A stretch of DNA of 64,000 nucleotides from Chloroflexota bacterium (GTDB lineage: Bacteria; Chloroflexota; Dehalococcoidia; JACQUA01), in the NCBI GenBank assembly GCA_016210565.1, contig JACQUA010000074.1:1-64000 (forward strand). The letters are read 5' to 3'. The position numbers and the translations under genes are program-made. This document shows positions 1-64,000 of this stretch, piece after piece. Below the pieces are notes generated by a model that saw nothing but the letters and a program-made list of their open reading frames with translations, was not told where the DNA came from and did no database searches. Numbering within the stretch: the stretch's first letter is position 1; each line of letters starts with the position of its first letter.

Positions 1-239
1 GCTGCGCTCGCTTCGCTCAGAGTTTGTGAATTTATTGAAAACCCAGATATGAGCGAGACAACTCGCTAGATAGGGACTAACCAATTTCTTCACAAGCTCT
101 CAGAATGACAGCGCACGCCATTTTCATCCTTCATGGTACCGACTCGTCGGGATGGCTGATTGTTTAGGATTTCGGATTTCGTGCTTGGAATTTGATTCGT
201 CATTCGGATTTCGTCATCCGTCATTCGGCAGGAGCATCC
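1..239. repeat. Intergenic, repeat-derived
   Basis: No gene is visible. The stretch opens with the end of a CGCTTCGCTCAGA-type dispersed repeat and closes with the ATTCGTCATTCGGATTTCGTCAT repeat seen elsewhere in the window (for example 22276-22560 and 26460-26580). The ORF-track start at 192 reads through this repeat and is not the real start of the next gene. An AGGAG ribosome-binding site lies just before the ATG at 240. Confidence 0.6.
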
Positions 240-845
240 ATGGGTATTCTTGACAGTCCCCGCAGGCGGCAGGAAAAAGACATCCAGCGCGAGGTCAAAT
301 ACAAGCAGGGCCTCATCCGCGTCAAGGGCTATATCCAGCGCTGCCGGGCCTCCCAGAAGGAGTTCTGGGAGCTTGGCAAGCGGGCGCTAAAGCTGGGGGA
401 CCAGCGCCAGTTCCAGAACATCGCGCGGTCTTATTTGCGGGCCGGGGAGATCGCCTCCCGCTGGGAGCGTTACCTGGTGGCCGCGGAGACCATTGCCATC
501 CAGCGCGGCCAGGTCAAGGCCACCGGCGAGTTCGTCCAGTCCGTCCGGGCGCTTTCTGAGTCCATGATGGCCGGAGCGAAGGCGGAAGACGTGGTCAAGA
601 TGCAGGTCGAGCTGGAGCAGGCCCTGACCCGGGCCCAGACCGTGGACGAGACCCTGGGCGCCGTCATGGACGCCACCGCCGATACGGTGTTCTCCTCGGA
701 GGGCCTGTCCGAGGATAACCTGAAAGAAATCCGGGACGCCATGTCCGCCGAGGCCGCCCATGAGGAATCCGCCGCCGTCCAGGACGACCGCATCGCCGCC
801 GGCATCAAAGCCGTCGAAGAACAGATGCGAAAGGAAATGAAGTGA
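240..845 (+). CDS. ESCRT-III (Snf7)-like helical protein
   Basis: I start this at ATG 240 (AGGAG five bases upstream) because the longer ORF start lies in repeat DNA; the product is about 201 residues, the usual ESCRT-III size. It is almost wholly helical. Residues 1-60 are strongly basic, followed by a long helix region (about 60-130, including RSYLRAGEIASRW and KATGEFVQSVRALSESMM) and an acidic C-terminal part (about 150-185), ending in a short amphipathic basic helix (AVEEQMRKEMK). This basic-core, acidic-tail order and the KATGEF..SV.ALS..M pattern resemble the eukaryotic CHMP1/Vps2/Vps24 group more than bacterial PspA/Vipp1. ESCRT-III proteins polymerise on membranes and are remodelled by Vps4; a Vps4-like MIT-AAA gene lies 3.5 kb downstream. 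The last helix could serve as a MIT-interacting motif, but it does not match the MIM1 consensus exactly. Family assignment is by eye. Confidence 0.7.
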   Translation: MGILDSPRRRQEKDIQREVKYKQGLIRVKGYIQRCRASQKEFWELGKRALKLGDQRQFQNIARSYLRAGEIASRWERYLVAAETIAIQRGQVKATGEFVQSVRALSESMMAGAKAEDVVKMQVELEQALTRAQTVDETLGAVMDATADTVFSSEGLSEDNLKEIRDAMSAEAAHEESAAVQDDRIAAGIKAVEEQMRKEMK

Positions 846-847
846 AC

Positions 848-950
848 CCGGTACCACAGGCCTCCGTGCCTGTGAGTCGCGGCGATCGACCAAGTTTGTA
901 CTTTGCCGGGCAGCGGCGCCCCGGTACCACAGGCCTCCGTGCCTGTGAGA
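848..950. repeat. Two copies of CACAGGC...GCCTGTG palindromic repeat
   Basis: Two near-identical 28-base units (GGTACCACAGGCCTCCGTGCCTGTGAG) about 70 bases apart. Each can fold into a short hairpin. The same REP-like element recurs at 1914-1945, about 21275, 22445, 48222, 48297, 51785, 55095, 61667 and as a cluster at 63481-63655. Confidence 0.8.
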
Positions 951-995
951 TATGGTTTTTGAGCAAAGACAATCTTTGCTGCGGCGAACAGGAAG

Positions 996-1472
996 ATGCA
1001 CTGCGACAACAGCACTTTAGACAGAATAGCCAGCGCCTTCCGAGACGACCTGGGAGACAACCTCATCGCGGTCGTCCTGTTTGGCTCCCGCGCCAGAGGT
1101 GAAGCCCGGCCAGGCAGCGACTTCGACATTTTTATCGTGGCGAAGGATCTGCCGCATAACTTCCTGGAAAGGATGGAGTTCTTGCACCGGCCGCGCATAA
1201 CTGTCACGGAAGGCGTTTCGGTCAGGGGTAAAACGCAGAAGGAGTTCGAGTCAAGCCTGCGTCCCCTTTACCTGGACATCGCCCTGGATGGCAAAATCCT
1301 GTTCGATACCGATGGCTACATGGAAGAAAAACTCCGTCGCATCAGGGAAATCATGAAAGAGGCTGGGCTGAGCCGCATCAAGGAACAGGGTGAATTGATG
1401 TGGGTTTGGGAGCGCCAGCCAAAGCCAGGGGCCTGGGAGCTGGAGTGGGGAGGGCTGTTTGAACGCGCGTAG
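996..1472 (+). CDS. MNT-type nucleotidyltransferase (antitoxin of MNT/HEPN pair)
   Basis: A 158-residue minimal nucleotidyltransferase of the polymerase-beta fold. The active site GSRARG...GSDFD is at residues 30-44, with the two metal-binding aspartates at 42 and 44 and a likely third acidic residue in the LYLDIALDG strand near 92. The gene overlaps the downstream HEPN gene by 14 bases, the usual arrangement of MNT/HEPN toxin-antitoxin modules. In characterised pairs the MNT protein neutralises the HEPN RNase by adding nucleotides to it. The C-terminal 40 residues are rich in Trp and Glu and extend a little past the usual minimal size. Start ATG 996 follows an AGGAAG-like site. Confidence 0.8.
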   Translation: MHCDNSTLDRIASAFRDDLGDNLIAVVLFGSRARGEARPGSDFDIFIVAKDLPHNFLERMEFLHRPRITVTEGVSVRGKTQKEFESSLRPLYLDIALDGKILFDTDGYMEEKLRRIREIMKEAGLSRIKEQGELMWVWERQPKPGAWELEWGGLFERA

Positions 1473-1920
1473 CGAAACAGGATACAGGCTCAGCCTGGCC
1501 GAGCGGTTCGTCGCCCAACCCGCGCGTGCCTTCGAATACGAGGACTGGCATTCGTGCGTGAGAAGCTCGCGCGATGCCGTCGAAAACGCCGCGAAGTCTG
1601 TTATCGCCTGCTTCGGGCCGGTAGAAAAGAGCCATGACCCCGACAAACAGCTCGAACATTTGTTGAGCAAAAAGGCAATAGCCCCGGTTTTGGAAAGGGA
1701 TATCAAGGAATTGGTGCGCCTATCGGAGCCGATGGGCTTCAAGAAGCACATCCAGATCCGGTATGGCGACGAGGAAGCCTTCATCGACCCCTGGCAGCTA
1801 TTTGACCGCAATAGCGCTTCGGAAGCGCTCGAAACGGCGAAGAAAAGCGTCCAGATTGCCGGGAAAGTGTATGACTTCTACACCAGGCCGCATGATAGCG
1901 GCAAGCCGCGCGACCGGTAG
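1459..1920 (+). CDS. HEPN-domain protein (putative toxin)
   Basis: A 153-residue helical protein with a HEPN-like first helical pair (EDWHSCVRSSRDAVENAAKS, about residues 29-48) followed by the characteristic long linker and more helices. It starts at TTG 1459, overlapping the MNT gene by 14 bases, so the two are translationally coupled. HEPN toxins usually carry an R-x4-6-H RNase motif in the second half. I do not see a clean one here; the nearest candidate is an R...H spaced about ten residues apart in RLSEPMGFKKH. Ribonuclease activity is therefore uncertain. The gene may be a passenger defence or addiction module within the ESCRT-like locus. Confidence 0.65.
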   Translation: MNARSETGYRLSLAERFVAQPARAFEYEDWHSCVRSSRDAVENAAKSVIACFGPVEKSHDPDKQLEHLLSKKAIAPVLERDIKELVRLSEPMGFKKHIQIRYGDEEAFIDPWQLFDRNSASEALETAKKSVQIAGKVYDFYTRPHDSGKPRDR

Positions 1921-1945
1921 CACAGGCGTCCCTGCCTGTGACCCA
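1914..1945. repeat. REP-like palindrome copy
   Basis: CCGGTAGCACAGGCGTCCCTGCCTGTGACC begins inside the HEPN stop codon region. It belongs to the same family as the units at 848-950. It lies between the toxin-antitoxin pair and the lipoprotein gene. Confidence 0.75.
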
Positions 1946-2064
1946 TGTATCTTGAACAAGGCAAATCGGGGTAGGTATTTGCAAATTCCCGGTTGTCCGG
2001 GTTAGATTTTTTTTGCATCTTGCGCAGGACTTCTGGCTCTACCAATTAATTAAGGAGGCGCATC

Positions 2065-3036
2065 ATGAAAGTCCCCGGTCGTGGCCGCTGGTACAGCGCT
2101 ATCTGGTTGGTCCTGTCCCTGTTGACCCTTGCCCTGGCCGTCTTGCTGGTTGCCTGTTCCAAAGACGTCACCCTGACGCGGGTGGTGGAACCCCCCGGTT
2201 CCGGCTCCGTTGATGTCAGCCCCGCCCCCGGTCCCGCTGGCGGCTACAAGGCCGGCACCACCATCGTTCTGACTGCCACTCCCTCGACGGGCTGGCGGTT
2301 TGCCCGGTGGGAGGGCGGCGTCCAGGGAACGCGCAACCCGGAAACGCTGCCGATAAGCTCCGACATGGTGGTGCGCGCCATTTTCGAAGCGCTCCCACCG
2401 CCTCCCACGCCTCCGCCAACACCGCCGCCGCCCCCGGCCACGCCCAAGCCCAGCCCGAAGCCGGTACCCACCAAGCCCCCGGCGCCTCCGCCGACGCCCA
2501 AAACGACCGCGCCGCCGCCGACTGTGCCCCCAAGCCCCTCCCCGGCCCCGCCGGCGCCGACGCCCGTCGTGACCCCCTCGCCCACGCCGGTTCCCACCGT
2601 GGCCCCGACGCCAACGCCTGCGGCCACGCCAACGGTGCCTCCCGTCCCGACGGCAACCCCCACCGCGGCTGTTTCGCCCACACCAACGGGCACACCGGCA
2701 GAGACCCCGACCCCAGGGCCCAGCCCAACGGCTACGGCAACTGCGGCCCCGACAGCTACCCCGTCGCCAACCGCAACGCTGGTGGTTACCCCCACAGTAG
2801 CAGCGACGGAGACTCCGGTCGTGACGCCCGCTCCGTCTCCCACTCCTGCGGCGACGCCCACACCGACGCCGGCTCCGGCACCGTCGCCTTCGCCGTCGCC
2901 TACTCCATCTCCTGCGCCGGCCCCTACCCCAACACCCACGGCCACGCCGGCCCCGGCCGCCACGCCCACGCCAACGGCCAGTCCATCACCAACGCCGGCC
3001 CCCGCGGCATCGCCCACCCCAACGCCGGGGCCATAG
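2065..3036 (+). CDS. Lipoprotein with one InlB-type repeat and a Pro/Thr-rich stalk
   Basis: This has a strong TAAGGAGG ribosome-binding site, a signal peptide (residues 1-30) and a lipobox LVAC with Cys31, so the product is probably a lipid-anchored surface protein. Residues 40-105 form one repeat of the divergent InlB-B/bacterial-repeat type (SGSVDVSP, then [11 protein letters not shown]). The remaining 200 residues or so are almost only Pro, Thr, Ala, Ser and Val, a low-complexity stalk like those spanning cell walls or carrying O-glycans. The same InlB-like unit occurs in four copies in the lipoprotein at 5597-6829, which links the two. Long antisense ORFs over this gene are composition artefacts of the CCNACN repeats. 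Confidence 0.8.
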
Positions 3037-3040
3037 TAGA

Positions 3041-3226
3041 GGCATGAGGCGCCATGAAGGACCTTTGAACACGATCTGACTCTTGAAGAACTGGAGAGGC
3101 GCAGAAGTGAACCGTGAGATGGCGATCGCCGGCACGTGGCTTGACGCCGGCTCCCACTTGGATTTCATCGCCGGAACTGCGGATCTGGCCGTAGAAAGCC
3201 TCCTGCCCCCGGTGGAGAAGCAATGA
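3041..3226 (+). pseudogene. Remnant of a second vapBC copy, internally deleted
   Basis: Bases 3041-3117 match the 3' end of vapB and the first codons of vapC at 3858-3933 (shared GATCTGAC, GAAGAACTGGAGA and AGAAGTGAACC). Bases 3145-3226 match the 3' end of vapC (TTGATT.CAT.GC.GAA, then CTGGCCGTAGAAAGCCTC..CCCC.GGT), ending in TGA. The central roughly 330 bases of vapC are missing. I read it as a decayed copy left by tandem duplication of vapBC together with the start of the AAA gene. Confidence 0.7.
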
Positions 3227-3261
3227 AGCACGCTTGTACGACTTTTGGAGATTGCTCCGAA

Positions 3262-3356
3262 AATGTCATTGCGAGGAGTCCCGATTCATCGGGGCGACGA
3301 AGCAATCCCCCAGTCGGCTGATCATCCGGGAGATTGCTTCGCTTCGCTCGCATTGA
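3262..3356. repeat. Dispersed repeat (TTGCTTCGCTTCGCTCGCA family)
   Basis: TCATTGCGAGGAGTCCCGA..., GAAGCAATC... and GAGATTGCTTCGCTTCGCTCGCA, a long imperfect inverted repeat. Related copies occur at about 24925, 38205, 43655 and 59816. No coding content is seen. Confidence 0.75.
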
Positions 3357-3438
3357 TAGTCTATCCCTCGTGGTGCGCCATCGGCGCATGGGTGATTGTT
3401 TCGGATTTCGAGTTTAGGATTTAGGATTTCGCCCGGAT

Positions 3439-3610
3439 ATGGCTGATAACCTTTCTTTCCTTCTGGACAAGAGCGTGGCCCACCTGGACAGGGGCCTGGT
3501 GATGCAGCGGCAGGGAAACCTGCCGGAGGCCAGGTACAACCTGCTGAAGGCCGCGGGGTTTAGTCTCAGAGCGGCGGAACAAGCACCACCGCCCGGGAGA
3601 GAGAATGCCT
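3439..3610 (+). pseudogene. Truncated copy of the MIT-like N-terminus of the Vps4-like ATPase
   Basis: The first 57 or so codons are nearly identical to the start of the AAA gene at 4371 (ADNLSFLLDKSVAHLD.GL.MQRQGNLPEARYNLLKAA), then similarity fades after about base 3610. The open frame runs on to 3750 through unrelated DNA that contains the vapB promoter. There is no AAA domain. This is most simply the duplicated 5' end of the ATPase gene separated from the rest by vapBC. Expression of a free MIT-like domain, which could bind the ESCRT-III-like protein competitively, cannot be excluded. Confidence 0.7.
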
Positions 3611-3638
3611 CTTCCAGTTTGCACCGAGCAAGCTGGCG

Positions 3639-3693
3639 CGATATACCATATGGACGAGCCATCTTTGCAGTATATATCGGCGCGACATATAAT
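3639..3693 (+). promoter_or_regulatory. Promoter and possible operator of vapBC
   Basis: A perfect TATAAT at 3688-3693 lies 18 bases after TTTGCA (3664-3669), 34 bases before the vapB ATG. Two similar elements, GGCGCGATATACCATATGG (3638-3656) and GGCGCGACATATAATGG (3679-3695), flank or overlap the promoter. They are good candidates for VapB autoregulatory sites. Confidence 0.55.
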
Positions 3694-3727
3694 GGTGCTG
3701 TATTCAAGCTAGAAAGGACGGAGCACC

Positions 3728-3931
3728 ATGAAGACTACCGTGGTTATTGACGAAAAGATTCTTGAAGAGGCCATGAAAGCGGCGAACGTGAAAACCAAAC
3801 GCGAGGCTATCGAGGTGGCCCTGCTGGAATTGATAAGGAAGAAGAAGAGGGACGGCCTCATGGAGGCATTGGGGACCTTCAAAGTCGATCTGACCCTCGA
3901 AGAACTGGAGAAGTTGAGAAGTGAACCCTGA
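3728..3931 (+). CDS. vapB: VapB-type antitoxin
   Basis: A 67-residue protein with an N-terminal ribbon-helix-helix-like segment (MKTTVVIDEKILEEAMKAAN) followed by a helix rich in Lys and Glu and the typical toxin-wrapping tail (TFKVDLTLEELEKLRS). It overlaps vapC by 11 bases. VapB antitoxins bind and inhibit the PIN-domain RNase VapC and repress their own promoter; a promoter with repeated sites lies just upstream. GACGGAG-like ribosome-binding site. Confidence 0.85.
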   Translation: MKTTVVIDEKILEEAMKAANVKTKREAIEVALLELIRKKKRDGLMEALGTFKVDLTLEELEKLRSEP

Positions 3932-4364
3932 GCTTGTCCTGGCCGACACCTCCGCCTGGCTAATGGCGCTGGGGCGCTTGGCAGTACCGGGAGTAGTACA
4001 GAGACTGAGAGAGTTGATACGGCAGAACAGACTCGCCACAACTCCGATTGTCAGGTTGGAGTTACTCGCTGGCGCCAGGTCGGAAACGGAATTTCAGCAG
4101 CTCCGGGACCAGCTCGATGGTTTGCACCTGCTGCCTATAAACGAGCCTGAATGGGCCGAAGCCGCCAGGCTTGCCTTCGATCTACGTCGCGCCGGCAAGA
4201 CGGCGCCCCACACCGATGCCCTTATCGCTACCGCAGCAAAGCGGGCCGGCGCCGTGCTGCTGCACGCGGACCATCACTTTGATTACATTGCGGAAATTAC
4301 GGGACTGGCCGTGGAAAGCCTCGTTCCCCTGGTCAAAAAGCTGTCTTCGAATCCGGGATCTTGA
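3921..4364 (+). CDS. vapC: VapC-type PIN-domain ribonuclease toxin
   Basis: Starts at GTG 3921 inside vapB; 147 residues. The PIN acidic residues are all present: Asp in LADTSAW near residue 9, Glu in VRLELLAG near 50, Asp in PHTDALIA near 98, and Asp in HADHHFDYI near 116. Toxins of this family cut tRNA or rRNA and are held inactive by VapB. The gene ends only six bases before the Vps4-like ATPase gene, so the module is embedded in the ESCRT-like locus and could be co-transcribed with it. A decayed copy lies at 3041-3226. Confidence 0.87.
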   Translation: MNPELVLADTSAWLMALGRLAVPGVVQRLRELIRQNRLATTPIVRLELLAGARSETEFQQLRDQLDGLHLLPINEPEWAEAARLAFDLRRAGKTAPHTDALIATAAKRAGAVLLHADHHFDYIAEITGLAVESLVPLVKKLSSNPGS

Positions 4365-4370
4365 GCGCCA

Positions 4371-5507
4371 ATGGCTGACAATCTTTCTTTCCTGCTGGAC
4401 AAGAGCGTGGCCCATCTGGACAAGGGCCTGGAGATGCAGCGGCAGGGGAACCTGCCGGAGGCCAGGTATAACCTGCTGAAGGCCGCCGAGTTCCTTTTCA
4501 AGGCGGCGGAGAAGACGTCGCCGCCTTTGAAGGAAAAGCGGGTCGAGCGGGCGCAGGCGCTGCTGGCCCAGGCCGCAGCTCTGGAAAAGCCGGGCAAGAG
4601 CGCCGCGGCGTCGGGCCCGAAGACCGCGGGAAAAGCCGCGGAGACGGCCACGGCCGACGCCTCCGAATGGCTGGTGCGCGAAAAGCCCGACGTCCGCCTG
4701 GCCGATGTCGCCGGCCTCGGCGAGGCGAAGGAGCAGATCCTGATCAAGATGGTCTATCCCTTCACCCATCCCGAGCTGGCGAAGAAATACGGCATCAAGA
4801 AGGGCGGCGGCCTACTGCTCTACGGCCCGCCCGGCACTGGCAAGACCATGATCGCCAAGGCCGTGGCGGGGGAGATCGACGCCGCGTTCTATACCGTCAA
4901 ACCCAGCGAGGTGATGTCCAAGTGGGTGGGCGAAGCCGAGCAGAACGTCGCCCGTCTGTTCGATAGCGCCCGCAAGCAGCCCCGGGCGGTCATCTTTCTG
5001 GACGAGGTCGAGGCCCTGGCCCCGCGCCGTAGCCAGAACATCTCCACCGTCATGGCCCGCCTGGTACCCCAGATTCTATCGGAGTTGGAAGGTTTTGATT
5101 CCAAAGCGGATAAGCCCAACACCCTGCTGTTCATTGGCGCCACCAACGAGCCGTGGTCGCTGGACGAGGCCATTCTGCGTCCGGGCCGGCTGGACGAGAA
5201 GCTCTACATACCGCTGCCCGATGAGAAGGCCAGGAAGCAGATCCTGCAATCCAACCTGAAGGGGAAGCCGCTGTCGCCGGAGCTGAACCTGGACGAGGTG
5301 GCCCGGATGACCGAGGGCTACAGCGGCGCCGATTTGCGCCGTCTCTGCGAGAAGGCCAGCGACGCCCCCTTCCTGGAGTCCATCCAGACCGGCCAGGAGC
5401 GTCCCATCGAGATGCGGGACATCCTGACCGTTCTGCATGCGTTAAAACCATCGGTGTCGCAGAAAAACCTGGCGCGATTTGAGCGCTTTGCCGCGCAAGG
5501 AGGGTAG
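4371..5507 (+). CDS. Vps4-like AAA ATPase with N-terminal MIT-like domain
   Basis: 378 residues. Residues 1-75 form a three-helix MIT-like domain: a GNLPEARYNLLKAAEFL helix hairpin, then a VERAQALLAQAAALE helix. A linker leads to one AAA module with Walker A GPPGTGKT (152-159), aromatic pore loop SKWVGEAEQNV (Trp185), Walker B IFLDEVEAL (Asp211, Glu212), sensor GATNEPW and arginine fingers RPGR (Arg270, Arg273). Pore loop, ATNEPWSLDEAI and EKLYIPLPDEKAR track the eukaryotic/archaeal Vps4 (meiotic-clade) pattern more closely than FtsH, proteasomal or Cdc48 ATPases. Vps4 hexamers pull ESCRT-III subunits through the pore; the ESCRT-III-like protein at 240 is the obvious substrate. Family placement is by eye and needs a tree. 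Confidence 0.8.
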   Translation: MADNLSFLLDKSVAHLDKGLEMQRQGNLPEARYNLLKAAEFLFKAAEKTSPPLKEKRVERAQALLAQAAALEKPGKSAAASGPKTAGKAAETATADASEWLVREKPDVRLADVAGLGEAKEQILIKMVYPFTHPELAKKYGIKKGGGLLLYGPPGTGKTMIAKAVAGEIDAAFYTVKPSEVMSKWVGEAEQNVARLFDSARKQPRAVIFLDEVEALAPRRSQNISTVMARLVPQILSELEGFDSKADKPNTLLFIGATNEPWSLDEAILRPGRLDEKLYIPLPDEKARKQILQSNLKGKPLSPELNLDEVARMTEGYSGADLRRLCEKASDAPFLESIQTGQERPIEMRDILTVLHALKPSVSQKNLARFERFAAQGG

Positions 5508-5596
5508 AACCGCCCATACAAGATCAGATAGACCCCGAGAACTCGGCTCAAATTTGGATGGTGACCGAAATAAAAGGCGTTAAAAAGGAGAAAAGT

Positions 5597-6829
5597 GTGA
5601 ACAGCAACATTTGTTTCGGCAATCTTGGCAGAGGGTCACGCCGCCATTCCTGGCATCTTGGGTTCAGATTCACATTCGGAGCGGTGGCCGTGGCGGTCGT
5701 GCTGCTTACTGTGCTTGGCTGCGGGGCCGGATCACCCTTCGAGAAAAAATTCACATTGACAGTCACGAAATCGGGAGAAGGCTCTTACGCTCTGAGACCG
5801 ACACCTGGGGCAGATGGGAAGTACTCCCAGGGTGCCGTTGTCACCATAGATACTTCCCCTACAGGCGGGTGGGAGGCCGTCGGTACGGTTGGTCCCGTGA
5901 CAATGGATTCCGACAAAGCTGTAACCATAACCTTTCAGAAAAGATATCTATTAGCCATCTCTAAGACGGGAGAAGGTTCGTTTACGCTGAATCCACCGCC
6001 AGGGCCCGATGGTAAATACTCGCTCGGTACCGTCGTCACAGTAAAACCTTCTCCAGGACCGGGGTGGGAACTAGCTGATGAAATACAGCCTATCACAATG
6101 GATGCAGATAGAGCCGCGGCCGTTGTTTTTAAGGTTAGAACTTTCGCTCTGACCGTATCTCAAAGAGGAGACGGATCATACACATTGAATCCACCCCCTG
6201 GTCCGGATGGCAAATACATGCCTGGCGCTGTTGTCAATGTAAGAGCCTCGCCATCACCGGGTTGGGAAACGGCCTCGCCAGTTCCCCCGGTAACCATGAG
6301 TTCTGACAAAGCTATAGAGATCGTCTTCCAAAAAAGGCTTTCCTTAACTGTCTCTCAAACAGGGAAGGGCACCTATACGCTGAGTCCTTCCCCTGGAACG
6401 GACGGGAAGTACTCTCCTGGTACCGTTGTCACAATCAGGCCTTCTCCCGCTCAAGGCTGGGATTTAAGGGCACCGGTAGCTCCTGTACCCATGGCCACCG
6501 ACAGCCAGGTGACAATCGCTTTTGTTATTAAGCCACCTCAACGGATAACGAGAAACCTCCCGATTGGCACCGGTTCAGGTACAGAAAGGGTGCAGTTAAC
6601 AGTGGGGCAAAGAGTAGAAGGTGATTACAGGGTTGCCGGCGCAGACGTGACCCACCGCGTTCAGGATCCGGGTGGAAACATCATCCTATCAAAAAATGTA
6701 AAGGGACAATCAGGCACCTTCGCTTTCGCTGCAGCTCAGAATGGCACCTACTCCGTAGTTTTTGTGAGCTCCGGTATCGTGACACCGAGCGTCATCACGC
6801 TCAACCTCACGATTCATTATCCTGAATAG
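5597..6829 (+). CDS. Lipoprotein with four InlB-like repeats and a C-terminal GOLD-like domain
   Basis: I prefer GTG 5597 (AAGGAG six bases upstream) over ATG 5558; the product is about 410 residues. A signal peptide ends in lipobox VLGC (Cys42). Four repeats of about 70 residues follow, each with the pattern LTVS..G.GSYTL.P.PG.DGKY..G.VV.....P..GWE and then ...TMDSDKAV.I.F. The last 85 residues (VQLTVGQRVEGDY, then GQSGTFAFAAAQNGTYSVVF) resemble the GOLD-like domain found at the C-termini of the nearby kinase and lipoproteins. Probably an extracytoplasmic binding or adhesion protein and a candidate partner of the GOLD-bearing kinases. Confidence 0.7.
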   Translation: MNSNICFGNLGRGSRRHSWHLGFRFTFGAVAVAVVLLTVLGCGAGSPFEKKFTLTVTKSGEGSYALRPTPGADGKYSQGAVVTIDTSPTGGWEAVGTVGPVTMDSDKAVTITFQKRYLLAISKTGEGSFTLNPPPGPDGKYSLGTVVTVKPSPGPGWELADEIQPITMDADRAAAVVFKVRTFALTVSQRGDGSYTLNPPPGPDGKYMPGAVVNVRASPSPGWETASPVPPVTMSSDKAIEIVFQKRLSLTVSQTGKGTYTLSPSPGTDGKYSPGTVVTIRPSPAQGWDLRAPVAPVPMATDSQVTIAFVIKPPQRITRNLPIGTGSGTERVQLTVGQRVEGDYRVAGADVTHRVQDPGGNIILSKNVKGQSGTFAFAAAQNGTYSVVFVSSGIVTPSVITLNLTIHYPE

Positions 6830-6920
6830 GTCGGCTTAGAAGCGCGGCTCTCCCGCGGTTTCGCTGACGCATCGTAACCAATTGTGTTCGACCCACTTGG
6901 ATCGAACGAGGGGCCTCACT

Positions 6921-7565
6921 ATGTCGCAAAACACGCTAGCGAAAAAGGAAATAAGGAAGCTAGTTATCAGCCTGGCAAAACGGCGGCAGCGTCCCGGGAC
7001 GGGCAGCGCTTTAGCTTTCCTGAGGCAGAGGACTACCATGGTTGATTGGCCAAACCTATCCGTCATCCTGCACCCGATGCCGTGGGCAGTCACGGGCGGC
7101 GTTGCCACACGTCTTTACATGCCCGAAAGGGTAACACAGGACCTGGACATAATCATCCGGCAGGAGGATGACACGGAGGCCAGACAGCGACTGGCAAAGG
7201 CCGGTTTCAAGTATCAAGGGGAGCTTTCCATTGGCGGTTCGCAGTGGCTCTCTCCGGACCAGACGCGTGTTGAGGTGATAGAGTCTTCCGAGCCATGGCT
7301 CGAACTGTCCCTGCAGGAAGCCCGCGACAATCTCGATGCCCAGGGGCTCCCGGTCTTGCCGCTGCCCTATTTGGTCTTGCTGAAGTTCAGGGCAGGGCGA
7401 GTTCAGGATCTGGCCGATGTGACGCGTATGCTGGGACAGGCCGACGAGAAGAGCCTCGAAGGCGTTCGCCGGCTCTTTTCCCGATTTGCCCCGGACGATA
7501 TGGAAGACCTGGAGAGCCTGATAACGCTGGGACAACTGGAAATGAAAGAAGACAGTAGCAAGTAG
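6921..7565 (+). CDS. Nucleotidyltransferase-like protein (AbiEii/DUF6036-like)
   Basis: I start at ATG 6921 rather than 6882; about 214 residues. The segment TGGVATRLYMPERVTQDLDIII (about residues 57-78) is the GG.A......R.T.DLD signature of the nucleotidyltransferase-fold family that includes AbiEii toxins and DUF6036 proteins. A later strand LPLPYLVLLKFRAGR.QDLADV matches the K..R..QD..D motif of the same group. No AbiEi-like antitoxin is adjacent. The position between GOLD lipoprotein and FHA genes may be coincidental, as with the other toxin-type genes scattered here. Confidence 0.6.
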   Translation: MSQNTLAKKEIRKLVISLAKRRQRPGTGSALAFLRQRTTMVDWPNLSVILHPMPWAVTGGVATRLYMPERVTQDLDIIIRQEDDTEARQRLAKAGFKYQGELSIGGSQWLSPDQTRVEVIESSEPWLELSLQEARDNLDAQGLPVLPLPYLVLLKFRAGRVQDLADVTRMLGQADEKSLEGVRRLFSRFAPDDMEDLESLITLGQLEMKEDSSK

Positions 7566-7681
7566 CGAGTAGCGAGTAGTCAGCCCGTAGCGACACCCCT
7601 TGCGGGCGTCGAAAGCGCGTAGTCAGCAGCCAGCAGGGAGAGCGCCCCTTCGGGATTCTGGATTCTCGATTTGAGACAGAC
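7566..7681. repeat. Intergenic GTAGCGAGTAGC repeats
   Basis: Tandem AGTAGCGAGTAGCGAGTAGTC followed by GTAGCGACACCCCTTGCGGGCGTCG and CAGCAGCCAGCAGGGAG. Similar arrays lie at 16995-17045 and 25650-25750. No gene is seen. Confidence 0.7.
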
Positions 7682-8455
7682 ATGTTCAGGTATTCGATAG
7701 TCTTTGAAGCGCCTTCGGGGCCGGTTACCTTTCCGGTCGAAGGCAGAATGGAAATCGGCCGGCAGGATGACGGGCGGGAAATAATGGTCCGGTGCGGCAC
7801 CGTCATGCAGGGGACCGGTGAGTTCGACCAGAGCGTTTCCCGGTTTTCCCGCGGCTACCTGCTCCTGTACCTCGAAGCCGGGCGGCTGATGGTCCAGGAC
7901 TGCGGCACCCTCGGCGGGACGTGCATGGACGGCAGACTGCTTCCAGGTCTCGTCCCCAGGTCGAAAACACGGCGCCAGAGCCAGACCGTGCCCGTGGAGT
8001 GGAACTGCTGCCTGACCATCGGCGCCACGACCTTCCGGGTACTGACCAGGGAGATACTCATGGCCCCGCCGCAGTGGATCGACCGGCTGGGACCGGAGCA
8101 CATCAGGGAGCTGGAGAACCTTTCCGCCCAGGCCCTGGTGCTCCTGGCCGGAACGCCGGAACAGGCAAGGTGCCTCACCGAGATAGCGAAGACAAAACTC
8201 ATCTGCGAGGCTAACCTGTCGGTAGACCGAATCCTGGCGTTGCAGCTTTCCGACAGGCCCGAGCTGGCGGAGACGGTGAAAGAGGTTCTTACGGCCGTCT
8301 TGAACACCGGCAAACGCGAAGACTACGAGAGGCTCATCAAAGAGATCAAAGAGAACGCCGGCGCCCGCAATGAGATTTACGAAAAGAACATTCGGGACCT
8401 GACGGCCCTGTTCGCCCAGGCCATGGAGACCATGAAGATCGTTGGCAGCCGGTAG
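7682..8455 (+). CDS. FHA-domain protein with C-terminal helical module
   Basis: 257 residues. The N-terminal 115 residues have the beta-rich FHA pattern: strand FRYSIVFEAP, IGRQ at about 25-28, a SRFSRGYLLL strand and GTLGGTCMDG. FHA domains bind phosphothreonine. The usual Arg of the GR motif and the Ser are kept, but the His of SxxH is replaced by Ser and the NGT Asn by Gly, so binding may be altered. The C-terminal 120 residues (LAGTPEQARCLTEIAK, then RPELAETVKEVL, then ALFAQAMETM) are helical. By eye they share a module with the zinc-ribbon protein at 10690 and the SPFH protein at 17152. The two kinases nearby are the natural source of phosphorylated partners. Confidence 0.75.
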   Translation: MFRYSIVFEAPSGPVTFPVEGRMEIGRQDDGREIMVRCGTVMQGTGEFDQSVSRFSRGYLLLYLEAGRLMVQDCGTLGGTCMDGRLLPGLVPRSKTRRQSQTVPVEWNCCLTIGATTFRVLTREILMAPPQWIDRLGPEHIRELENLSAQALVLLAGTPEQARCLTEIAKTKLICEANLSVDRILALQLSDRPELAETVKEVLTAVLNTGKREDYERLIKEIKENAGARNEIYEKNIRDLTALFAQAMETMKIVGSR

Positions 8456-8515
8456 CGGCACGCTGCGCGTGCCCTCAACTCAACAACCCAATAACTCAAT
8501 AACTCGAAGAACTCC

Positions 8516-10195
8516 ATGAACTCCGGTACATTCGGTCTCGAAAAGAAATTCGAGCTGCAGGATCTCTTGGGCAGCGGCGGCTTCGCCGAGGTCTATAAGG
8601 CCGTCCGCAAAGAGGACAACCTCACCGTGGCCCTGAAGCTGCCGCGCATTTCGGGTTTCCAGACCACTTCTGCCAACTTCGTCAAGGAGGTGGCCAACTG
8701 GAAGAACCTGAAACACCCGGGCATCGTCCCGCTCCTGGAGTTCGGCCAAACGCCGGTGCCGTATATCGCCATGGAGTTCATGCCCGGCGGCTCGCTCAGG
8801 TCCAGGATTGGGTCGCTTACCATACCCCAGGCCCTGACCATTGCCGCGCAGTTAGCCGATGCCCTGTTCTATGCCCACCGCCACGGCCTGGTGCACCTCG
8901 ACGTCAAGCCGGAGAACATCCTGTTCGACGCGGAAGGCAACGCCAGGCTGAGCGACTGGGGCCTGAGCCGGGTGATGCTGGCCTCATCGGCCGGGTCGGT
9001 GGTCAGCCTCAGCACCGCCTTCTATGCCGCGCCGGAACAGTTCGTTCCGGGGAAGCAGTACGGCGGGCGCGACTGGCAGACCGACATCTGGCAGTTTGGC
9101 GCGACGCTCTACGAGATGGTCACCGGCAGGCTGCCCTTCCCCGCCCAGGACATGATGGAGCTGATGCACAAGATACTGGAAGAAGAACCGGTGGCTATTG
9201 GCCAGGCCAGTCCGGATCTCGACGTTCGGGCGGAACTGGACCGCCTGATTGCCCGGTGCCTCAAGAAGGACAAGAAGGAAAGGTTCGACGACTTCCACCC
9301 CATCAGGAACGAGCTGCAGTCGCTGCTGACCGCGCCGAAGCCGAAGGCGAGCTATGAAGCATCTCCGTTGTCCGGCTACGCGCCGTTGAAGGTCGGCTTT
9401 CGGGACACGTCCACCGGCCCGGTCTCCTCCTGGCGCTGGGATTTCGGGGATGGGGTCACCAGCACGGAGCAACACCCCGCCCACGTCTTCACGAATGCAG
9501 GTAGTTTCAAGACAAGTCTTACCGTCAGGGGCGCCGGCGGCTCCGATGGTTGCTTGATGTCCAACAAAGTGGTTGTGAGCCCGGTAGCCTCCGAAATCAC
9601 CCCGGCGGCCGTTGCCCCTCCGGCCACGGAACCGCCACTTTCAACGGCGAGCTTGGGCCGGCCGTCCACCGCGAAGCCGGCGGCCGCTTTGGAAACGGAT
9701 GAAGTCCGTCCCCCAAAAGCGTCGCCGGATCGGACAAGGAAGAAGGTGACTGTGGCGCTGGTATCATCCGCGGCTGTTGTCCTGATACTCGTCATAGGGG
9801 TCGCTGTTGGCCCCAAGCTTCTGCAGGGAGAGCTTTCCCGCCAATCAACGGTGACGACCCCCACACCTTCACCCACTCCCAAACCTCCCATTTCCAAAGA
9901 AGCAGCGCTAACGGTGTCGCCAGGCAAGAGCGGTGCGTACTTTGTTTCGGTAGATTCGGGTGATAGGCTGACGGGCACTTTTACCATCAGCGGCGGAAGC
10001 GGCAACGATATTAGCTTCTTGATAAAGGACCCCACGGGGAACACAGTCCTTACTGTCGGTCGCGTCTCGACGAACTGGCAGTTTGATTTCGTCTGCCTAT
10101 TTACTGGCTCGTATCAGCTCGTATTTGATAACTCGTTTTCAAGTGTTAGCAACAAAGCCGTCAACCTCAACCTGAAGGTCTATCCAAAGAATTGA
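8516..10195 (+). CDS. Transmembrane Ser/Thr kinase with PKD and GOLD domains
   Basis: 559 residues. The kinase domain (about 12-270) has the Gly-rich loop LGSGGFAEVY, Lys41 in VALK, catalytic loop HLDVKPEN (Asp129; HLD replaces HRD) and DWG in place of DFG, and an APE-like AAPEQ. A PKD domain follows (about 277-350; WDFGDGVTSTEQHPAHVF). After a linker comes one transmembrane helix (about 411-433), then a P/T linker and a C-terminal GOLD domain (about 465-559) ending GSYQLVFDNSFSSVSNKAVNLNLKV, very like the GOLD domain of Sec14-like proteins. The topology puts the kinase and, oddly, the PKD domain inside and GOLD outside. The GOLD part is nearly duplicated in the next gene. A paralogous kinase is at 15221. 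Confidence 0.85.
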   Translation: MNSGTFGLEKKFELQDLLGSGGFAEVYKAVRKEDNLTVALKLPRISGFQTTSANFVKEVANWKNLKHPGIVPLLEFGQTPVPYIAMEFMPGGSLRSRIGSLTIPQALTIAAQLADALFYAHRHGLVHLDVKPENILFDAEGNARLSDWGLSRVMLASSAGSVVSLSTAFYAAPEQFVPGKQYGGRDWQTDIWQFGATLYEMVTGRLPFPAQDMMELMHKILEEEPVAIGQASPDLDVRAELDRLIARCLKKDKKERFDDFHPIRNELQSLLTAPKPKASYEASPLSGYAPLKVGFRDTSTGPVSSWRWDFGDGVTSTEQHPAHVFTNAGSFKTSLTVRGAGGSDGCLMSNKVVVSPVASEITPAAVAPPATEPPLSTASLGRPSTAKPAAALETDEVRPPKASPDRTRKKVTVALVSSAAVVLILVIGVAVGPKLLQGELSRQSTVTTPTPSPTPKPPISKEAALTVSPGKSGAYFVSVDSGDRLTGTFTISGGSGNDISFLIKDPTGNTVLTVGRVSTNWQFDFVCLFTGSYQLVFDNSFSSVSNKAVNLNLKVYPKN

Positions 10196-10231
10196 AACGC
10201 GGTGATCCAAATATTAGCGAGGAGGAATACC

Positions 10232-10669
10232 TTGAAGTCAACATTTGGTCATGGACAGCCTGCCGGTCGCGTAATGCTTCTGCTGGTATTGGTAATGCTT
10301 GTAGGCTGCGGGTATGGCGTCGCGGTGAGGACCCCCACACCTCCTCCCACACCCAAGCCTCCGATCTCCAAACAAGCTGCGTTAACAGTGTCACCTAGCA
10401 ATAACAGCACCTACTCTGTTGCGGTAAATTCGGGTGATCGGCTGACGGGCACTTTTACCATCAGCGGCGGAAGTGGCAACGATATTAACTTCCTGGTCAA
10501 GGATCCCACGGGGAACACGGTGCTCTCAGGTGGTCGTGTCTCCAAGAACTGGCAGTTTGATTTTGTCTGCCTATCTACCGGCTCGTATCAACTCGTATTT
10601 GATAACTCGTTTTCAAATGTTAGCAATAAAGCCATCAATTTGAACCTGAAGGTATATCCGAAGGACTGA
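10232..10669 (+). CDS. GOLD-domain lipoprotein
   Basis: I choose TTG 10232 because GAGGAGG lies six bases upstream; this gives 145 residues with a short signal peptide (LLLVLVMLVGC) and lipobox Cys near residue 28. A PTPPPTPKP linker leads into a GOLD domain of about 95 residues that is some 80-90 percent identical by eye to the C-terminus of the upstream kinase (GDRLTGTFTISGGSGNDI, WQFDFVCL.TGSYQLVFDNSFS). It is probably a duplicated, secreted form of the kinase sensor domain, lipid-anchored outside the membrane, and may bind the same ligand or pair with the kinase. Confidence 0.8.
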   Translation: MKSTFGHGQPAGRVMLLLVLVMLVGCGYGVAVRTPTPPPTPKPPISKQAALTVSPSNNSTYSVAVNSGDRLTGTFTISGGSGNDINFLVKDPTGNTVLSGGRVSKNWQFDFVCLSTGSYQLVFDNSFSNVSNKAINLNLKVYPKD

Positions 10670-10689
10670 CAGATTGAGAGGGGATCTCC

Positions 10690-11307
10690 GTGGACAGAAT
10701 AATTGATCCGGGCGACATGGCGGATATCGATGACGCCATACAAATCTGGAAGAAATGGAAGTTCGGGAAGCAGGATGTGTCGAAACGGGAGCAGGAGATC
10801 AAGCAGGACATCGATAGGCGTTGGGCGCTGATCGAGCAGGAGCTGGAGAAGAGCAAGCTGGAATACCTCCAGGGGAAGTCGATCGAGACCCTCATGGCCA
10901 TCGCCAGAGACCCGGCCAACCTGCAAACGCTCTACAAGACTGCCAGGCTGAGGACTCTTGAAAGTCTGCCACGGAACAAGGCGGCGCTGCTCATGCTCGA
11001 AGACCAGGCCATCACCGCCGACATCGCCAAAGAGATCATTCTGGCTGTCCAACAATCAGGGCAAATGGAGAAGTATATCGCCGAGTTGAAAGAGATGCGG
11101 CACGCTGGCCAGGCGTCTGACAGGGAGCATTTGCAGGCGTTGCTCCAAACCGTAAATTCCGCTCTCGCCGGAATGTCCGCGGCCGCCGGGCCCGCTGTCT
11201 GGTCGCCTCCCGGGCCGCCCCGTCCTCCGGTCCGTTTCTGTGTCCAGTGTGGGACCGAGGTCCCATCGGGTTCGCGGTTTTGCGGGCACTGTGGCAGCCA
11301 GTTGTAG
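10690..11307 (+). CDS. Helical protein with C-terminal zinc ribbon
   Basis: Starts at GTG 10690 with a GAGGGG site; 205 residues. Residues 20-155 are helical (KREQEIKQDIDRRWALIEQELEKSK coiled-coil-like segment). Residues 70-155 (IETLMAIARDPANLQTL, ITADIAKEIILAVQQSGQMEKY, HLQALLQTVNSALAGM) look homologous to the C-terminal modules of the FHA protein at 7682 and the SPFH protein at 17152. A Pro-rich hinge precedes a zinc ribbon with CVQCG and CGHCG pairs. The gene lies 20 bases after the GOLD lipoprotein and is likely in the same transcript. Function is not recognised; it looks like an adaptor. Confidence 0.7.
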   Translation: MDRIIDPGDMADIDDAIQIWKKWKFGKQDVSKREQEIKQDIDRRWALIEQELEKSKLEYLQGKSIETLMAIARDPANLQTLYKTARLRTLESLPRNKAALLMLEDQAITADIAKEIILAVQQSGQMEKYIAELKEMRHAGQASDREHLQALLQTVNSALAGMSAAAGPAVWSPPGPPRPPVRFCVQCGTEVPSGSRFCGHCGSQL

Positions 11308-11366
11308 GTTCGTAAGGCTCATATGGTTCATAAGGTTTGAACGGAACAGGTTGGAAGGTCCGGAGC

Positions 11367-12833
11367 ATGGACGGATTTGAACAGAAGCTAAAGCAAATAA
11401 CGGAGAAGCTGGATGCGGCTGCGGAGAGGCCGCGGGCGAAGACCGGGGATGAGTTACAAGGTTTGAAGGTAAGGGGGGAGATTCCAAGATTGGAAGATTC
11501 GAAGATTCCAAGATTCCCCACCACCACGCCGGATCTGCGCGTTCCGCCCCGACGCGGCCCGGTGAATTTGACCAGCGAGCTGGGGTTCCTGGATGACCTG
11601 GCAGAGGAGTGCTTTGATTTCGGGCGCACGCTGGGCAGGACGATGCGGACCTACCCGGTCTATTTGTGCCAGTCGCTGGATGACTTTTTCGGGCTGACCG
11701 TGAAGGATGTGGGGATGCCGGAAGGGGTGCGGGCGCAGGTCGTGCAGGCGAAGAAACGGGAGGCGGCGCAGCAGGCGGAGGAGACCGGAGGGGGAATCCT
11801 GGGGGTGCATTTTCCGGGGCCGGGGTGCTATTTGAACGGGTGGTTGATGGAGAGGAGAGAACGAGAAAGAGATGGAGATAGAGACGGGCACGGAGGACCG
11901 CAGGCAGGGACGCCTGCGGCACCCGCCGGGGACAGGCACGGTGGCCTGTCCTACTGGCCGGAGATTGTCGGCACGGTCATTCACGAGAAGTTCGGGCATG
12001 GCTTCATCAGCGAAATGAGCGCCTGGGGCAGGGAGCGCAGACGGCTGAATCTCGACCGGTATGACATCGCCCGGCGCTTTAACCTGAAGGCCACCGATAG
12101 CCCGGCCGAGGTCGCCATGGGCGAGAAGTACAACCTGGTATACCGCGCCTGCCGCATCTGTGAGGAGGGGTATGCGGAATGGATAGAGAACTACCTTTGG
12201 CAGAAGTGGCACCAAGGTTTCGACATCCGCCATGGATGTCGCTACGGGCTCGACGGCCTGCTTTCGGTCCTGGGCGGCTGGAAAACCGAGCCGGCCCAGG
12301 AAAAGGAGTTCGCCGACGCCCTGGCCGGGGTGTGCGCTCTGCTGCTCGGGGATGTGGAGATGAATTCGGAGGAATCACCCGCGCCTGGCAGTTCACGCAC
12401 AATCAAGGATGATAATAATGGCCCACACAGGCGGGGACGCGCTGTGCCACCCGTATTTCCTGCGCAACTGATGGAAGGCATGGGCGTGCTGGGCACCGCG
12501 GATGACCTGCTGGGCCCGGCCCTGATGTCCGCCCTGGGAAAACCCCTGCACTACGTGGCGGGCTACCTGCTGGTGGAAAAGCTGGCGCGGAACCTGGGGG
12601 CGGATTTCGTCCCCTATGCTGTGCTCATCGCCAACAACGTGACCTTCGACCTGGAGAGGACATCGATTTCCGACCTGGGCCACTTGCTGCAGCACACTCC
12701 GGAGCTGAACATCAACGCCCGGCTGTTCATGCTGGCCGAACTGAAATCGGACAGGGAAATGAACTTGCGACAAAAATGCGGCTTGATAAAAGACAATCTC
12801 GGCTTCGCCATTCCGCGATTCTTCGGTTCGTAA
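11367..12833 (+). CDS. Unrecognised protein with HExxxH motif and repeat-derived insertions
   Basis: I use ATG 11367 rather than TTG 11337; about 488 residues. No family is recognised. A conserved-looking segment GTVIHEKFGHGFISEM has HExxxH at residue 206, the spacing known from TldD-type metalloproteases rather than HExxH gluzincins; EEGYAEW some 60 residues later could give a further ligand. Three stretches are encoded by DNA of the intergenic repeat families: RLEDSKIPRFP near residue 40, PQAGTPAAPAGDRHGG near 180, and GPHRRGRAVPP near 355. These look like in-frame repeat insertions. The C-terminal 130 residues are helical and hydrophobic but without clear membrane spans. Position argues for a role in the ESCRT-like locus. 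Confidence 0.5.
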   Translation: MDGFEQKLKQITEKLDAAAERPRAKTGDELQGLKVRGEIPRLEDSKIPRFPTTTPDLRVPPRRGPVNLTSELGFLDDLAEECFDFGRTLGRTMRTYPVYLCQSLDDFFGLTVKDVGMPEGVRAQVVQAKKREAAQQAEETGGGILGVHFPGPGCYLNGWLMERRERERDGDRDGHGGPQAGTPAAPAGDRHGGLSYWPEIVGTVIHEKFGHGFISEMSAWGRERRRLNLDRYDIARRFNLKATDSPAEVAMGEKYNLVYRACRICEEGYAEWIENYLWQKWHQGFDIRHGCRYGLDGLLSVLGGWKTEPAQEKEFADALAGVCALLLGDVEMNSEESPAPGSSRTIKDDNNGPHRRGRAVPPVFPAQLMEGMGVLGTADDLLGPALMSALGKPLHYVAGYLLVEKLARNLGADFVPYAVLIANNVTFDLERTSISDLGHLLQHTPELNINARLFMLAELKSDREMNLRQKCGLIKDNLGFAIPRFFGS

Positions 12834-13041
12834 GGTTTGTAAAGTTTATAAGGTTCATAAGGTTTGTAAGGTTAGAAAGTTGGAAGGTTGCAAGGTTGGA
12901 AGGTTGGAACCACGAATGAACACGAATGAACACGAATCGAAGGATTGAGGATTGCAGATTCCGGATTGGAGATTGGAGTTGGCTATTAGCTGAAGGCTGT
13001 TAGCTGATAGCTGATAGCTGTTAGTTCGCCCGAGGTGCGCC
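12834..13041. repeat. Intergenic repeat block
   Basis: Short direct repeats of AAGGTTTGTAAGGTT, GTTGGAAGGTTG, CACGAATGAACACGAATG, GATTGCAGATTCCGGATTGGAG and TAGCTGATAGCTG follow one another. No gene is seen. The last GAGGTG before ATG 13042 is the ribosome-binding site of the next gene. Confidence 0.7.
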
Positions 13042-14940
13042 ATGAGCAATACGGTTTCAGATTCAGGCAAGAACCGGGGGACCGCTCCCGGCGACATCAT
13101 CCTGGCCGAGCAGTTCAATATGCCGGAACTGCCGGCGGGCGGCCTTTTCTGGCTGTTCAAGGCTCTGCACGTCTACCCGGGCCACCAGGGACTGGTCACC
13201 AAAGACGGCCATATCATCAGGCCCCCGGTAACGGGGCCGGACAAAGGCATCCGCAAGGTACTGGTCGCCTGGCGGTTTCTCCGCCAGGGCCGCGGCGCCG
13301 TGCGCGTCTTCACCAACCCGGTGAACGCCGAAGTGGAGTTGCCTTCGCTGAACACCGGGGACTGGAAAGCCGTGGCGGTCAAGCTACCCCTGAAGCTGCA
13401 AGTCGCCGACCCGGTGCTGTTCTACAACAACCTGCTGCGGGGGCGCCCCGGGGAGTATACGCTGTCCGCGTTCGAGGCCGACATAGCGCCGGCGGCGGGC
13501 AAACCGGTGCAGAGGTGGGTAAACGGGTACGCGGCGCAATCTCTGCTTGAAGACGACGGTAACATCGGCCAGGGACTCGCGGACGGGCTAAAACTCGATC
13601 CGGCGGGCGAAATGAAGAACATCCTGGCCGCCCGCGGCCTGGCGCTCGTTGAATGCTCTTCCCTGGCCTTCGCTCTCCCGGAAGAGCCGGGAGAACCGCC
13701 GCCGTCGCCTGAGGAACTGGCAGAAAAGGCGCGGACACAGAGCCTGGAGGAGCTTCTGAGGCCGTGGGAAAAAGCGGCCACGGCCGGCGATATCAAAGAG
13801 GTAAAGGCCGCCTTCGCCAGGTCGTCCGAAGAGGGACAGAAGGCCTGGGGGGCGCTGGTGGACCGGCTGGAGCAACAGAGGGAGAGGGCGCTGGAAAAGC
13901 GGGCGCGGCAGCTTGAACGGGTGGAGGGGGTGGCGGCGGCGGCGAAGCCGTCGCCTGCCTTCCCCGTCAGGCAGCTCAGCAAGCTCGGCATCTATCTGGC
14001 CATCGTGCTCATCCTCGGCGCCGCCTCGGCCTGGCTCACCATCTTCAAGTCCACCCACTACCAGACCCCGGCGGGGGCGGGGGCTGCCCTGGTCATGGTC
14101 TTTGGATTCATGCTCCTGATCCAGGCCGTAGTCGATCACGCCATGGCCCGGGCCCTGCCCCAGGTTGTCGAGCCGATGTCGAAATTCATGCGGAGCCTCA
14201 TGCCGTGGCGGGCAGGCAGTCGAACAGTCGAGCAGTCGAGCAGTCAAGCAGTCAAGCAGTCAAGTGGCCAAGCAGGCGAACAGCCAGCAGTTGGCAGCCG
14301 GCAGCCGGTAGTGGGGAGTGGAGAGTCGGCAGTCGGGGGGCAGGGGTCAGCAGTCAGCGGACTGCAGCCAGCCCCCACCCCAGCGCCTGAGGCTGTCCCC
14401 ATCCCACCCGCACCCCTCGCGGCCGCACCGCGGTCGCAATTCCTTGCCGACTGGCTGAAGAATGACGCTATGAAGGCCGACAAGAAGGTCCGCGGCCAGG
14501 TCTCCCGGGAGCTGACCCGGGCAGTCAGCAGCATCAACGACGCCCGGCTGAGCAAACCGTGGTCGCAGGACAGAGAAGGGGCGGTGGCCCTGAAGAAGAT
14601 CGCCGACGATGCCAACACCTTCCGGACCAGCATCGAAATAGCCCCCGCCCACGACTACACGGCCGTCAAGGAATGGAAAGGCCACGAACGGGAGCTGGCC
14701 GCCCGTCTGATAGCCTTCCTGGAGGAACTGCTCCGGCAGGGGGAGGCATTCGCCAGCGCCAGCGCCCGGCTGCAGCCGGGCGCTGACGATGCCGGCCCCC
14801 CCGGCCACCCCGGCGCCGATGGCCCCCAGCCGCGGCCACCAGCCACCGCTCCGACGCCGGAAACCCTCGCCGCCATGCTCCGCCGCATGGAAAAACACTG
14901 GGAGAAGCGCGAAGCGATTTTCAATGGAATCCTCCGATAG
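13042..14940 (+). CDS. SPFH/band-7-like membrane protein with two transmembrane helices
   Basis: 632 residues. The first 200 (LHVYPGHQGLVTKDG..., then AVRVFTNPVNAEVEL, then LPLKLQVADPVLFYNNLL) have the beta-strand order of SPFH/band-7 domains, though divergent. A charged helical region follows (230-300), then two transmembrane helices (about 312-336 and 345-370). A low-complexity insert (SSSQAVKQSSGQAGEQ...) is encoded by GTCGAGCAGTC-type intergenic repeat DNA. The C-terminal half is helical with a Pro-rich stretch. SPFH proteins form membrane rings or scaffolds; a second SPFH-like protein follows at 17152. The SPFH call is tentative. Confidence 0.5.
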   Translation: MSNTVSDSGKNRGTAPGDIILAEQFNMPELPAGGLFWLFKALHVYPGHQGLVTKDGHIIRPPVTGPDKGIRKVLVAWRFLRQGRGAVRVFTNPVNAEVELPSLNTGDWKAVAVKLPLKLQVADPVLFYNNLLRGRPGEYTLSAFEADIAPAAGKPVQRWVNGYAAQSLLEDDGNIGQGLADGLKLDPAGEMKNILAARGLALVECSSLAFALPEEPGEPPPSPEELAEKARTQSLEELLRPWEKAATAGDIKEVKAAFARSSEEGQKAWGALVDRLEQQRERALEKRARQLERVEGVAAAAKPSPAFPVRQLSKLGIYLAIVLILGAASAWLTIFKSTHYQTPAGAGAALVMVFGFMLLIQAVVDHAMARALPQVVEPMSKFMRSLMPWRAGSRTVEQSSSQAVKQSSGQAGEQPAVGSRQPVVGSGESAVGGQGSAVSGLQPAPTPAPEAVPIPPAPLAAAPRSQFLADWLKNDAMKADKKVRGQVSRELTRAVSSINDARLSKPWSQDREGAVALKKIADDANTFRTSIEIAPAHDYTAVKEWKGHERELAARLIAFLEELLRQGEAFASASARLQPGADDAGPPGHPGADGPQPRPPATAPTPETLAAMLRRMEKHWEKREAIFNGILR

Positions 14941-15220
14941 ATGACAGATTGCAGATTCTCCCCCGGTACCCCGGGCGTCCCGCCCGGGGAGATCGAACAT
15001 GCAGCTTCAAGATTGAAGTTCCACGGGCGAGGAGCCGCAACCACGAAAGACACGAAAAACACGAAACAAAGGATTGAAGATTCAAAGATTCCCCCGGCAG
15101 AGGATTCAAGATTACAGATTGCAAGATTGAAGATCGCCTGCGGGCTGATAGCTGATAGCTGACAGCCGATAGCCGATAGCCGATGGCGCGTTTCGCAACC
15201 CAACGAACTCAAGGACCTCA
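14941..15220. repeat. Intergenic repeat block
   Basis: Contains CCCGGTACCCCGGGCGTCCCGCCCGGGGA palindrome, ACCACGAAAGACACGAAAAACACG, GATTGAAGATTCAAAGATTCC and TAGCTGATAGCTGACAGCCGATAG arrays. No gene is seen in these 280 bases. Confidence 0.7.
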
Positions 15221-16978
15221 ATGAACTCTATGAACTCCTTTGGTCTCGAATCCCGGTTCCAGGTACTCGAACTCCTGGGCGGCGGCGGCTTTGCCGATGT
15301 TTACAAAGCCGTCCGGAAGTCGGACAGGCTCACCGTGGCCCTGAAGCTGCCCCGGCTGGCCGGGTTCCAGACGGCCCAGCACGACCTCTTTCTCAAAGAA
15401 GCCGAGAAGTGGAAGAACCTCCGCCATGCCCACATCGTCCCGCTGATCGAGTTCGGTCGGACGCCGGTACCTTACATCGCCATGGAGTACATGTCCGCCG
15501 GCTCTTTGCGGGGAAGGATTGGCAAGCTGGCCATCCCGGAAGCCCTGGCCGTCGCCGCCCAGGTGGCGGAAGGCCTCTTCTATGCGCACCGCTGCGGCCT
15601 GGTGCACCTGGACATCAAGCCGGAGAATATCCTCTTCGATGCGGAAGGCAAAGCCAGGCTGAGCGACTGGGGCCTGAGCAGAGTCATGCTGGCCAGCTCG
15701 GCGGGCAGCACGGCCAGCGCCGGGACGCTGGCCTACTCCGCGCCGGAGCAGGTGTTCCCCCCCAGGTTCGGCGAGCGGGACTGGCAGACCGACGTGTGGC
15801 AGTTCGGCGCCACCCTTTACGAAATGGTCACCGGCCGGTTGCCGTTCCAGGCGGACAACATCCTGGAGCTGGGCCAGAAAATCTGCACTGAAGAACCACT
15901 GCCCCCGCGGCAGTTCCGGCCCCACCTGGACATACCCGGCGAATTGAACGACCTGATCATGCGCTGCCTCCGCAAGGACAAGAAAGAGAGGTTCCGCGAC
16001 TTCTATCCCATCCAGGGCGCCATCGAGACCCTCCTCCGACCGCCCGCCAAGGTCGAGACTTTCTCCACACCCACAACCCAACGTCGTTCCCGCGAAGGCG
16101 GGAATCCAGTGGTCCCGCAAAAGCGCCAGCCTTCCCCCGTGCCGGCAACATCCAAAACCCGTACGGGCACGTTGCACGTGCCCCCCCAGCAAGAGGGCGA
16201 GCCTTCCCCCATACCCGCAGCCGTACCCGGCCCGGAGCCCCAGCGGAAGCGCCGGCCAGTCCTTGCCATCGTCCTGCCCTTGCTGTTTGTCGTGCTGCTT
16301 GGAGCGGGTGGATTAACATACTGGGCGGCTGCCAACAAGAAGCCTCCACCCATGATCCCGCCCACCGCCACGCCAGCCGCCGCCGGCGTTGCGCAGCGGG
16401 CTACCCCCCCAGCCCCGGCACCTACGAGCACCCCTGCACCAAAGCCGGCGACGGCCGCGCCAACGCCTCTGCCCGGCACCGAACCCAGGAAACCGGCCGC
16501 GGTGAACGAACCTCCGGTTCCGCGCCTTCCGGACGCGGTCACCACGAGACCCAGCTTCTTCAAGGGTGGCGAATTGGCGGGTGGCCATTCTGACTCTATC
16601 CCAGTTCAACTGAAGGTAGGAGAAATGCTCCAAGGGGAAATTATTGCGGTCCGCAATCAGAGTTTGAGCTGGGATATCGCTGACTTTAGCGGCCGCGTCG
16701 TTCAGTCCTTTGGGACAACGGATACCAGAGCGGGTTTCTACTACGCGCCGGAGGTTGACGGACAGCATTACATAGTGATCACCAATCCCAGGGACTGGGA
16801 GATCGGTACGCATGGTTACCAGGTGACCTATTCCACAACAGGTTCTACCGTGCCTCCCGGAGCGGGGTCAGGTCAAGGCTCCGGAGCACCGGTGATTAAG
16901 TGGGTGCTCATCATCGCGTCGGCTGGGGTTGTCTTCTTCATAATCCGACGGCTCTCTTGGGGAGCCAAACGTGGCTGA
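15221..16978 (+). CDS. Transmembrane Ser/Thr kinase with GOLD-like sensor
   Basis: 585 residues, a paralogue of the kinase at 8516. The kinase domain (about 13-270) keeps LGGGGFADVY, Lys42 in VALK, HLDIKPEN with Asp131, DWG and SAPEQ. A linker (275-345) includes RRSREGGNP and TGTLHVP, encoded by two dispersed repeats (TTCCCGCGAAGGCGGGAATCC and GGGCACGTTGCACGTGCCC). A transmembrane helix at about 346-370 is followed by a P/T/A-rich stalk. A beta-rich domain (about 455-540; IPVQLKVGEMLQGEI, RAGFYYAPEVDGQHYIVI) resembles a diverged GOLD or bacterial pre-peptidase-like fold. A second hydrophobic helix (555-578) may bring the C-terminus back inside. No PKD domain, unlike the paralogue. Confidence 0.83.
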   Translation: MNSMNSFGLESRFQVLELLGGGGFADVYKAVRKSDRLTVALKLPRLAGFQTAQHDLFLKEAEKWKNLRHAHIVPLIEFGRTPVPYIAMEYMSAGSLRGRIGKLAIPEALAVAAQVAEGLFYAHRCGLVHLDIKPENILFDAEGKARLSDWGLSRVMLASSAGSTASAGTLAYSAPEQVFPPRFGERDWQTDVWQFGATLYEMVTGRLPFQADNILELGQKICTEEPLPPRQFRPHLDIPGELNDLIMRCLRKDKKERFRDFYPIQGAIETLLRPPAKVETFSTPTTQRRSREGGNPVVPQKRQPSPVPATSKTRTGTLHVPPQQEGEPSPIPAAVPGPEPQRKRRPVLAIVLPLLFVVLLGAGGLTYWAAANKKPPPMIPPTATPAAAGVAQRATPPAPAPTSTPAPKPATAAPTPLPGTEPRKPAAVNEPPVPRLPDAVTTRPSFFKGGELAGGHSDSIPVQLKVGEMLQGEIIAVRNQSLSWDIADFSGRVVQSFGTTDTRAGFYYAPEVDGQHYIVITNPRDWEIGTHGYQVTYSTTGSTVPPGAGSGQGSGAPVIKWVLIIASAGVVFFIIRRLSWGAKRG

Positions 16979-17151
16979 CAACCTTGTTCGGGCAGTAGTG
17001 AGTAGCACGGTAGCAAGTAGCGAGTAGTGAGTAGTCAGTAGTCAGCGGACGGCGGACGGCAGGCAGCAGCCGACATCTGACAGCCGATAGCCGGAGTCTG
17101 GTAGCTGATAGCTGAAAGCTGTTAGCTGGCAGCCATTCACAGGAGGACAAC
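16979..17151. repeat. Intergenic repeat block with strong RBS
   Basis: AGTAGTGAGTAGC and TAGCTGATAGCTGAAAGCTGTTAGC arrays with no gene. CACAGGAGGACAAC just before 17152 is the ribosome-binding site of the next gene. Confidence 0.7.
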
Positions 17152-18954
17152 ATGCTTACGTTGAATGAAACGGAATTTGCCCGCCGGTTCTACGCGCGGG
17201 AGCTGCGGGGATGGGTGACCAAGGACTTCGCCGTGCCCCAGGGGATGAACGCCATGCTCCTCAGGGATGAAGAACTGCAGCACGTGGCGGGGCCGGGGGC
17301 GGTCACCGTGGCTTCGGGGGTGAAACAGCTCATCGCGGAGTGGTTCGACTGGGGCCGCGACAAGGACTGCCTGGTCCTGGTCAGGGCCAGCGATTTCGAG
17401 CTGCCCTATTCCCTGAGCAGGCTGCTCACCGGCGACCCGATATTCCTGGACCTGGCTTTCAGACTGGTCGCCCGCCTCAAACCCGGCAGCGGGGCCAACT
17501 TCCTGCACAACCTGATGCAGGACAGGATGAGCCTCACCTTCGAAGAATTGAAGTCCAGCCTCCAGCCGGAGATCAAGGATGCCGCCCAGTCCCATCTCCG
17601 CAAGAAGCGCCTCCAGGAGCTGGCGGATACCTTTCCCGATTCCCTCAAGGACCTGGAGACCGACCTGGAGCTCCGTCTGAACCAGACCCTGGCGAGTTCC
17701 GGGCTGGCCTTTGTCCAGTTGAAGGGCCTCGACTTTTACTGCCAGGCCTGGGACGAACGCACCATCGCCCTGGCCGACGCCTTCGCCAAGGTGACCAGGA
17801 AGAAGGTCGATCTGGACACGCGGAAACAGCTTTTCGAGCTGATCAGCCAGGAAGAGCTCCAGGCCATCGCCGAGGAAACGAAGAAGGCCGAGCACTACAA
17901 GCTCAGGACCCAATTGTGGGAGAGGATGCGCCGGGCCGCCCAGACGGACAAGATGAATGAACTACTTGCCAGCCATGACTTCGAGAAATTCCTTGATGGG
18001 ATTGACCGGGATAAATTGCTGATGCACGCGGAACGCGAAGAGATCAAGAGAAACCTGTCGGACAAGCTGGAGGACCGGGACCGGGCGAGGGCGCATTTGA
18101 TCCGCATCACGCAACTGAAGAACGACTACGAATACCGCCAGCAGGACATGTCCCTGCGCCAGCGTTTGACCGCGGAGCAGCAATCGGCGGAGGCCGAGAT
18201 CGAGAAGGGCCGTCTGAGGGTGGAACTGGAGCGCGTGGACATCGAAATCCAGATACGGCGCAAGCAGGAGGAAGCGGAGCTGGAGGGGGCGAAGCTCCGC
18301 GCCGGCATCGACGACATCGGGCTGGGCCAGGAGGGGAAAAGAAAGGCCCAGCAGAGGCTCGACCAGGCGGAGACAGACCGGCAGCGCCTCGAGACCAAGA
18401 GGGAGGAGATGAAGCAGGAAATAGACTACTACAAGTCGCTGGGTTGCATGCCCCCGGAGGCGCTGGTCATGGCCGCGCCTACGCCGGAGAAGGCCAAGCT
18501 CCTGGCGGACCTGGCCAAGCTAAAGAGCCAGGCGGGAATGACGGTGGAGCAGATACTGGCCTCGGCGGTAGCCGCGGGATCTTCCACGCAGTCCGCCGAC
18601 ATTCTGAGGGACATGGCCGCCAGGGCGAACACTATCAGCCAGCAAGACATGGGCGAAAGGCGTGTGGAAGAGCAGGTAAAGTTCCGCGCGGAGCTACAGA
18701 AGTCCAATGATGTCTTCTTCCAGGGCTACAAGGAGATGTTTGAAAAGGCCATGAAGACCATTGCCGATATCGCCCAGTCGAAGGGCCAGGCGTCGCCGGG
18801 CTATTATGCGCCTTTCCCGGGTTATCCGCCGTATTCGACTCCGTGGCCCGCGCCCCCGCCGCCCAATCCTGGCCCGCAGTGCCCGCGCTGCCGCCAGTCC
18901 CTTCCCCCCACCGGCAACTTCTGCCCCTACTGCGGGGAGAAACGGACCCCGTAG
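17152..18954 (+). CDS. SPFH-like protein with long coiled coil and C-terminal zinc ribbon
   Basis: 600 residues. The N-terminal 200 (KDFAVPQGMNAMLLRDEELQ..., ASDFELPYSLSRLLTGDPIFLDLAFRLVARL, then LNQTLASSGLAFVQL) fit an SPFH domain of the kind in bacterial virion-core-like (YdjI) proteins. Residues 270-430 are a highly charged coiled coil. Residues 435-560 (APTPEKAKLLADLAKLK, SADILRDMAARA, YKEMFEKAMKTIADIA) resemble the C-terminal module of the FHA protein at 7682. After a PPYSTPWPAPPPP hinge the protein ends in a zinc ribbon (CPRCRQ...CPYCGE). No transmembrane helix. Likely a membrane-associated scaffold and the last gene of the ESCRT-like locus. Confidence 0.7.
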   Translation: MLTLNETEFARRFYARELRGWVTKDFAVPQGMNAMLLRDEELQHVAGPGAVTVASGVKQLIAEWFDWGRDKDCLVLVRASDFELPYSLSRLLTGDPIFLDLAFRLVARLKPGSGANFLHNLMQDRMSLTFEELKSSLQPEIKDAAQSHLRKKRLQELADTFPDSLKDLETDLELRLNQTLASSGLAFVQLKGLDFYCQAWDERTIALADAFAKVTRKKVDLDTRKQLFELISQEELQAIAEETKKAEHYKLRTQLWERMRRAAQTDKMNELLASHDFEKFLDGIDRDKLLMHAEREEIKRNLSDKLEDRDRARAHLIRITQLKNDYEYRQQDMSLRQRLTAEQQSAEAEIEKGRLRVELERVDIEIQIRRKQEEAELEGAKLRAGIDDIGLGQEGKRKAQQRLDQAETDRQRLETKREEMKQEIDYYKSLGCMPPEALVMAAPTPEKAKLLADLAKLKSQAGMTVEQILASAVAAGSSTQSADILRDMAARANTISQQDMGERRVEEQVKFRAELQKSNDVFFQGYKEMFEKAMKTIADIAQSKGQASPGYYAPFPGYPPYSTPWPAPPPPNPGPQCPRCRQSLPPTGNFCPYCGEKRTP

Positions 18955-19020
18955 AGGGGGTAGGATGGGCGGAGTAGCACGGGCATCTTGCCCGTGACGA
19001 CGGGCTGCCCGGAAAGGCAT

Positions 19021-19146
19021 TTGAGCGAGCTTCCGGGCAAGAAGGTGGATCTTGTGATGAAGAGCGCTCTGAAACCGAAGATCGGCGAGCATATTCCGAG
19101 AGAGGTTGTGCACGTACGAGCGCGCGGCCGCATTCAGATTACTTGA
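19021..19146 (+). pseudogene. 3' fragment of a minimal nucleotidyltransferase gene
   Basis: The frame from 19021 reads LSELPGKKVDLVMKSALKPK followed by IGEHIPREVVHV and ends at TGA 19146. This is the typical C-terminus of MNT-type nucleotidyltransferases (..GxKVDLV....LKP.I...I..EVVY.). The catalytic N-terminal part is absent; upstream is a CACGGGCAT..TGCCCGTG repeat. It is a remnant of a lost toxin-antitoxin module. Confidence 0.6.
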
Positions 19147-19165
19147 AAAGTGACTTGAAGACCCC

Positions 19166-19408
19166 CTACTTCAGCCGTTTCACCAGATCATCCTTGGGGA
19201 CAGCGTTCCACAAACTCACCCGGTCGAGTATGTCATTTAAAGTCCCCTTAGCCAGGACTTTGTGCGCCACCACTGTGATATTGTGTTCGCCAAGTGCGCC
19301 GGTCTTCCTCAGCCTGATATGACTTCCCCGCTGCCTGATGACCTCGTAGCCCAGCTTCGAAAGAAGGCGAACGACGTCGTCACCGCTAACCTAAGGAAGT
19401 TTTGGCAC
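19166..19408 (-). pseudogene. hicA: hicA toxin gene interrupted by an in-frame TAG
   Basis: On the minus strand, GTG 19408 begins VPKLP, then TAG (19393-19391), then VSGDDVVRLLSKLGYEVIRQ, RGSHIRL and so on to TAG at 19166; 80 codons, exactly HicA size. Intact relatives read MPKLP.[VL]SG..V...L.KLGY...RQ.GSH, so the TAG replaces one residue of the N-terminus. The catalytic His of RGSH is kept. The start overlaps the end of hicB by 23 bases. The reading frame downstream of the stop is undamaged, which suggests a recent nonsense mutation (or an assembly error). No good restart codon (ATG, GTG or TTG) lies near the beginning of the remaining frame. Confidence 0.8.
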
Positions 19409-19598
19409 CGGCCAGTTTCACCTCGGAAAGAGTGAGAATGCTTATCGGTTCGCTGGTGTTGCCAAAATGGACCGCCACGGCTTCCTTAATGTTCTCATAA
19501 AGCTCGTCCAGGGTCTTTCCCTGGGTGAATATGTCCTCACCTATTCCGCGGGCGCACCAGAATTCACCGTCAAAATATGTTTCCATTTTTACCAGCAT
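19386..19598 (-). CDS. hicB: HicB-like antitoxin
   Basis: I start at ATG 19598, which has GGAGG nine bases upstream; the track start at 19763 is too long. The 70-residue product begins MLVKMETYFDGEFWCARGIG and has the partial RNase-H-like HicB fold with GKTLDELYENIKEAV. In HicAB systems HicB blocks the HicA double-stranded-RNA-binding-like RNase. Its toxin partner directly downstream is broken by a stop codon, so the antitoxin may now be an orphan. Confidence 0.8.
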   Translation of the reverse strand: MLVKMETYFDGEFWCARGIGEDIFTQGKTLDELYENIKEAVAVHFGNTSEPISILTLSEVKLAGAKTSLG

Positions 19599-19622
19599 TG
19601 TCTTTCCTCCAGAAGCAACATC

Positions 19623-19651
19623 ATTATACCAGAAAGCAGTAGCCGGACAGT
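19623..19651 (-). promoter_or_regulatory. Probable hicBA promoter
   Basis: Minus strand TATAAT (19628-19623) preceded by TGG forms an extended -10 (TGGTATAAT), 25 bases upstream of the hicB ATG. The -35 position (ACTGTC) is weak. Confidence 0.45.
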
Positions 19652-19702
19652 AGAGGGTAACCAGGTTGGTTGATCGGCCCAAAACTCGACGGTGATGCCA
19701 AG

Positions 19703-20311
19703 CTACTTCCCGTTGCATATGGGCAGTCGCCCCCACTCCATGACGTAAACTCCCCGAAAGCATGTTTCCAGTGGGATTACGAGTTTGGGGACGAAGAATT
19801 CTGGATTCGAGTCAAGGCCGGAATAGTCGTCCGGTTGGGCCGGAGGGATCCAGCAGACCGGACAAACTGCGACATACAAGTCATGGCCATCATCGCCCGG
19901 GAATGCTTTCTTGTAGTTTTCCGCTCCCCCGTGACCCGTGCCGCCACGGAAAGCCGTCCTGTCAAAGTCATTTAGGCGCTTCTTGAGGCTTGTAGTCACT
20001 CCTGGTTTGGTCTCTCCGAAGTACACTACCTCCTGGGCAAGCGGTTGTACCTTAGGCGGTGGCCCGGATGGATACTTTGCCAATATGTACACCCCCACGT
20101 CGTCCAGGGGCAACTTGTACCTCGTTGCCCAAGGTTCCCACCTGTGCAGTCTCAGTCTAACCCGGCCTTTATACTTCCCCTGCCACTTGTTGTTCAGCCT
20201 GCCTATGACGTCTGGTAGCACGCTCCCTCCTTTCCTGAGAAAACCCTTGAATTGGCGCTTGTTCGCAGGGTCGTGATGTTTTCCACGCTGGATGAATTTG
20301 GTTGAACCCAA
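19703..20311 (-). CDS. GIY-YIG-like nuclease domain protein
   Basis: About 202 residues from TTG 20311; the true start is unclear as no good ribosome-binding site is visible. The middle reads VGVYILAKY..., EVVYFGETKPGVTTSLKKRLNDF, then GTGHGGAENYKK. This resembles the GIY...YxG...R core of GIY-YIG nucleases: GVY, then VYFGET, then a conserved Arg. Near the end MEWGRLPICNGK could supply the family's catalytic Glu and Asn. It stands alone between hicBA and a nitroreductase gene. It may be a stand-alone homing-type or restriction-type nuclease; confidence in the fold is moderate. Confidence 0.5.
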   Translation of the reverse strand: MGSTKFIQRGKHHDPANKRQFKGFLRKGGSVLPDVIGRLNNKWQGKYKGRVRLRLHRWEPWATRYKLPLDDVGVYILAKYPSGPPPKVQPLAQEVVYFGETKPGVTTSLKKRLNDFDRTAFRGGTGHGGAENYKKAFPGDDGHDLYVAVCPVCWIPPAQPDDYSGLDSNPEFFVPKLVIPLETCFRGVYVMEWGRLPICNGK

Positions 20312-20340
20312 GAAGTGCTGCGACTGCCTCTAGCGGCTGA

Positions 20341-21057
20341 CTAGTCCGCTATCGTCGCCCGGCCGTCGTGGATGGCTTTGATGAATTTCTTGACCTGGTC
20401 GTCGGAGCGGTATTTGGACGTGTCGTAGCGGCCGGCGTGGGTAAATTCTTGCGCGGGCCGGACCAGCCTGGGGCGGGGGGACTGGTCCGGGAAGCCGGCC
20501 ACCATGGTGTCGTAGAGGGTGTAGTCCCTGGGGATTCCCAGCAACTGTTTGATCAGAGCCTGGGGCAGGGGCTGGGAGGTCGCGGTAACCCACTGGGAAC
20601 CGAGGCCGAGGCTGGCCGCTGCCAGGTGCATGTAGAGGAAGACATTGGCCAGGCTGGATGGCGTGATGCTGGCCCGGTTCATAGTGTAGGCCGAAAGGGG
20701 ATAGGTGGCTTCCAGACGGGGGTCGCCGAACAGGATGAGGAAGACCGGAGCGTCGGCGAAACCCGGGCGGCCTCCAGGGGGGCGGTCGTCGGCGGGGTGG
20801 CGTTCCTCTTTGGGCCTGGTCTGGCCCAGCTTGTAGCTGCTGGCGTTGGCTTCGTTGACGATTTCGACAATCCTGTCTTTGGTCGCTTTGTCCCTGACCA
20901 CCACTATCTCCCAGGGCTGGGAGTTGGCCCCGGAGGGGGCGAAGCGGGCGGCCTCGACGATTTTGTTGACATAATCATCGGGCAGCGGGTCGGGTTTGAA
21001 GCGGCGGATGCTCCGCCTTTTCTGTACCAGTTGGAGGAAACCTTCGTAGTCTATCAT
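20341..21057 (-). CDS. Nitroreductase-family FMN oxidoreductase
   Basis: I start at ATG 21057 with AAGGAG upstream; 238 residues. The N-terminal RRSIRRFKPDPLPDDYVNKI and AARFAPSGANSQPWEIVVV are the FMN-phosphate and flavin-contact motifs of the nitroreductase family. SLGLGSQWVT and LGIPRDYTLYDTMVAGFP match the later conserved core. Such enzymes use NAD(P)H to reduce nitro groups, quinones or enones, or remove halogens. Its neighbours (amidohydrolase, Fe-S oxidoreductase, UbiD genes further on) suggest a role in reductive metabolism of aromatic or unsaturated compounds, but the substrate cannot be read from sequence. Confidence 0.88.
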   Translation of the reverse strand: MIDYEGFLQLVQKRRSIRRFKPDPLPDDYVNKIVEAARFAPSGANSQPWEIVVVRDKATKDRIVEIVNEANASSYKLGQTRPKEERHPADDRPPGGRPGFADAPVFLILFGDPRLEATYPLSAYTMNRASITPSSLANVFLYMHLAAASLGLGSQWVTATSQPLPQALIKQLLGIPRDYTLYDTMVAGFPDQSPRPRLVRPAQEFTHAGRYDTSKYRSDDQVKKFIKAIHDGRATIAD

Positions 21058-21301
21058 TGGCAACTCCTTTCGTCGTAAAGAATCCAGAATTCAGAAGCCA
21101 GTAGCGAGTAGCCGCAGCGGCACGCTGCCGCGTGCCCTGCCGGGAGCGAGCAGGATGCGGTAGCAAGCAGGCGATTTCCCGCCCCCCGCCTGCGCGAGGA
21201 CAGGCTTCGCGGGAATGACCGTCCGAACAGTCGCCATTCAGAAGATAAGTAACCATTTCCAAAGTTCGGGCTCTCACAGGCAGGGACGCCTGTGGTACCG
21301 C

Positions 21302-22273
21302 CTACAGGTTCAGCAATTTCCGGGCGTTGGTTTCGAAGATTTGCTGCCTCTCCTTTTCGGGGATGTCCATGCCCTCGATGGCGTCGATGCCATGCCGGGT
21401 GCTCAGGTAGCCGTTCTCCGCGTCGTAGGGGAAATCGGTGCCGAACAGCATTCCACCGGCGCCGTAAAAGCTGTGGGCGCATATCAGGGCCTCGGCGCTG
21501 CCGCCGACCGCCGTATCCACGTGGAATTGGCGGAAGTATTCCAGAGGCTCGTTTTCCAGGCCGGCCTTGTGATTCTCTTTTCCGGTGGTCTCCCAGGAGC
21601 CATAGAAATTGGCGATCCGCCCCCTGAAGAACGGCACCATGGCCCCGGCGTGGTGGATGATCATCTTCAGTTTGGGATGTTTTTGCAGCACCTTTGAGAA
21701 GACCAGGCGGGTCATGGCCAGGGTTGATTCGTAGGGCCAGCCCCAGAGCAGCCACATGTCGTAGGCCGACTTCTCCTCGCCTTTGTATTCGGGAGTCGGG
21801 GGACGGGCGGGGTGGAGCCAGACCGGCAGGTCGTGCTGCTCCATGAGGGCGTAGAGGGGCATGAACTCAGGGCGGTCGATAGGTTTGCCTTCCAGGGGGG
21901 TGGACATCAGGACGCCCTTCAGCTTCAGGTCCTTGAGGGCGCGCTCCGCTTCCCGCATCATGGCGTCCGGGTCCTTGTAGGGCAGGGCGGCCGCCGAGGC
22001 GATGAAGCGGTCGGGGTACTTCACGAGGAGTCCGGCGACTTCCTCGTTGGTGGTCCGGGCCAGTTCCTTTTCCTGGGCGGCGGTAATGTTGCGGGACGTG
22101 GCGCCGGGGACCAGGACCTGGATGACGTCCGGGAATTTGTCCATGACCCGGAATCGGTCTTCCAGGCTCCACAACGACGTCACCCCGGCCATGAGCTGGA
22201 TGGCGCCGCCGTAGCGGTTGATGAGATCCAGGTACTTTGGGGTCATGATGTGGGAGTAGATGTCTATCTTCAT
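21302..22273 (-). CDS. Amidohydrolase_2 family metal-dependent hydrolase or decarboxylase
   Basis: True start is probably ATG 22273 (MKIDIYSHIMTP); the longer ORF runs into repeat DNA. 323 residues. This group contains ACMSD and resorcylate-type decarboxylases and hydrolases with a TIM-barrel. Metal or active-site positions seen: WLHPARPP (His), IHHAGAMVPFF (His) and FGTDFPYD (Asp). The first motif, normally DxHxH, reads D-I-Y-S-H, so the first metal-binding His is replaced by Tyr, which is unusual and may alter metal use. The gene lies between nitroreductase and the Fe-S oxidoreductase, all on the minus strand with repeat-filled gaps. Confidence 0.85.
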   Translation of the reverse strand: MKIDIYSHIMTPKYLDLINRYGGAIQLMAGVTSLWSLEDRFRVMDKFPDVIQVLVPGATSRNITAAQEKELARTTNEEVAGLLVKYPDRFIASAAALPYKDPDAMMREAERALKDLKLKGVLMSTPLEGKPIDRPEFMPLYALMEQHDLPVWLHPARPPTPEYKGEEKSAYDMWLLWGWPYESTLAMTRLVFSKVLQKHPKLKMIIHHAGAMVPFFRGRIANFYGSWETTGKENHKAGLENEPLEYFRQFHVDTAVGGSAEALICAHSFYGAGGMLFGTDFPYDAENGYLSTRHGIDAIEGMDIPEKERQQIFETNARKLLNL

Positions 22274-22595
22274 AGGAATGACGAAGTCCGAATGACGAAT
22301 GACCAGACAAATGACGAATGACGAAGCCCGAATGACGAATGACGAATGACGAAGCCCGAATGACGAATCAATCAAGAAATGACGAATGACGAATCAACGG
22401 TCGTGCCCGGGCAGCCTGGGCACTGCGAAGGGCGAAATAGCGGCCCACACAGGCAGGGACGCCTGTGCCACCCGCGATGAGCCACCGCCTCATTTGAACA
22501 TTCGACATTGGGAATTGATTCGTCATTCGAATTTCGTCATTCGTCATTCGGGTTCACCCTCTCCTTAGTCCTCTCCCATCGAGGGAGAGGAAACG
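22274..22595. repeat. Intergenic ATGACGAATGACGAA repeat array
   Basis: Tandem ATGACGAATGACGAAGCCCGAATGACG units, a CACACAGGCAGGGACGCCTGTGCCACC palindrome, and TCCTCTCCCATCGAGGGAGAGGA hairpin. No gene in about 320 bases. Confidence 0.75.
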
Positions 22596-24674
<2,079 letters not shown>

Positions 24675-25023
24675 GGGGTGTTACCTCCTGGGAGTTAAGA
24701 ACTCAAGACACACAAGTTTAGCATATCGGAAAGGGGATTGGAAGATTGCAGATTGCAGATGCAGATTCCCCGCCCCCCCGGAGGTCAACCACGAAAAACA
24801 CGAAAGGCGCGAAAGACGAAGACCTGACCTGGGCCTTTGGCCTGTTGAACTATGAACCTTACAGACCTTATGAACTTTGTGAACCTTCGACGTTGCCGGC
24901 TGCCGCCAAGTTGGCTGGTGTGCCGGGGGATTGCTTCGTCCCGATACCTCGGGACTCGCAATGACGGTCCCTTGCCGACAGCCGGTAGCCGGTAGCCGAT
25001 AGCTGACTGCTGATAGCTGTTAG
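24675..25023. repeat. Intergenic repeat block
   Basis: About 350 bases without a gene. It holds GATTGCAGATTGCAGATG, ACCACGAAAAACACGAAAGGCGCG, TATGAACCTTACAGACCTTATGAAC, a GATTGCTTCGTCCC...GGGACTCGCAATGAC repeat and TAGCCGATAGCTGACTGCTGATAGC units. Confidence 0.75.
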
Positions 25024-25530
25024 CTACTTCAACTGGCTGCCCGCCATGAAGACGCCGGCGAGGATGGCGAGAATCTGATAAATGCCGGAGAAACTGGTGA
25101 AGAAGAAGGGCAGGCTCGCCAGGCCGAACCCGCGAAGCGACATGAACAGGACGTAGCTCAGGAGGAAGCCGGCGGCGCCGGTGACCGCCAGTCCCCATCC
25201 CCTTTTCTTGTTCACGGCGAGGCCGATCACGACGCCGACAACGTACCCGGCGGCCCCGGCGAGCAGGATGTTGAATATTCCGGCGAAAGGCACCACGGCG
25301 ATCGCCAGGTACCAGAGAAGACCCACGGCCACACCCGTGCCAATGCTGGCGCCGACTGCCCGGAAGTAATAGAGCGGAGGCACCTGGTAGGTGGGCAGCC
25401 TCGACAACCCGGCGCAGCCGCGGCAGCGGGCGCCGACCGGGGTCTGGACCATGCATTTGGGGCAGATAAGTTTGCCGCACTTGCCGCAGCGGAGGTTGGT
25501 TTCAACGTCGGGATGGGTGGCGCAACGCAT
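25024..25530 (-). CDS. Small membrane protein with N-terminal B-box-like zinc finger
   Basis: 168 residues. The first 45 contain C..H...E..LRCGKCGKLICPKC...TPVGARCRGC, a B-box-like zinc-binding segment. About four transmembrane helices follow (residues 60-165). Proteins of this layout (B-box zinc finger plus DUF-type membrane domain) are common in Chloroflexota and Actinobacteria but uncharacterised. No linked function is evident. Confidence 0.75.
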   Translation of the reverse strand: MRCATHPDVETNLRCGKCGKLICPKCMVQTPVGARCRGCAGLSRLPTYQVPPLYYFRAVGASIGTGVAVGLLWYLAIAVVPFAGIFNILLAGAAGYVVGVVIGLAVNKKRGWGLAVTGAAGFLLSYVLFMSLRGFGLASLPFFFTSFSGIYQILAILAGVFMAGSQLK

Positions 25531-25759
25531 AAGGATTCCAAGATTCCAAGATTAGAAGATTGAAGATTCCCCGCCTCGGGGGGATTGCAGATTCCCCGCC
25601 CCGGGGACGTTAACCACGAAAAGCACGAAAGACACGAAAGAGGAACGGTGCAGGAGCTACTCGCTACTTGCTACTGACTACTGAGGCACGCAGCAGCGTG
25701 CCGCTACGGCTACTCGCTACTCGCTACTCTTCCTACTCTTCCTACTCTCCCTACTCTCC
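25531..25759. repeat. Intergenic repeat block
   Basis: GATTCCAAGATTCCAAGATTAG, ACCACGAAAAGCACGAAAGACACG and a long run of CTACTCGCTACTCGCTACTC and TCCTACTCTTCCTACTCTCCC. No gene is seen. Confidence 0.7.
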
Positions 25760-26422
25760 CTACTCCTCCCCCCTCCCCTTCAGCCACTCCTTCCGGTCCC
25801 TGACGTCGCGGTCGTAGATGAACCGGTACCAGAGCACCTGCCAGGGGTGCGCCCCGGGCGTCATGGGACGGCGGTTGGCTTCCAGGCGTTTGATCACTAT
25901 GACCAACCAGATGGCTGTTCCGGCCGCCATCAATGGGTACGGCGCGCCGGAATACCAGCTCAGGGCGGGAAAGACGGCCACGCCAGCCAGGACGAACGGG
26001 GCAGTCTGGCGGAACGGCGTCCCCAGAAGGCCCGTGAGAATGGATACGGCCCCCTCCCTGGGCGCCAGTACCAGGAACGCCCCTACGACCGTGGCGATGC
26101 CCCGGCCGCCTTTGAACCCCAGAAACACGGACCAGTTGTGCCCGATCACGGAGGCCAGGGCGCCGGAAACCGCGGTGGTCAACCCCAGACCCAGAAGCTG
26201 TCCCAGGAAAGGCGGCAGGGCGCCCTTGATCATATCGGCCAGGAAAGCCGCCGCTCCGGCGCCGTGCGAGACTGTCTGCCACACATTGGCCGCACCGGTA
26301 GTGCCCGTCCCGGCCCGGGTGATATCTTTACCTTTGGACCATTTGCCTACCAGATAGGCAGACGGGATGGACCCCAGAAGGTAAGAACCGATGACGAAAA
26401 GGACCGCCAGGCCGTTTACCAA
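25760..26422 (-). CDS. plsY: Acyl-phosphate:glycerol-3-phosphate acyltransferase PlsY
   Basis: About 220 residues from TTG 26422. Multi-pass membrane enzyme making lysophosphatidic acid from acyl-phosphate and glycerol-3-phosphate. All three PlsY motifs are present: SIPSAYLVGK (residues 18-27), GTGTTGAANVWQTV, where the usual GSGNPGATN is slightly changed, and GHNWSVFLGFKGGRGIATVVG. The C-terminal extension of some 30 charged residues is longer than usual. Confidence 0.9.
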   Translation of the reverse strand: MVNGLAVLFVIGSYLLGSIPSAYLVGKWSKGKDITRAGTGTTGAANVWQTVSHGAGAAAFLADMIKGALPPFLGQLLGLGLTTAVSGALASVIGHNWSVFLGFKGGRGIATVVGAFLVLAPREGAVSILTGLLGTPFRQTAPFVLAGVAVFPALSWYSGAPYPLMAAGTAIWLVIVIKRLEANRRPMTPGAHPWQVLWYRFIYDRDVRDRKEWLKGRGEE

Positions 26423-26569
26423 TGTGAAATCCTGAGCCGGACAAGCCCGGAATGAAGAAATGACTAATGACGAAATTCGAATGAAGAATCAATGCTCCAA
26501 ATTTGAATGTTCAAAACGGCCTCACATTCGTCATTGGTCATTCGAATTTGATTCGTCATTCGGACTTCG

Positions 26570-27415
26570 TCATTCGTTATTTGGTCGCCCAAGCTTCTGG
26601 GCCAGCGCGATCAGGTCGCTGGCGCATTCTCTGGGTATTGGCGTCTCCCCGAGCGGCACCTCGAAATCGGCGTTGATGCCGTGGAAATCGCTGCCTCCGG
26701 TGACGATAAGCCCGAAATTGCGGGCCAGTTGTATCAGCCTGGTGATTTCAGGCGCCGGGGACTTCGCGTAGTAGGCTTCCAGTCCCAGCAGTCCAGCTTT
26801 CTTCAGACGGCCCAGAAGGTCGGTCAGCTCGGGCGCGGTGCCGGGATGGGCCAGTACCGGCAGTCCGCCGGCCTCCAGCACCAGGGCCACGGCCTCCTCG
26901 GGCGACATCTTCTCCCTTTCGACATAGGCCGGGCCTTCACGGCCGATGTACCTGTCGAAGGCTTCCTTGAAGGAAGCGATATAGCCCTTTTCCAGCATGG
27001 CCTGGGCGATGTGCGGACGTCCCACCGACCCGCTGCCGGCCAGTTCCTGCACCCGCTTCCATTCGATGTCCACTCCCAGGTTATAGAGTTTGGCTATCAT
27101 CCGGGTGGCGCGCGTCAGGCGGGATTCCCGGAGTTTGGCCAGTTTCCGGTTCAGCTCTTCGCTCCGGTAGTCAATGAAGTAGCCCAGCAGATGGACTTCG
27201 CCGTGGGGAACGTCGGTCCCGATTTCAACGCCGGGGATGACTTTAATAGTGGAAATGGTCCTGGCGGCTTCCATCGCCCTGGTGATGCCTTCCGTGGAGT
27301 CGTGGTCGGTCAGGGCGATGATGGTCAGTCCCGACTTCGCCGCCAGATGCACGAGCTCCGCCGGGCTGTAATGCCCGTCGGAGGCGTTGCTGTGCAAATG
27401 GAGGTCAACGCCCAT
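26570..27415 (-). CDS. PHP-domain phosphoesterase
   Basis: I start at ATG 27415 (MGVDLHLHSNASDG); the longer ORF is a read-through of a tandem repeat. About 281 residues. PHP signature residues are present: DLHLHS..SDG, ALTDHDST, PGVEIGTD, LAHPG and GGSDFHG, supplying the metal-binding His and Asp set. This family (YciV/RnmV-like) includes 3',5'-nucleotide bisphosphate phosphatases and 5'-3' exonucleases. It lies downstream of ymdB and rny on the same strand, which fits RNA or nucleotide turnover. Confidence 0.85.
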   Translation of the reverse strand: MGVDLHLHSNASDGHYSPAELVHLAAKSGLTIIALTDHDSTEGITRAMEAARTISTIKVIPGVEIGTDVPHGEVHLLGYFIDYRSEELNRKLAKLRESRLTRATRMIAKLYNLGVDIEWKRVQELAGSGSVGRPHIAQAMLEKGYIASFKEAFDRYIGREGPAYVEREKMSPEEAVALVLEAGGLPVLAHPGTAPELTDLLGRLKKAGLLGLEAYYAKSPAPEITRLIQLARNFGLIVTGGSDFHGINADFEVPLGETPIPRECASDLIALAQKLGRPNNE

Positions 27416-27420
27416 GGGCG

Positions 27421-27659
27421 ACCCCCGTTGACCAGGGAAAGACCCTTCGACTTCGCTCAGGGTGACAGTGCAGGGGAAAGACCCTTCGACTGCGCTCGGG
27501 GTGACAGTGCAGGGGAAAGACCCTTCGACTTCGCTCGGGGTGACAGTGCAGGGGAAAGACCCTTCGACTTCGCTCGGGGTGACAATGGGAAAAGACCCTT
27601 CGGCTGCGCTCAGGGTGACAGCGCCTTTGCTCAGGGTGACAGTGCAGGTCAACGCCCAC
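27421..27659. repeat. Tandem repeat, about 39 bases, five copies
   Basis: Units of GGGGAAAGACCCTTCGACTTCGCTCGGGGTGACAGTGCA in five near-identical copies plus a partial one. The unit belongs to the dispersed TTCGACTGCGCTCAGGGTGACA family (also 31560-31670, 54890-55020 and 61865-61925). A 13-base sequence AGGTCAACGCCCA occurs on both sides of the array. The array is read through by an ORF on each strand but is not coding. Confidence 0.85.
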
Positions 27660-28437
27660 TGGAGGCCCCCACGGCGACTTTTCGGTCCACCCGCGCTATG
27701 CTCCGGGCTTTGCCGGTTTCTTCGTCTATGTCGATGAGGACGGCGTTGAATATCACGTCGCCTTCGCCGACGGAAATGCGGTGGGGCATTCTCTTCAGGA
27801 AGCGGTCGGTGATGGATTTCTTCTCGTCGCCGATCACGGAGTCTTCCGGCCCGACCATACCGATATCGGTAACATAAGCCGTGCCCCCGGGCAGGACGCG
27901 GGCGTCCACCGTTCCGATGTGGGTATGGGTGCCGAAAACCGCGCTCACGCGGCCATCCAGGTACCAGCCCATGGCGGACTTTTCCGCGGTAGCCTCGGCG
28001 TGCATGTCAACGACGACGATGCGCGGCCCCGGACCGAGCCCGGCGAGGAGAACGTCCATGGCCCGGAAGGGACAGTCGTAGGGGCCGATGAAGACGCGGC
28101 CCAGCAGATTCACAATGACGGCGTTGTTTATTTCCAGGTGTCCGCGGCCGGGGACGCCCGGGGGATAGTTCAGGGGCCGGATGATAGGTAGAGGCCCGTC
28201 CACGTGGGGGATGATTTCTTTGTTGTCCCAGATATGATTGCCGGAGGTAAGGACGTCTGCGCCGCAATCCAGCAACTCGCGGGCGGTATCCGGCGTCAGC
28301 CCCTTCCCTCCCGCCGCGTTTTCGGCGTTGGCGACCACGGTATCTATGGAGTATTCAAGGCGCAGGCCCGGCAGAAGGCTTTTGACGGCTCTTCTGCCAG
28401 GCCTGCCTATTACATCACCGATAGCCAGGATCCGCAA
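27649..28437 (-). CDS. ymdB: YmdB-family metallophosphoesterase
   Basis: 262 residues from TTG 28437. Calcineurin-like motifs are clear: GDVIGRPGR, NAENAAGGKGL, GNHIWDN, DMHAEATAEK and FGTHTHIGTVDARVLPGGTAYVTDIGM. These define the TIGR00282/YmdB family, 2',3'-cyclic-nucleotide 2'-phosphodiesterases. The gene is 11 bases downstream of rny, a conserved pairing. Its extreme 3' end reaches the tandem repeat array. Confidence 0.9.
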   Translation of the reverse strand: MRILAIGDVIGRPGRRAVKSLLPGLRLEYSIDTVVANAENAAGGKGLTPDTARELLDCGADVLTSGNHIWDNKEIIPHVDGPLPIIRPLNYPPGVPGRGHLEINNAVIVNLLGRVFIGPYDCPFRAMDVLLAGLGPGPRIVVVDMHAEATAEKSAMGWYLDGRVSAVFGTHTHIGTVDARVLPGGTAYVTDIGMVGPEDSVIGDEKKSITDRFLKRMPHRISVGEGDVIFNAVLIDIDEETGKARSIARVDRKVAVGASSGR

Positions 28438-28448
28438 TAGTCTACTTT

Positions 28449-29978
28449 CTACTTAGCGTATTCGACAGCCCTCGTCTCCCTGATGACGGTAACCTTAATC
28501 TGACCTGGGTATTCCAGACTCTCTTGTATTTTTTTGACGATATCGCGGGCGAGGCGTAAAGCCCCGAGATCGTCTATGCTTTCGGGTTTGACTAAGATAC
28601 GCATTTCGCGGCCGGCCTGGATGGCGTAGGACTTTTCCACGCCCTCAAAGCTATTGGCGATGCTCTCAAGGTTCTCCAGCCGCTTCAAGTAATGTTCGAC
28701 CGACTCTTTCCGAGCCCCTGGTCTGCCTCCGCTGATAGCGTCGGCGGCGGAGACGATGAAGCCCATGATGCTCATGTTCCCAGCCTCGCCGTGATGTTCG
28801 GCGATCCCCGCCACCACCTCTTTGTTCCTTTCCCATTGCTGCACGACTTCAGCGCCGATGCTGGCGTGAGGCCCTTCGACCTGGTGGTCGATGGCTTTCC
28901 CGAGGTCGTGAAGGAGCCCGGACTTCTTGGCGACGTCCACATTGGCCCCCAGCTCAGCAGCGATGGAACTTGCCAGATAAGACACTTCCAGGCTATGTTG
29001 CAAGACGTTTTGTCCATAGCTGGTCCTGAACTTCAGCCGGCCCAGGAGCTTGATGATTTCCGGGTGCAGGCCTGGAACTCCTGCCTTGACCCCGGCCTGT
29101 TCCCCTTCGGTGCGCATGGTTTCTTCCACCTCGGTCCTCGCCCTTTCCACCACGTCTTCGATCCGGGCGGGATGGATGCGGCCGTCGAGGATCAGCTTGT
29201 TCAGGGCGACCCGCGCCACCTCACGGCGGACGGGGTCAAAACACGCTAAGGTCACTGCTTCGGGGGTATCATCTATGATCAGGTCTACGCCCGTAGCATG
29301 CTCCAGAGCCCTGATGTTCCTTCCTTCCCGGCCGATGAGCCGCCCCTTCATTTCGTCGCTGGGCAGCGGCACCGTGGAAACAGAGATGTCAGAGACCACG
29401 TCGGTGGCGCAACGCTGGATAGTCGAACTGAGGATGGCGCGGGCCCTCTCGTCGGCCTCCCGTTTCACCGATTCCTCCCATTCCCGCACCCGCCGCGATG
29501 CGTCCTCCCTGGTCTCGGCTTCCATGGCCCGGAGCAATTCCTGCTTGGCCTGGTCGGTGCTCATGCCCGCGACCACTTCCAGTTGCTGCAGTTCCTTCTT
29601 CTTGAGGGTTTCCACCTGTAATCTGATGGCCTGGGTTTCCTTGTCCCTGATGTTCAGATTGTGCTCTCTGCGTTCCAGGATGTCCAGCTTCTTTTCCAGG
29701 GTTTCGTCTTTCTGGCTCAAACGCCTCTCCGAACGGTTCAGTTCGGTGCGGCGTTCGCGATACTCCGCTTCGGCTGCATTCTTGTCCTTGATCGTCTGCT
29801 CTTTGGCCTCAAGGAGTATCTCTTTGCTTTTGGTCTTCGCTTCTTCGATAAGCGATTCGGCTTGTTGTTTTGCCTCTTCCAGTTTCTTTCTGGCGACCAC
29901 CTGTTTGTAGTACTGTCCTGCGACAGCGCCGCCTACCAGGCAGGCCAGAGAAACCAGTATTGTTATCAGGACGGACAT
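28449..29978 (-). CDS. rny: Ribonuclease Y
   Basis: 509 residues, the usual size. An N-terminal transmembrane helix ([20 protein letters not shown]) is followed by a long coiled coil (about 30-190), a KH domain ([23 protein letters not shown]) and an HD domain ([25 protein letters not shown]) with the metal-binding His-Asp pair. RNase Y is the membrane-bound endonuclease that starts mRNA decay in Gram-positive and related bacteria. It probably forms an operon with ymdB. Confidence 0.96.
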
Positions 29979-30256
29979 ATCACCTCGCTTTCGCCTGGAT
30001 ATATCCGGGTCAGATTAAGCGTCCTGACGAGGTTGCTCTCTCAACCCTGTTAAATACTACCTTTTGGGGGGAGTAATGTCAAGGAAAGGTAGCAAAAAGA
30101 AGGGTGTAGCCCATGGCTTTAGCCTTGCGGGGGCGGTGCAGTGTCCTTTTCATCCCACCCATGTGTCCATGCCGAAGCAAGGCATTAACTGGCGACTGCG
30201 AAGACAGCTTTGACAATTACGTAGAATGATAATGTGCATTATGATAAGATGATGCC

Positions 30257-30325
30257 GTGCTATTCGAGTGGGATCCTGGGGAAGCCAAACGGAACCCCCA
30301 TCGGGGATCACAATTTAACAATTCC
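30257..30325 (+). pseudogene. Possible 5' fragment of a brnT toxin gene
   Basis: From GTG 30257 the frame reads LFEWDPGEAKRN and then HRG, like the start of BrnT toxins (FEWDP.KA..N...HGV.F). Similarity is lost after about 20 codons and no BrnA antitoxin is seen. It is a short match and therefore uncertain. Confidence 0.35.
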
Positions 30326-30363
30326 GAAATCATTTGGAAACATCCGGCGGCTATACTCGGACT

Positions 30364-30567
30364 ATGGGCATAGACCTGTTCCAGATATCGCAAAGTAAGG
30401 GTATCTACCACACCCTGTACCTGTGGTCGATGCTGTCCCCGAAGTCGCCCCGCGCCGAAGAGCCGGCTGCCGCCGCTGAGGCCGCCGCAGGGCCGATCGG
30501 ACAGACTGACCGCGAGGAACCCAGGGTGCTGTCTTCCCCCTCAGTTACCCGAGATACCGAACTCTGA
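30364..30567 (+). CDS. Doubtful small ORF
   Basis: 67 codons from ATG 30364, without a clear ribosome-binding site. The first half (GIDLFQISQSKGIYHTLYLW) looks protein-like; the second half is Ala/Glu-rich. I know no family for it. It may be a chance frame. Confidence 0.2.
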   Translation: MGIDLFQISQSKGIYHTLYLWSMLSPKSPRAEEPAAAAEAAAGPIGQTDREEPRVLSSPSVTRDTEL

Positions 30568-30926
30568 ATTTATCCCGCGCCCTTCCATGTGCCGGCCCTT
30601 CTCCCCGGTCCGGGCCGGTGTGCCCATCTCCAATCCCTGCTGCGTGGTCCCTCCCTGCACAAATCCGCGAAAAGATTCGCTTTGCTCAGGGTTAGGGTGA
30701 GGTGGGTGAAGCGCCCTCTGCCGAAGAAGGGGAGACCGCCGTCAGTGTTGGGCGCCGAACCCACCGGGTCCCCGCCCCGGAATGGTGGGTTACGCTCGCG
30801 TCCGGAGGAATGCTGTTTGGTACGTCTTATCCACGGATGTCCGGCCAACCGGGTATGGCGTGTCGGCTCGCTTCACCCACCCTACGGGGCTACCTTTTCG
30901 TGTGTTTCATGGTTAGCCCGTCCCGA

Positions 30927-31508
30927 TCACCCCGCGTTGAATTCGTTCATCGCGGCCTGGAGGCCTTCCGTCAGGACGCACAGAAGGGCCTCGGAGGCTC
31001 GGTCCAGCGCCTCATCAATAATCTCTCTTTCCTCCCGGGTGAACTCCGTCAGAACGAAGTCTATCGCCGGATTCAATGCCATGGTGGTTGGGGGGTGGCC
31101 GATGCCGACGCGGAGTCGGGGAAAGTCGCGGTTGCCCAGGGCGTCGATGATGGACTGAAGTCCCCGGTGCCCGCCGGAGCCGCCCCCCGGCCGGATGCGG
31201 ATCTTGCCCGCCGGCAGGTCCATATCGTCGCAAACCACCATTATCTCTGAGGGCTGCAGGCGGTACTTGTTGACCAGTCCTTGAACGGAAAGGCCGCTGA
31301 GGTTCATGTAGGTCTGCGGTTTGGCCAACACCAGGCGTCGCCCCTCCACATCCCCCTCAGCGATTTTCGCCTTGCTCTGTTTACGGTCGAAGGTCAGGCC
31401 GTGCTTTTTGCCGAACCGGTCCACGACCATGAACCCGATGTTATGGCGGTGCCGGAGGTGTTCTTTACCGGGGTTGCCGAGACCGACAAATAGCTTTACA
31501 AGTTCCAA
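30927..31508 (-). CDS. pth: Peptidyl-tRNA hydrolase
   Basis: 193 residues from TTG 31508. It frees tRNA from peptidyl-tRNA dropped off ribosomes. Diagnostic elements: FVGLGNPG, HRHNIGFMVVD (catalytic His), KPQTYMNLSG and DDMDLPAGKIRIRPGGGSGGHRGLQSI (catalytic Asp and His). Full family length. The start lies at the edge of a CAAGTTCCAA repeat, so the exact initiation codon is uncertain by a few residues. Confidence 0.95.
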   Translation of the reverse strand: MELVKLFVGLGNPGKEHLRHRHNIGFMVVDRFGKKHGLTFDRKQSKAKIAEGDVEGRRLVLAKPQTYMNLSGLSVQGLVNKYRLQPSEIMVVCDDMDLPAGKIRIRPGGGSGGHRGLQSIIDALGNRDFPRLRVGIGHPPTTMALNPAIDFVLTEFTREEREIIDEALDRASEALLCVLTEGLQAAMNEFNAG

Positions 31509-31850
31509 GTGTCAAGTTCCAAACAATCGACCATCCCGACGAGTCGGGACAATGAACGATGAAAATGTCATTCTGAGCGAAGCGAGCGCAGCGAGCGCAG
31601 TCGAAGAATCTTTCGAGGTGGGGCGCCGGACGAAAGACCCTTCGACTGCGCTCAGGGTGACATTTTCAGAGCAATCGACCATCCCACGAGTCGGGACCAG
31701 GGAGGATGAAAACCACCGCCATTCCCGTGAAGACGGGAATCCACCACGAACGTATGCCCTGCATGGATTCCCGCCTGCGCGGGAATGACGGTCTATTGTC
31801 GGGGCAAATTCAAAAATCGAAGATTAAAATGGGGCACGCGCAGCGTGCCG
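31509..31850. repeat. Intergenic repeat block
   Basis: About 340 bases with AAGTTCCAAGTGTCAAGTTCCAAAC, CATCCCGACGAGTCGGGACAATG, GAAAGACCCTTCGACTGCGCTCAGGGTGACA, CATTCCCGTGAAGACGGGAATCC and GATTCCCGCCTGCGCGGGAATGACGG palindromes, ending in GGCACGCGCAGCGTGCCGC. No gene is seen. Confidence 0.8.
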
Positions 31851-33998
<2,148 letters not shown>

Positions 33999-34031
33999 TT
34001 ATTCGTGGTTCCACTTCGGGCGGAAAGCGGC

Positions 34032-34403
34032 CTATTTGGCCGAAGTGTCGGACTGGAAGAGGCCGAACTTGTTCCCTTCGGTGTCGCTGCAATACGCTGC
34101 CCAGCCGACTCCGGGAATGGCCATTTTGGGCATCACGACCTTGCCGCCGCCGGCGGTGACCTTTTTGAGATAATCGTCCACCGAGGGAACTTCGATGGAG
34201 TTGGTCACGGCGGTGGCGAGGGGTTCCTGTCGCCGCATCAGGGCCCCGTTGATGCCCGGCTGGTTATCGGGACCGGTGGTCACGAGCCAGTAGTCTTCGG
34301 GACCGGCGTATTTGTCGATCTTCCAGGCAAATACTTTGGTGTAGAATTTCACCGCGCGGTCGGGATTATCGATGGGTATTTCGAAATGGACAACCCTGGG
34401 CAT
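34032..34403 (-). CDS. VOC (glyoxalase/bleomycin-resistance) family protein
   Basis: 123 residues with two betaalphabetabeta halves: PRVVHFEIPIDNPDRAVKFYTKVFAWKI and SIEVPSVDDYLKKVTAGGGKVVMPKM, ending YCSDTEGNKFGLFQSD. The His near residue 6 and the Glu in the second half are candidate metal ligands. The substrate cannot be deduced. Single gene flanked by repeats. Confidence 0.88.
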   Translation of the reverse strand: MPRVVHFEIPIDNPDRAVKFYTKVFAWKIDKYAGPEDYWLVTTGPDNQPGINGALMRRQEPLATAVTNSIEVPSVDDYLKKVTAGGGKVVMPKMAIPGVGWAAYCSDTEGNKFGLFQSDTSAK

Positions 34404-34586
34404 GATTTCCTCCGTTTCCGTACGGGCACGCTGCGCGTGCCCTCGCCCGGCCAGACACCCTGGCCGTAGGGGCGGACCCGTGTGTCCGCCCGCCCACCCG
34501 GATGCTCACCGTAGTATAGCATACCGAAAGGAGAGAGGAAAAAGGAGAAGCGAGACAGTAGATAGAGACTTTTTGACACGACGGAG

Positions 34587-34592
34587 TATAAT
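34587..34592 (+). promoter_or_regulatory. Probable -10 box of the RelE-type module
   Basis: TATAAT lies 28 bases before ATG 34621. A TTGACA is present but only eight bases upstream of it, too close to act as its -35; no better -35 is seen. Confidence 0.35.
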
Positions 34593-34620
34593 TGAAAGCG
34601 TCGATATTGAGAGGTCAAAC

Positions 34621-34836
34621 ATGAACAAAGTTGAATCCAGGGCTGAAGTTTTCAACATTGCTTTCAAGTCCCTGTCAAAAGCCGAAAGAAAAGCTGTACT
34701 GGCACTCTTGCTGGAAGCTCCCGAAGTGCGCGAAGACTTACTCGATCTGGCGATAATAGAGCAGCGGAAAGGAGAACTTTCGAAACCTTTTCGGGACCAT
34801 CTGGCTGAGCGCAAGCAGAAAAGCCGATCCAGGTGA
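34621..34836 (+). CDS. Antitoxin-like protein of RelE/ParE module
   Basis: I start at ATG 34621 after GAGAGG; 71 residues, helical and charged (AFKSLSKAERKAVLALLLEAPEVREDLLDLAII). Four-base overlap with the RelE-like gene. It has no named family that I recognise; its role is inferred from size, charge and overlap. Confidence 0.7.
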   Translation: MNKVESRAEVFNIAFKSLSKAERKAVLALLLEAPEVREDLLDLAIIEQRKGELSKPFRDHLAERKQKSRSR

Positions 34837-35090
34837 GCTACCAGGTCCAGATCGTCCCGTCGGCCGAAAAAGAGATGAACAAACTGCCGGAAGAAGCTCA
34901 CGCGCGGATAAGCAGCAAGATTCTCTCTTTGGAAAACCAACCGAGACCGGTGGGGGTTAAGAAACTGAGTGGCGGCAAGGAAGAATACCGGCTGCGCATT
35001 GGAGATTACCGGGTCTTGTACACGGTCGATGACAAGGGTCAGGTAGAGCAGGTCTTTGCAGTGGGTCACCGCAAAGACACTTGTCGTTAG
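34833..35090 (+). CDS. RelE/ParE-family toxin
   Basis: 85 residues from GTG 34833. It matches the RelE/ParE fold: YQVQIVPSAEKEMNKLPEEAHARI, then LSGGKEEYRLRIGDYRVLYTVDDKGQVEQVFAVGHRKD, with the typical R.G.YR..Y and GHR.D. RelE-type toxins cut mRNA on the ribosome. The methyltransferase ORF begins within ten bases of its end, so the three genes may be co-transcribed. Confidence 0.9.
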   Translation: MSYQVQIVPSAEKEMNKLPEEAHARISSKILSLENQPRPVGVKKLSGGKEEYRLRIGDYRVLYTVDDKGQVEQVFAVGHRKDTCR

Positions 35091-35149
35091 AAAATGGAAA
35101 CTCTTTCCTATCCTGGCTCGGAATCAACGAAGCTTGCTGTTTTTCTGAC

Positions 35150-36073
35150 ATGAGAATAGCAGCTGCCTTCGATTCTGAGGCTGAGCTAGTCTTCTTTGAA
35201 GGGGAGTGCCTCGATCTGCTCCGCCAGCTACCTGATGGCCTGGTGAAACTGGTGGTCACGTCGCCGCCGTACAACCTGGGCAAACCGTACGAAAACCGGC
35301 TGGCTCTGGACGAGTACGTTGACCAGCAGCGCCGGGTGATCGAGCAGTGCGTGCGCGTGCTGGGCGAGGGAGGCAGCATCTGCTGGCAGGTCGGCAACTA
35401 TGTTGGTAACGGGGAGATCGTGCCCCTGGATGTCGTTCTTTATCCGCTATTTGCCGAACTGGGGCTGCAACTGCGCAACCGGATAGTATGGGCCTTCGGG
35501 CACGGGCTGCACGCGTCCAGGCGATTCTCTGGGAGATACGAGGTAGTCCTGTGGTTTACGAAAGGTAGCGTGTATACTTTCAACCTTGACGCCGTCCGCG
35601 TGCCGCAGAAATATCCGGGAAAGAAGTACTTCAAAGGACTCAGGAAGGGGGAACTCTCCTGTAACCCCCTGGGGAAAAATCCCGGGGATATCTGGGAAAT
35701 CCCCAATGTCAAGGCCAATCACGTGGAAAAGACGGTCCACCCCTGCCAGTTCCCGGTGGAGCTGGTGGAACGGCTGGTGCTGGCGATGACCCGGGAAGGG
35801 GACTGGGTCCTGGACCCTTTCATGGGTGTGGCGAGCCCGGCGATAGCGGCTTTGATGCACCACAGGAAGGCGATCGGCGCGGAGATCAAGCCGGAGTACG
35901 TGGAAACGGCCCGGCAGCGGATTGCCGCGGCCGTCGAGGGTGAATTGCGCATCCGCCCGATGTCCAGGGCGGTCTATGACCCCGGCGAACCTGGCGCCAA
36001 TGTCCCCCCGCAGACCGTGCGTCTGGAGCCGGGGCCAGTGCAACTGCAACTGACCGAGGCTGGCGGCCCGTGA
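35150..36073 (+). CDS. DNA methyltransferase (N6_N4_Mtase family)
   Basis: Start uncertain: TTG 35081 or ATG 35150; I prefer the second (about 307 residues) since it starts just before the conserved domain. The catalytic motif IV is TSPPYNLGKPY and the SAM-binding motif I DPFMGVASPAIAA lies near the C-terminus, the beta-class order. TSPPY favours N4-cytosine methylation. The GxG of motif I is altered (FMGVAS). No restriction endonuclease gene is adjacent, so this looks like an orphan methylase or part of an atypical system. Confidence 0.87.
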   Translation: MRIAAAFDSEAELVFFEGECLDLLRQLPDGLVKLVVTSPPYNLGKPYENRLALDEYVDQQRRVIEQCVRVLGEGGSICWQVGNYVGNGEIVPLDVVLYPLFAELGLQLRNRIVWAFGHGLHASRRFSGRYEVVLWFTKGSVYTFNLDAVRVPQKYPGKKYFKGLRKGELSCNPLGKNPGDIWEIPNVKANHVEKTVHPCQFPVELVERLVLAMTREGDWVLDPFMGVASPAIAALMHHRKAIGAEIKPEYVETARQRIAAAVEGELRIRPMSRAVYDPGEPGANVPPQTVRLEPGPVQLQLTEAGGP

Positions 36074-36295
36074 CGCAGGTGCGGCGGGCTGGTTTTTTCA
36101 CCAACTTTCACCCTCACCTAACCTCTCCCATCGAGGGAGTGGGATTTTCGCAGCAATCACCCGTGCTTGGTCGGCCAAGCGCCATGAAGGATGAAAACAA
36201 CGGCTCACCCCGACGGGTCGGGGTGGTACCGGGTCACGGCTGTGCCGAGCCAAAGCCTATTTCCGTGGCAATGTCCTGAAAGGTTCAGCATAAAC

Positions 36296-36673
36296 ATGAA
36301 ACGAATTCTCTTTTTGGCCCTGGTTCTTCTCACCCTGGTCCCTGTTGCCTGTGATTTCGGGCCTGAGCTGGCAGCGCCCGCACCGGGCGAGTTGCAATTC
36401 ACCGTGGCCGCCGGGCAGAAGTACACCGTGGCCGTGCCTCTACGGGAAGGGGGTACCGTTCAAGGCACTTTGAGTGTGAGCGGACCGGAGAACTTCATCG
36501 ATTTCTACGTCAGAGGCCCGAACGGGGAGCTGTCTTTTGGGGTGGTGAGGGTGGCGGGGGGACAGAGCTTTGAGATGAAGGCCGAGGCGGACGGCACCTA
36601 CACGCTGGTATTCGATAACAGTTTTTCTTTTGGTTCGTCCCGCCAGGTCAGTCTGAATTACCGGACACGATAG
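36296..36673 (+). CDS. Stand-alone GOLD-domain lipoprotein
   Basis: ATG 36296; 125 residues. Signal peptide and lipobox (LLTLVPVAC, Cys near 19). The mature part is one beta-rich domain: LQFTVAAGQKYTVAVPL, GTVQGTLSVSG, IDFYVRGPNGE and finally DGTYTLVFDNSFSFGSSRQVSLNY. The last motif is the same GOLD C-terminal signature found in the kinase at 8516 and the lipoprotein at 10232, although this gene is 17 kb away. It may be another ligand-binding partner of that system. Confidence 0.75.
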   Translation: MKRILFLALVLLTLVPVACDFGPELAAPAPGELQFTVAAGQKYTVAVPLREGGTVQGTLSVSGPENFIDFYVRGPNGELSFGVVRVAGGQSFEMKAEADGTYTLVFDNSFSFGSSRQVSLNYRTR

Positions 36674-36975
36674 GCGGGTGCGGCGGCAGCCGCCAGTCGG
36701 GAGTCGATAGTTGATAGTCGGCAGTCCCCCGCCCCGCCGCCCGGAAACAGCCATTCCAGCGAAGCCGGTTACCGAACCCGTCATTCCCGCGAAGGCGGGA
36801 ATCAATGTGTGTTGACGGCCGGTGGTGACCCGGTATCTGCTCCGTTCCAGGAGTCCCGACACGTGGGGGCAAGGGGTGTCGCTGCGGGCGCTGAAAGCTG
36901 ACGGCTGATAGCTGACTGGTGGGTTTCGCGCAGCCGCCCAACGCCGACACCGCATCCGTCTGCGCTACACCCACC
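36674..36975. repeat. Intergenic repeat block
   Basis: About 300 bases: GATAGTTGATAGTCGGCAGTC, CGTCATTCCCGCGAAGGCGGGAATC palindrome, GACACGTGGGGGCAAGGGGTGTCGC and GCGCTACACCCACCCTAC. No gene is seen. Confidence 0.7.
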
Positions 36976-38118
36976 CTACATGCTGGTCAGCGCCTGGTCC
37001 AGGTCCTCGATCAGGTCGTCCACGTTCTCCAGTCCCACCGACAGCCGTATGAGCCCGTCGGTTATCCCCGTTTTCTCCTTGAACTCTCGAGGCATCGAGG
37101 CGTGGCTCATGGTGGCGGCGTGCTCGGCCAAGGAGGAGGCGCCGCCCAGCGATTCGGCCAGGGAGAAAAGCTTGAGCTTGCTCAGAAATGAGTTGGCCTC
37201 TTCCAGTCCTCCGCCGGCCTCGAAAGAAACGATTCCCCCGAAACCCTTCATCTGCTTCCGGGCGATGGCGTGCCCCGGGTGCGATTCCAGACCCGGATAG
37301 AATACTTTCTTTATCCGGGGATGCCCGGCCAGATAGCGGGCAACGGCCGTGGCGTTCTGCTCGTGCTGTTTCATCCGGATGGGAAGGGTCTCGATGCCAC
37401 GAAGCACCAGCCAGCAGTCGAAGGGCGAGGCGCAGGTGCCCATGGCATTGAGGAGGAACTGGACCCTCTGGCTGAGCTCGTCGGTGGTGGTGACCACGGC
37501 GCCCCCCACCACGTCGCAGTGACCATTGAGGTACTTGGTCGTGGAATGGACGACGAGGTCGATGCCGAACTCGACAGGCCGAAGGAAATACGGCGTGGCG
37601 AAGGTGTTATCTATCACGGTGAGCAGTTTGTGCTTCCGGGCGACGTCTGCCACCATCTCCAGGTCAACGATGTTCAGCAAGGGGTTGGAGGGGGTTTCCA
37701 GCCACAGCATCCTGGTGTTGGGCCGGACCGCTTCTTCGACCTTCCGGCGGTCGTCCAGCCGGAGAAAAGTGAACTCGACGCCGAAGTCGCGCATGACGTT
37801 CTGGAAAAGCCGGAAGGTGCCGCCGTAGACATCGTCGCCGGATATAACGTGGTCGCCCGCTTTCAAGAGGTGCATGACCGTGGCCTCAGCCGCCATGCCC
37901 GTGGCAAAGGCGAAGCCGGCCTTGCCGCCTTCGAGCCTGGCGATGGTGTCTTCCAGTATCTTGCGGGTGGGGTTGGCGGTGCGGGAGTAGTCATAGCCCC
38001 GGGTTTTGCCCACTCCCTCGAAGACGAAGGTCGATGTCTGGTATATGGGCGGCGAGATGGCGCCGAAAGCCGGGTCGGGCCTCTGCCCGGCATGGATGGC
38101 GATGGTCTCAAATCTCAT
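36976..38118 (-). CDS. Trans-sulfuration PLP enzyme (cystathionine gamma-synthase/lyase or methionine gamma-lyase type)
   Basis: I start at ATG 38118 (MRFETIAIHAG); 380 residues. Fold-type I PLP enzyme. The PLP-lysine motif is VHSTTKYLNGH, with YDYSRTANPTR and the substrate-binding GGTFRLFQNV region present. The N-terminal ETIAIHAGQ..DPAFGAISPPIYQTSTF is typical of MetB/MGL-type enzymes. Member functions (CGS, CGL, MGL) cannot be separated by eye. Cysteine synthase lies next on the same strand, 270 bases upstream, so the two probably work in sulfur amino acid metabolism. Confidence 0.92.
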   Translation of the reverse strand: MRFETIAIHAGQRPDPAFGAISPPIYQTSTFVFEGVGKTRGYDYSRTANPTRKILEDTIARLEGGKAGFAFATGMAAEATVMHLLKAGDHVISGDDVYGGTFRLFQNVMRDFGVEFTFLRLDDRRKVEEAVRPNTRMLWLETPSNPLLNIVDLEMVADVARKHKLLTVIDNTFATPYFLRPVEFGIDLVVHSTTKYLNGHCDVVGGAVVTTTDELSQRVQFLLNAMGTCASPFDCWLVLRGIETLPIRMKQHEQNATAVARYLAGHPRIKKVFYPGLESHPGHAIARKQMKGFGGIVSFEAGGGLEEANSFLSKLKLFSLAESLGGASSLAEHAATMSHASMPREFKEKTGITDGLIRLSVGLENVDDLIEDLDQALTSM

Positions 38119-38388
38119 GGCAATACCTCGGGGGGATTGAAGATTCCAAGATTCCAAATTCGAAGATTCCCCGCCCCGCGGGCGACCGCCGACTGTCTGG
38201 CTGCGCTTTTCGGGGAATTGCTTCGCTTCGCTCGCAATGACGCACTGCAGCGACTGCTGACGGGCAACCGCCGACTGCTGGGCACGCGTCAGCGTGCCGC
38301 TACGGATACGGACAACACCCGCCAGGGGTGTCGCTATCGGCCGCAGCCAGCCACCCCCGCAGGCTAAAGACCTGCGGCTACATTCCCG
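38119..38388. repeat. Intergenic repeat block
   Basis: GATTCCAAGATTCCAAATTCGAAGATTCC, TTGCTTCGCTTCGCTCGCAATGACG, GGGCACGCGTCAGCGTGCCGC and GCAGGCTAAAGACCTGCGGCTAC units. No gene or clear riboswitch is seen. Confidence 0.65.
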
Positions 38389-39381
38389 TCATCCTTCCTG
38401 GAACAGCCAGGTGGTGAGGTAGCGTTCGCCGGTGTCGGGCAGGACGACGACAATCAGCTTGCCCGCGTTTTCCGGCCTCTTGGCTACTTCCATCGCGGCC
38501 CAGGCAGCGGCGCCTGAGGAAATCCCGGCCAGGATGCCTTCCTCTTTAGCCAGCCGGCGGGCGATGTTTCCCGCGTCCTCATTAGATACCTTTACGATTT
38601 CGTCTACCAGGTCCAGTCGTAGGACTGCCGGGATGAACCCCGCGCCGATGCCCTGGATCTTGTGCGGGCCGGGCTTGCCGCCGGACAACACCGGCGACGC
38701 TACCGGTTCCACAGCGATTGCCTTGAACTGGGGGTTCCTCTTCTTGATGACTTCGGCCACCCCGGTGACGGTGCCGCCGGTGCCCACGCCGGAAACCAGG
38801 ATGTCCACCTTGCCTTCGGTATCGCGCCATATTTCTTCAGCCGTCGTGAGGCGGTGTATCTCGGGATTGGAAAGGTTCTTGAACTGCTGGGGCATGAAAT
38901 AGCCGGGGTTTTCGGCCAGAATCTGCTCTGCCCTTTTTACCGCGCCGGGCATTCCCTCCGCCCCGGGTGTGAGTACCAGTTCGGCGCCGAACACCTTCAG
39001 GAGCTGCCTTCGTTCCATGGACATCGTTTCAGGCATCGTCAGGATCAGCCGGTAGCCGCGCGCGGCGCAGACGAAAGCCAGGGCGATGCCGGTGTTCCCG
39101 CTGGTAGGTTCGATGATGGTCGTGCCTTTCTTCAGCACGCCCTTTTCCTCGGCGTCCACGATCATGGACACGCCGATCCGGTCTTTGACGCTGGCCAGGG
39201 GGTTGAAGGACTCGAGCTTGGCTACCACCTCGGCCTTGAGGCCGGCGGTCAGGCGGTTCAAACGTACCAGCGGGGTGTTGCCGACGAGCTCGGTGGAGTC
39301 CCGGGCGATCCCCCGCGTGATCACAGGGATTTCCACCGTCTTGTAGCGGACCTTTTCTACTTTTGCGAATTTCTCTGCCAT
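38389..39381 (-). CDS. cysK: Cysteine synthase (O-acetylserine sulfhydrylase)
   Basis: 330 residues. Fold-type II PLP enzyme making cysteine from O-acetylserine and sulfide. Lys in [11 protein letters not shown] binds [15 protein letters not shown] binds the substrate carboxylate; [14 protein letters not shown] holds the PLP phosphate; [11 protein letters not shown] is also conserved. About 25 extra residues precede the usual N-terminus. C-terminus [12 protein letters not shown] is typical of CysK. Confidence 0.95.
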
Positions 39382-39855
39382 AACGCTCCTTTTCCTTGAT
39401 TCGGGCTCTTATCCCGAAAAATTCGTGTAAGCATATCATACGCCTAAAGGGAGTTCAATGCTACCGGCCGGTAGGACAGGCTTTCTGGCCTGTCCTTTTC
39501 CAGCCTGTCCGGAGAAGGAGGCCACGGGCTGGAAAACCGCTGTCCCCCTCTTTGTTTATGGGCGGTAGGGGCACGGCATACTGTGCCCCTGCGGGGCGCC
39601 GCGCCCGCACGGGGTGACCCGCTCCTGTGGGAAGTGGACATCGATTTCGTGACGGCTTGACCCCTTTTCAGCGACTATGATATAGTAGCCCGCTAGCGGG
39701 AAATGTCGAATCCCGAATGACGAGTGACCAATCGATGTCGAGTGCAAAATGTGCGGTTGCCATGCCAGACCAGTGCAGCCATTGGAGAATTAGAGTTTTG
39801 AACATTAAGTCGTCATTCGGACTTCGTCATTCGTCATTCATGCTTGGAGGTTCTC
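39382..39855. repeat. Intergenic region with repeats and promoter
   Basis: About 470 bases with no gene. It contains GACAGGCTTTCTGGCCTGTCC and GGGCACGGCATACTGTGCCCC palindromes and GTCATTCGGACTTCGTCATTCGTCATTC near the end. A promoter for the flavoprotein gene is proposed at 39657-39686. Confidence 0.65.
39657..39686 (+). promoter_or_regulatory. Possible promoter of the flavoprotein operon
   Basis: TTGACC (39657-39662), 18-base spacer, TATAGT (39681-39686), 170 bases upstream of ATG 39856. Confidence 0.45.
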
Positions 39856-41589
39856 ATGCCGGGTAATGATTTGATCATAGATACTGATGTCCTGGTTATC
39901 GGTGGCGGGCTGGCGGGGTGCTGGGCGGCCATCCGGGCGAGGGACTTCGCTCCCAGCGTGACCCTCATGGAGAAGGCCGTGGTCGCGCGCAGCGGCGCCA
40001 GCGTCTTCACCAACAGCATGCTGGCCCCGGTGGGGGATGAGGAAATGGAAGAAAGACTGGCCGAGGTGGTGGAGTCCGGGGAGTGGCTCAGCGACCAGGA
40101 CTGGGTCAAAGTCCTGCTGGAAGAGCAGCGGCTGCGGATCGCCGACCTGGTGAGCTGGGGCGCTCCCTTTGAGAGGACCGCTGAGGGCGGGCTGGCCACC
40201 ACGCCGGGACGTGGACACAGGAAGACGCGGCTGGTGATGCTCAACGGGCACCGGCTCATGGAGGTCATGAGGCGCAAGGTGGAAGAGAAAGGCGTCAAGG
40301 TACTGTCGCGGACCATGGGGTTGGACCTGCTGACCTCTGATGGGAAGCACCCGACCGGGGGGAGTGTCATCGGGGCGGTTGGGGTTAACACCGTTTCCGG
40401 GCAGTTCATCGTCTGCCGGGCGAAGGCGGTGGTGGTCGCCACCGGAATACTGGACTGCAAGCTGCGGGCTGACTACGTGCACAACTGTACGGGGGACGGC
40501 CCGGCCATGGGCCTGCGGGCCGGGGCGCAGCTTCTGGGCATGGAGTTCTGTACCAGCTCCCGCCTGGTGGCCTACAATGACAGGTACCGTTTCGGCGGCT
40601 CCAGCCTGCTCCAGGGCCTGGGCGCCAGGTTCATCAACCGGTTGGGGGAGGAGTTCATCGGCGTCTATGACCCTGAACTGAAGAACCGCTCCAAGGTGTC
40701 CTGGATATGTATGGCCATCGCCAAGGAATGCTTCGAGGGGCGCGGACCGGTGTATCTCGACATGACGTCCTACACCCCGGAGAAAGTGGTGCTGGCGGTG
40801 AAGCTATTGCCGTCTCAGATGAGGTCTTTCCAGCGGCTGGGCCTGGACGTGATGCGCGAACCGATAAAGATCGATCCGGTCGTCACCATCTCTTCAAGCA
40901 GCGGCCAGGGTGGGGTGAGAATAGACACGTCTTGTCGTAGCACCATCCCGGGCCTGTGGGGCGCCGGCTCCGCCGCCAAGAACCTCATCCACGGCACTTA
41001 TGCCATCGGCGGCATTAACCTGGCGTATTGCAATACCTCCGGGTACCGCGCCGGGGAGAATGCCGGCAGGGCGGCGATGGAGACGAAGCCCGCGGAGACG
41101 GACAAGGCCCAGGTCGCCGCATTGAAGAAAGAGGCGCTGAGATCAGCCGGCAAGCCGGGATGGCTGCCGGACGAGGTGATGCACCGGATGCACCGCGACA
41201 TCTTGACGGCCGGGGTCTGCCTGTTCAAAAATGTCCCCAGGCTGAAAGCGGCAGTAAAGGAGGTCCGGGAACTGGCCCGTGCGCCGCTGACTTCGGATGA
41301 GCCGCACGAGGTGGTCAAGGCCAACGAGGTGAAGAACATCCTGGCCCTTTCGGAGATCAGCCTGGAGGCCTCGCTGTTGCGCCAAGAAAGCCGGGACAGT
41401 CACTACCGGGAGGACTTCCCTTACCGCGACGACCAGAACTGGTTGAAGTGGATCGCTGCTGAAGCAACGCCCGGGGGGAGGACCAGGATCGAGGCTATTC
41501 CGGTGCCTTATGAGAAATACCGGGTCAAGCCGAAAGAGCGCCGGCGTGTGCCGTACCCGATTCAATATACGTTGAAGCAGAATACCTAA
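39856..41589 (+). CDS. FAD-dependent oxidoreductase of the fumarate reductase/AprA type
   Basis: ATG 39856 with GGAGG seven bases upstream; 577 residues. N-terminal FAD-binding motif TDVLVIGGGLAGCWAAIRA with the acidic end of the Rossmann fold, MEKAVVARSGAS, then VVVATGIL and NCTGDGPAMGLRAGAQLLGMEF, as in succinate dehydrogenase/fumarate reductase, L-aspartate oxidase and APS reductase alpha. GLWGAGSAAKNLIHGTYAIGG is the second FAD contact. The next gene encodes an eight-Cys ferredoxin, as in AprBA, so the pair probably acts as a flavoprotein plus Fe-S subunit. The substrate is unknown; the UbiD decarboxylase downstream suggests an aromatic or enoate acid. Confidence 0.85.
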   Translation: MPGNDLIIDTDVLVIGGGLAGCWAAIRARDFAPSVTLMEKAVVARSGASVFTNSMLAPVGDEEMEERLAEVVESGEWLSDQDWVKVLLEEQRLRIADLVSWGAPFERTAEGGLATTPGRGHRKTRLVMLNGHRLMEVMRRKVEEKGVKVLSRTMGLDLLTSDGKHPTGGSVIGAVGVNTVSGQFIVCRAKAVVVATGILDCKLRADYVHNCTGDGPAMGLRAGAQLLGMEFCTSSRLVAYNDRYRFGGSSLLQGLGARFINRLGEEFIGVYDPELKNRSKVSWICMAIAKECFEGRGPVYLDMTSYTPEKVVLAVKLLPSQMRSFQRLGLDVMREPIKIDPVVTISSSSGQGGVRIDTSCRSTIPGLWGAGSAAKNLIHGTYAIGGINLAYCNTSGYRAGENAGRAAMETKPAETDKAQVAALKKEALRSAGKPGWLPDEVMHRMHRDILTAGVCLFKNVPRLKAAVKEVRELARAPLTSDEPHEVVKANEVKNILALSEISLEASLLRQESRDSHYREDFPYRDDQNWLKWIAAEATPGGRTRIEAIPVPYEKYRVKPKERRRVPYPIQYTLKQNT

Positions 41590-41784
41590 TGACGAAATTC
41601 GAATGACGAATCAATGCTCAAAGCTCGAATGTTGAAAAGTGTCTTACATTCGTAATTTGTCATTGTAATTTGATTCATCATTCGTGCTTCGTAATTCGTC
41701 ATTTTTTTTCCGTATTAGGCGAGATTTCATTCTTGAAGGATTGGTCTTTTCCCATCGAGGGAGAGGAGAAACGGAAGAGTTTGA
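41590..41784. repeat. Intergenic GTCATTCG repeats
   Basis: ATGACGAAATTCGAATGACGAATC and its inverted partner, then CCCATCGAGGGAGAGGAG just before the ferredoxin gene; part of the last may act as its ribosome-binding site. Confidence 0.6.
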
Positions 41785-42003
41785 ATGGCCATAACCAAAA
41801 TCGATCCGAACCTTTGCGATGCCTGCGGCGTCTGTTTTGATAGTTGTCCCTGCGACGTGATCCGGCCTGACAGCGGGGGCAAAGCGGTCATTTCCTATCC
41901 CGATGATTGCCAGACCTGCTACTTGTGCGAGGACGATTGCCCCAGGCGCGCCATCACGGTCAGCGTGGAGTTCCCCTACGTGCCGGTTCCCTATAAATGT
42001 TAG
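41785..42003 (+). CDS. Ferredoxin with two [4Fe-4S] clusters
   Basis: 72 residues. Two cysteine motifs, CDACGVCFDSCPCDV and CQTCYLCEDDCPRRAI, each fit one [4Fe-4S] cluster. The C-terminal EFPYVPVPYKC adds another Cys. The size and position next to the FAD subunit recall the AprB subunit of APS reductase and similar flavoprotein partners. It likely passes electrons to or from the flavoprotein at 39856. Confidence 0.9.
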   Translation: MAITKIDPNLCDACGVCFDSCPCDVIRPDSGGKAVISYPDDCQTCYLCEDDCPRRAITVSVEFPYVPVPYKC

Positions 42004-42202
42004 CCGGCAATCCGTAGGGGCGGGGTCTTCGCTCCCGGCGGCAGTCGAGCAGGTTAGAAGGTTCATAAGGTTTATAAGGTTTATGAGGTTCATAAGGTCA
42101 AAGGTTGAAATCCGGCCTTCATATTTCCTGCTTTTCGTGGTTAAGGCCCCCGGGACGGGGAATCTGTAATCTGCAATCTGCAATTCGTGTTGGAGGACAT
42201 AC
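42004..42202. repeat. Intergenic AAGGTTCATAAGGTTTATAAGG repeats
   Basis: TTCATAAGGTTTATAAGGTTTATGAGGTTCATAAGG and ATCTGTAATCTGCAATCTGCAATTC units; no gene. GGAGG lies just before ATG 42203. Confidence 0.65.
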
Positions 42203-43630
42203 ATGGACGATCTTCGGGCCTGGTTGAGCAAAGTCGCCGAAGCCGGCGAGTTGAAGCAAGTGGATGGGGCCGATTGGGACCTGGAGATCGGCTGCCTGGC
42301 CGCTTTGAACTGGGCCAAACCCAATCCTGACGCCCTGCTTTTTGATAACATCGAGGGTTATCCCAAAGGCTTCCGGGTACTCACCGGCTCAACGTCCAAC
42401 GCCCGGCGTGTAGCTTTGACCTTCAACCTCCCCGAAACTTCCTCGGCCGTCGAGCTCATCGATGTCTTTCGCCGGCGTCTCAAAGAATGGGAAGCGGACT
42501 GCGACAAATACCGCCCCGTCTGGGTGAAATCCGGCCCGGTGATGGAGAACGTGATGAGGGGGGACCATGTCGATCTCTACAAGTTCCCTGTGCCGCGCTG
42601 GCACGAGGGCGATGGGGGACGCTATATCGGAACTGGGGATGCGGTCATCACCCAGGACCCGGACACCGGCGCCCCGAACATGGGAACGTACCGGATAATG
42701 GTGCAGAACGGGAAGACGACCGCTCTGTTCATCGCCCAGGGGAAGCACGGCCGGATCCACTACGAGAAATACCATGCTCAGGGGAAGCCCTGTCCGGTGC
42801 TGGTCTCGGTGGGCCACCACCCCCTCGTCTTCCGGGTTGCCAGCACCGAAATACCGCCTGCGGCCGAGTTCAACTACGCCGGGGCGGTAATGGGTGAGCC
42901 GATGAAGGTAATCAGGGAAGAGGTCACCGGGCTGCCCATGCCTGCGGATAGCGAGATCGTCATCGCCGGGTTCTGCCCGCCGGGGAAGGTCATGCCGGAA
43001 GGTCCCTTCGGCGAATGGACCGGCTACTACGCCAGCGGCGAGACGCCGGCGCCGGTCATTGAAGTCGAGCGGGTGTATTACCGGAACAACCCGGTGATCA
43101 TGGGGTCGCCCCCGGGGAAGGCCCCCAGCGATTCCAGCTACTACCGGGGGATCGTCACCGGCGCCCTTCTCTACAACGACCTGGAGGCCGCCGGCGTGCC
43201 CGATGTAAAGGGGGTGTGGATGGGGGAGGCGGCCAACCAGATGTGGGTTGTGGTGGCCATCAAGCAGAGGTATGCCGGCCATGCCAAACAGACGGCCGTG
43301 CTGGCTTCCCAACTGGCGCGGAAGGGGTTTTTCGGGAGGTATGTTGTCGTGGTGGACGACGACATCGACCCGACTAATCTGCAAGAGGTCCTGTGGGCGG
43401 TCTGCACCCGTTCCGACCCGGAAAAGGATATTGACATAATCAGGCGCTGCTGGAGCACGGTTATGGACCCCATCATCAGGAAGCGGCCGGGACAGGGCCA
43501 TTTCAACAGCCGCGCCATCATCGATGCCTGCAAGCCTTTCGAATGGATCAACGAATTCCCGCAGGAGATCAAGATAGACCCGGCCCTGGCCGCCAGGGTC
43601 AAGGCGAAGTGGAAAGACGTGCTCGGGTGA
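42203..43630 (+). CDS. UbiD-family (de)carboxylase
   Basis: 475 residues. UbiD enzymes use prenylated FMN to add or remove carboxyl groups on aromatic or unsaturated acids. Family marks: VENVMRGDHVDLYKFPVPRWHEGDGGRYIGTG, NMGTYRIMV (prFMN binding), PEGPFGEWTGYYA (catalytic Glu region), and GVWMGEAANQMWVVVAIKQRYAGHAKQ. A second, diverged member is at 50065. No UbiX flavin prenyltransferase is in the window. Linked to the flavoprotein-ferredoxin pair upstream. Confidence 0.92.
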   Translation: MDDLRAWLSKVAEAGELKQVDGADWDLEIGCLAALNWAKPNPDALLFDNIEGYPKGFRVLTGSTSNARRVALTFNLPETSSAVELIDVFRRRLKEWEADCDKYRPVWVKSGPVMENVMRGDHVDLYKFPVPRWHEGDGGRYIGTGDAVITQDPDTGAPNMGTYRIMVQNGKTTALFIAQGKHGRIHYEKYHAQGKPCPVLVSVGHHPLVFRVASTEIPPAAEFNYAGAVMGEPMKVIREEVTGLPMPADSEIVIAGFCPPGKVMPEGPFGEWTGYYASGETPAPVIEVERVYYRNNPVIMGSPPGKAPSDSSYYRGIVTGALLYNDLEAAGVPDVKGVWMGEAANQMWVVVAIKQRYAGHAKQTAVLASQLARKGFFGRYVVVVDDDIDPTNLQEVLWAVCTRSDPEKDIDIIRRCWSTVMDPIIRKRPGQGHFNSRAIIDACKPFEWINEFPQEIKIDPALAARVKAKWKDVLG

Positions 43631-43927
43631 GGGGGGAGCCGGATGGTCGTTGCCAGGAACGAAGTGACGAAGCAATCCCGGTATGTCTGGCCATCCGGGA
43701 GATTGCTTCGCTTCGCTCGCAATGACAGTCCGCGCCGGGCCGCCGACCGCTGGCTGCTGACGGCTCGACTCACATTGATGGTCGATCGGTGGGTGCGAGG
43801 GCACGCGGCAGCGTGCCGCTGCGGACTGTCGACCGCCGACTAACGACTGGCTGACTGATTCGGACTGGTTGGTTTTTGCCATAGCTTGTGATAAACTAGA
43901 CGCAGTGAACCAGGAGGGTTCGATATC
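43631..43927. repeat. Intergenic repeat block upstream of hslU
   Basis: GAAGCAATCCC...GAGATTGCTTCGCTTCGCTCGCAATGACAG and GGGCACGCGGCAGCGTGCCGC elements. No hslV or other gene is present in the 297 bases where hslV is usually found. Confidence 0.75.
43869..43897 (+). promoter_or_regulatory. Possible hslU promoter
   Basis: TTGGTT (43869-43874), 17-base spacer, TAAACT (43892-43897); 30 bases before ATG 43928, which is preceded by AGGAGGG. Confidence 0.45.
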
Positions 43928-45319
43928 ATGGAAAATTTGACTCCCCGGGCTATTGTCCGGGAATTAGATAAATACATCGTGGGGCAGGAGGCGGCGAAGA
44001 AAGCTGTGGCCATAGCGTTGCGCAACCGGGAACGGAGATGGTCGCTTCCCAGGGAGATGAAGGAAGAGGTGATGCCCAAGAACATTCTGCTGATAGGGCC
44101 TTCGGGCGTGGGGAAGACCGAGTTATCCCGGCGCATGGCGGCGCTCATGGACGCCCCGTTCGTCGTCGTGGAAGCCACCAAGTTTACCGAAGTCGGTTAT
44201 GTAGGCCGGGACGTGGAATCCATTGTCCACGATCTTGTTGACACCAGCGTTTCTCATGTTTATGAGACGAAACTCAAAGAGGTGGAGGGCAAGGCCGAAA
44301 AGCTGGCGAACGAAAAGATTGTTCATTACCTCTACCAGCAAAGGGTCTCCAAGAAGAAGAAATTGGTGGCCAAAGGGCGGACCGAGGTGGTCACCAAGTC
44401 CTCGACTGACAGCGAGGAATTGACGCCCGGACTGGCCAAAAGGTACCTGGCCAGGGCGCTCTCGGGGCATAAGCTGGAAGAGGAGATAATTGAAATCGAG
44501 GTCAGCCCCGGCGCGGATTCGCCGTTTGCGGATTACCGGGGTGGCTGTTACTATGGCGACGACATGGGTGACCCCGCGGACGAGGAAAGCGGAGAGGGGA
44601 AACGCTGCGGACCGCCTCGGCGGCGGCGCAAGGTGACCGTGCGCGAAGCCCGGCGCATCCTGTCCCGCCAGGAGGCCAACAAGCTCATGGATTTTGATGA
44701 GCTTGGCGACGTTGCTCTGAAGCATGCCGAGAACTATGGCGTGGTCTTTATCGATGAGCTGGACAAACTGGCCTCGCCTCCTATTGAAATAGGACGTGAC
44801 ATCTCCGGCGAGGGCGTGCAGCGCGATCTGTTGCCGATCATCGAGGGGACTTCGGTGATGACCCGGTGCGGCATGATCAAGACCGACCATATCCTTTTCA
44901 TCGGAGCCGGAACCTTTTACCGGAACAAGCCATCGGACCTGATTCCGGAGCTCCAGGGCCGTTTCCCGTTGCGTGTGGAATTGAAGGCGCTGACCCAGGA
45001 AGACCTGGAGAAGATCCTGGTGGAGCCTCAAAATTCCCTGTGCAAGCAGTACCAGGCCCTGATGTCCACCGAAAATGTGGAACTGACCTTCGCGCCTGAG
45101 GGCGTGAAAGAAATAGCGCGCCTGGCGGCCTTGATGAACGAGCGGATGGAGAATATCGGCGCCCGGCGACTCCACACCATCATGGAAAAGGTGCTGGAGG
45201 AGCTCAACTTCACTGCCGGCGAACAGGCGGGGGAAAAGGTGGTGGTGGATGCGGCCTACGTCAACAGCCACATGGGCGACCTGATCAAGAACGAAGACCT
45301 GAGCCGGTATATCCTGTGA
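43928..45319 (+). CDS. hslU: HslU ATPase subunit of the HslUV protease
   Basis: 463 residues. AAA+ unfoldase: LDKYIVGQEAAKKAVAIALRNR, Walker A GPSGVGKTELSRRMA, pore motif GYVGRDVE, Walker B VVFIDELDKLA, and GRFPLRVELKAL. The intermediate I-domain is present (about 115-230), with an unusual acidic/Cys-rich stretch (CYYGDDMGDPADEESGEGKRC). The C-terminus DLSRYIL is the tail that docks into and activates HslV, so the ATPase appears competent for protease partnership. Yet no hslV is next to it. Confidence 0.95.
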   Translation: MENLTPRAIVRELDKYIVGQEAAKKAVAIALRNRERRWSLPREMKEEVMPKNILLIGPSGVGKTELSRRMAALMDAPFVVVEATKFTEVGYVGRDVESIVHDLVDTSVSHVYETKLKEVEGKAEKLANEKIVHYLYQQRVSKKKKLVAKGRTEVVTKSSTDSEELTPGLAKRYLARALSGHKLEEEIIEIEVSPGADSPFADYRGGCYYGDDMGDPADEESGEGKRCGPPRRRRKVTVREARRILSRQEANKLMDFDELGDVALKHAENYGVVFIDELDKLASPPIEIGRDISGEGVQRDLLPIIEGTSVMTRCGMIKTDHILFIGAGTFYRNKPSDLIPELQGRFPLRVELKALTQEDLEKILVEPQNSLCKQYQALMSTENVELTFAPEGVKEIARLAALMNERMENIGARRLHTIMEKVLEELNFTAGEQAGEKVVVDAAYVNSHMGDLIKNEDLSRYIL

Positions 45320-45336
45320 GCAAGGACGGATAGGGA

Positions 45337-45555
45337 ATGAAGACCTTCACGGCTTATGTTGAATGGGATCCGGAGACTGAACTCTACGTTGGCATAGTGC
45401 CCGGCATTGTGGGCGCCCACAGCCAGGGGGCCAGTCTCGACGAGCTTCAAAGGAATTTGAAGGAAGTGCTGGAGTTGTGTCTGGAGGAGTATGCCGGACC
45501 GGTGGAAGACCTTCCTCGTTTTGTGGGACTGCAGCAGATCGAGCTGGCGGTATGA
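45337..45555 (+). CDS. hicB: HicB-like antitoxin
   Basis: 72 residues: FTAYVEWDPETELYVGIVPGIVGAHSQGASLDELQRNLKEVLEL, the classic short HicB fold (V..V.E....GA.S.G.TL.E...N..E...). It overlaps hicA by four bases (ATGA). First gene of a tightly overlapping run: hicB, hicA, 45797 and 46312 all overlap by about four bases. It lies 17 bases after hslU and could be transcribed with it. Confidence 0.87.
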   Translation: MKTFTAYVEWDPETELYVGIVPGIVGAHSQGASLDELQRNLKEVLELCLEEYAGPVEDLPRFVGLQQIELAV

Positions 45556-45800
45556 GCCGTCTGCCCATTGTCGACTTCAAAACAATGGAGAAGGTGCTGC
45601 TGGACCTCGGTTTCCATAGCGTTCGCTAGAAGGGGAGTCACGTCTTTTATCGCCACCCCGATGGCAGGACGACAACCTTACCCAGCCACAAGGGAAGGGA
45701 TCTTGCCCGCCCGCTCATCCGGGAGATCCTAGGGGAAATCCAAGTCACTCCCGAGGAATTTGATGGGTTGCTCAAGAGCAAGAAGAGGCAGCGGCAGTGA
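45552..45800 (+). pseudogene. hicA: hicA toxin gene interrupted by an in-frame TAG
   Basis: ATG 45552 begins SRLPIVDFKTMEKVLLDLGF, then HSVR, TAG (45627-45629), KGSHVFYRHPDGRTTTLPSH..., and ends at TGA 45800; 83 codons. HicA proteins read RQKGSH at this point, so a single C-to-T change (CAG to TAG) has replaced the conserved Gln just before the catalytic KGSH. Everything after the stop is in frame and well conserved. It appears to be a recently inactivated toxin, the second hicA in this window broken by TAG (see 19166-19408). The later ATGs do not allow a restart that keeps the active site. Confidence 0.85.
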
Positions 45801-46315
45801 AGCTCGAGGAGATAAGGAAGGCCGCGGGCAAGGTTCTTGCGCTGCTTCAGGACTACCAGGGGAAAGGTGTTGGTGCCTCGGAGAGGTCGTTCGATCCTAT
45901 ACTTTACAGCTACCTCCAGGGGCGCTTCGGCAACGTGGCACGCCAGCAATCTGTCTATCTTTACGGTAATTCCAGGCCGCAGCGCATAGATTTTCGGTAC
46001 GGCACGAGTAATCCTGTATTCATTGAGCTCGCTGTTAGACCCGAAGCTGGTGGCGGCGTTCTCTCGGGCGCGCAGAACGCCAAAGAGCTCCGCAAGCTGT
46101 GCCGGATGAGGAACTCGAAAGCTCGCCTCCGAGTACTTCTCTTGATCGATAGGCACCCCAATGCGTTAGTCAAGGACGATCTCGAACAAACGTACGGCCG
46201 AATCACCTCCGGCCCGGGCAATTTTGAGCGGCGCCCGGTCAGGGTTTTGTACGTTCACCGCGATGTTCAATTTGATTTCGTTTGGCGTGCCTGCCAGGGT
46301 CCGAAGGGTAGGTGA
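45797..46315 (+). CDS. Unrecognised protein, possible PD-(D/E)XK-like nuclease
   Basis: 172 residues from GTG 45797, overlapping hicA by four bases. Helical N-terminus (EEIRKAAGKVLALLQDYQG), then SVYLYGNSRPQRIDFRYG and PVFIELAVRP, which recall the D...ExK core of restriction-endonuclease-like folds (RIDF then IEL), although the usual Lys is Ala here. A further strand LRVLLLIDRHP follows. No family is firmly recognised. The overlap with hicA and with the XRE regulator downstream suggests an addiction or defence function. Confidence 0.4.
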   Translation: MKLEEIRKAAGKVLALLQDYQGKGVGASERSFDPILYSYLQGRFGNVARQQSVYLYGNSRPQRIDFRYGTSNPVFIELAVRPEAGGGVLSGAQNAKELRKLCRMRNSKARLRVLLLIDRHPNALVKDDLEQTYGRITSGPGNFERRPVRVLYVHRDVQFDFVWRACQGPKGR

Positions 46316-46836
46316 TTTCATCGGTTAAAAAGCAGCCTGATCCCGAAGCGGGGAAGAGAATTGCAGAGGTTCGGTATCTGGAGAAGCTCAAGGCGTTCCT
46401 GGTCCGCATGGAGAATGGGAATGCCTATGTCTTGTCGGTCGCTGATTTGCCGGAGGCGGACGCTTCGGGAATAGCGAAGTGGTCGCTGGCCAGAGACCAT
46501 ACACATTTCAGGGTAACGCAGGAATCGGGTAACTGCCTGGAAATTCCCTGGGACGATGTCCTGTATCATTGCGAACCTGAATACGAATACTACAAGGGCA
46601 AGTACATCGCAAATGAGGGGAGCCAAACGATCGGAGAGAGGGTGCGCCGGCTCAGGAAGACGCGGGGATACTCCATAGAGGAGCTGGCTGGGAGAGCCGG
46701 GATGAAGCGCCCCAACTTGAGCCGGTTGGAACACGGGAAGCATACCCCTTCACTGGAAACCCTGGAGAAGATTGCCGCGGCCCTGGCGGTGCCTGTGGTT
46801 GACATCGTGGCGGGAATAACGGCTACCTCACCTTAG
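46312..46836 (+). CDS. DUF2442-like protein with XRE-type HTH domain
   Basis: 174 residues from GTG 46312, overlapping the previous gene by four bases. The N-terminal 95 residues (RIAEVRYLEKLKAFLVRMENGNAYVLSVADL..., LEIPWDDVLYHCEPEYEYY) resemble DUF2442. The C-terminal 65 form a helix-turn-helix (IGERVRRLRKTRGYSIEELAGRAGMKRPNLSRLEHGKHTPSLETLEKIAAAL) of the XRE/Cro class. Such fusions act as antitoxins or repressors of linked toxins. It probably regulates the hicBA-45797 operon. Confidence 0.8.
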   Translation: MISSVKKQPDPEAGKRIAEVRYLEKLKAFLVRMENGNAYVLSVADLPEADASGIAKWSLARDHTHFRVTQESGNCLEIPWDDVLYHCEPEYEYYKGKYIANEGSQTIGERVRRLRKTRGYSIEELAGRAGMKRPNLSRLEHGKHTPSLETLEKIAAALAVPVVDIVAGITATSP

Positions 46837-46876
46837 TCCTCTCCCACGGAGGGGAGAGCATAGCCAAAGGATTGTC

Positions 46877-47269
46877 TCATGAATTGTTCGCGTTTGGTGG
46901 TCGCGGCTTGAATCTCCTTAGCCTGATTCTCCCTGGCTCAATGATAATAAGATTTCCTTTGAAATCCGCATTGGGAATCTGGCTGAGGCTCTCGCGGATA
47001 CACTTGTTTACTTCTCCGGTGGGTAGCTTGTTGGGGAAGCGGGCTCCAACAATCCCCCAGTGCGTCCCCAATGGAAATTTTTGAATGTTCGCGAAACCCA
47101 GGTCCGCGCTGAAAAGAATTGCCCGTTTCTCCTGGGCATAAGCGTAAACGATGTCGTCTGCCTCTCCTGCCATGGCGGTGTCACGGATAGCCTCTGCATC
47201 GTGACCGAGATCTCTCAACATCTTGGCCGTAGAACGCGAGAGGTCCTCATCAAGAACAAAACTCGGCAT
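46877..47269 (-). CDS. DUF5615 PIN-like protein (putative toxin)
   Basis: 130 residues. VLDEDLSRSTAKMLRDLGHDAEAIRD, then EKRAILFSADLGFANIQ, matches the DUF5615/Mut7-C-like PIN fold: Asp-Glu at the start and a second acidic strand (FSADLGF). Families of this type pair with DUF433 proteins in toxin-antitoxin modules. It starts one base after the DUF433 stop codon, so they are co-translated. RNase activity is inferred from the family. Confidence 0.82.
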   Translation of the reverse strand: MPSFVLDEDLSRSTAKMLRDLGHDAEAIRDTAMAGEADDIVYAYAQEKRAILFSADLGFANIQKFPLGTHWGIVGARFPNKLPTGEVNKCIRESLSQIPNADFKGNLIIIEPGRIRLRRFKPRPPNANNS

Positions 47270-47270
47270 C

Positions 47271-47510
47271 TCAACCTACTACTTTGACCTCTTCCCCTGA
47301 CACGGATCGGGCCGCGTAGTCCAGAGCTGCCAGTATGTCGTCTCTGGCAATTCCGTATTCGGCTGTTATCTCGTCATAGGTCATGCCCCCCGCGAGCTTT
47401 CCGAGGACAAGCTCTACGGGTACCCTGGTTCCAGCTATGACGGGCTTACCAAAGTGGACTCTTTCGTCTATGATTATCCGCGGTTCCCTGGCTTGTTTGT
47501 TTCTCTCCAT
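47271..47510 (-). CDS. DUF433-family antitoxin
   Basis: I start at ATG 47510 with GGAGG upstream; 79 residues. RIIIDERVHFGKPVIAGTRVPVELVLGKLAGGMTYDEITAEYG and ILAALDYAAR are the standard DUF433 HTH sequence. It is the first gene of a two-gene operon with the DUF5615 protein. Confidence 0.88.
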   Translation of the reverse strand: MERNKQAREPRIIIDERVHFGKPVIAGTRVPVELVLGKLAGGMTYDEITAEYGIARDDILAALDYAARSVSGEEVKVVG

Positions 47511-47567
47511 TGACGCCTCCGTACTCCTGTCTTTCCTGGCCTGCTCAAAGTGGATAGGTTGACCATA

Positions 47568-47596
47568 ATTATTGTATAGAATGGACGGAATATCAA
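47568..47596 (-). promoter_or_regulatory. Possible promoter of DUF433-DUF5615 operon
   Basis: On the minus strand, TTGATA (47596-47591), a 17-base spacer and AATAAT (47573-47568), about 58 bases upstream of ATG 47510. Confidence 0.4.
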
Positions 47597-47840
47597 GACC
47601 GAGTGTTGGCCTGTTGCTGATGCAAAGGCGATGATTGAGGGTGCATTCAACTTTTACGCACGAGCTGTCTGGGTCTGTCGCTTTGCCCAGTTCATGGATG
47701 CCCCGAGATAATGCAGTGTCCGCCACCCGTCAGCGAAATGTCGGGGTGCCCCGGTTGAGTTTGCGTTCGAGTGGCAGTAAAATGGCTGTCAGCTAAGCGT
47801 TGAAGGGGGGCGGCCGCGTCAACAAAGGAGAGAACATCAA

Positions 47841-48161
47841 ATGACCGTGCCAATGAAAGTCCTGGACCACGAGACGCTCGTAGCGCTGAATCAGAGCAGC
47901 ATCCGGGCGGGACGGAAGCAGAGCCTCAGGGCCGAGCAAATACCACCGGATCAGGGAAAGCGATTCCTGGTCAATTTCCATTTCGATCATGAGTGGGCAG
48001 GCGGGAGAGACGTCCGCCTCTCGATCATCCTGAAGCCGGGGGCGATTACTGCCTGGCTGGACCTTTCCCAGGATGAGTATGATGCCCTGCCGCAGGTCGA
48101 GATGAACGAGCTGGAATGGGAAGCTGCGGTGTGCGTCGGTGTCCCTCCTTGGAGGCCGTGA
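47841..48161 (+). CDS. Hypothetical protein
   Basis: 106 residues from ATG 47841 with AAGGAGAG upstream. It shows a mixed alpha/beta pattern (QGKRFLVNFHFDHEWAGGRDVRLSIILKPGAITAWLDLSQDEYDAL). I recognise no family. Good ribosome-binding site and neighbour-like codon use support it as real. Confidence 0.55.
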   Translation: MTVPMKVLDHETLVALNQSSIRAGRKQSLRAEQIPPDQGKRFLVNFHFDHEWAGGRDVRLSIILKPGAITAWLDLSQDEYDALPQVEMNELEWEAAVCVGVPPWRP

Positions 48162-48327
48162 CCGACATTGACCCATGCATTGGCGGCGAGCGCCAGCCAG
48201 GCTGAAAACCGCGGCTCACAGGCACGGCGGCCTGCGGTACCGGGGCGGTGGAACACACCGGTTCGCCCCTACGGGCACTGCCGGAGTTCGGGCCGCACAG
48301 GCGGGACGCCTGTGCCACCCCCGATCA
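48162..48327. repeat. REP-like palindromes
   Basis: Contains CACAGGCACGGCGGCCTGCGGTACC and CACAGGCGGGACGCCTGTGCCACC, two members of the CACAGGC...GCCTGTG family, with a GGTTCGCCCCTACGGGCACTGCC element between. No gene is seen. Confidence 0.7.
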
Positions 48328-49086
48328 CTACTTCAGGTGACGTCCGAAGAAATCGAAGACCTTTTCCCAGCCGTCGGTGGCGGCCTCCTGCCGGTAGCTG
48401 GGCCGGTAGTCGGCGAAGAACCCGTGGCCGGCGCCGGGGTACGACTTGAAGGTGTATTGCTTGCCGTGCTTCGTGAGTTCGGCTTCCAGGCGCGCCACGT
48501 GTTCGGGTGATGGGTTCTGGTCCTCCGCTCCGAATAAGCCCAGGACCGGGCAGCCCAGATTCGACACCATGTCTACTACGGCTTTCGGCTGGTTGGGGGT
48601 CAACTCGGTGGTAACCACACGGCCCCCGTAACAGACGACCGCCGCGGATAGGTCGCGGCTGTTGCAGGCAAACATGAGCGTATTCCGGCCGCCGGAGCAG
48701 TATCCGATACACCCGACCTTGCCGCTGCACGTAGCCACCGCCCGAAGGGTTTTCAATGCCCCGTGGAGGTCCTGGACGATGCGCGCGTCCGGTATGCCGC
48801 CGCTTTGCCGGAGGGCGTTGATGATCTCCTCATCGGGTCCTCCGGGGCTTTCGCGGTGATAGAGGTCGAGGGCAATGGCGATATACCCGCGGGCGGCAAA
48901 CCTCCGCGCTATTTCCTTGGTGTGCTCCACCAGGCCAAAAACTTCGTGGATGACGATGACGCCGGGGTATGGGCCAGGGCCAACAGGTCTGGCCATGTAA
49001 CCCGCGGTCAGGTCGCCATTCCCGCTGTAGAACCCCACCCTTTCCCCCAGCATGCCTTCGTAAGCCGGTTTCCTGTCAGTCGCCAT
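48328..49086 (-). CDS. Dienelactone hydrolase family protein
   Basis: I start at ATG 49086 (GGAGG upstream); 252 residues. Alpha/beta hydrolase with the DLH Cys-Asp-His set: Cys in IGYCSGGRN, Asp in GAEDQNPS, and His in GAGHGFFADYR. The oxyanion region IHEVFGLVEHTKEIARRFA is also typical. DLH enzymes open dienelactones in chlorocatechol breakdown, but many homologues have other lactone or ester substrates. Confidence 0.92.
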   Translation of the reverse strand: MATDRKPAYEGMLGERVGFYSGNGDLTAGYMARPVGPGPYPGVIVIHEVFGLVEHTKEIARRFAARGYIAIALDLYHRESPGGPDEEIINALRQSGGIPDARIVQDLHGALKTLRAVATCSGKVGCIGYCSGGRNTLMFACNSRDLSAAVVCYGGRVVTTELTPNQPKAVVDMVSNLGCPVLGLFGAEDQNPSPEHVARLEAELTKHGKQYTFKSYPGAGHGFFADYRPSYRQEAATDGWEKVFDFFGRHLK

Positions 49087-49358
49087 ATGTCCTCCTTCGT
49101 TGTTGGCAGCTTCGCCAGCCGCTGCCTTGCCCAATCGGTGGTTATATCGTAAGCCTCCCCTGGTTACCCTGTCAAGCTCCCGTCTGTCTGGACATCATGA
49201 GTTCCTCTCACAAAATTGACGTGCGCCCTCCGTCTAGCACCGAAAATATCACAGGTTTGTAACTTTTCCCGTCCCGTTTTTATGACTATTTAACCACCTG
49301 AGTCGTATTATGTGGAAAACAAGGTCTGAAGGACCAGAAACAAGGGAGGAAAAGTAGA

Positions 49359-49853
49359 ATGAAAAGGATATTGGTTCTTACGGCGGGACTGGCATTCCTG
49401 CTGGGGGGATTAGTTGTTGCCTCACGCGCCGGAGGAGATATCCGGTTTGGAGCAGACCTCAGCGGAGCGGACGAGGTCCCGGCAGTAGACACTATCGCCA
49501 CGGGTGGGGTTGAATTCGAGGTCAGCGGCGACGGGTCCATGATAACTTTCGAGTTCAAGGTATCCAAGATTGTGGACGTTACCCAGTCACATATCCATAT
49601 CGCTCCGGCAGGCAGCAACGGTCCGATTGCGGTATGGCTGGTGCCGGCCAGGCCACCCCTGACGCTGATCCGTGGCGAGGTGGAACTGGAAGTTAAGAAA
49701 GGCAGCTTCGCCGCGTCTGATCTTGTGGGACCTCTGGCCGGGAAGACTCTGGCTGATCTGGTGGCGGAGTTCAAGGCAGGCAATGCTTATGTCAATGTGC
49801 ATACCGCTGCCCACGGGCCGGGTGAAATCCGCGGTCAGGTCATGAGCAGGTGA
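49359..49853 (+). CDS. Secreted CHRD-domain protein
   Basis: 164 residues. Signal peptide (MKRILVLTAGLAFLLGGLVVASRA), then a CHRD domain: FGADLSGADEVPAVDTIATG, SHIHIAPAGSNGPIAVWL, and AYVNVHTAAHGPGEIRGQV. The EVP and YVNVHT..HP.GEIRGQ signatures are characteristic. Function of bacterial CHRD proteins is not established. Single gene with an AGGGAGG ribosome-binding site. Confidence 0.9.
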   Translation: MKRILVLTAGLAFLLGGLVVASRAGGDIRFGADLSGADEVPAVDTIATGGVEFEVSGDGSMITFEFKVSKIVDVTQSHIHIAPAGSNGPIAVWLVPARPPLTLIRGEVELEVKKGSFAASDLVGPLAGKTLADLVAEFKAGNAYVNVHTAAHGPGEIRGQVMSR

Positions 49854-50064
49854 GACGAGGACCCCGAAGCTCCACTCTGGGCCGGGGGGCGCGTCACCCC
49901 CAGGAGTACGACAGGCTTTCTAGCCTGTCGCAGCCGAGGGCCTGTCGCATCCCGCGGGGGCGCCGCTGTGGAACAGGCTGGAAAGCCTGTTCTACCCGGG
50001 TCCCCGCCCCGCAAGGCTGAAGCCATGGGCTACGTCCCCCCCCGCCGCTCGGCACAGTTTCGGA
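49854..50064. repeat. Intergenic repeat block
   Basis: GACAGGCTTTCTAGCCTGTCGC and GAACAGGCTGGAAAGCCTGTTC palindromes with GTACGACAGG and CTACCCGGG spacers. No gene. Confidence 0.7.
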
Positions 50065-51657
50065 TCAACCCGCCCGGCGGCGCTGTTTGGCCAGCTTTTC
50101 CCCCGTCAGGTAGTGGTCGCCTTTCAGGGCCAGATCAGCTTCTTCTTCGTGCTCTCTGCTCCAGAAGCCGAAGGAGACGCCGTGATAGGGGACTCTTGGC
50201 TTTATCTCAGGCAGTCCTTCTTCCTGCCATATCTGGATGGCCCGGTCCATGAACTCCTTTTTGGGCAGCGATGTCGGTGGATAGGGCCATTTCCGGGTGG
50301 CATCAATTAAGATCGCGGAGCAGCCGGTCACGCCGGGGTACCGCCGTTCGGGATCGGTCAGGGGCGCCGCGGAAGGGTCGAGGCCGCCCACCTTTCCCTG
50401 GGTGATCCTGATATCGCGATGGGGTTGCACGCGGTAGCTCATCGCCCAGACCACGGATTCCAGGTCCCAGGGGTCCACATCTTCGTCCACGGCGACGGTG
50501 AATTTGCCCATTCCGGGCATGAGACCGTGCGCCCCATTCAGCGCCTGCCAGGCCTGGGAGGGATGGGTCTTCCGCATGCGGATCACGATCCACTGGCCGG
50601 CGCTGCCGCTGGTTTCGTGCACGGCCACGTCCACGATGCCGGGGATGTTGCAGTCGTACTTGAGGAACTTGTAGAGGACCCCTTCGGAAGCGAGATTCTG
50701 AATCATGGTGCTTTCGCTGGGCGGAAACTGGCTGATGAAGGCGTTGAAGACCGGCTTTTTGCGGTGCATGATGCAGGTTATTTCCAGGTAGGGGTTGAAC
50801 TGGTCCATGCCCTGGTAGCCGGTGTATTCGCCAAAGGGGCCCTCCCTTTCCAGGGTGTCTGTGGGAACGATGCCCTCAAGTACGATTTCCGCGGCGGCCG
50901 GAACTTCGATGTTGACCGTCTGGCACTTGACCACTTCCAGGGGGCTGCCGGCGATGCCGCCGGCCACGGCATACTCGTCCTTGCCGTAAGGGAGCCTGGC
51001 GGTGGCCACGAATCCGAAATTCGGGGAGGCCCCGAGGACAACCGCGGCTTGCATGGGTTTGCCCAGTTTCTGGTGCTTTTCCCAGTGATTGCGGAAGTGC
51101 TTGGTGGCCAGGGCGCAGATTCCCAATCGCGTGGGGCTCTTGACCATGGCGCGGTAGTTGCCGGTGTTCCTGACGCCGGTGTCCGGGTCCTTGCTCACGA
51201 AGTTAGCCGCGGTGAGATAAGGAGCATTGTCGAAGCCCGGTGTGGAGATGGGCACGGGGAACTCCCCCAGCCCGCCGTGTTGCAGAAGAGTCTCGCCTTT
51301 ATGGATTTCCTCGCAGACCGGGCCGCCGGAAACCATGACCGGCTCGACGGGATGCAGTTCGGCCTGGGCCCACTTTTCCATGATTTCTTCCGGTCTGCAG
51401 CCCATTCCGAGGGCGTAAATCTCCTTCGAAGCCGCGTGGAGGCCCACCACCACGGGAATATCATAGCTCTTACCTTTGACGTCCAGTACGTTTTCAAAGA
51501 TGAATGCCTTTCTCTCTTTCTCGGGCAGGCCGCGGAACTGCAGGCGCACCAGGGGGTGCATCTCGGTGTCCTTGTTGATCGGGCGTTTGATGCGGATAAG
51601 CTTACCGTGTTGTTCCAGCACCTTGATATGTTCCCTGAGGTCTCTGTAATAGGCCAT
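50065..51657 (-). CDS. UbiD-family (de)carboxylase, second copy
   Basis: I start at ATG 51657 (AAAGGA upstream); 530 residues. Same family as 42203 but clearly diverged: NTGNYRAMV at the prFMN-binding position, EREGPFGEYTGYQ with the catalytic Glu, and HETSGSAGQWIVIRMRKTHPSQA. It is about 55 residues longer, with a C-terminal part (PLTDPERRYPGVTGCSAILIDATRKWPYPPTSL) like that of phenolic acid or phenylphosphate-type members. Single gene flanked by REP elements. Confidence 0.92.
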   Translation of the reverse strand: MAYYRDLREHIKVLEQHGKLIRIKRPINKDTEMHPLVRLQFRGLPEKERKAFIFENVLDVKGKSYDIPVVVGLHAASKEIYALGMGCRPEEIMEKWAQAELHPVEPVMVSGGPVCEEIHKGETLLQHGGLGEFPVPISTPGFDNAPYLTAANFVSKDPDTGVRNTGNYRAMVKSPTRLGICALATKHFRNHWEKHQKLGKPMQAAVVLGASPNFGFVATARLPYGKDEYAVAGGIAGSPLEVVKCQTVNIEVPAAAEIVLEGIVPTDTLEREGPFGEYTGYQGMDQFNPYLEITCIMHRKKPVFNAFISQFPPSESTMIQNLASEGVLYKFLKYDCNIPGIVDVAVHETSGSAGQWIVIRMRKTHPSQAWQALNGAHGLMPGMGKFTVAVDEDVDPWDLESVVWAMSYRVQPHRDIRITQGKVGGLDPSAAPLTDPERRYPGVTGCSAILIDATRKWPYPPTSLPKKEFMDRAIQIWQEEGLPEIKPRVPYHGVSFGFWSREHEEEADLALKGDHYLTGEKLAKQRRRAG

Positions 51658-51824
51658 GGATTCCTTTCTGCGAAACACAATCCTCTCCCCCTTTTTCAAA
51701 CGGGGACTAAGGGGGATTTCGTGCGCGAATCACCGCCGAAGGCAACGGTATGATAGACCAAAAGTACTTTGGTGTGCAACAGGCCTCACAGGCGCGGAGA
51801 CCTGTGGTACCGGGGTTACCAGGG

Positions 51825-52970
51825 TTACCAGGGTTCCACTTCGATTACGGTTTTTATGTGAGCGGGATCCTGGGTGGCGAAGGCCCGCTCGCTGTCTTCG
51901 AGTTTCCACCGGTGAATGACCGGTGCGACGGGAAGACTGCTGAAACGGGAAGTTATCTGCTTGAGGTCCTGCAGAGCCCTCTCGAAATGGGTGCGGTTCG
52001 AGTTGATGCTGCCCACTATCACCTGATTGAACCGGACGATCTGCCGCACCAGCCTGGCGGCATCGATCTGGATCATCAGTTCCTCCCGGGGAATCCCGGT
52101 CATGACGTAGATGCTGCTGCGGGACATATGGGGGATGAGTCCGACGGCGGTGGCCGCGGCGCCGGAGGCCTCGAAGATGATATCCAGGTTGGCGTTGAGG
52201 CAGCAGTCCGCGACGATTTCTTTGGGGGATATGGACCGCGCGTCGATATAAGTGGCGTCCATGCCTTTTGCCAGCCGGACCCTCGGATGGTCCTCAGGGA
52301 GTATGTCAGCGACGAAAACTTTGATGTCTGAAATGGTGAGCAAGGCTATGGCCAGTAGCCCGAGCGGTCCGGCCCCGACCACGAGCGCTGTCTTGCAGCC
52401 CCCCCACCGGGGCGACAGAAACGTGTGTTCAGGATGGTCGCAGGTCCAGGGCAGGCGCGATTGGATTATCCTTATTTGCTCCACGCCCTTTTCGACGATG
52501 CTCAGGGGCTCACTGAACACAGCCCACTTGACCACTTCCGCCGGCACCTTGATCACATATTGCTCCCGCTCGATCACGAACCTGGTGAGGGACCCATCGA
52601 GGCGGTGGAGGCCTCTTTCCCGGTAAAGGCCCGTCATGCACATGTCGCTCATGTTGTGCAGGCAGGGGTGGCAAATATCGCAGCCGCGGCGGACCGTGAT
52701 CGTTACCGGGTCTCCGGGTTTGAAGGATTTGACGCCCGGGCCGGTAGCCTCGACCACTCCGACAGCCTCGTGGCCCATGACCATCTCATCGCGGCCCTCG
52801 CCGATGTCCTGCAAGTTGAACCTGATGGCGTTGAAGTCCGTCCCGTCAAGGCCGACTTCTTTGACCCGGATGAGGACCTCGTCGGGCTGTTTGATTTCCG
52901 GCATTGGTACTTCAAAGAGATGGATACCAGTCTTCCCCCGCACCATCCCCGCGGCCAATTGTTTCTTCAT
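51825..52970 (-). CDS. Zinc-dependent MDR dehydrogenase (glucose 1-dehydrogenase-like)
   Basis: I start at ATG 52970; 381 residues. N-terminal GroES-like domain with EVGLDGTDFNAI, MGHEAVGVVEATG and VRRGCDICHPCLHNMSDMCMTG, a structural-zinc-like Cys set; then SEPLSIVEKGVEQ and the Rossmann motif VVGAGPLGLLAIAL. LDGTD in place of CGTD and the SIVEKG segment match archaeal-type glucose dehydrogenases. The catalytic Cys position being Asp is characteristic of that branch. Start overlaps the cyclase gene by four bases, so they form an operon. Confidence 0.88.
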   Translation of the reverse strand: MKKQLAAGMVRGKTGIHLFEVPMPEIKQPDEVLIRVKEVGLDGTDFNAIRFNLQDIGEGRDEMVMGHEAVGVVEATGPGVKSFKPGDPVTITVRRGCDICHPCLHNMSDMCMTGLYRERGLHRLDGSLTRFVIEREQYVIKVPAEVVKWAVFSEPLSIVEKGVEQIRIIQSRLPWTCDHPEHTFLSPRWGGCKTALVVGAGPLGLLAIALLTISDIKVFVADILPEDHPRVRLAKGMDATYIDARSISPKEIVADCCLNANLDIIFEASGAAATAVGLIPHMSRSSIYVMTGIPREELMIQIDAARLVRQIVRFNQVIVGSINSNRTHFERALQDLKQITSRFSSLPVAPVIHRWKLEDSERAFATQDPAHIKTVIEVEPW

Positions 52971-53635
52971 AGTTCCCTCACCAATACGCGGGCAGGCGCT
53001 CCGTCGGCGTCCTGGATTTTCAAGGGGAGGCACACGAGCTCGTAGTCCCCGGAGGGCACGCCGGCAAGGTCGATGCCTTCGATGATGATGACGCCGGCCT
53101 GGAGAAGAACGTGGTGCGCCGGCCGTCCCGGTTTTTGAAATTCTTCAATGGACAGGTAGTCGATGCCCACCAACCGTATGCCGATGTCCACCAGGTAGCG
53201 GGCTCCGTCTTCCGCCAGAAACGCGTAGTCCCGGGACAGGGGCCGTTGTTTGAGCAGGGCGGAATTGCCCGTTCCCAGGAGCAGGTGCGTCACCCCTTCC
53301 AGATCGAGGCGCCGGAGCAACTCCGGGTCGATTCCCCGCGCCCCGGGCAACTGGACGACTCGCGCCCTGGCCCAGAGGGTCTCAATGCCCAGACGGTCTG
53401 CTCCTGCCGCTCCGGCGATATAGTGGCGGGGTGCATCCACATGGGTGCCGCTATGCGTCCCGACATGGAGGAGGGAGACGTTGCTGGAGTCGCCCCGGGC
53501 AATGGATTTCACGGGCTCTAGCCGGGTCTCGGGGTTCCCCGGCCACACGGCCATGCCGGGATAGATTGGCAGACTGATGTCGTAGATTCTACCTTTCAAA
53601 GAAGGCCAAACCCGAAACCAAAAATCAAAAGTCAA
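52967..53635 (-). CDS. Cyclase-family (kynurenine formamidase-like) metal hydrolase
   Basis: Up to 222 residues; the first dozen codons from ATG 53635 come from AAAATCAAAAGTC repeat DNA, so a TTG at LKGRIYDISLPI may be the real start. Signature HVGTHSGTHVDAPRHYI, the metal-binding HxGTHxDxPxH motif, and a conserved VGIDYLSIE near the C-terminus. Family members open lactones, amides or cyclise polyketides. It overlaps the MDR dehydrogenase; the pair could oxidise a sugar to a lactone and open it. Confidence 0.87.
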   Translation of the reverse strand: MTFDFWFRVWPSLKGRIYDISLPIYPGMAVWPGNPETRLEPVKSIARGDSSNVSLLHVGTHSGTHVDAPRHYIAGAAGADRLGIETLWARARVVQLPGARGIDPELLRRLDLEGVTHLLLGTGNSALLKQRPLSRDYAFLAEDGARYLVDIGIRLVGIDYLSIEEFQKPGRPAHHVLLQAGVIIIEGIDLAGVPSGDYELVCLPLKIQDADGAPARVLVREL

Positions 53636-53750
53636 AAATCAAAATGACAGACCAAAATGCAAGAATGGTGGAGAATTCAGTAGCCAGACTGCAGAAGTCA
53701 GAAGGGCTCACAGTTCCTGCGTCCTGAATTCCTCTTTGACGTTTGGTTTG

Positions 53751-54854
53751 TCATTTTGCATTTTGGTTCTTGATATTTGATCTTATTCTCGAATGGGCGA
53801 GCTGGTCCTTAAGGTAGTCGATGGCCTCAACCGGGGTGGGGTCGGTCCTGTAGAGAAGGGCAAGGTAATAGCTCACATAGTCGCCAACCATGACAAGGCT
53901 CATCATCTGGCTCAGCGGAGTACTTCCCTTGCCATCAATGACGCGGTAAGCAACCCCCGCGCGGTCGAGGAGCCGGGCCGTGATCTCGTAGCGAAGCTTA
54001 ACAGGGTCCGGCAGGTCCGGCGTTCGCAGCATCAGCACCTGCACGCGGCTCGCCAGTTCGCCCGGGAACTGGTAGCCCACCACGGCGTTATGGTTAAGCT
54101 CGGGAAAGACTTCATAGAAAGCCCATGCCTTGCCATTCTCGTTGACCTGGGTCTTCCAGCGATGCGCCACCTCGGATACGCCCCCGGCCCCGTATATCAC
54201 CGCAAGGCGGCCGAAGAGTTCCTGGGCCAGTTGCTTGGCATGGTTGCTGACAAGCGGCACGCTCTTATCCAGGGTGGCGGAAAGCTGGCGCAGGACGCCC
54301 ACCGTCTCGCGGACGTCCGCCGACTTGTCGGCGACGAATCCCAGCTTCTGCATGAAGCAGAGCACGGTCAGGAAGCTGAAAGGGAGGGCGGCCCGGGGCT
54401 GCGCCTTGTAGTCATAGAGCAAGACGGGCGTCCGTTGTTGTTCCGCCGCTTGCCTGAGCCGGCCCCCGGTGGTGACGGCGAGGACCCTGGCGTCGGCCCT
54501 GAGGCTCTGCTCAAAACAGGCCAGGGTTTCTTCGGTATTCCCGGAGTAGCTGGAAGCGATTACCAGCGTCCTGTCATTCACGTAGGCCGGGAGGGTATAG
54601 CCCCGGACCACCAGTACCGGCACGCGGCATTCAGATATCGCCAGGGTGCTCAGCAGGTCGCCGCCGATGGCGGAGCCTCCCATGCCCAGGACGACGATCC
54701 TGTCAACCTGGGAAAAGTGATCGGGCAAACTGAAGTTCATGGCCATTTCCCAGGCCCGTTCACACAGGACCGGAAGTTCGCCGATGCGGTCCAGCATCCG
54801 TTGCCGGTCGAGGGTTTCGTAGGTTTCCAGGTTGTCCAGATCGGCCATAACCAT
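53751..54854 (-). CDS. Bifunctional phosphoglucose/phosphomannose isomerase
   Basis: 367 residues. SIS-domain isomerase of the archaeal-type PGI/PMI family: VVLGMGGSAIGGDLL, IASSYSGNTEETLACFEQ, GVSEVAHRWKTQVNENGKAWAFYEVFPELNHNAV with the conserved Glu and His. It interconverts fructose-6-P with glucose-6-P and mannose-6-P. Mannose-6-P then feeds the phosphomannomutase (61956) and pyrophosphorylase (58383) of the same cluster. Confidence 0.92.
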   Translation of the reverse strand: MVMADLDNLETYETLDRQRMLDRIGELPVLCERAWEMAMNFSLPDHFSQVDRIVVLGMGGSAIGGDLLSTLAISECRVPVLVVRGYTLPAYVNDRTLVIASSYSGNTEETLACFEQSLRADARVLAVTTGGRLRQAAEQQRTPVLLYDYKAQPRAALPFSFLTVLCFMQKLGFVADKSADVRETVGVLRQLSATLDKSVPLVSNHAKQLAQELFGRLAVIYGAGGVSEVAHRWKTQVNENGKAWAFYEVFPELNHNAVVGYQFPGELASRVQVLMLRTPDLPDPVKLRYEITARLLDRAGVAYRVIDGKGSTPLSQMMSLVMVGDYVSYYLALLYRTDPTPVEAIDYLKDQLAHSRIRSNIKNQNAK

Positions 54855-55301
54855 GGCAACTCTTCAGGCTTGGTCGGCCAAGGTAAATGTCATTCTGAGC
54901 GAAGACGAGTCCCGATAGCATCGGGACTCGTCAAAGTCGAAGAATCTTTACTGGGGTGGAGACGAAAGACCCTTCCCCTGCCCCTTCGCTTCGCTCAGGG
55001 CTTCGGCTCAGGGTGACATGTTCCGAGCGATCCCCAGGATAAGTGTCATTCAGTTTATACTATCGGCATGGAAAAAACCACCGGCAGCAACCTCCGGTAC
55101 CACAGGCCGCTGTGCCCGTGAGGGCCAGTATTCCCGCCAACGACGACTGAACTGGCAAGCACCGATTCCCTGTCCTCGCGCATGCGGGGAGTCGAACGAC
55201 GAATCAATCCCCGACGCCTGGCTGCCACGCACCATGAAGATTGAAGACGGCGGCTCACCCCGATGCATCGGGGTGGTACCGGGTGGTGCTTCCTCATTTC
55301 T
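54855..55301. repeat. Intergenic repeat block
   Basis: About 450 bases: GTCCCGATAGCATCGGGACTCG, GAAAGACCCTTCCCCTGCCCC, CTTCGCTTCGCTCAGGGCTTCGGCTCAGGGTGACA, GTACCACAGGCCGCTGTGCCCGTGAGG and CACCCCGATGCATCGGGGTGGTACCGGG palindromes. No gene is seen. Confidence 0.75.
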
Positions 55302-56576
55302 TCAGAAGGTCCTTCCCTGGAAACGGTAGAAATAGACGGCCACGCCCATGCCGGCAACGATCAGGAAGGTGCCGACACGGGCGAGCACCAGTCCGAGGTT
55401 TCCCTTCTGCCGCCGGGCGCCGCGGGTCAGCCAGTCCTGGCGGTTAAGGGTCAGGAGGGCATAAATGCGAACAATGGCCATGGCGAAGTTGATCCCAACA
55501 TATATGGGGATGATTCTGACATTGGCGGGACGCCTGGCCAGGTTGGGCATCAGCCTCAGCGTGCGGCTGACCAGCCACCAGGCGACGAGGACCGCGGCGG
55601 GCGCCCAGAGCTGGAGGACCAGGGAAACGGAAAAGTAGGCCAGGCTCAGGAGCAGGGTAAAATTGGAGATGGTCCTGTCTATGAGGATGAAGGCCAGGAA
55701 CGGGTGTCTCCATGCCCAGCCTTGCCACAGCGCCCTCAGGTCGGCCCGCCAGCTATTCCTGGACCAGCGCATGCGTTGCTTGACGAAGGTGGTCATGTCG
55801 GAGGCCCCTGTGGTATAAACCCTGGCGGTGTGCTGGTAGCGCGCTTTCCACCCCGCCGCTTCTACAAGATAGGTAAGCCGCTTATCATCCCCTCCGATGC
55901 ATTGCTTGCCCCAGAAGGTCTCGTTAACCACATCGTCAAGGACGGGTAGCGCGGCCTTGCGGCGGTACAGGGCCGTGCGTCCCGAAAGGCAGGTGAATAC
56001 ATCGCCGGCGACAGCCGAAGGCATCACGTCATCGAAGTAGCGGAGGTCGAGCTGGATATCGAAGATGGTCTGGGCCAGGGTTTTTGGGTCCAGCACGTTT
56101 TGCCGGGTAGTGACGCCGCCGACCCGCGGGTCGGCGAAAGGCGGCAGCGCCTCACTGAGGAGATTCCCGCTCCATATCACGTCGCTGTCGACCAGGGCCA
56201 CGATTTCTCCCGAAGAGGCCCTCGTGCCATCGGCGAGAGCCGACCTCTTCCCGGGTTTGTCAGTGACGATGAGCGTGGCGCCGGCGAACCCCCGGCTGAA
56301 GTCTTCGAATACCCTTATGCAGTCTTTGTCGGTGTGGTCGATGACAGCGATTATTTCCGCCGGGTGATTGGCCTTCCATGATTCCAACGCTTGAAGGAAT
56401 ACGCCGGGGTCCTCACGGAAGACGGGCGTGACCACAGAGACCGTTGTCCGGTAATCGCCGATGCCTGGACGGTAGAACAGGCCGATGGTCCTTTTGAGAA
56501 GCCAGGTACCCCATCTCCAGGCGCCGATAACACCGAGAGGAAGGTAGAACAGCAGAAGCGAGGTCAGGTCCTGCAC
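55302..56576 (-). CDS. Processive family-2 glycosyltransferase (hyaluronan/alginate synthase-like)
   Basis: 424 residues from GTG 56576. One N-terminal transmembrane helix, then a GT-A domain with VVTPVFREDPGVFLQALESW, acidic UDP/GDP-sugar site VALVDSDVIW, GGDDKRLTYL and KQRMRWSRNSWRA (QxxRW polymerase motif), and three to four C-terminal membrane helices. D, DxD, (E/G)DD and QxxRW are the set of processive beta-glycan synthases such as HasA, NodC and Alg8. This is the likely polymerase of the surrounding sugar genes. Confidence 0.88.
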   Translation of the reverse strand: MQDLTSLLLFYLPLGVIGAWRWGTWLLKRTIGLFYRPGIGDYRTTVSVVTPVFREDPGVFLQALESWKANHPAEIIAVIDHTDKDCIRVFEDFSRGFAGATLIVTDKPGKRSALADGTRASSGEIVALVDSDVIWSGNLLSEALPPFADPRVGGVTTRQNVLDPKTLAQTIFDIQLDLRYFDDVMPSAVAGDVFTCLSGRTALYRRKAALPVLDDVVNETFWGKQCIGGDDKRLTYLVEAAGWKARYQHTARVYTTGASDMTTFVKQRMRWSRNSWRADLRALWQGWAWRHPFLAFILIDRTISNFTLLLSLAYFSVSLVLQLWAPAAVLVAWWLVSRTLRLMPNLARRPANVRIIPIYVGINFAMAIVRIYALLTLNRQDWLTRGARRQKGNLGLVLARVGTFLIVAGMGVAVYFYRFQGRTF

Positions 56577-56749
56577 GGGTTAACCTGCCTCAATCCGCGT
56601 ATCTTCACCGCAGAGACGCAGAGGGCGCTGAGAAACCCGAAGAACCATCGTACCGTCCTTTGGCGCTCTCCCATTCCTTCTCTGCGTTCTCAGCGCCTCT
56701 GCGGTGAATGTCGCCCCGTCGTGATGCATCAATTAGTGATGCCTTTGTA

Positions 56750-57685
56750 TTACGCGGGGACTTTCTGCAGCCGCTGCTCGAAGATGCGGTTAACTTCAAT
56801 CGTGGCTTCGAGCATGCGGGCTTCCATACCTCCCTTTTTGGCCCAGGCCAGAAAGGCGACCGTGTCCTTGGGCAGGCACTTGCCGCCGAAGGGGCCGTAA
56901 TCTTTGGTCCCGTATTCGGGGTTCCAGATGGCCTCGGCGCTCTTCACCACAATCGGGAAAATGTTCTTGTCATCGACGCCGGTCTTTTCGCAGACCAGTC
57001 TCATTTCGTTGAAGAACGCTATCTTGTTGGCGTTGTACAGGTTGTGGATGAACTTCTGCATTTCGGCTTCTTTTACCGAAACCCGGTAGAGCGGGCAGTC
57101 GGCCCAACGGTAGATGTCTTGCACCGCATCGCCCGACCTCTGATCAAGTTGGCCAATGACCGTGACCCAGGGGTTAGCGATGTCCCGGACCGACACCCGC
57201 TCCCGGAGGTACTCAGGGTTGACGCAAACGCCAAAGTCGACTCCGGCCTTCTTCCCCGACCGCTCCTGGAGAATGGGAATGATCATCTGTTCGGTGGTGC
57301 CGGGCAACACCGCGCTCCTGATAACCACTATTTGGTAGCGGTCCGCCTTGGCCAGCCACTTTCCTACTGTCGCCGCAGCCAGCTTGATGAAGTTTATCCC
57401 CACTTCACACCATTCCAACGGGCTCATCGTCCGCTCGAGTTTTTCCGCCGTGGCCTCGTCTTTGCAGATGTCGATAGGGTACGTGGGCACGGAGACCATG
57501 TACATATCCGTCTCCGGCTTGTCCAGTTTTGGGATTTCGAAGGCCTGGTATCCCTTGGCCCGCAGCCTGCCGACCACTTCCGGACTGACATCCGAGAAGG
57601 TGATGTCCAGACCGTGGCTCGATAGTACCAGGCCCGTGGCCTCCCCGACCACCCCGGAACCTACTATCAGTATCTTTGTGCTCAC
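56750..57685 (-). CDS. UDP-glucose/GDP-mannose dehydrogenase-like protein lacking the C-terminal domain
   Basis: 311 residues. N-terminal NAD domain TKILIVGSGVVGEATGLVLSSHG, then IVVIRSAVLPGTTEQ, VCVNPEYLRE and the catalytic GPFGGKCLPKD with the nucleophilic Cys. Family members oxidise UDP-glucose or GDP-mannose to the uronic acid and have about 430 residues. Here the third domain, which completes the sugar-nucleotide site, is missing, and the protein stops soon after the dimerisation helix (MLEATIEVNRIFEQRLQ). The genomic context points to GDP-mannose. An in-between gene end at 56577-56750 consists of GCAGAGACGCAGAGG-type repeats. Confidence 0.85.
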   Translation of the reverse strand: MSTKILIVGSGVVGEATGLVLSSHGLDITFSDVSPEVVGRLRAKGYQAFEIPKLDKPETDMYMVSVPTYPIDICKDEATAEKLERTMSPLEWCEVGINFIKLAAATVGKWLAKADRYQIVVIRSAVLPGTTEQMIIPILQERSGKKAGVDFGVCVNPEYLRERVSVRDIANPWVTVIGQLDQRSGDAVQDIYRWADCPLYRVSVKEAEMQKFIHNLYNANKIAFFNEMRLVCEKTGVDDKNIFPIVVKSAEAIWNPEYGTKDYGPFGGKCLPKDTVAFLAWAKKGGMEARMLEATIEVNRIFEQRLQKVPA

Positions 57686-58382
57686 TGGTCTGCCTCCTTT
57701 GTGTAATTAACCATTTCTGCTGGACACAAAACTGTAGGGTGGGTTAAGCGTCCCGATGAGTCTTTCCGACAAATCGGGACACGAACCCACCATTCTTCCG
57801 GTTGGCTCTAACAGCTTTGTTCGAGTGCCATTGCTCTGATGGGTTCGCATCCCGATGCAATGGGGACTTCCCTTCCTCCCCGGCTGTGCTTAACCCACCC
57901 TACGCCGCTACGTACGTCCCACATGTATTGTGTCCGGCGCCAGCTTCGCCACCCCGACAAACCGGGACTTCTCGCATGACACACCATGCGACCTTATGTC
58001 AAAATACGTTCGCATTAAGTCTATGGTCTGAGGCTCTTGTTTGCGATACGTACATCTACCTATTTTACTTGTCGCGGCAGTCAATGTAAACTATAGTCAT
58101 ACTCGAACCGCAGCTCAGACACTGGCAACAGGTTTCGGCGGCCGTAGCGACAGGGCTGGCCCCTGTCGTGCCCGGTTGGCTGCTACGGTCCGACACCCGC
58201 GAGGGGTGTCGCTACGGGTTTCCCACTGTCTGAGTTGCAGATACTCGAAACCGGCAGTCCGTAGCGCCCCGCGATGCATCGGGGTTGCTGGTGGGTCGCC
58301 ATTGTTCGATCCCGGCGCGTCGGGACAAGGGGTGTCGCTGCGGGAGTTGTCGAAAACCAATAGTCTGTCAGTGAGGAGAGCC
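57686..58382. repeat. Long intergenic repeat block
   Basis: About 700 bases with no gene: GTAGGGTGGGTTAAGCGTCCCGATGAG... with inverted partner TTAACCCACCCTACGCCGC, CGACAAATCGGGAC, GTAGCGACAGGGCTGGCCCCTGTCGTG, GACACCCGCGAGGGGTGTCGCTACGGG and CGATGCATCGGGG elements. An ORF-track entry from 58041 merely extends the next gene backwards through this DNA. Confidence 0.75.
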
Positions 58383-59489
58383 ATGAAGGCGGTCATTCTC
58401 GTTGGAGGCAAGGGGACCAGGATGCGTCCCCTCACCTGCTCCATACCGAAGGTGGTGGTGCCTGTGCTCAATCGTCCGTTGCTGGAGCATACCCTGCGCA
58501 GCCTGGGACGGCAGGGGATAGGGGATATTGTCCTTGCGGTAGGCTACCTGCCCGAGGTGGTCCAGGAAAGAATTGGCGATGGGAGTCAGTTGGGTATCCG
58601 GATTACCTACGTGATCGAGCAGGAGCCGCTGGGGACGTCCGGGGCCGTCAAGAACGCGCAAAAGTACCTCGACGAGCCGTTCTTTGTCTTCAACGGAGAC
58701 ATGCTGACGGGAATTGACCTGACGGCCATGATGGAGGCTCACCGGAAAGTGAAGCCCAAAGTCACCATGGCCCTGATTCCGGTCGATAACCCAACAATCT
58801 ACGGCGTGGTGGAGACCAACAAGCCGGGGATGATAACGCGTTTTGTGGAAAAGCCGACCTGGGACCAGGTCACCACCAACATGATCAATGCCGGCATATA
58901 TATTGTGGAGCCGGAAGTCCTGCGCCTCATTCCGGCAGGTGTTTTCTCCATGTTCGAGCATAATGTCTTCCCGAAGTTGTTGGAAATGGGCGAACCGCTT
59001 CTGGCCTATCCGTCCGATGCCTACTGGATTGATGTAGGAGCACCTGACAAGTATCTCAAAGCTAACCTGGACCTGCTCAGGCAACGTCCGAGAGAGATAC
59101 AGAGAGAAGGTGTGAGTGAGATACATCCGGAGGCGCGGATCGAGCCTCCTGTTTTGATAGGCGACGGCTGTTTTATCAGCGCCCGGGCGCATATCGTCGG
59201 GCCGGTGGTGCTGGGGCAGGGTTGCCGGGTCCTCGAAGACGCCGGTCTGGAAGGCTCGGTGCTCTGGGACGGCGTTGATGTATGGAACAACACGGTCATG
59301 AAGGGCTGCGTGATCGCTTCACAGACTGTGGTGGAGGAAGACTGCCGCCTGGAAGAATGCGTCACCGGTCACCATGTGGTCATCGGCCGGGAAGTGGAGG
59401 AATTCGGCGCCAGGATTCCCCCGCACAGCTATGTCGCGCCCAGGGGCGCGAAGACTCCCCCGCCTCCCCCCTCTAGTTGCCCGACTTAG
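58383..59489 (+). CDS. NDP-sugar pyrophosphorylase (mannose-1-phosphate guanylyltransferase type)
   Basis: I start at ATG 58383 (GAGGAGAG upstream); 368 residues. MKAVILVGGKGTRMRPLTCSIPKVVVPV is the nucleotide-binding signature; VEKP at FVEKPTWDQ, FNGDMLTG and AYWIDVGAPDKYLKAN are further nucleotidyltransferase marks. The C-terminal 110 residues are left-handed beta-helix hexapeptide repeats. This two-domain form is typical of GDP-mannose pyrophosphorylases. It would supply GDP-mannose to the dehydrogenase and glycosyltransferase nearby, although it is on the other strand. Confidence 0.9.
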   Translation: MKAVILVGGKGTRMRPLTCSIPKVVVPVLNRPLLEHTLRSLGRQGIGDIVLAVGYLPEVVQERIGDGSQLGIRITYVIEQEPLGTSGAVKNAQKYLDEPFFVFNGDMLTGIDLTAMMEAHRKVKPKVTMALIPVDNPTIYGVVETNKPGMITRFVEKPTWDQVTTNMINAGIYIVEPEVLRLIPAGVFSMFEHNVFPKLLEMGEPLLAYPSDAYWIDVGAPDKYLKANLDLLRQRPREIQREGVSEIHPEARIEPPVLIGDGCFISARAHIVGPVVLGQGCRVLEDAGLEGSVLWDGVDVWNNTVMKGCVIASQTVVEEDCRLEECVTGHHVVIGREVEEFGARIPPHSYVAPRGAKTPPPPPSSCPT

Positions 59490-60056
59490 GCTTCCGCGTG
59501 CGCAGGCAGCCACGTAGGGTGGGTCAAGCACAGAGTGGGAGTGGGGAGGCCGGGTGGCTGTGCGGACCCACCACGAGCAGTAAGTTCCAAATTCCAAACA
59601 CCAAATTCCAAACACCAAATTCCAAACAATCAGTCATCCCGACGAGTCGGGACAATGAAGGATGAAAATGGACCGTCCGTAGGGGCGCGGTCTTCGCGCC
59701 CGCCCCGGCGAGGCGACCTCGCCGCTACGCCCGTCCACCGCGGACATTTTCGGACCATTTTCGGAGCAATCACCCATGCGCCGGAAGCGCACCATGAAGG
59801 ATGAAAATGGACCGTCATTGCGAGCGAAGCGAAGCAATCCCACGGCCTGTCAAGCCATCCAGGAGATTGCCGCGCTTCGCTCGCAATGACATTTTCTGAG
59901 CAATATCAAAATCGCAATGGTCAAATGCCAAAACGGGTTCCGTCGGTTTTCTCATTTGAAATATCGTCATTGGAATTTGGGATTTGGTGATTGGAACTTT
60001 GCGAGCCACATGGTGGGTTTGCGCAACCACCCCCATCGACACCACCCCATTTGCGC
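59490..60056. repeat. Long intergenic repeat block
   Basis: About 570 bases: AATTCCAAACACCAAATTCCAAACACC tandem units, ATCCCGACGAGTCGGGACAATGAAGG, CCGTAGGGGCGCGG, GGTCATTGCGAGCGAAGCGAAGCAATCCC...GATTGCCGCGCTTCGCTCGCAATGACA, ATTTGGGATTTGGTGATTGG, and CTTAACCCACCCTACGG. No gene is seen. Confidence 0.75.
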
Positions 60057-61616
60057 TTAACCCACCCTACGGCTACGGGTGCGAAGATAGACCGCCAGGG
60101 GGCTTAAGATCGCCACTGCCACGATGGCCGCAAGGAGAAGAAGCGAGGCGACAGGCAACGCCGGTTTCCCCCCGGGGGTGATATCCGCCACTCCCCGGTA
60201 GCTGACCTCCCCCAGCCGGTTGCCCGAAAACCTGTTGTCTTCCAGCAGGTTGGCGTCCGGCGGCGGATAGCTGTAAATCCCATACTGGCGGTTGTCAGAG
60301 ATATCGTTGGCCCGGAGCAGGTTACCGCGGGACGGGTTCTCGACCTCGCTTGAATCTATTCGTATGCCGAACTCATTGCCCTGGACAACGTTCCCTTCAA
60401 ATATGTTGTTCGAAACGCTGACGAGATAGACGCCGGCATCTCCGTTCGAGACAATCCGGTTGTGGCGGAAGGTGTTTTCGTCCGCGGCGTCGTACATGTA
60501 CACGCCGTAGCTTCTGCTCTTGGAAATGTCATTGTCTTCAAACAGGTTTCTGCTGGCGGGGGCGGCGCGGCCATACAGGCGTACCCCGGTCACGTTTCCC
60601 TGGACCAGGTTACGGGCGATGATATTATTGGATGACTCAAAGACCGGTATGCCGTCGTCGTTGCCCGTGACGATGTTGTCTTCGATCACGTTGTTGTCCG
60701 ACAGTTCATGCAGCATGATGCCGTGCCCCCTGTTGTCGACCGACCGGTTGCGACGGACGATGTTGTCCGTGCATCCTTCAGCGAAGATTATGCCGTGCGA
60801 GCCGTTATGGTGGGAGAAGTTGTCCTCCAGGATGGTCCGCCGGGTTACAGTGTGGGCGTCAAAACCGTAGCGGTAGTTCTCATAGAACTCGTTGTTCCTT
60901 ACCTCTAAGTCGCCGATTCCCCAGGTATACAACCCGAAGTAGTTATGGTGGAATTTGCTGCCGCGCACCGTCCCGGTCAGGCCCTGTCCCAACGTACCCG
61001 TGTCTCCCCTGCCGGGCTCTGAGATCACCTTCCAGGAGATACCGTAGGCCGTCTCCTCGAAGAAGCCCAGGTAAGCGATCTCGCTGTCGGTGACGTCCAT
61101 GCGGTTGTCGGTGTTTTCGGCTCGCCGGTTCTTGGCCGCGATGAAGGCGCGCCCGCTTCCGTCCAGGAAGTCCGTGTCGAAGCTGCCGACGCGCTGGTCC
61201 CAGGAGGTAATCCTGGTATTCCTGATGCTTATTTGTCCGTTGGAAGACTCTATGGTCGCGTAACCGGAGGGTTCGCTGCGCAGCTTGAGCCAGTTGACGT
61301 CCCCGCCCGCGGTTTCCCCGTGCAACTCCAGCCGCACCAGTTCGAAGGTCTTCAGGTTGGCTTTCAAAAGCCATTCGAAGGGTCCCAGGCGCTCCAGCAA
61401 GTTCTTGCCTTTCAGAGCGTCGGAGATTGCGGTCAGGTTTACCACCGCCCCTGGTCCTTTCACCTCGATGGTGTTGGTGGAGGGGTCATAGACGATGCGC
61501 GGCTGGGCTGGGCCGGGTCTCGAAGCAGCGACGGCGTTGGGGGAAATCCCACCTTGCCCCTGGGGAGCCAGGAGGAGCCCCGCAACAAAGAGCAGCAGAA
61601 CGCTTTGTCTTGCCAC
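60057..61616 (-). CDS. Secreted right-handed beta-helix protein (AlgG/NosD-like), possible C5-epimerase
   Basis: The track ORF starts at 61820 inside repeat DNA; I prefer GTG 61616 (VARQSVLLLFVAGLLLAPQG), which gives a clean signal peptide and about 519 residues. The main part is beta-helix coils with N..I..N......GI........N.I..N patterns. The segment YRYGFDAHTVTRRTILEDNFSHHNGSHGIIFAEGC resembles the active-site coil of alginate C5-epimerase AlgG, although the DPHD motif reads DAHT here. A C-terminal transmembrane helix (PVASLLLLAAIVAVAILSPLAVYL) with basic tail anchors it. Likely modifies the polysaccharide made by the neighbouring genes. Confidence 0.75.
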   Translation of the reverse strand: MARQSVLLLFVAGLLLAPQGQGGISPNAVAASRPGPAQPRIVYDPSTNTIEVKGPGAVVNLTAISDALKGKNLLERLGPFEWLLKANLKTFELVRLELHGETAGGDVNWLKLRSEPSGYATIESSNGQISIRNTRITSWDQRVGSFDTDFLDGSGRAFIAAKNRRAENTDNRMDVTDSEIAYLGFFEETAYGISWKVISEPGRGDTGTLGQGLTGTVRGSKFHHNYFGLYTWGIGDLEVRNNEFYENYRYGFDAHTVTRRTILEDNFSHHNGSHGIIFAEGCTDNIVRRNRSVDNRGHGIMLHELSDNNVIEDNIVTGNDDGIPVFESSNNIIARNLVQGNVTGVRLYGRAAPASRNLFEDNDISKSRSYGVYMYDAADENTFRHNRIVSNGDAGVYLVSVSNNIFEGNVVQGNEFGIRIDSSEVENPSRGNLLRANDISDNRQYGIYSYPPPDANLLEDNRFSGNRLGEVSYRGVADITPGGKPALPVASLLLLAAIVAVAILSPLAVYLRTRSRRVG

Positions 61617-61955
61617 TGCCTGGACGCTGAAGATTCGCCGGGCGTTTGCCGGACCCGCACGCGGTGGCACAGGCGTCCCCGCCTGTGAGGGTAGAATTTT
61701 GGGTGGCGCCCCGATGCATCGGGGTGGGCATTGGAATCCCGCCAATGTCTGACCGCCGGCGGGCGAACACATCCCGACAAAGTCGGGACCCCTATGGTGA
61801 ATTTGTCCGACCATTTTCATCCTTTATGGCGCCCCCTCCAAGGGGGCATGGCGGATTGCTGCGAAAATGTCACCCTGAGCCGAAGCCCTGAGCGAAGCGA
61901 AGGGGCAGGCGAAGGGTCTTTGTCTCGCACCCCACCCCGAAGAATGACCGTGCTG
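61617..61955. repeat. Intergenic repeat block
   Basis: About 340 bases: CACAGGCGTCCCCGCCTGTGAGG, CGCCCCGATGCATCGGGGTGGGC, GACAAAGTCGGGACCCC, and a CACCCTGAGCCGAAGCCCTGAGCGAAGCGAAGGGG element of the 27421 repeat family. No gene is seen; the 5' extension of the beta-helix ORF passes through it. Confidence 0.7.
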
Positions 61956-63383
61956 CTACAAACCGGCCATCTTCCTCCCCTGCTCCAGGAGGGATTCCAC
62001 CTGGCCGGGGGAGCCGGCCTCAGCATAGATGCGAAGCAACGGCTCCGTGCCGGAGAATCTGACCAGAAGCCAGGACCCGTCTTCCAAAACAAAGCGGAAA
62101 CCGTCCAGGGCATCCGTCTTGACCACCCTGACGCCTGCCAGGGCCTGCGGCTGGCTGTTGGTTACTTTGCGGACGATCTCCTGTCTCTTTTCTTCAGGGA
62201 AGTCCAGGTCGTGGCGGTTGAAGTGATGGGGGCCAGTCCTGCCATGGAGATAGCTCACTAACTGGGATGGGTTTTTGCCTGTCCGTACCATGAGGTCCAG
62301 GAAATAGAGACTGCTGAGCACTCCGTCACGTTCCGGGATATTTCCTCTGTAGCCGTAACCCCCGCTCTCCTCTCCTCCGAGGAGGGCGTTCTCCGCCATC
62401 ATTATCGGAGCGATGTACTTGAAGCCCACTTTTGTCTCCCGCACCGGCACGCCAAACATCTCGCCCAACCGGTCCACCATGCTTGTCTGGGTAAGCGTCT
62501 TGACCAGGACACCCCGTTCTTGCCTGACCTCCAGGAAATAGAGGCAGAGAAGGGCGAAGGACTGAAGCGTCGTCAGTGCGAGGCCGTGCTCGTCCATCCC
62601 GCCAAAGCGGTCCGCATCCCCATCGGTCGCCAGGCCCGCGTCCAACCGCTGTTCCTTCACCACGGCGGACAGAGCGCCCAGGTTGCCGGCGATGGGCTCC
62701 GGCTGTTTCATGCCGGGGAAGACCGGGTTACGGTGGTTGTTGATCTCGATCAGCTCCAGGCTTCCCCCATCCAGAAGGCTCCTGAGGTAACCGATGGCGC
62801 TGCCGTACATGGGGTCGATGGCCACCTTCAGCCTGGCCTTCTTGAGAGAGGGGATTTCGACCAGCCTTTTCAGGTGTTCGAGGTACAGCGGAGCGATGTC
62901 GATGCGTTCCACCAGGCCGCTTTTCAACCCCGCGGATAGGTGCGCTCTTTCAATGTGTCCGGCAGCGACCACGCGCGCGATGTTCTCCTCGATTCGCGTG
63001 GCTACCTCGGTGGGGGCGCTGGCCCCATCCCCCGTCTTGTACTTGAAGCCGTTCCAGGCGGGGGGATTGTGGCTCGCGGTGATCGCAATGGCGCCGGACG
63101 CTTTCTTAGCGACTGCCGCGTAGCTGATGACGGGCGTCGGCGCTGACCTGGAGAAAAGGTAGACCCTGATGCCATTGCCGCTCAGGACCTCTGCGGCAGC
63201 CGCGGCGAAGTCTTCGGACGCGAAACGGTTGTCATAGCCGATTACGGTCCCCCCGGCGGCGGCGCCGGTCTCTTTCAGGTAGCCGGCGACTCCCTGGGCG
63301 CAGATTCGCACGTTATCGAAGGTGAAGTCTTCGGCTATTATTCCGCGCCAGCCATCGGTTCCGAACTTGATGGTTCTGTCCAT
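61956..63383 (-). CDS. Phosphomannomutase/phosphoglucomutase
   Basis: 475 residues. Alpha-D-phosphohexomutase: KFGTDGWRGIIAEDFT at the start, catalytic Ser in ITASHNPPAWNGFK, metal loop ATDGDADRFG, sugar-recognition GGEESGGYGYRG, and phosphate-binding VRFSGTEPLLRIY near the end. It converts mannose-6-P to mannose-1-P (or the glucose equivalents), the step between the PGI/PMI and the pyrophosphorylase of this cluster. Same strand as the beta-helix gene. Confidence 0.93.
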   Translation of the reverse strand: MDRTIKFGTDGWRGIIAEDFTFDNVRICAQGVAGYLKETGAAAGGTVIGYDNRFASEDFAAAAAEVLSGNGIRVYLFSRSAPTPVISYAAVAKKASGAIAITASHNPPAWNGFKYKTGDGASAPTEVATRIEENIARVVAAGHIERAHLSAGLKSGLVERIDIAPLYLEHLKRLVEIPSLKKARLKVAIDPMYGSAIGYLRSLLDGGSLELIEINNHRNPVFPGMKQPEPIAGNLGALSAVVKEQRLDAGLATDGDADRFGGMDEHGLALTTLQSFALLCLYFLEVRQERGVLVKTLTQTSMVDRLGEMFGVPVRETKVGFKYIAPIMMAENALLGGEESGGYGYRGNIPERDGVLSSLYFLDLMVRTGKNPSQLVSYLHGRTGPHHFNRHDLDFPEEKRQEIVRKVTNSQPQALAGVRVVKTDALDGFRFVLEDGSWLLVRFSGTEPLLRIYAEAGSPGQVESLLEQGRKMAGL

Positions 63384-63656
63384 TATCCTGTCTCCTCTCG
63401 CCTACCGCCCCAGTGTTTAGTACTGGTACTATTGTGTCGCAATCCGGGGGGTAGCCGCAATGCGTATTGCTACTTAATTGGCGCCGGTGCCGCAGGCCAC
63501 CGTGCCTGCGAGGACAAGCAGTACCGCAGGCCACCGTGCCTGCGAGCCAAGATGTATCAGCATAGCCGAAATCCGGCTCTCGCAGGCACGGTGGCCTGTG
63601 GTACCGGTCGAGGGAGATCCGCCGCTCACAGGCGCGGTGGCCTGTGGTACTGGCGT
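63384..63656. repeat. Cluster of four REP-like palindromes
   Basis: Four copies of CGCAGGCCACCGTGCCTGCGAG or its inverse within 175 bases (about 63488, 63521, 63578 and 63625), alternating in orientation. No gene is seen in these 270 bases. Confidence 0.85.
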
Positions 63657-63684
63657 TTGACAGCAGCGGGGCGGGTGGTATAAT
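63657..63684 (+). promoter_or_regulatory. Near-consensus promoter
   Basis: TTGACA (63657-63662), 16-base spacer, TATAAT (63679-63684). It lies about 80 bases before the GTG at 63767 and points to the partial gene at the window end. Confidence 0.7.
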
Positions 63685-63766
63685 GGAAAGCAGTACAACA
63701 CGACTCTATCGAATCCATATGGCTACCCGACATCTGACATCTGGTGATAGAGGAAGGAGATGTGAA

Positions 63767-64000
63767 GTGCCCAGGCACAACGCAAATCGATCCACGCTTT
63801 GTCGGTCTCTACGGAGATCTGCAATATCCATCGGGCTGGGAATGGCCCTTTTCAGCCTTCTCGTTCAGCCGGTCGTTAAGCTCGTTCCCGCTGCTCCGGC
63901 ATTGGCCGCGGGGGCTATCTATGTTGACCCGGTCGCCGGCAATGACGCCAATTCGGGAATGGTTGGGAATCCCTACCGGACTTTGCAGAAAGCCCTCCAG
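63767..64000 (+). CDS. Secreted beta-helix protein, 5' part (runs off window)
   Basis: Not in the ORF track. GTG 63767 follows AAGGAG by a few bases. The first 78 codons are open to the window end: basic start PRHNANRSTLCRSLRRS, hydrophobic signal core ISIGLGMALFSLLVQPVV, APALAAGA cleavage region, then IYVDPVAGNDANSGMVGNPYRTLQKALQ. The last part is the typical opening of DUF1565/right-handed beta-helix proteins (YV...G.D...G....P..T...A). Likely another secreted polysaccharide-active or binding protein of the cluster. Confidence 0.8.
   Translation, partial: MPRHNANRSTLCRSLRRSAISIGLGMALFSLLVQPVVKLVPAAPALAAGAIYVDPVAGNDANSGMVGNPYRTLQKALQ

Follow-up and report, generated by a model that had tools for sequence, protein, structure and literature searches.

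Systems that combine ESCRT-III with Vps4 were confined to archaea and eukaryotes in a 2024 survey (Makarova et al. 2024, PMC10936438). The archaeal ESCRT loci described there contain SPFH-coiled coil-zinc ribbon, FHA, Ser/Thr kinase (STK) and GOLD proteins, and the survey also cites an SPFH 24-mer with a coiled-coil lid. For the C-terminus of the archaeal FHA proteins only a limited similarity to CdvA was reported (PMC10936438). Transfers of Vps4-like genes to bacteria have been described, with displacement of snf7 (PMC11237479), and in Bacillus subtilis the recruitment of PspA to the membrane depends on YdjI, an SPFH protein encoded by pspA-ydjGHI (PMC8581546). We found no report of the Chloroflexota cluster described below in the literature that was searched, with subscription papers and preprints outside the search.

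Here we analysed a gene cluster in a stretch of 64,000 nucleotides (the window) of contig JACQUA010000074.1, from the assembly of a Chloroflexota bacterium. RNase Y on this contig is 74% identical to that of a genome of the same family, which identifies the contig as bacterial and rules out misbinning. The cluster includes the following genes:

240..845, + strand: ESCRT-III-like helical protein; its 82% paralog on contig C259 of the same genome has Snf7 as top Pfam match (E 0.0087)
4371..5507, + strand: Vps4/CdvC-like single-AAA ATPase (NCBIfam CdvC 1.5e-67, residues 21-373; Pfam Vps4_C 1.1e-6, above cutoff)
7682..8455, + strand: FHA-type protein of 257 aa with the C-terminal module, 51% identical to an FHA protein on C259
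8516..10195, + strand: Ser/Thr kinase with PKD and GOLD-like domains (Pfam Pkinase 2e-46, PKD_4 8e-14, EMP24/GOLD 1e-10)
10202..10669, + strand: GOLD-like lipoprotein (Pfam EMP24 6e-12)
10690..11307, + strand: zinc-ribbon protein of 205 aa, with a short coil, the module, a Pro-rich linker and a zinc ribbon (Pfam Zn_Ribbon_1 3e-8, residues 183-205)
11337..12833, + strand: putative zinc metallopeptidase of 498 aa, with HEKFGHGF and a downstream conserved EEG..WIE; has an Anaerolineaceae homolog
13042..14940, + strand: second SPFH-type protein, 632 aa, with transmembrane segments by sequence (four-homolog profile E 4.5e-22)
15221..16978, + strand: Ser/Thr kinase, membrane-anchored by sequence (Pfam Pkinase 3e-46)
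17152..18954, + strand: SPFH protein of 600 aa, with an SPFH domain, a long coiled coil, the module, a Pro-rich linker and a zinc ribbon (stomatin matches, Chloroflexota homologs)

Among the closest parallels are the archaeal Meth_adaptin and Halo_FHA ESCRT loci, where STK, GOLD, zinc-ribbon and SPFH-coiled coil-zinc ribbon proteins occur as they do in the window, together with Vps4 and ESCRT-III, for which the window has a Vps4-like and an ESCRT-III-like gene (PMC10936438). In archaeal ESCRT loci the FHA protein also has an extra C-terminal domain, a likeness to the window FHA protein that is drawn by description (PMC10936438). Whereas the archaeal loci spread such genes over different clades, the window combines them on a bacterial contig. 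The SPFH protein of the window also recalls YdjI, a soluble protein whose gene adjoins one of the ESCRT-III superfamily (in the window, an ESCRT-III-like gene) and genes for membrane partners (PMC8581546), and like YdjI with its band-7 domain and C-terminal zinc ribbon (PMC11237479) it combines an SPFH domain with such a ribbon; the two are likened here by description. In the window protein, unlike YdjI, the SPFH domain is separated from the ribbon by a long coiled coil followed by the module. Its cluster differs from pspA-ydjGHI in the partner gene, which encodes another SPFH protein, one that has transmembrane segments, and in the presence of a Vps4-like ATPase, an FHA protein and kinases.

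The helical module and its carriers

An initial annotation of the window had claimed, from an alignment by eye, that one helical module recurs in its FHA, zinc-ribbon and SPFH proteins. The claim is confirmed: every peptide quoted for it is present, and in order, within three + strand open reading frames (7682-8455, 10690-11307 and 17152-18954), and the homology is colinear. The module measures about 115-135 residues and begins slightly before the peptides quoted:

8087..8452, + strand: copy 1, C-terminus of the FHA protein (E 1e-18, and hhalign E 6e-14 against SPFH tails)
10807..11190, + strand: copy 2, zinc-ribbon protein (z 8-9; E 1.3e-5 to 1.1e-7 with profiles of the nearest relatives, weak with an SPFH-only profile)
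18382..18789, + strand: copy 3, C-terminal segment of the SPFH protein

Conservation is highest in the core '(M/C)(S/T)xxQIL', after which come a YER(L)-like helix and then a long last helix; no Pfam or NCBIfam model covers the module. Two of the three carriers are certain, and the zinc-ribbon protein is probably the third, as judged from the sequence comparisons below.

The homology between the FHA and SPFH copies is secure. Their Smith-Waterman score of 98 compares with a mean of 30 for shuffled sequences (z 12.4), and none of 2000 shuffles reached it. In searches of their own genome, the SPFH protein as query returned the FHA C-terminus (E 2.8e-4), and the FHA query returned the tail of the SPFH protein (E 1.8e-4). 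When SPFH tails of other Chloroflexota were built into a profile, with the window protein left out, this matched the FHA protein with an E of 1.7e-18 in a search of 715 ORFs of the window. The profile-profile comparison that the initial annotation had named as a check was also significant for this pair, the full SPFH-tail profile aligning to the FHA protein in hhalign with E 6e-14 and a probability of 98%. The FHA tail has its nearest relative in the tail of the 'a' SPFH protein of G024, a groundwater Chloroflexi MAG with two SPFH paralogs (39% identity, E 7.3e-18, z 33).

The FHA domain that precedes this copy (7682-8090) is degenerate and was not matched by Pfam FHA. The paralog on C259, which has no module, does match Pfam FHA (7.5e-10), and its identity to the window protein places the latter in the family by sequence. 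The window domain does not hold the complete residue set of a phosphothreonine site (GR, SRxH, NGT): GR and SR are retained, the conserved His and the Asn of NGT are replaced, both of which the C259 paralog keeps, and there is a 3-residue insertion. With these canonical residues lost the reading of phosphopeptides is doubtful, and the FHA protein may instead serve as a structural adaptor.

For the zinc-ribbon protein the evidence is less strong, though still good. It gave shuffle z scores of 8.1 against the FHA protein and 9.0 against the G024 'a' SPFH protein, which was also its best match among 275 background proteins. Since that G024 protein stops at the module, the ribbon, which it lacks, does not account for this match. 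Compared directly with the window SPFH protein it was not significant (z 1.4), nor was it with SPFH-only profiles (E 2.5-3.5). In hhalign it reached probabilities of 0.9-5% against SPFH and 12% against FHA alone. Two profiles of its nearest relatives, built from the FHA copy with near SPFH tails, did match the zinc-ribbon protein in a set of 2546 ORFs, with E values of 1.3e-5 and 1.1e-7 and the next unrelated ORF at 0.0034 and 0.014. The alignment is colinear and spans the whole module, and the succession of coil, module, Pro-rich linker and ribbon is that of the C-terminal half of the SPFH protein, so that the zinc-ribbon protein resembles the C-terminal part of an SPFH protein without its head. 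Its segment also showed a weak similarity to GatB/YqeY (E 0.0014, below cutoff), which was absent for the SPFH tail and the FHA protein.

When the entire genome of the window was searched with a profile, these three copies were returned, all in one cluster, and no further carrier. In 399 other genomes of the phylum the same search gave one convincing match, on an SPFH protein of G382. Weaker matches at L064-L069 were not relatives where inspected, L066 being a solute-binding protein and L068 a TPR protein. AlphaFold2, run on the FHA copy and seven SPFH tails with the zinc-ribbon copy omitted, predicted helices only (14-19, 24-41, 46-53, 58-72 and 77-121) at low confidence (pLDDT 66.8, pTM 0.32). 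Foldseek returned nothing at E<=0.001 with this model, as its low confidence would lead one to expect.

SPFH relatives and the source of the module

The family profile of the 600-aa protein matched several stomatin chains in the PDB (E 0.004 to 0.03). By sequence it can be placed in the SPFH/Band 7 superfamily, as a distant member since Pfam Band_7 does not match it. Homologs were located in G024, SAR202, two Anaerolineae and G581; no SPFH relative was found in plasmid records. The module directly follows the coiled coil in all seven of the Chloroflexota SPFH proteins examined, and a zinc ribbon terminates every homolog except the G024 'a' protein (G24a). Because the module ends the coiled coil in all seven, it is the SPFH protein's own C-terminal segment. 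On an FHA protein or a standalone zinc-ribbon protein it has so far been seen only in the window genome. The three proteins are thus not the equal carriers that had been assumed: the relatives place the module in SPFH, and its presence on the FHA and zinc-ribbon proteins is secondary.

The second, 632-aa SPFH-type protein was recognised with a profile of four SPFH-TM homologs that lie beside module SPFH genes. The G024 homolog was in turn matched by an SPFH profile at 8e-17. In G024, SAR202 and both Anaerolineae the homologs of this protein are encoded directly 5' of the module SPFH gene.

We lean towards the explanation that the module is an SPFH assembly segment which was transplanted onto two adaptors, and that these join an SPFH-scaffolded ESCRT-like membrane complex. 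It is possible, if somewhat doubtful, that the zinc-ribbon protein is instead a truncated SPFH paralog that retained coil, module and ribbon, leaving the FHA protein as the sole true graft, in which case the sharing would partly reflect duplication and not adaptor design. The colinear layout of coil, module, Pro-rich linker and ribbon would fit such an origin, as would the long branch (3.2) of the zinc-ribbon copy in our tree. That same tree groups the zinc-ribbon copy with the FHA copy (95/97), both nearest to G24a, which speaks against truncation, although the long branch makes the position uncertain; the frame is also open and undisrupted and the ribbon is intact. This explanation overlaps with that of transplantation, and the likelihoods that we attach to the different explanations are not meant to sum to one.

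We consider it unlikely that the homologous module is a generic element for oligomerisation or stability, through which its carriers self-associate with no common partner. The all-helical prediction with a long helix at its end, in the low-confidence model, would be consistent with such an element, and so would the oligomerisation of SPFH proteins and the existence of the C259 FHA protein altogether without it; however, a generic element would not be expected to have every copy in the genome within one cluster. Coincidence is highly improbable: helical segments rich in Ala, Leu and Glu can score through composition, but shuffles, reversed sequences and background proteins all fall short of the FHA scores and together with the profiles (E 1e-18 to 1e-14) rule it out for the FHA and SPFH proteins, so that chance could account solely for the zinc-ribbon copy, with its E of only 2.5 against an SPFH-only profile.

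ESCRT-like genes and their neighbourhood

By its sequence, the ATPase at 4371 is a Vps4-type enzyme with a single AAA module and Vps4_C (29 bits, cutoff 21.3). Like the eukaryotic and archaeal Vps4/CdvC proteins it has the single AAA module, the Vps4_C helix and a CdvC match over nearly its full length. Unlike them it has an N-terminus that resembles MIT by eye and is not recognised by Pfam MIT, and its score lies under the NCBIfam CdvC equivalog cutoff. A fragment at 3439-3750, beside a PIN-domain gene, is nearly identical to the N-terminus of this protein and represents a partial duplication.

The protein at 240 is a likely ESCRT-III. AlphaFold2 modelled it as a hairpin of long helices (pLDDT 81), from an alignment that included rows from the L075 and L095 loci with which the protein has no detectable pairwise similarity. 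Foldseek listed CHMP and CdvB for this model among other coiled coils, none of them significant, and VIA-align listed VIPP1 with F-BAR and efflux-adaptor hairpins scoring equally, and thus did not discriminate. A sequence search of the PDB with the ESCRT-III-like proteins found no ESCRT-III. An ESCRT-like match in G054 proved to be RNase III.

The ESCRT-III-like and Vps4/CdvC-like genes occur twice in this genome, in the window and on C259. On the latter (G000:C259, L059) the ESCRT-III-like gene is followed directly by Vps4, then by NTase, FHA and kinase genes. In the window the two are separated by an NTase-HEPN pair and a PIN-domain gene (996-1920, 3921-4364), which look like insertions given that the genes adjoin on C259. 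Further along the cluster, the lipoprotein at 10202 is nearly a duplicate of the GOLD-like region with which the kinase at 8516 ends. The protein at 11337 matches no Pfam family and is probably a zinc metallopeptidase, judged by a motif pattern (HEKFGHGF / EEG..WIE) that its homolog in the Anaerolineaceae cluster shares.

That Anaerolineaceae cluster (L075, 1348-14995) has a gene order much like that of the window: ESCRT-III-like, Vps4-like, PQQ-ZnR, peptidase, SPFH-TM, SPFH-module-ZnR, vWA-ZnR and kinases. In G581 (L095, 5756-13297) the genes encode ESCRT-III-like, Vps4-like, transglutaminase-CDC48_N, SPFH-module-ZnR and IG-like zinc-ribbon proteins. The G581 locus resembles the archaeal adaptin-type ESCRT loci, and its contig could be an archaeal contaminant or misbinned. 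In G024, where SPFH proteins are present, we saw no full-length Vps4 match, and the module is therefore not strictly tied to ESCRT. The initial proposal that the three carriers belong to a single system gains support from the colinear homology, from the lack of any further carrier in the genome and from the clustering of SPFH and partner genes in other Chloroflexota.

A proposed role for the module

The homology is an observation, and from it we infer docking: a common docking surface, as the initial annotation had suggested, is plausible. If the module is indeed a transplanted SPFH assembly segment, the architecture of SPFH proteins would indicate where it acts. Membrane SPFH proteins would form ring- or dome-shaped oligomers with their coiled coils meeting at the top, and as the coiled coils converge there the module may sit at the crown of the dome. 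Its graft onto the FHA and zinc-ribbon proteins could then recruit both adaptors to the crown, either through homotypic pairing or through binding of a common partner. Through adaptors at this position, kinase signalling would reach a complex on the SPFH scaffold that is ESCRT-III/Vps4-like and remodels membranes. The module copies of the two adaptors are closer to the ribbon-less 'a' protein of G024 than to the SPFH protein of their own cluster, and the FHA and zinc-ribbon proteins may therefore stand in for 'a' within an a/b hetero-assembly.

Put together, we tentatively propose a bacterial ESCRT-III/Vps4 system in Chloroflexota that is built on a two-component SPFH scaffold. Its FHA and zinc-ribbon adaptors, which are linked to kinases, would join the complex by means of a module that was copied from SPFH. 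If this is true, ESCRT-III and Vps4 systems would not be confined to archaea and eukaryotes. The module, at about 115 residues, can be deleted or swapped and so offers a concrete and testable link between signalling-type adaptors and a membrane scaffold. Should the cluster be a true ESCRT system, it would represent a bacterial counterpart of the archaeal ESCRT loci and would bear on the origin of the partnership between SPFH proteins and ESCRT-III.
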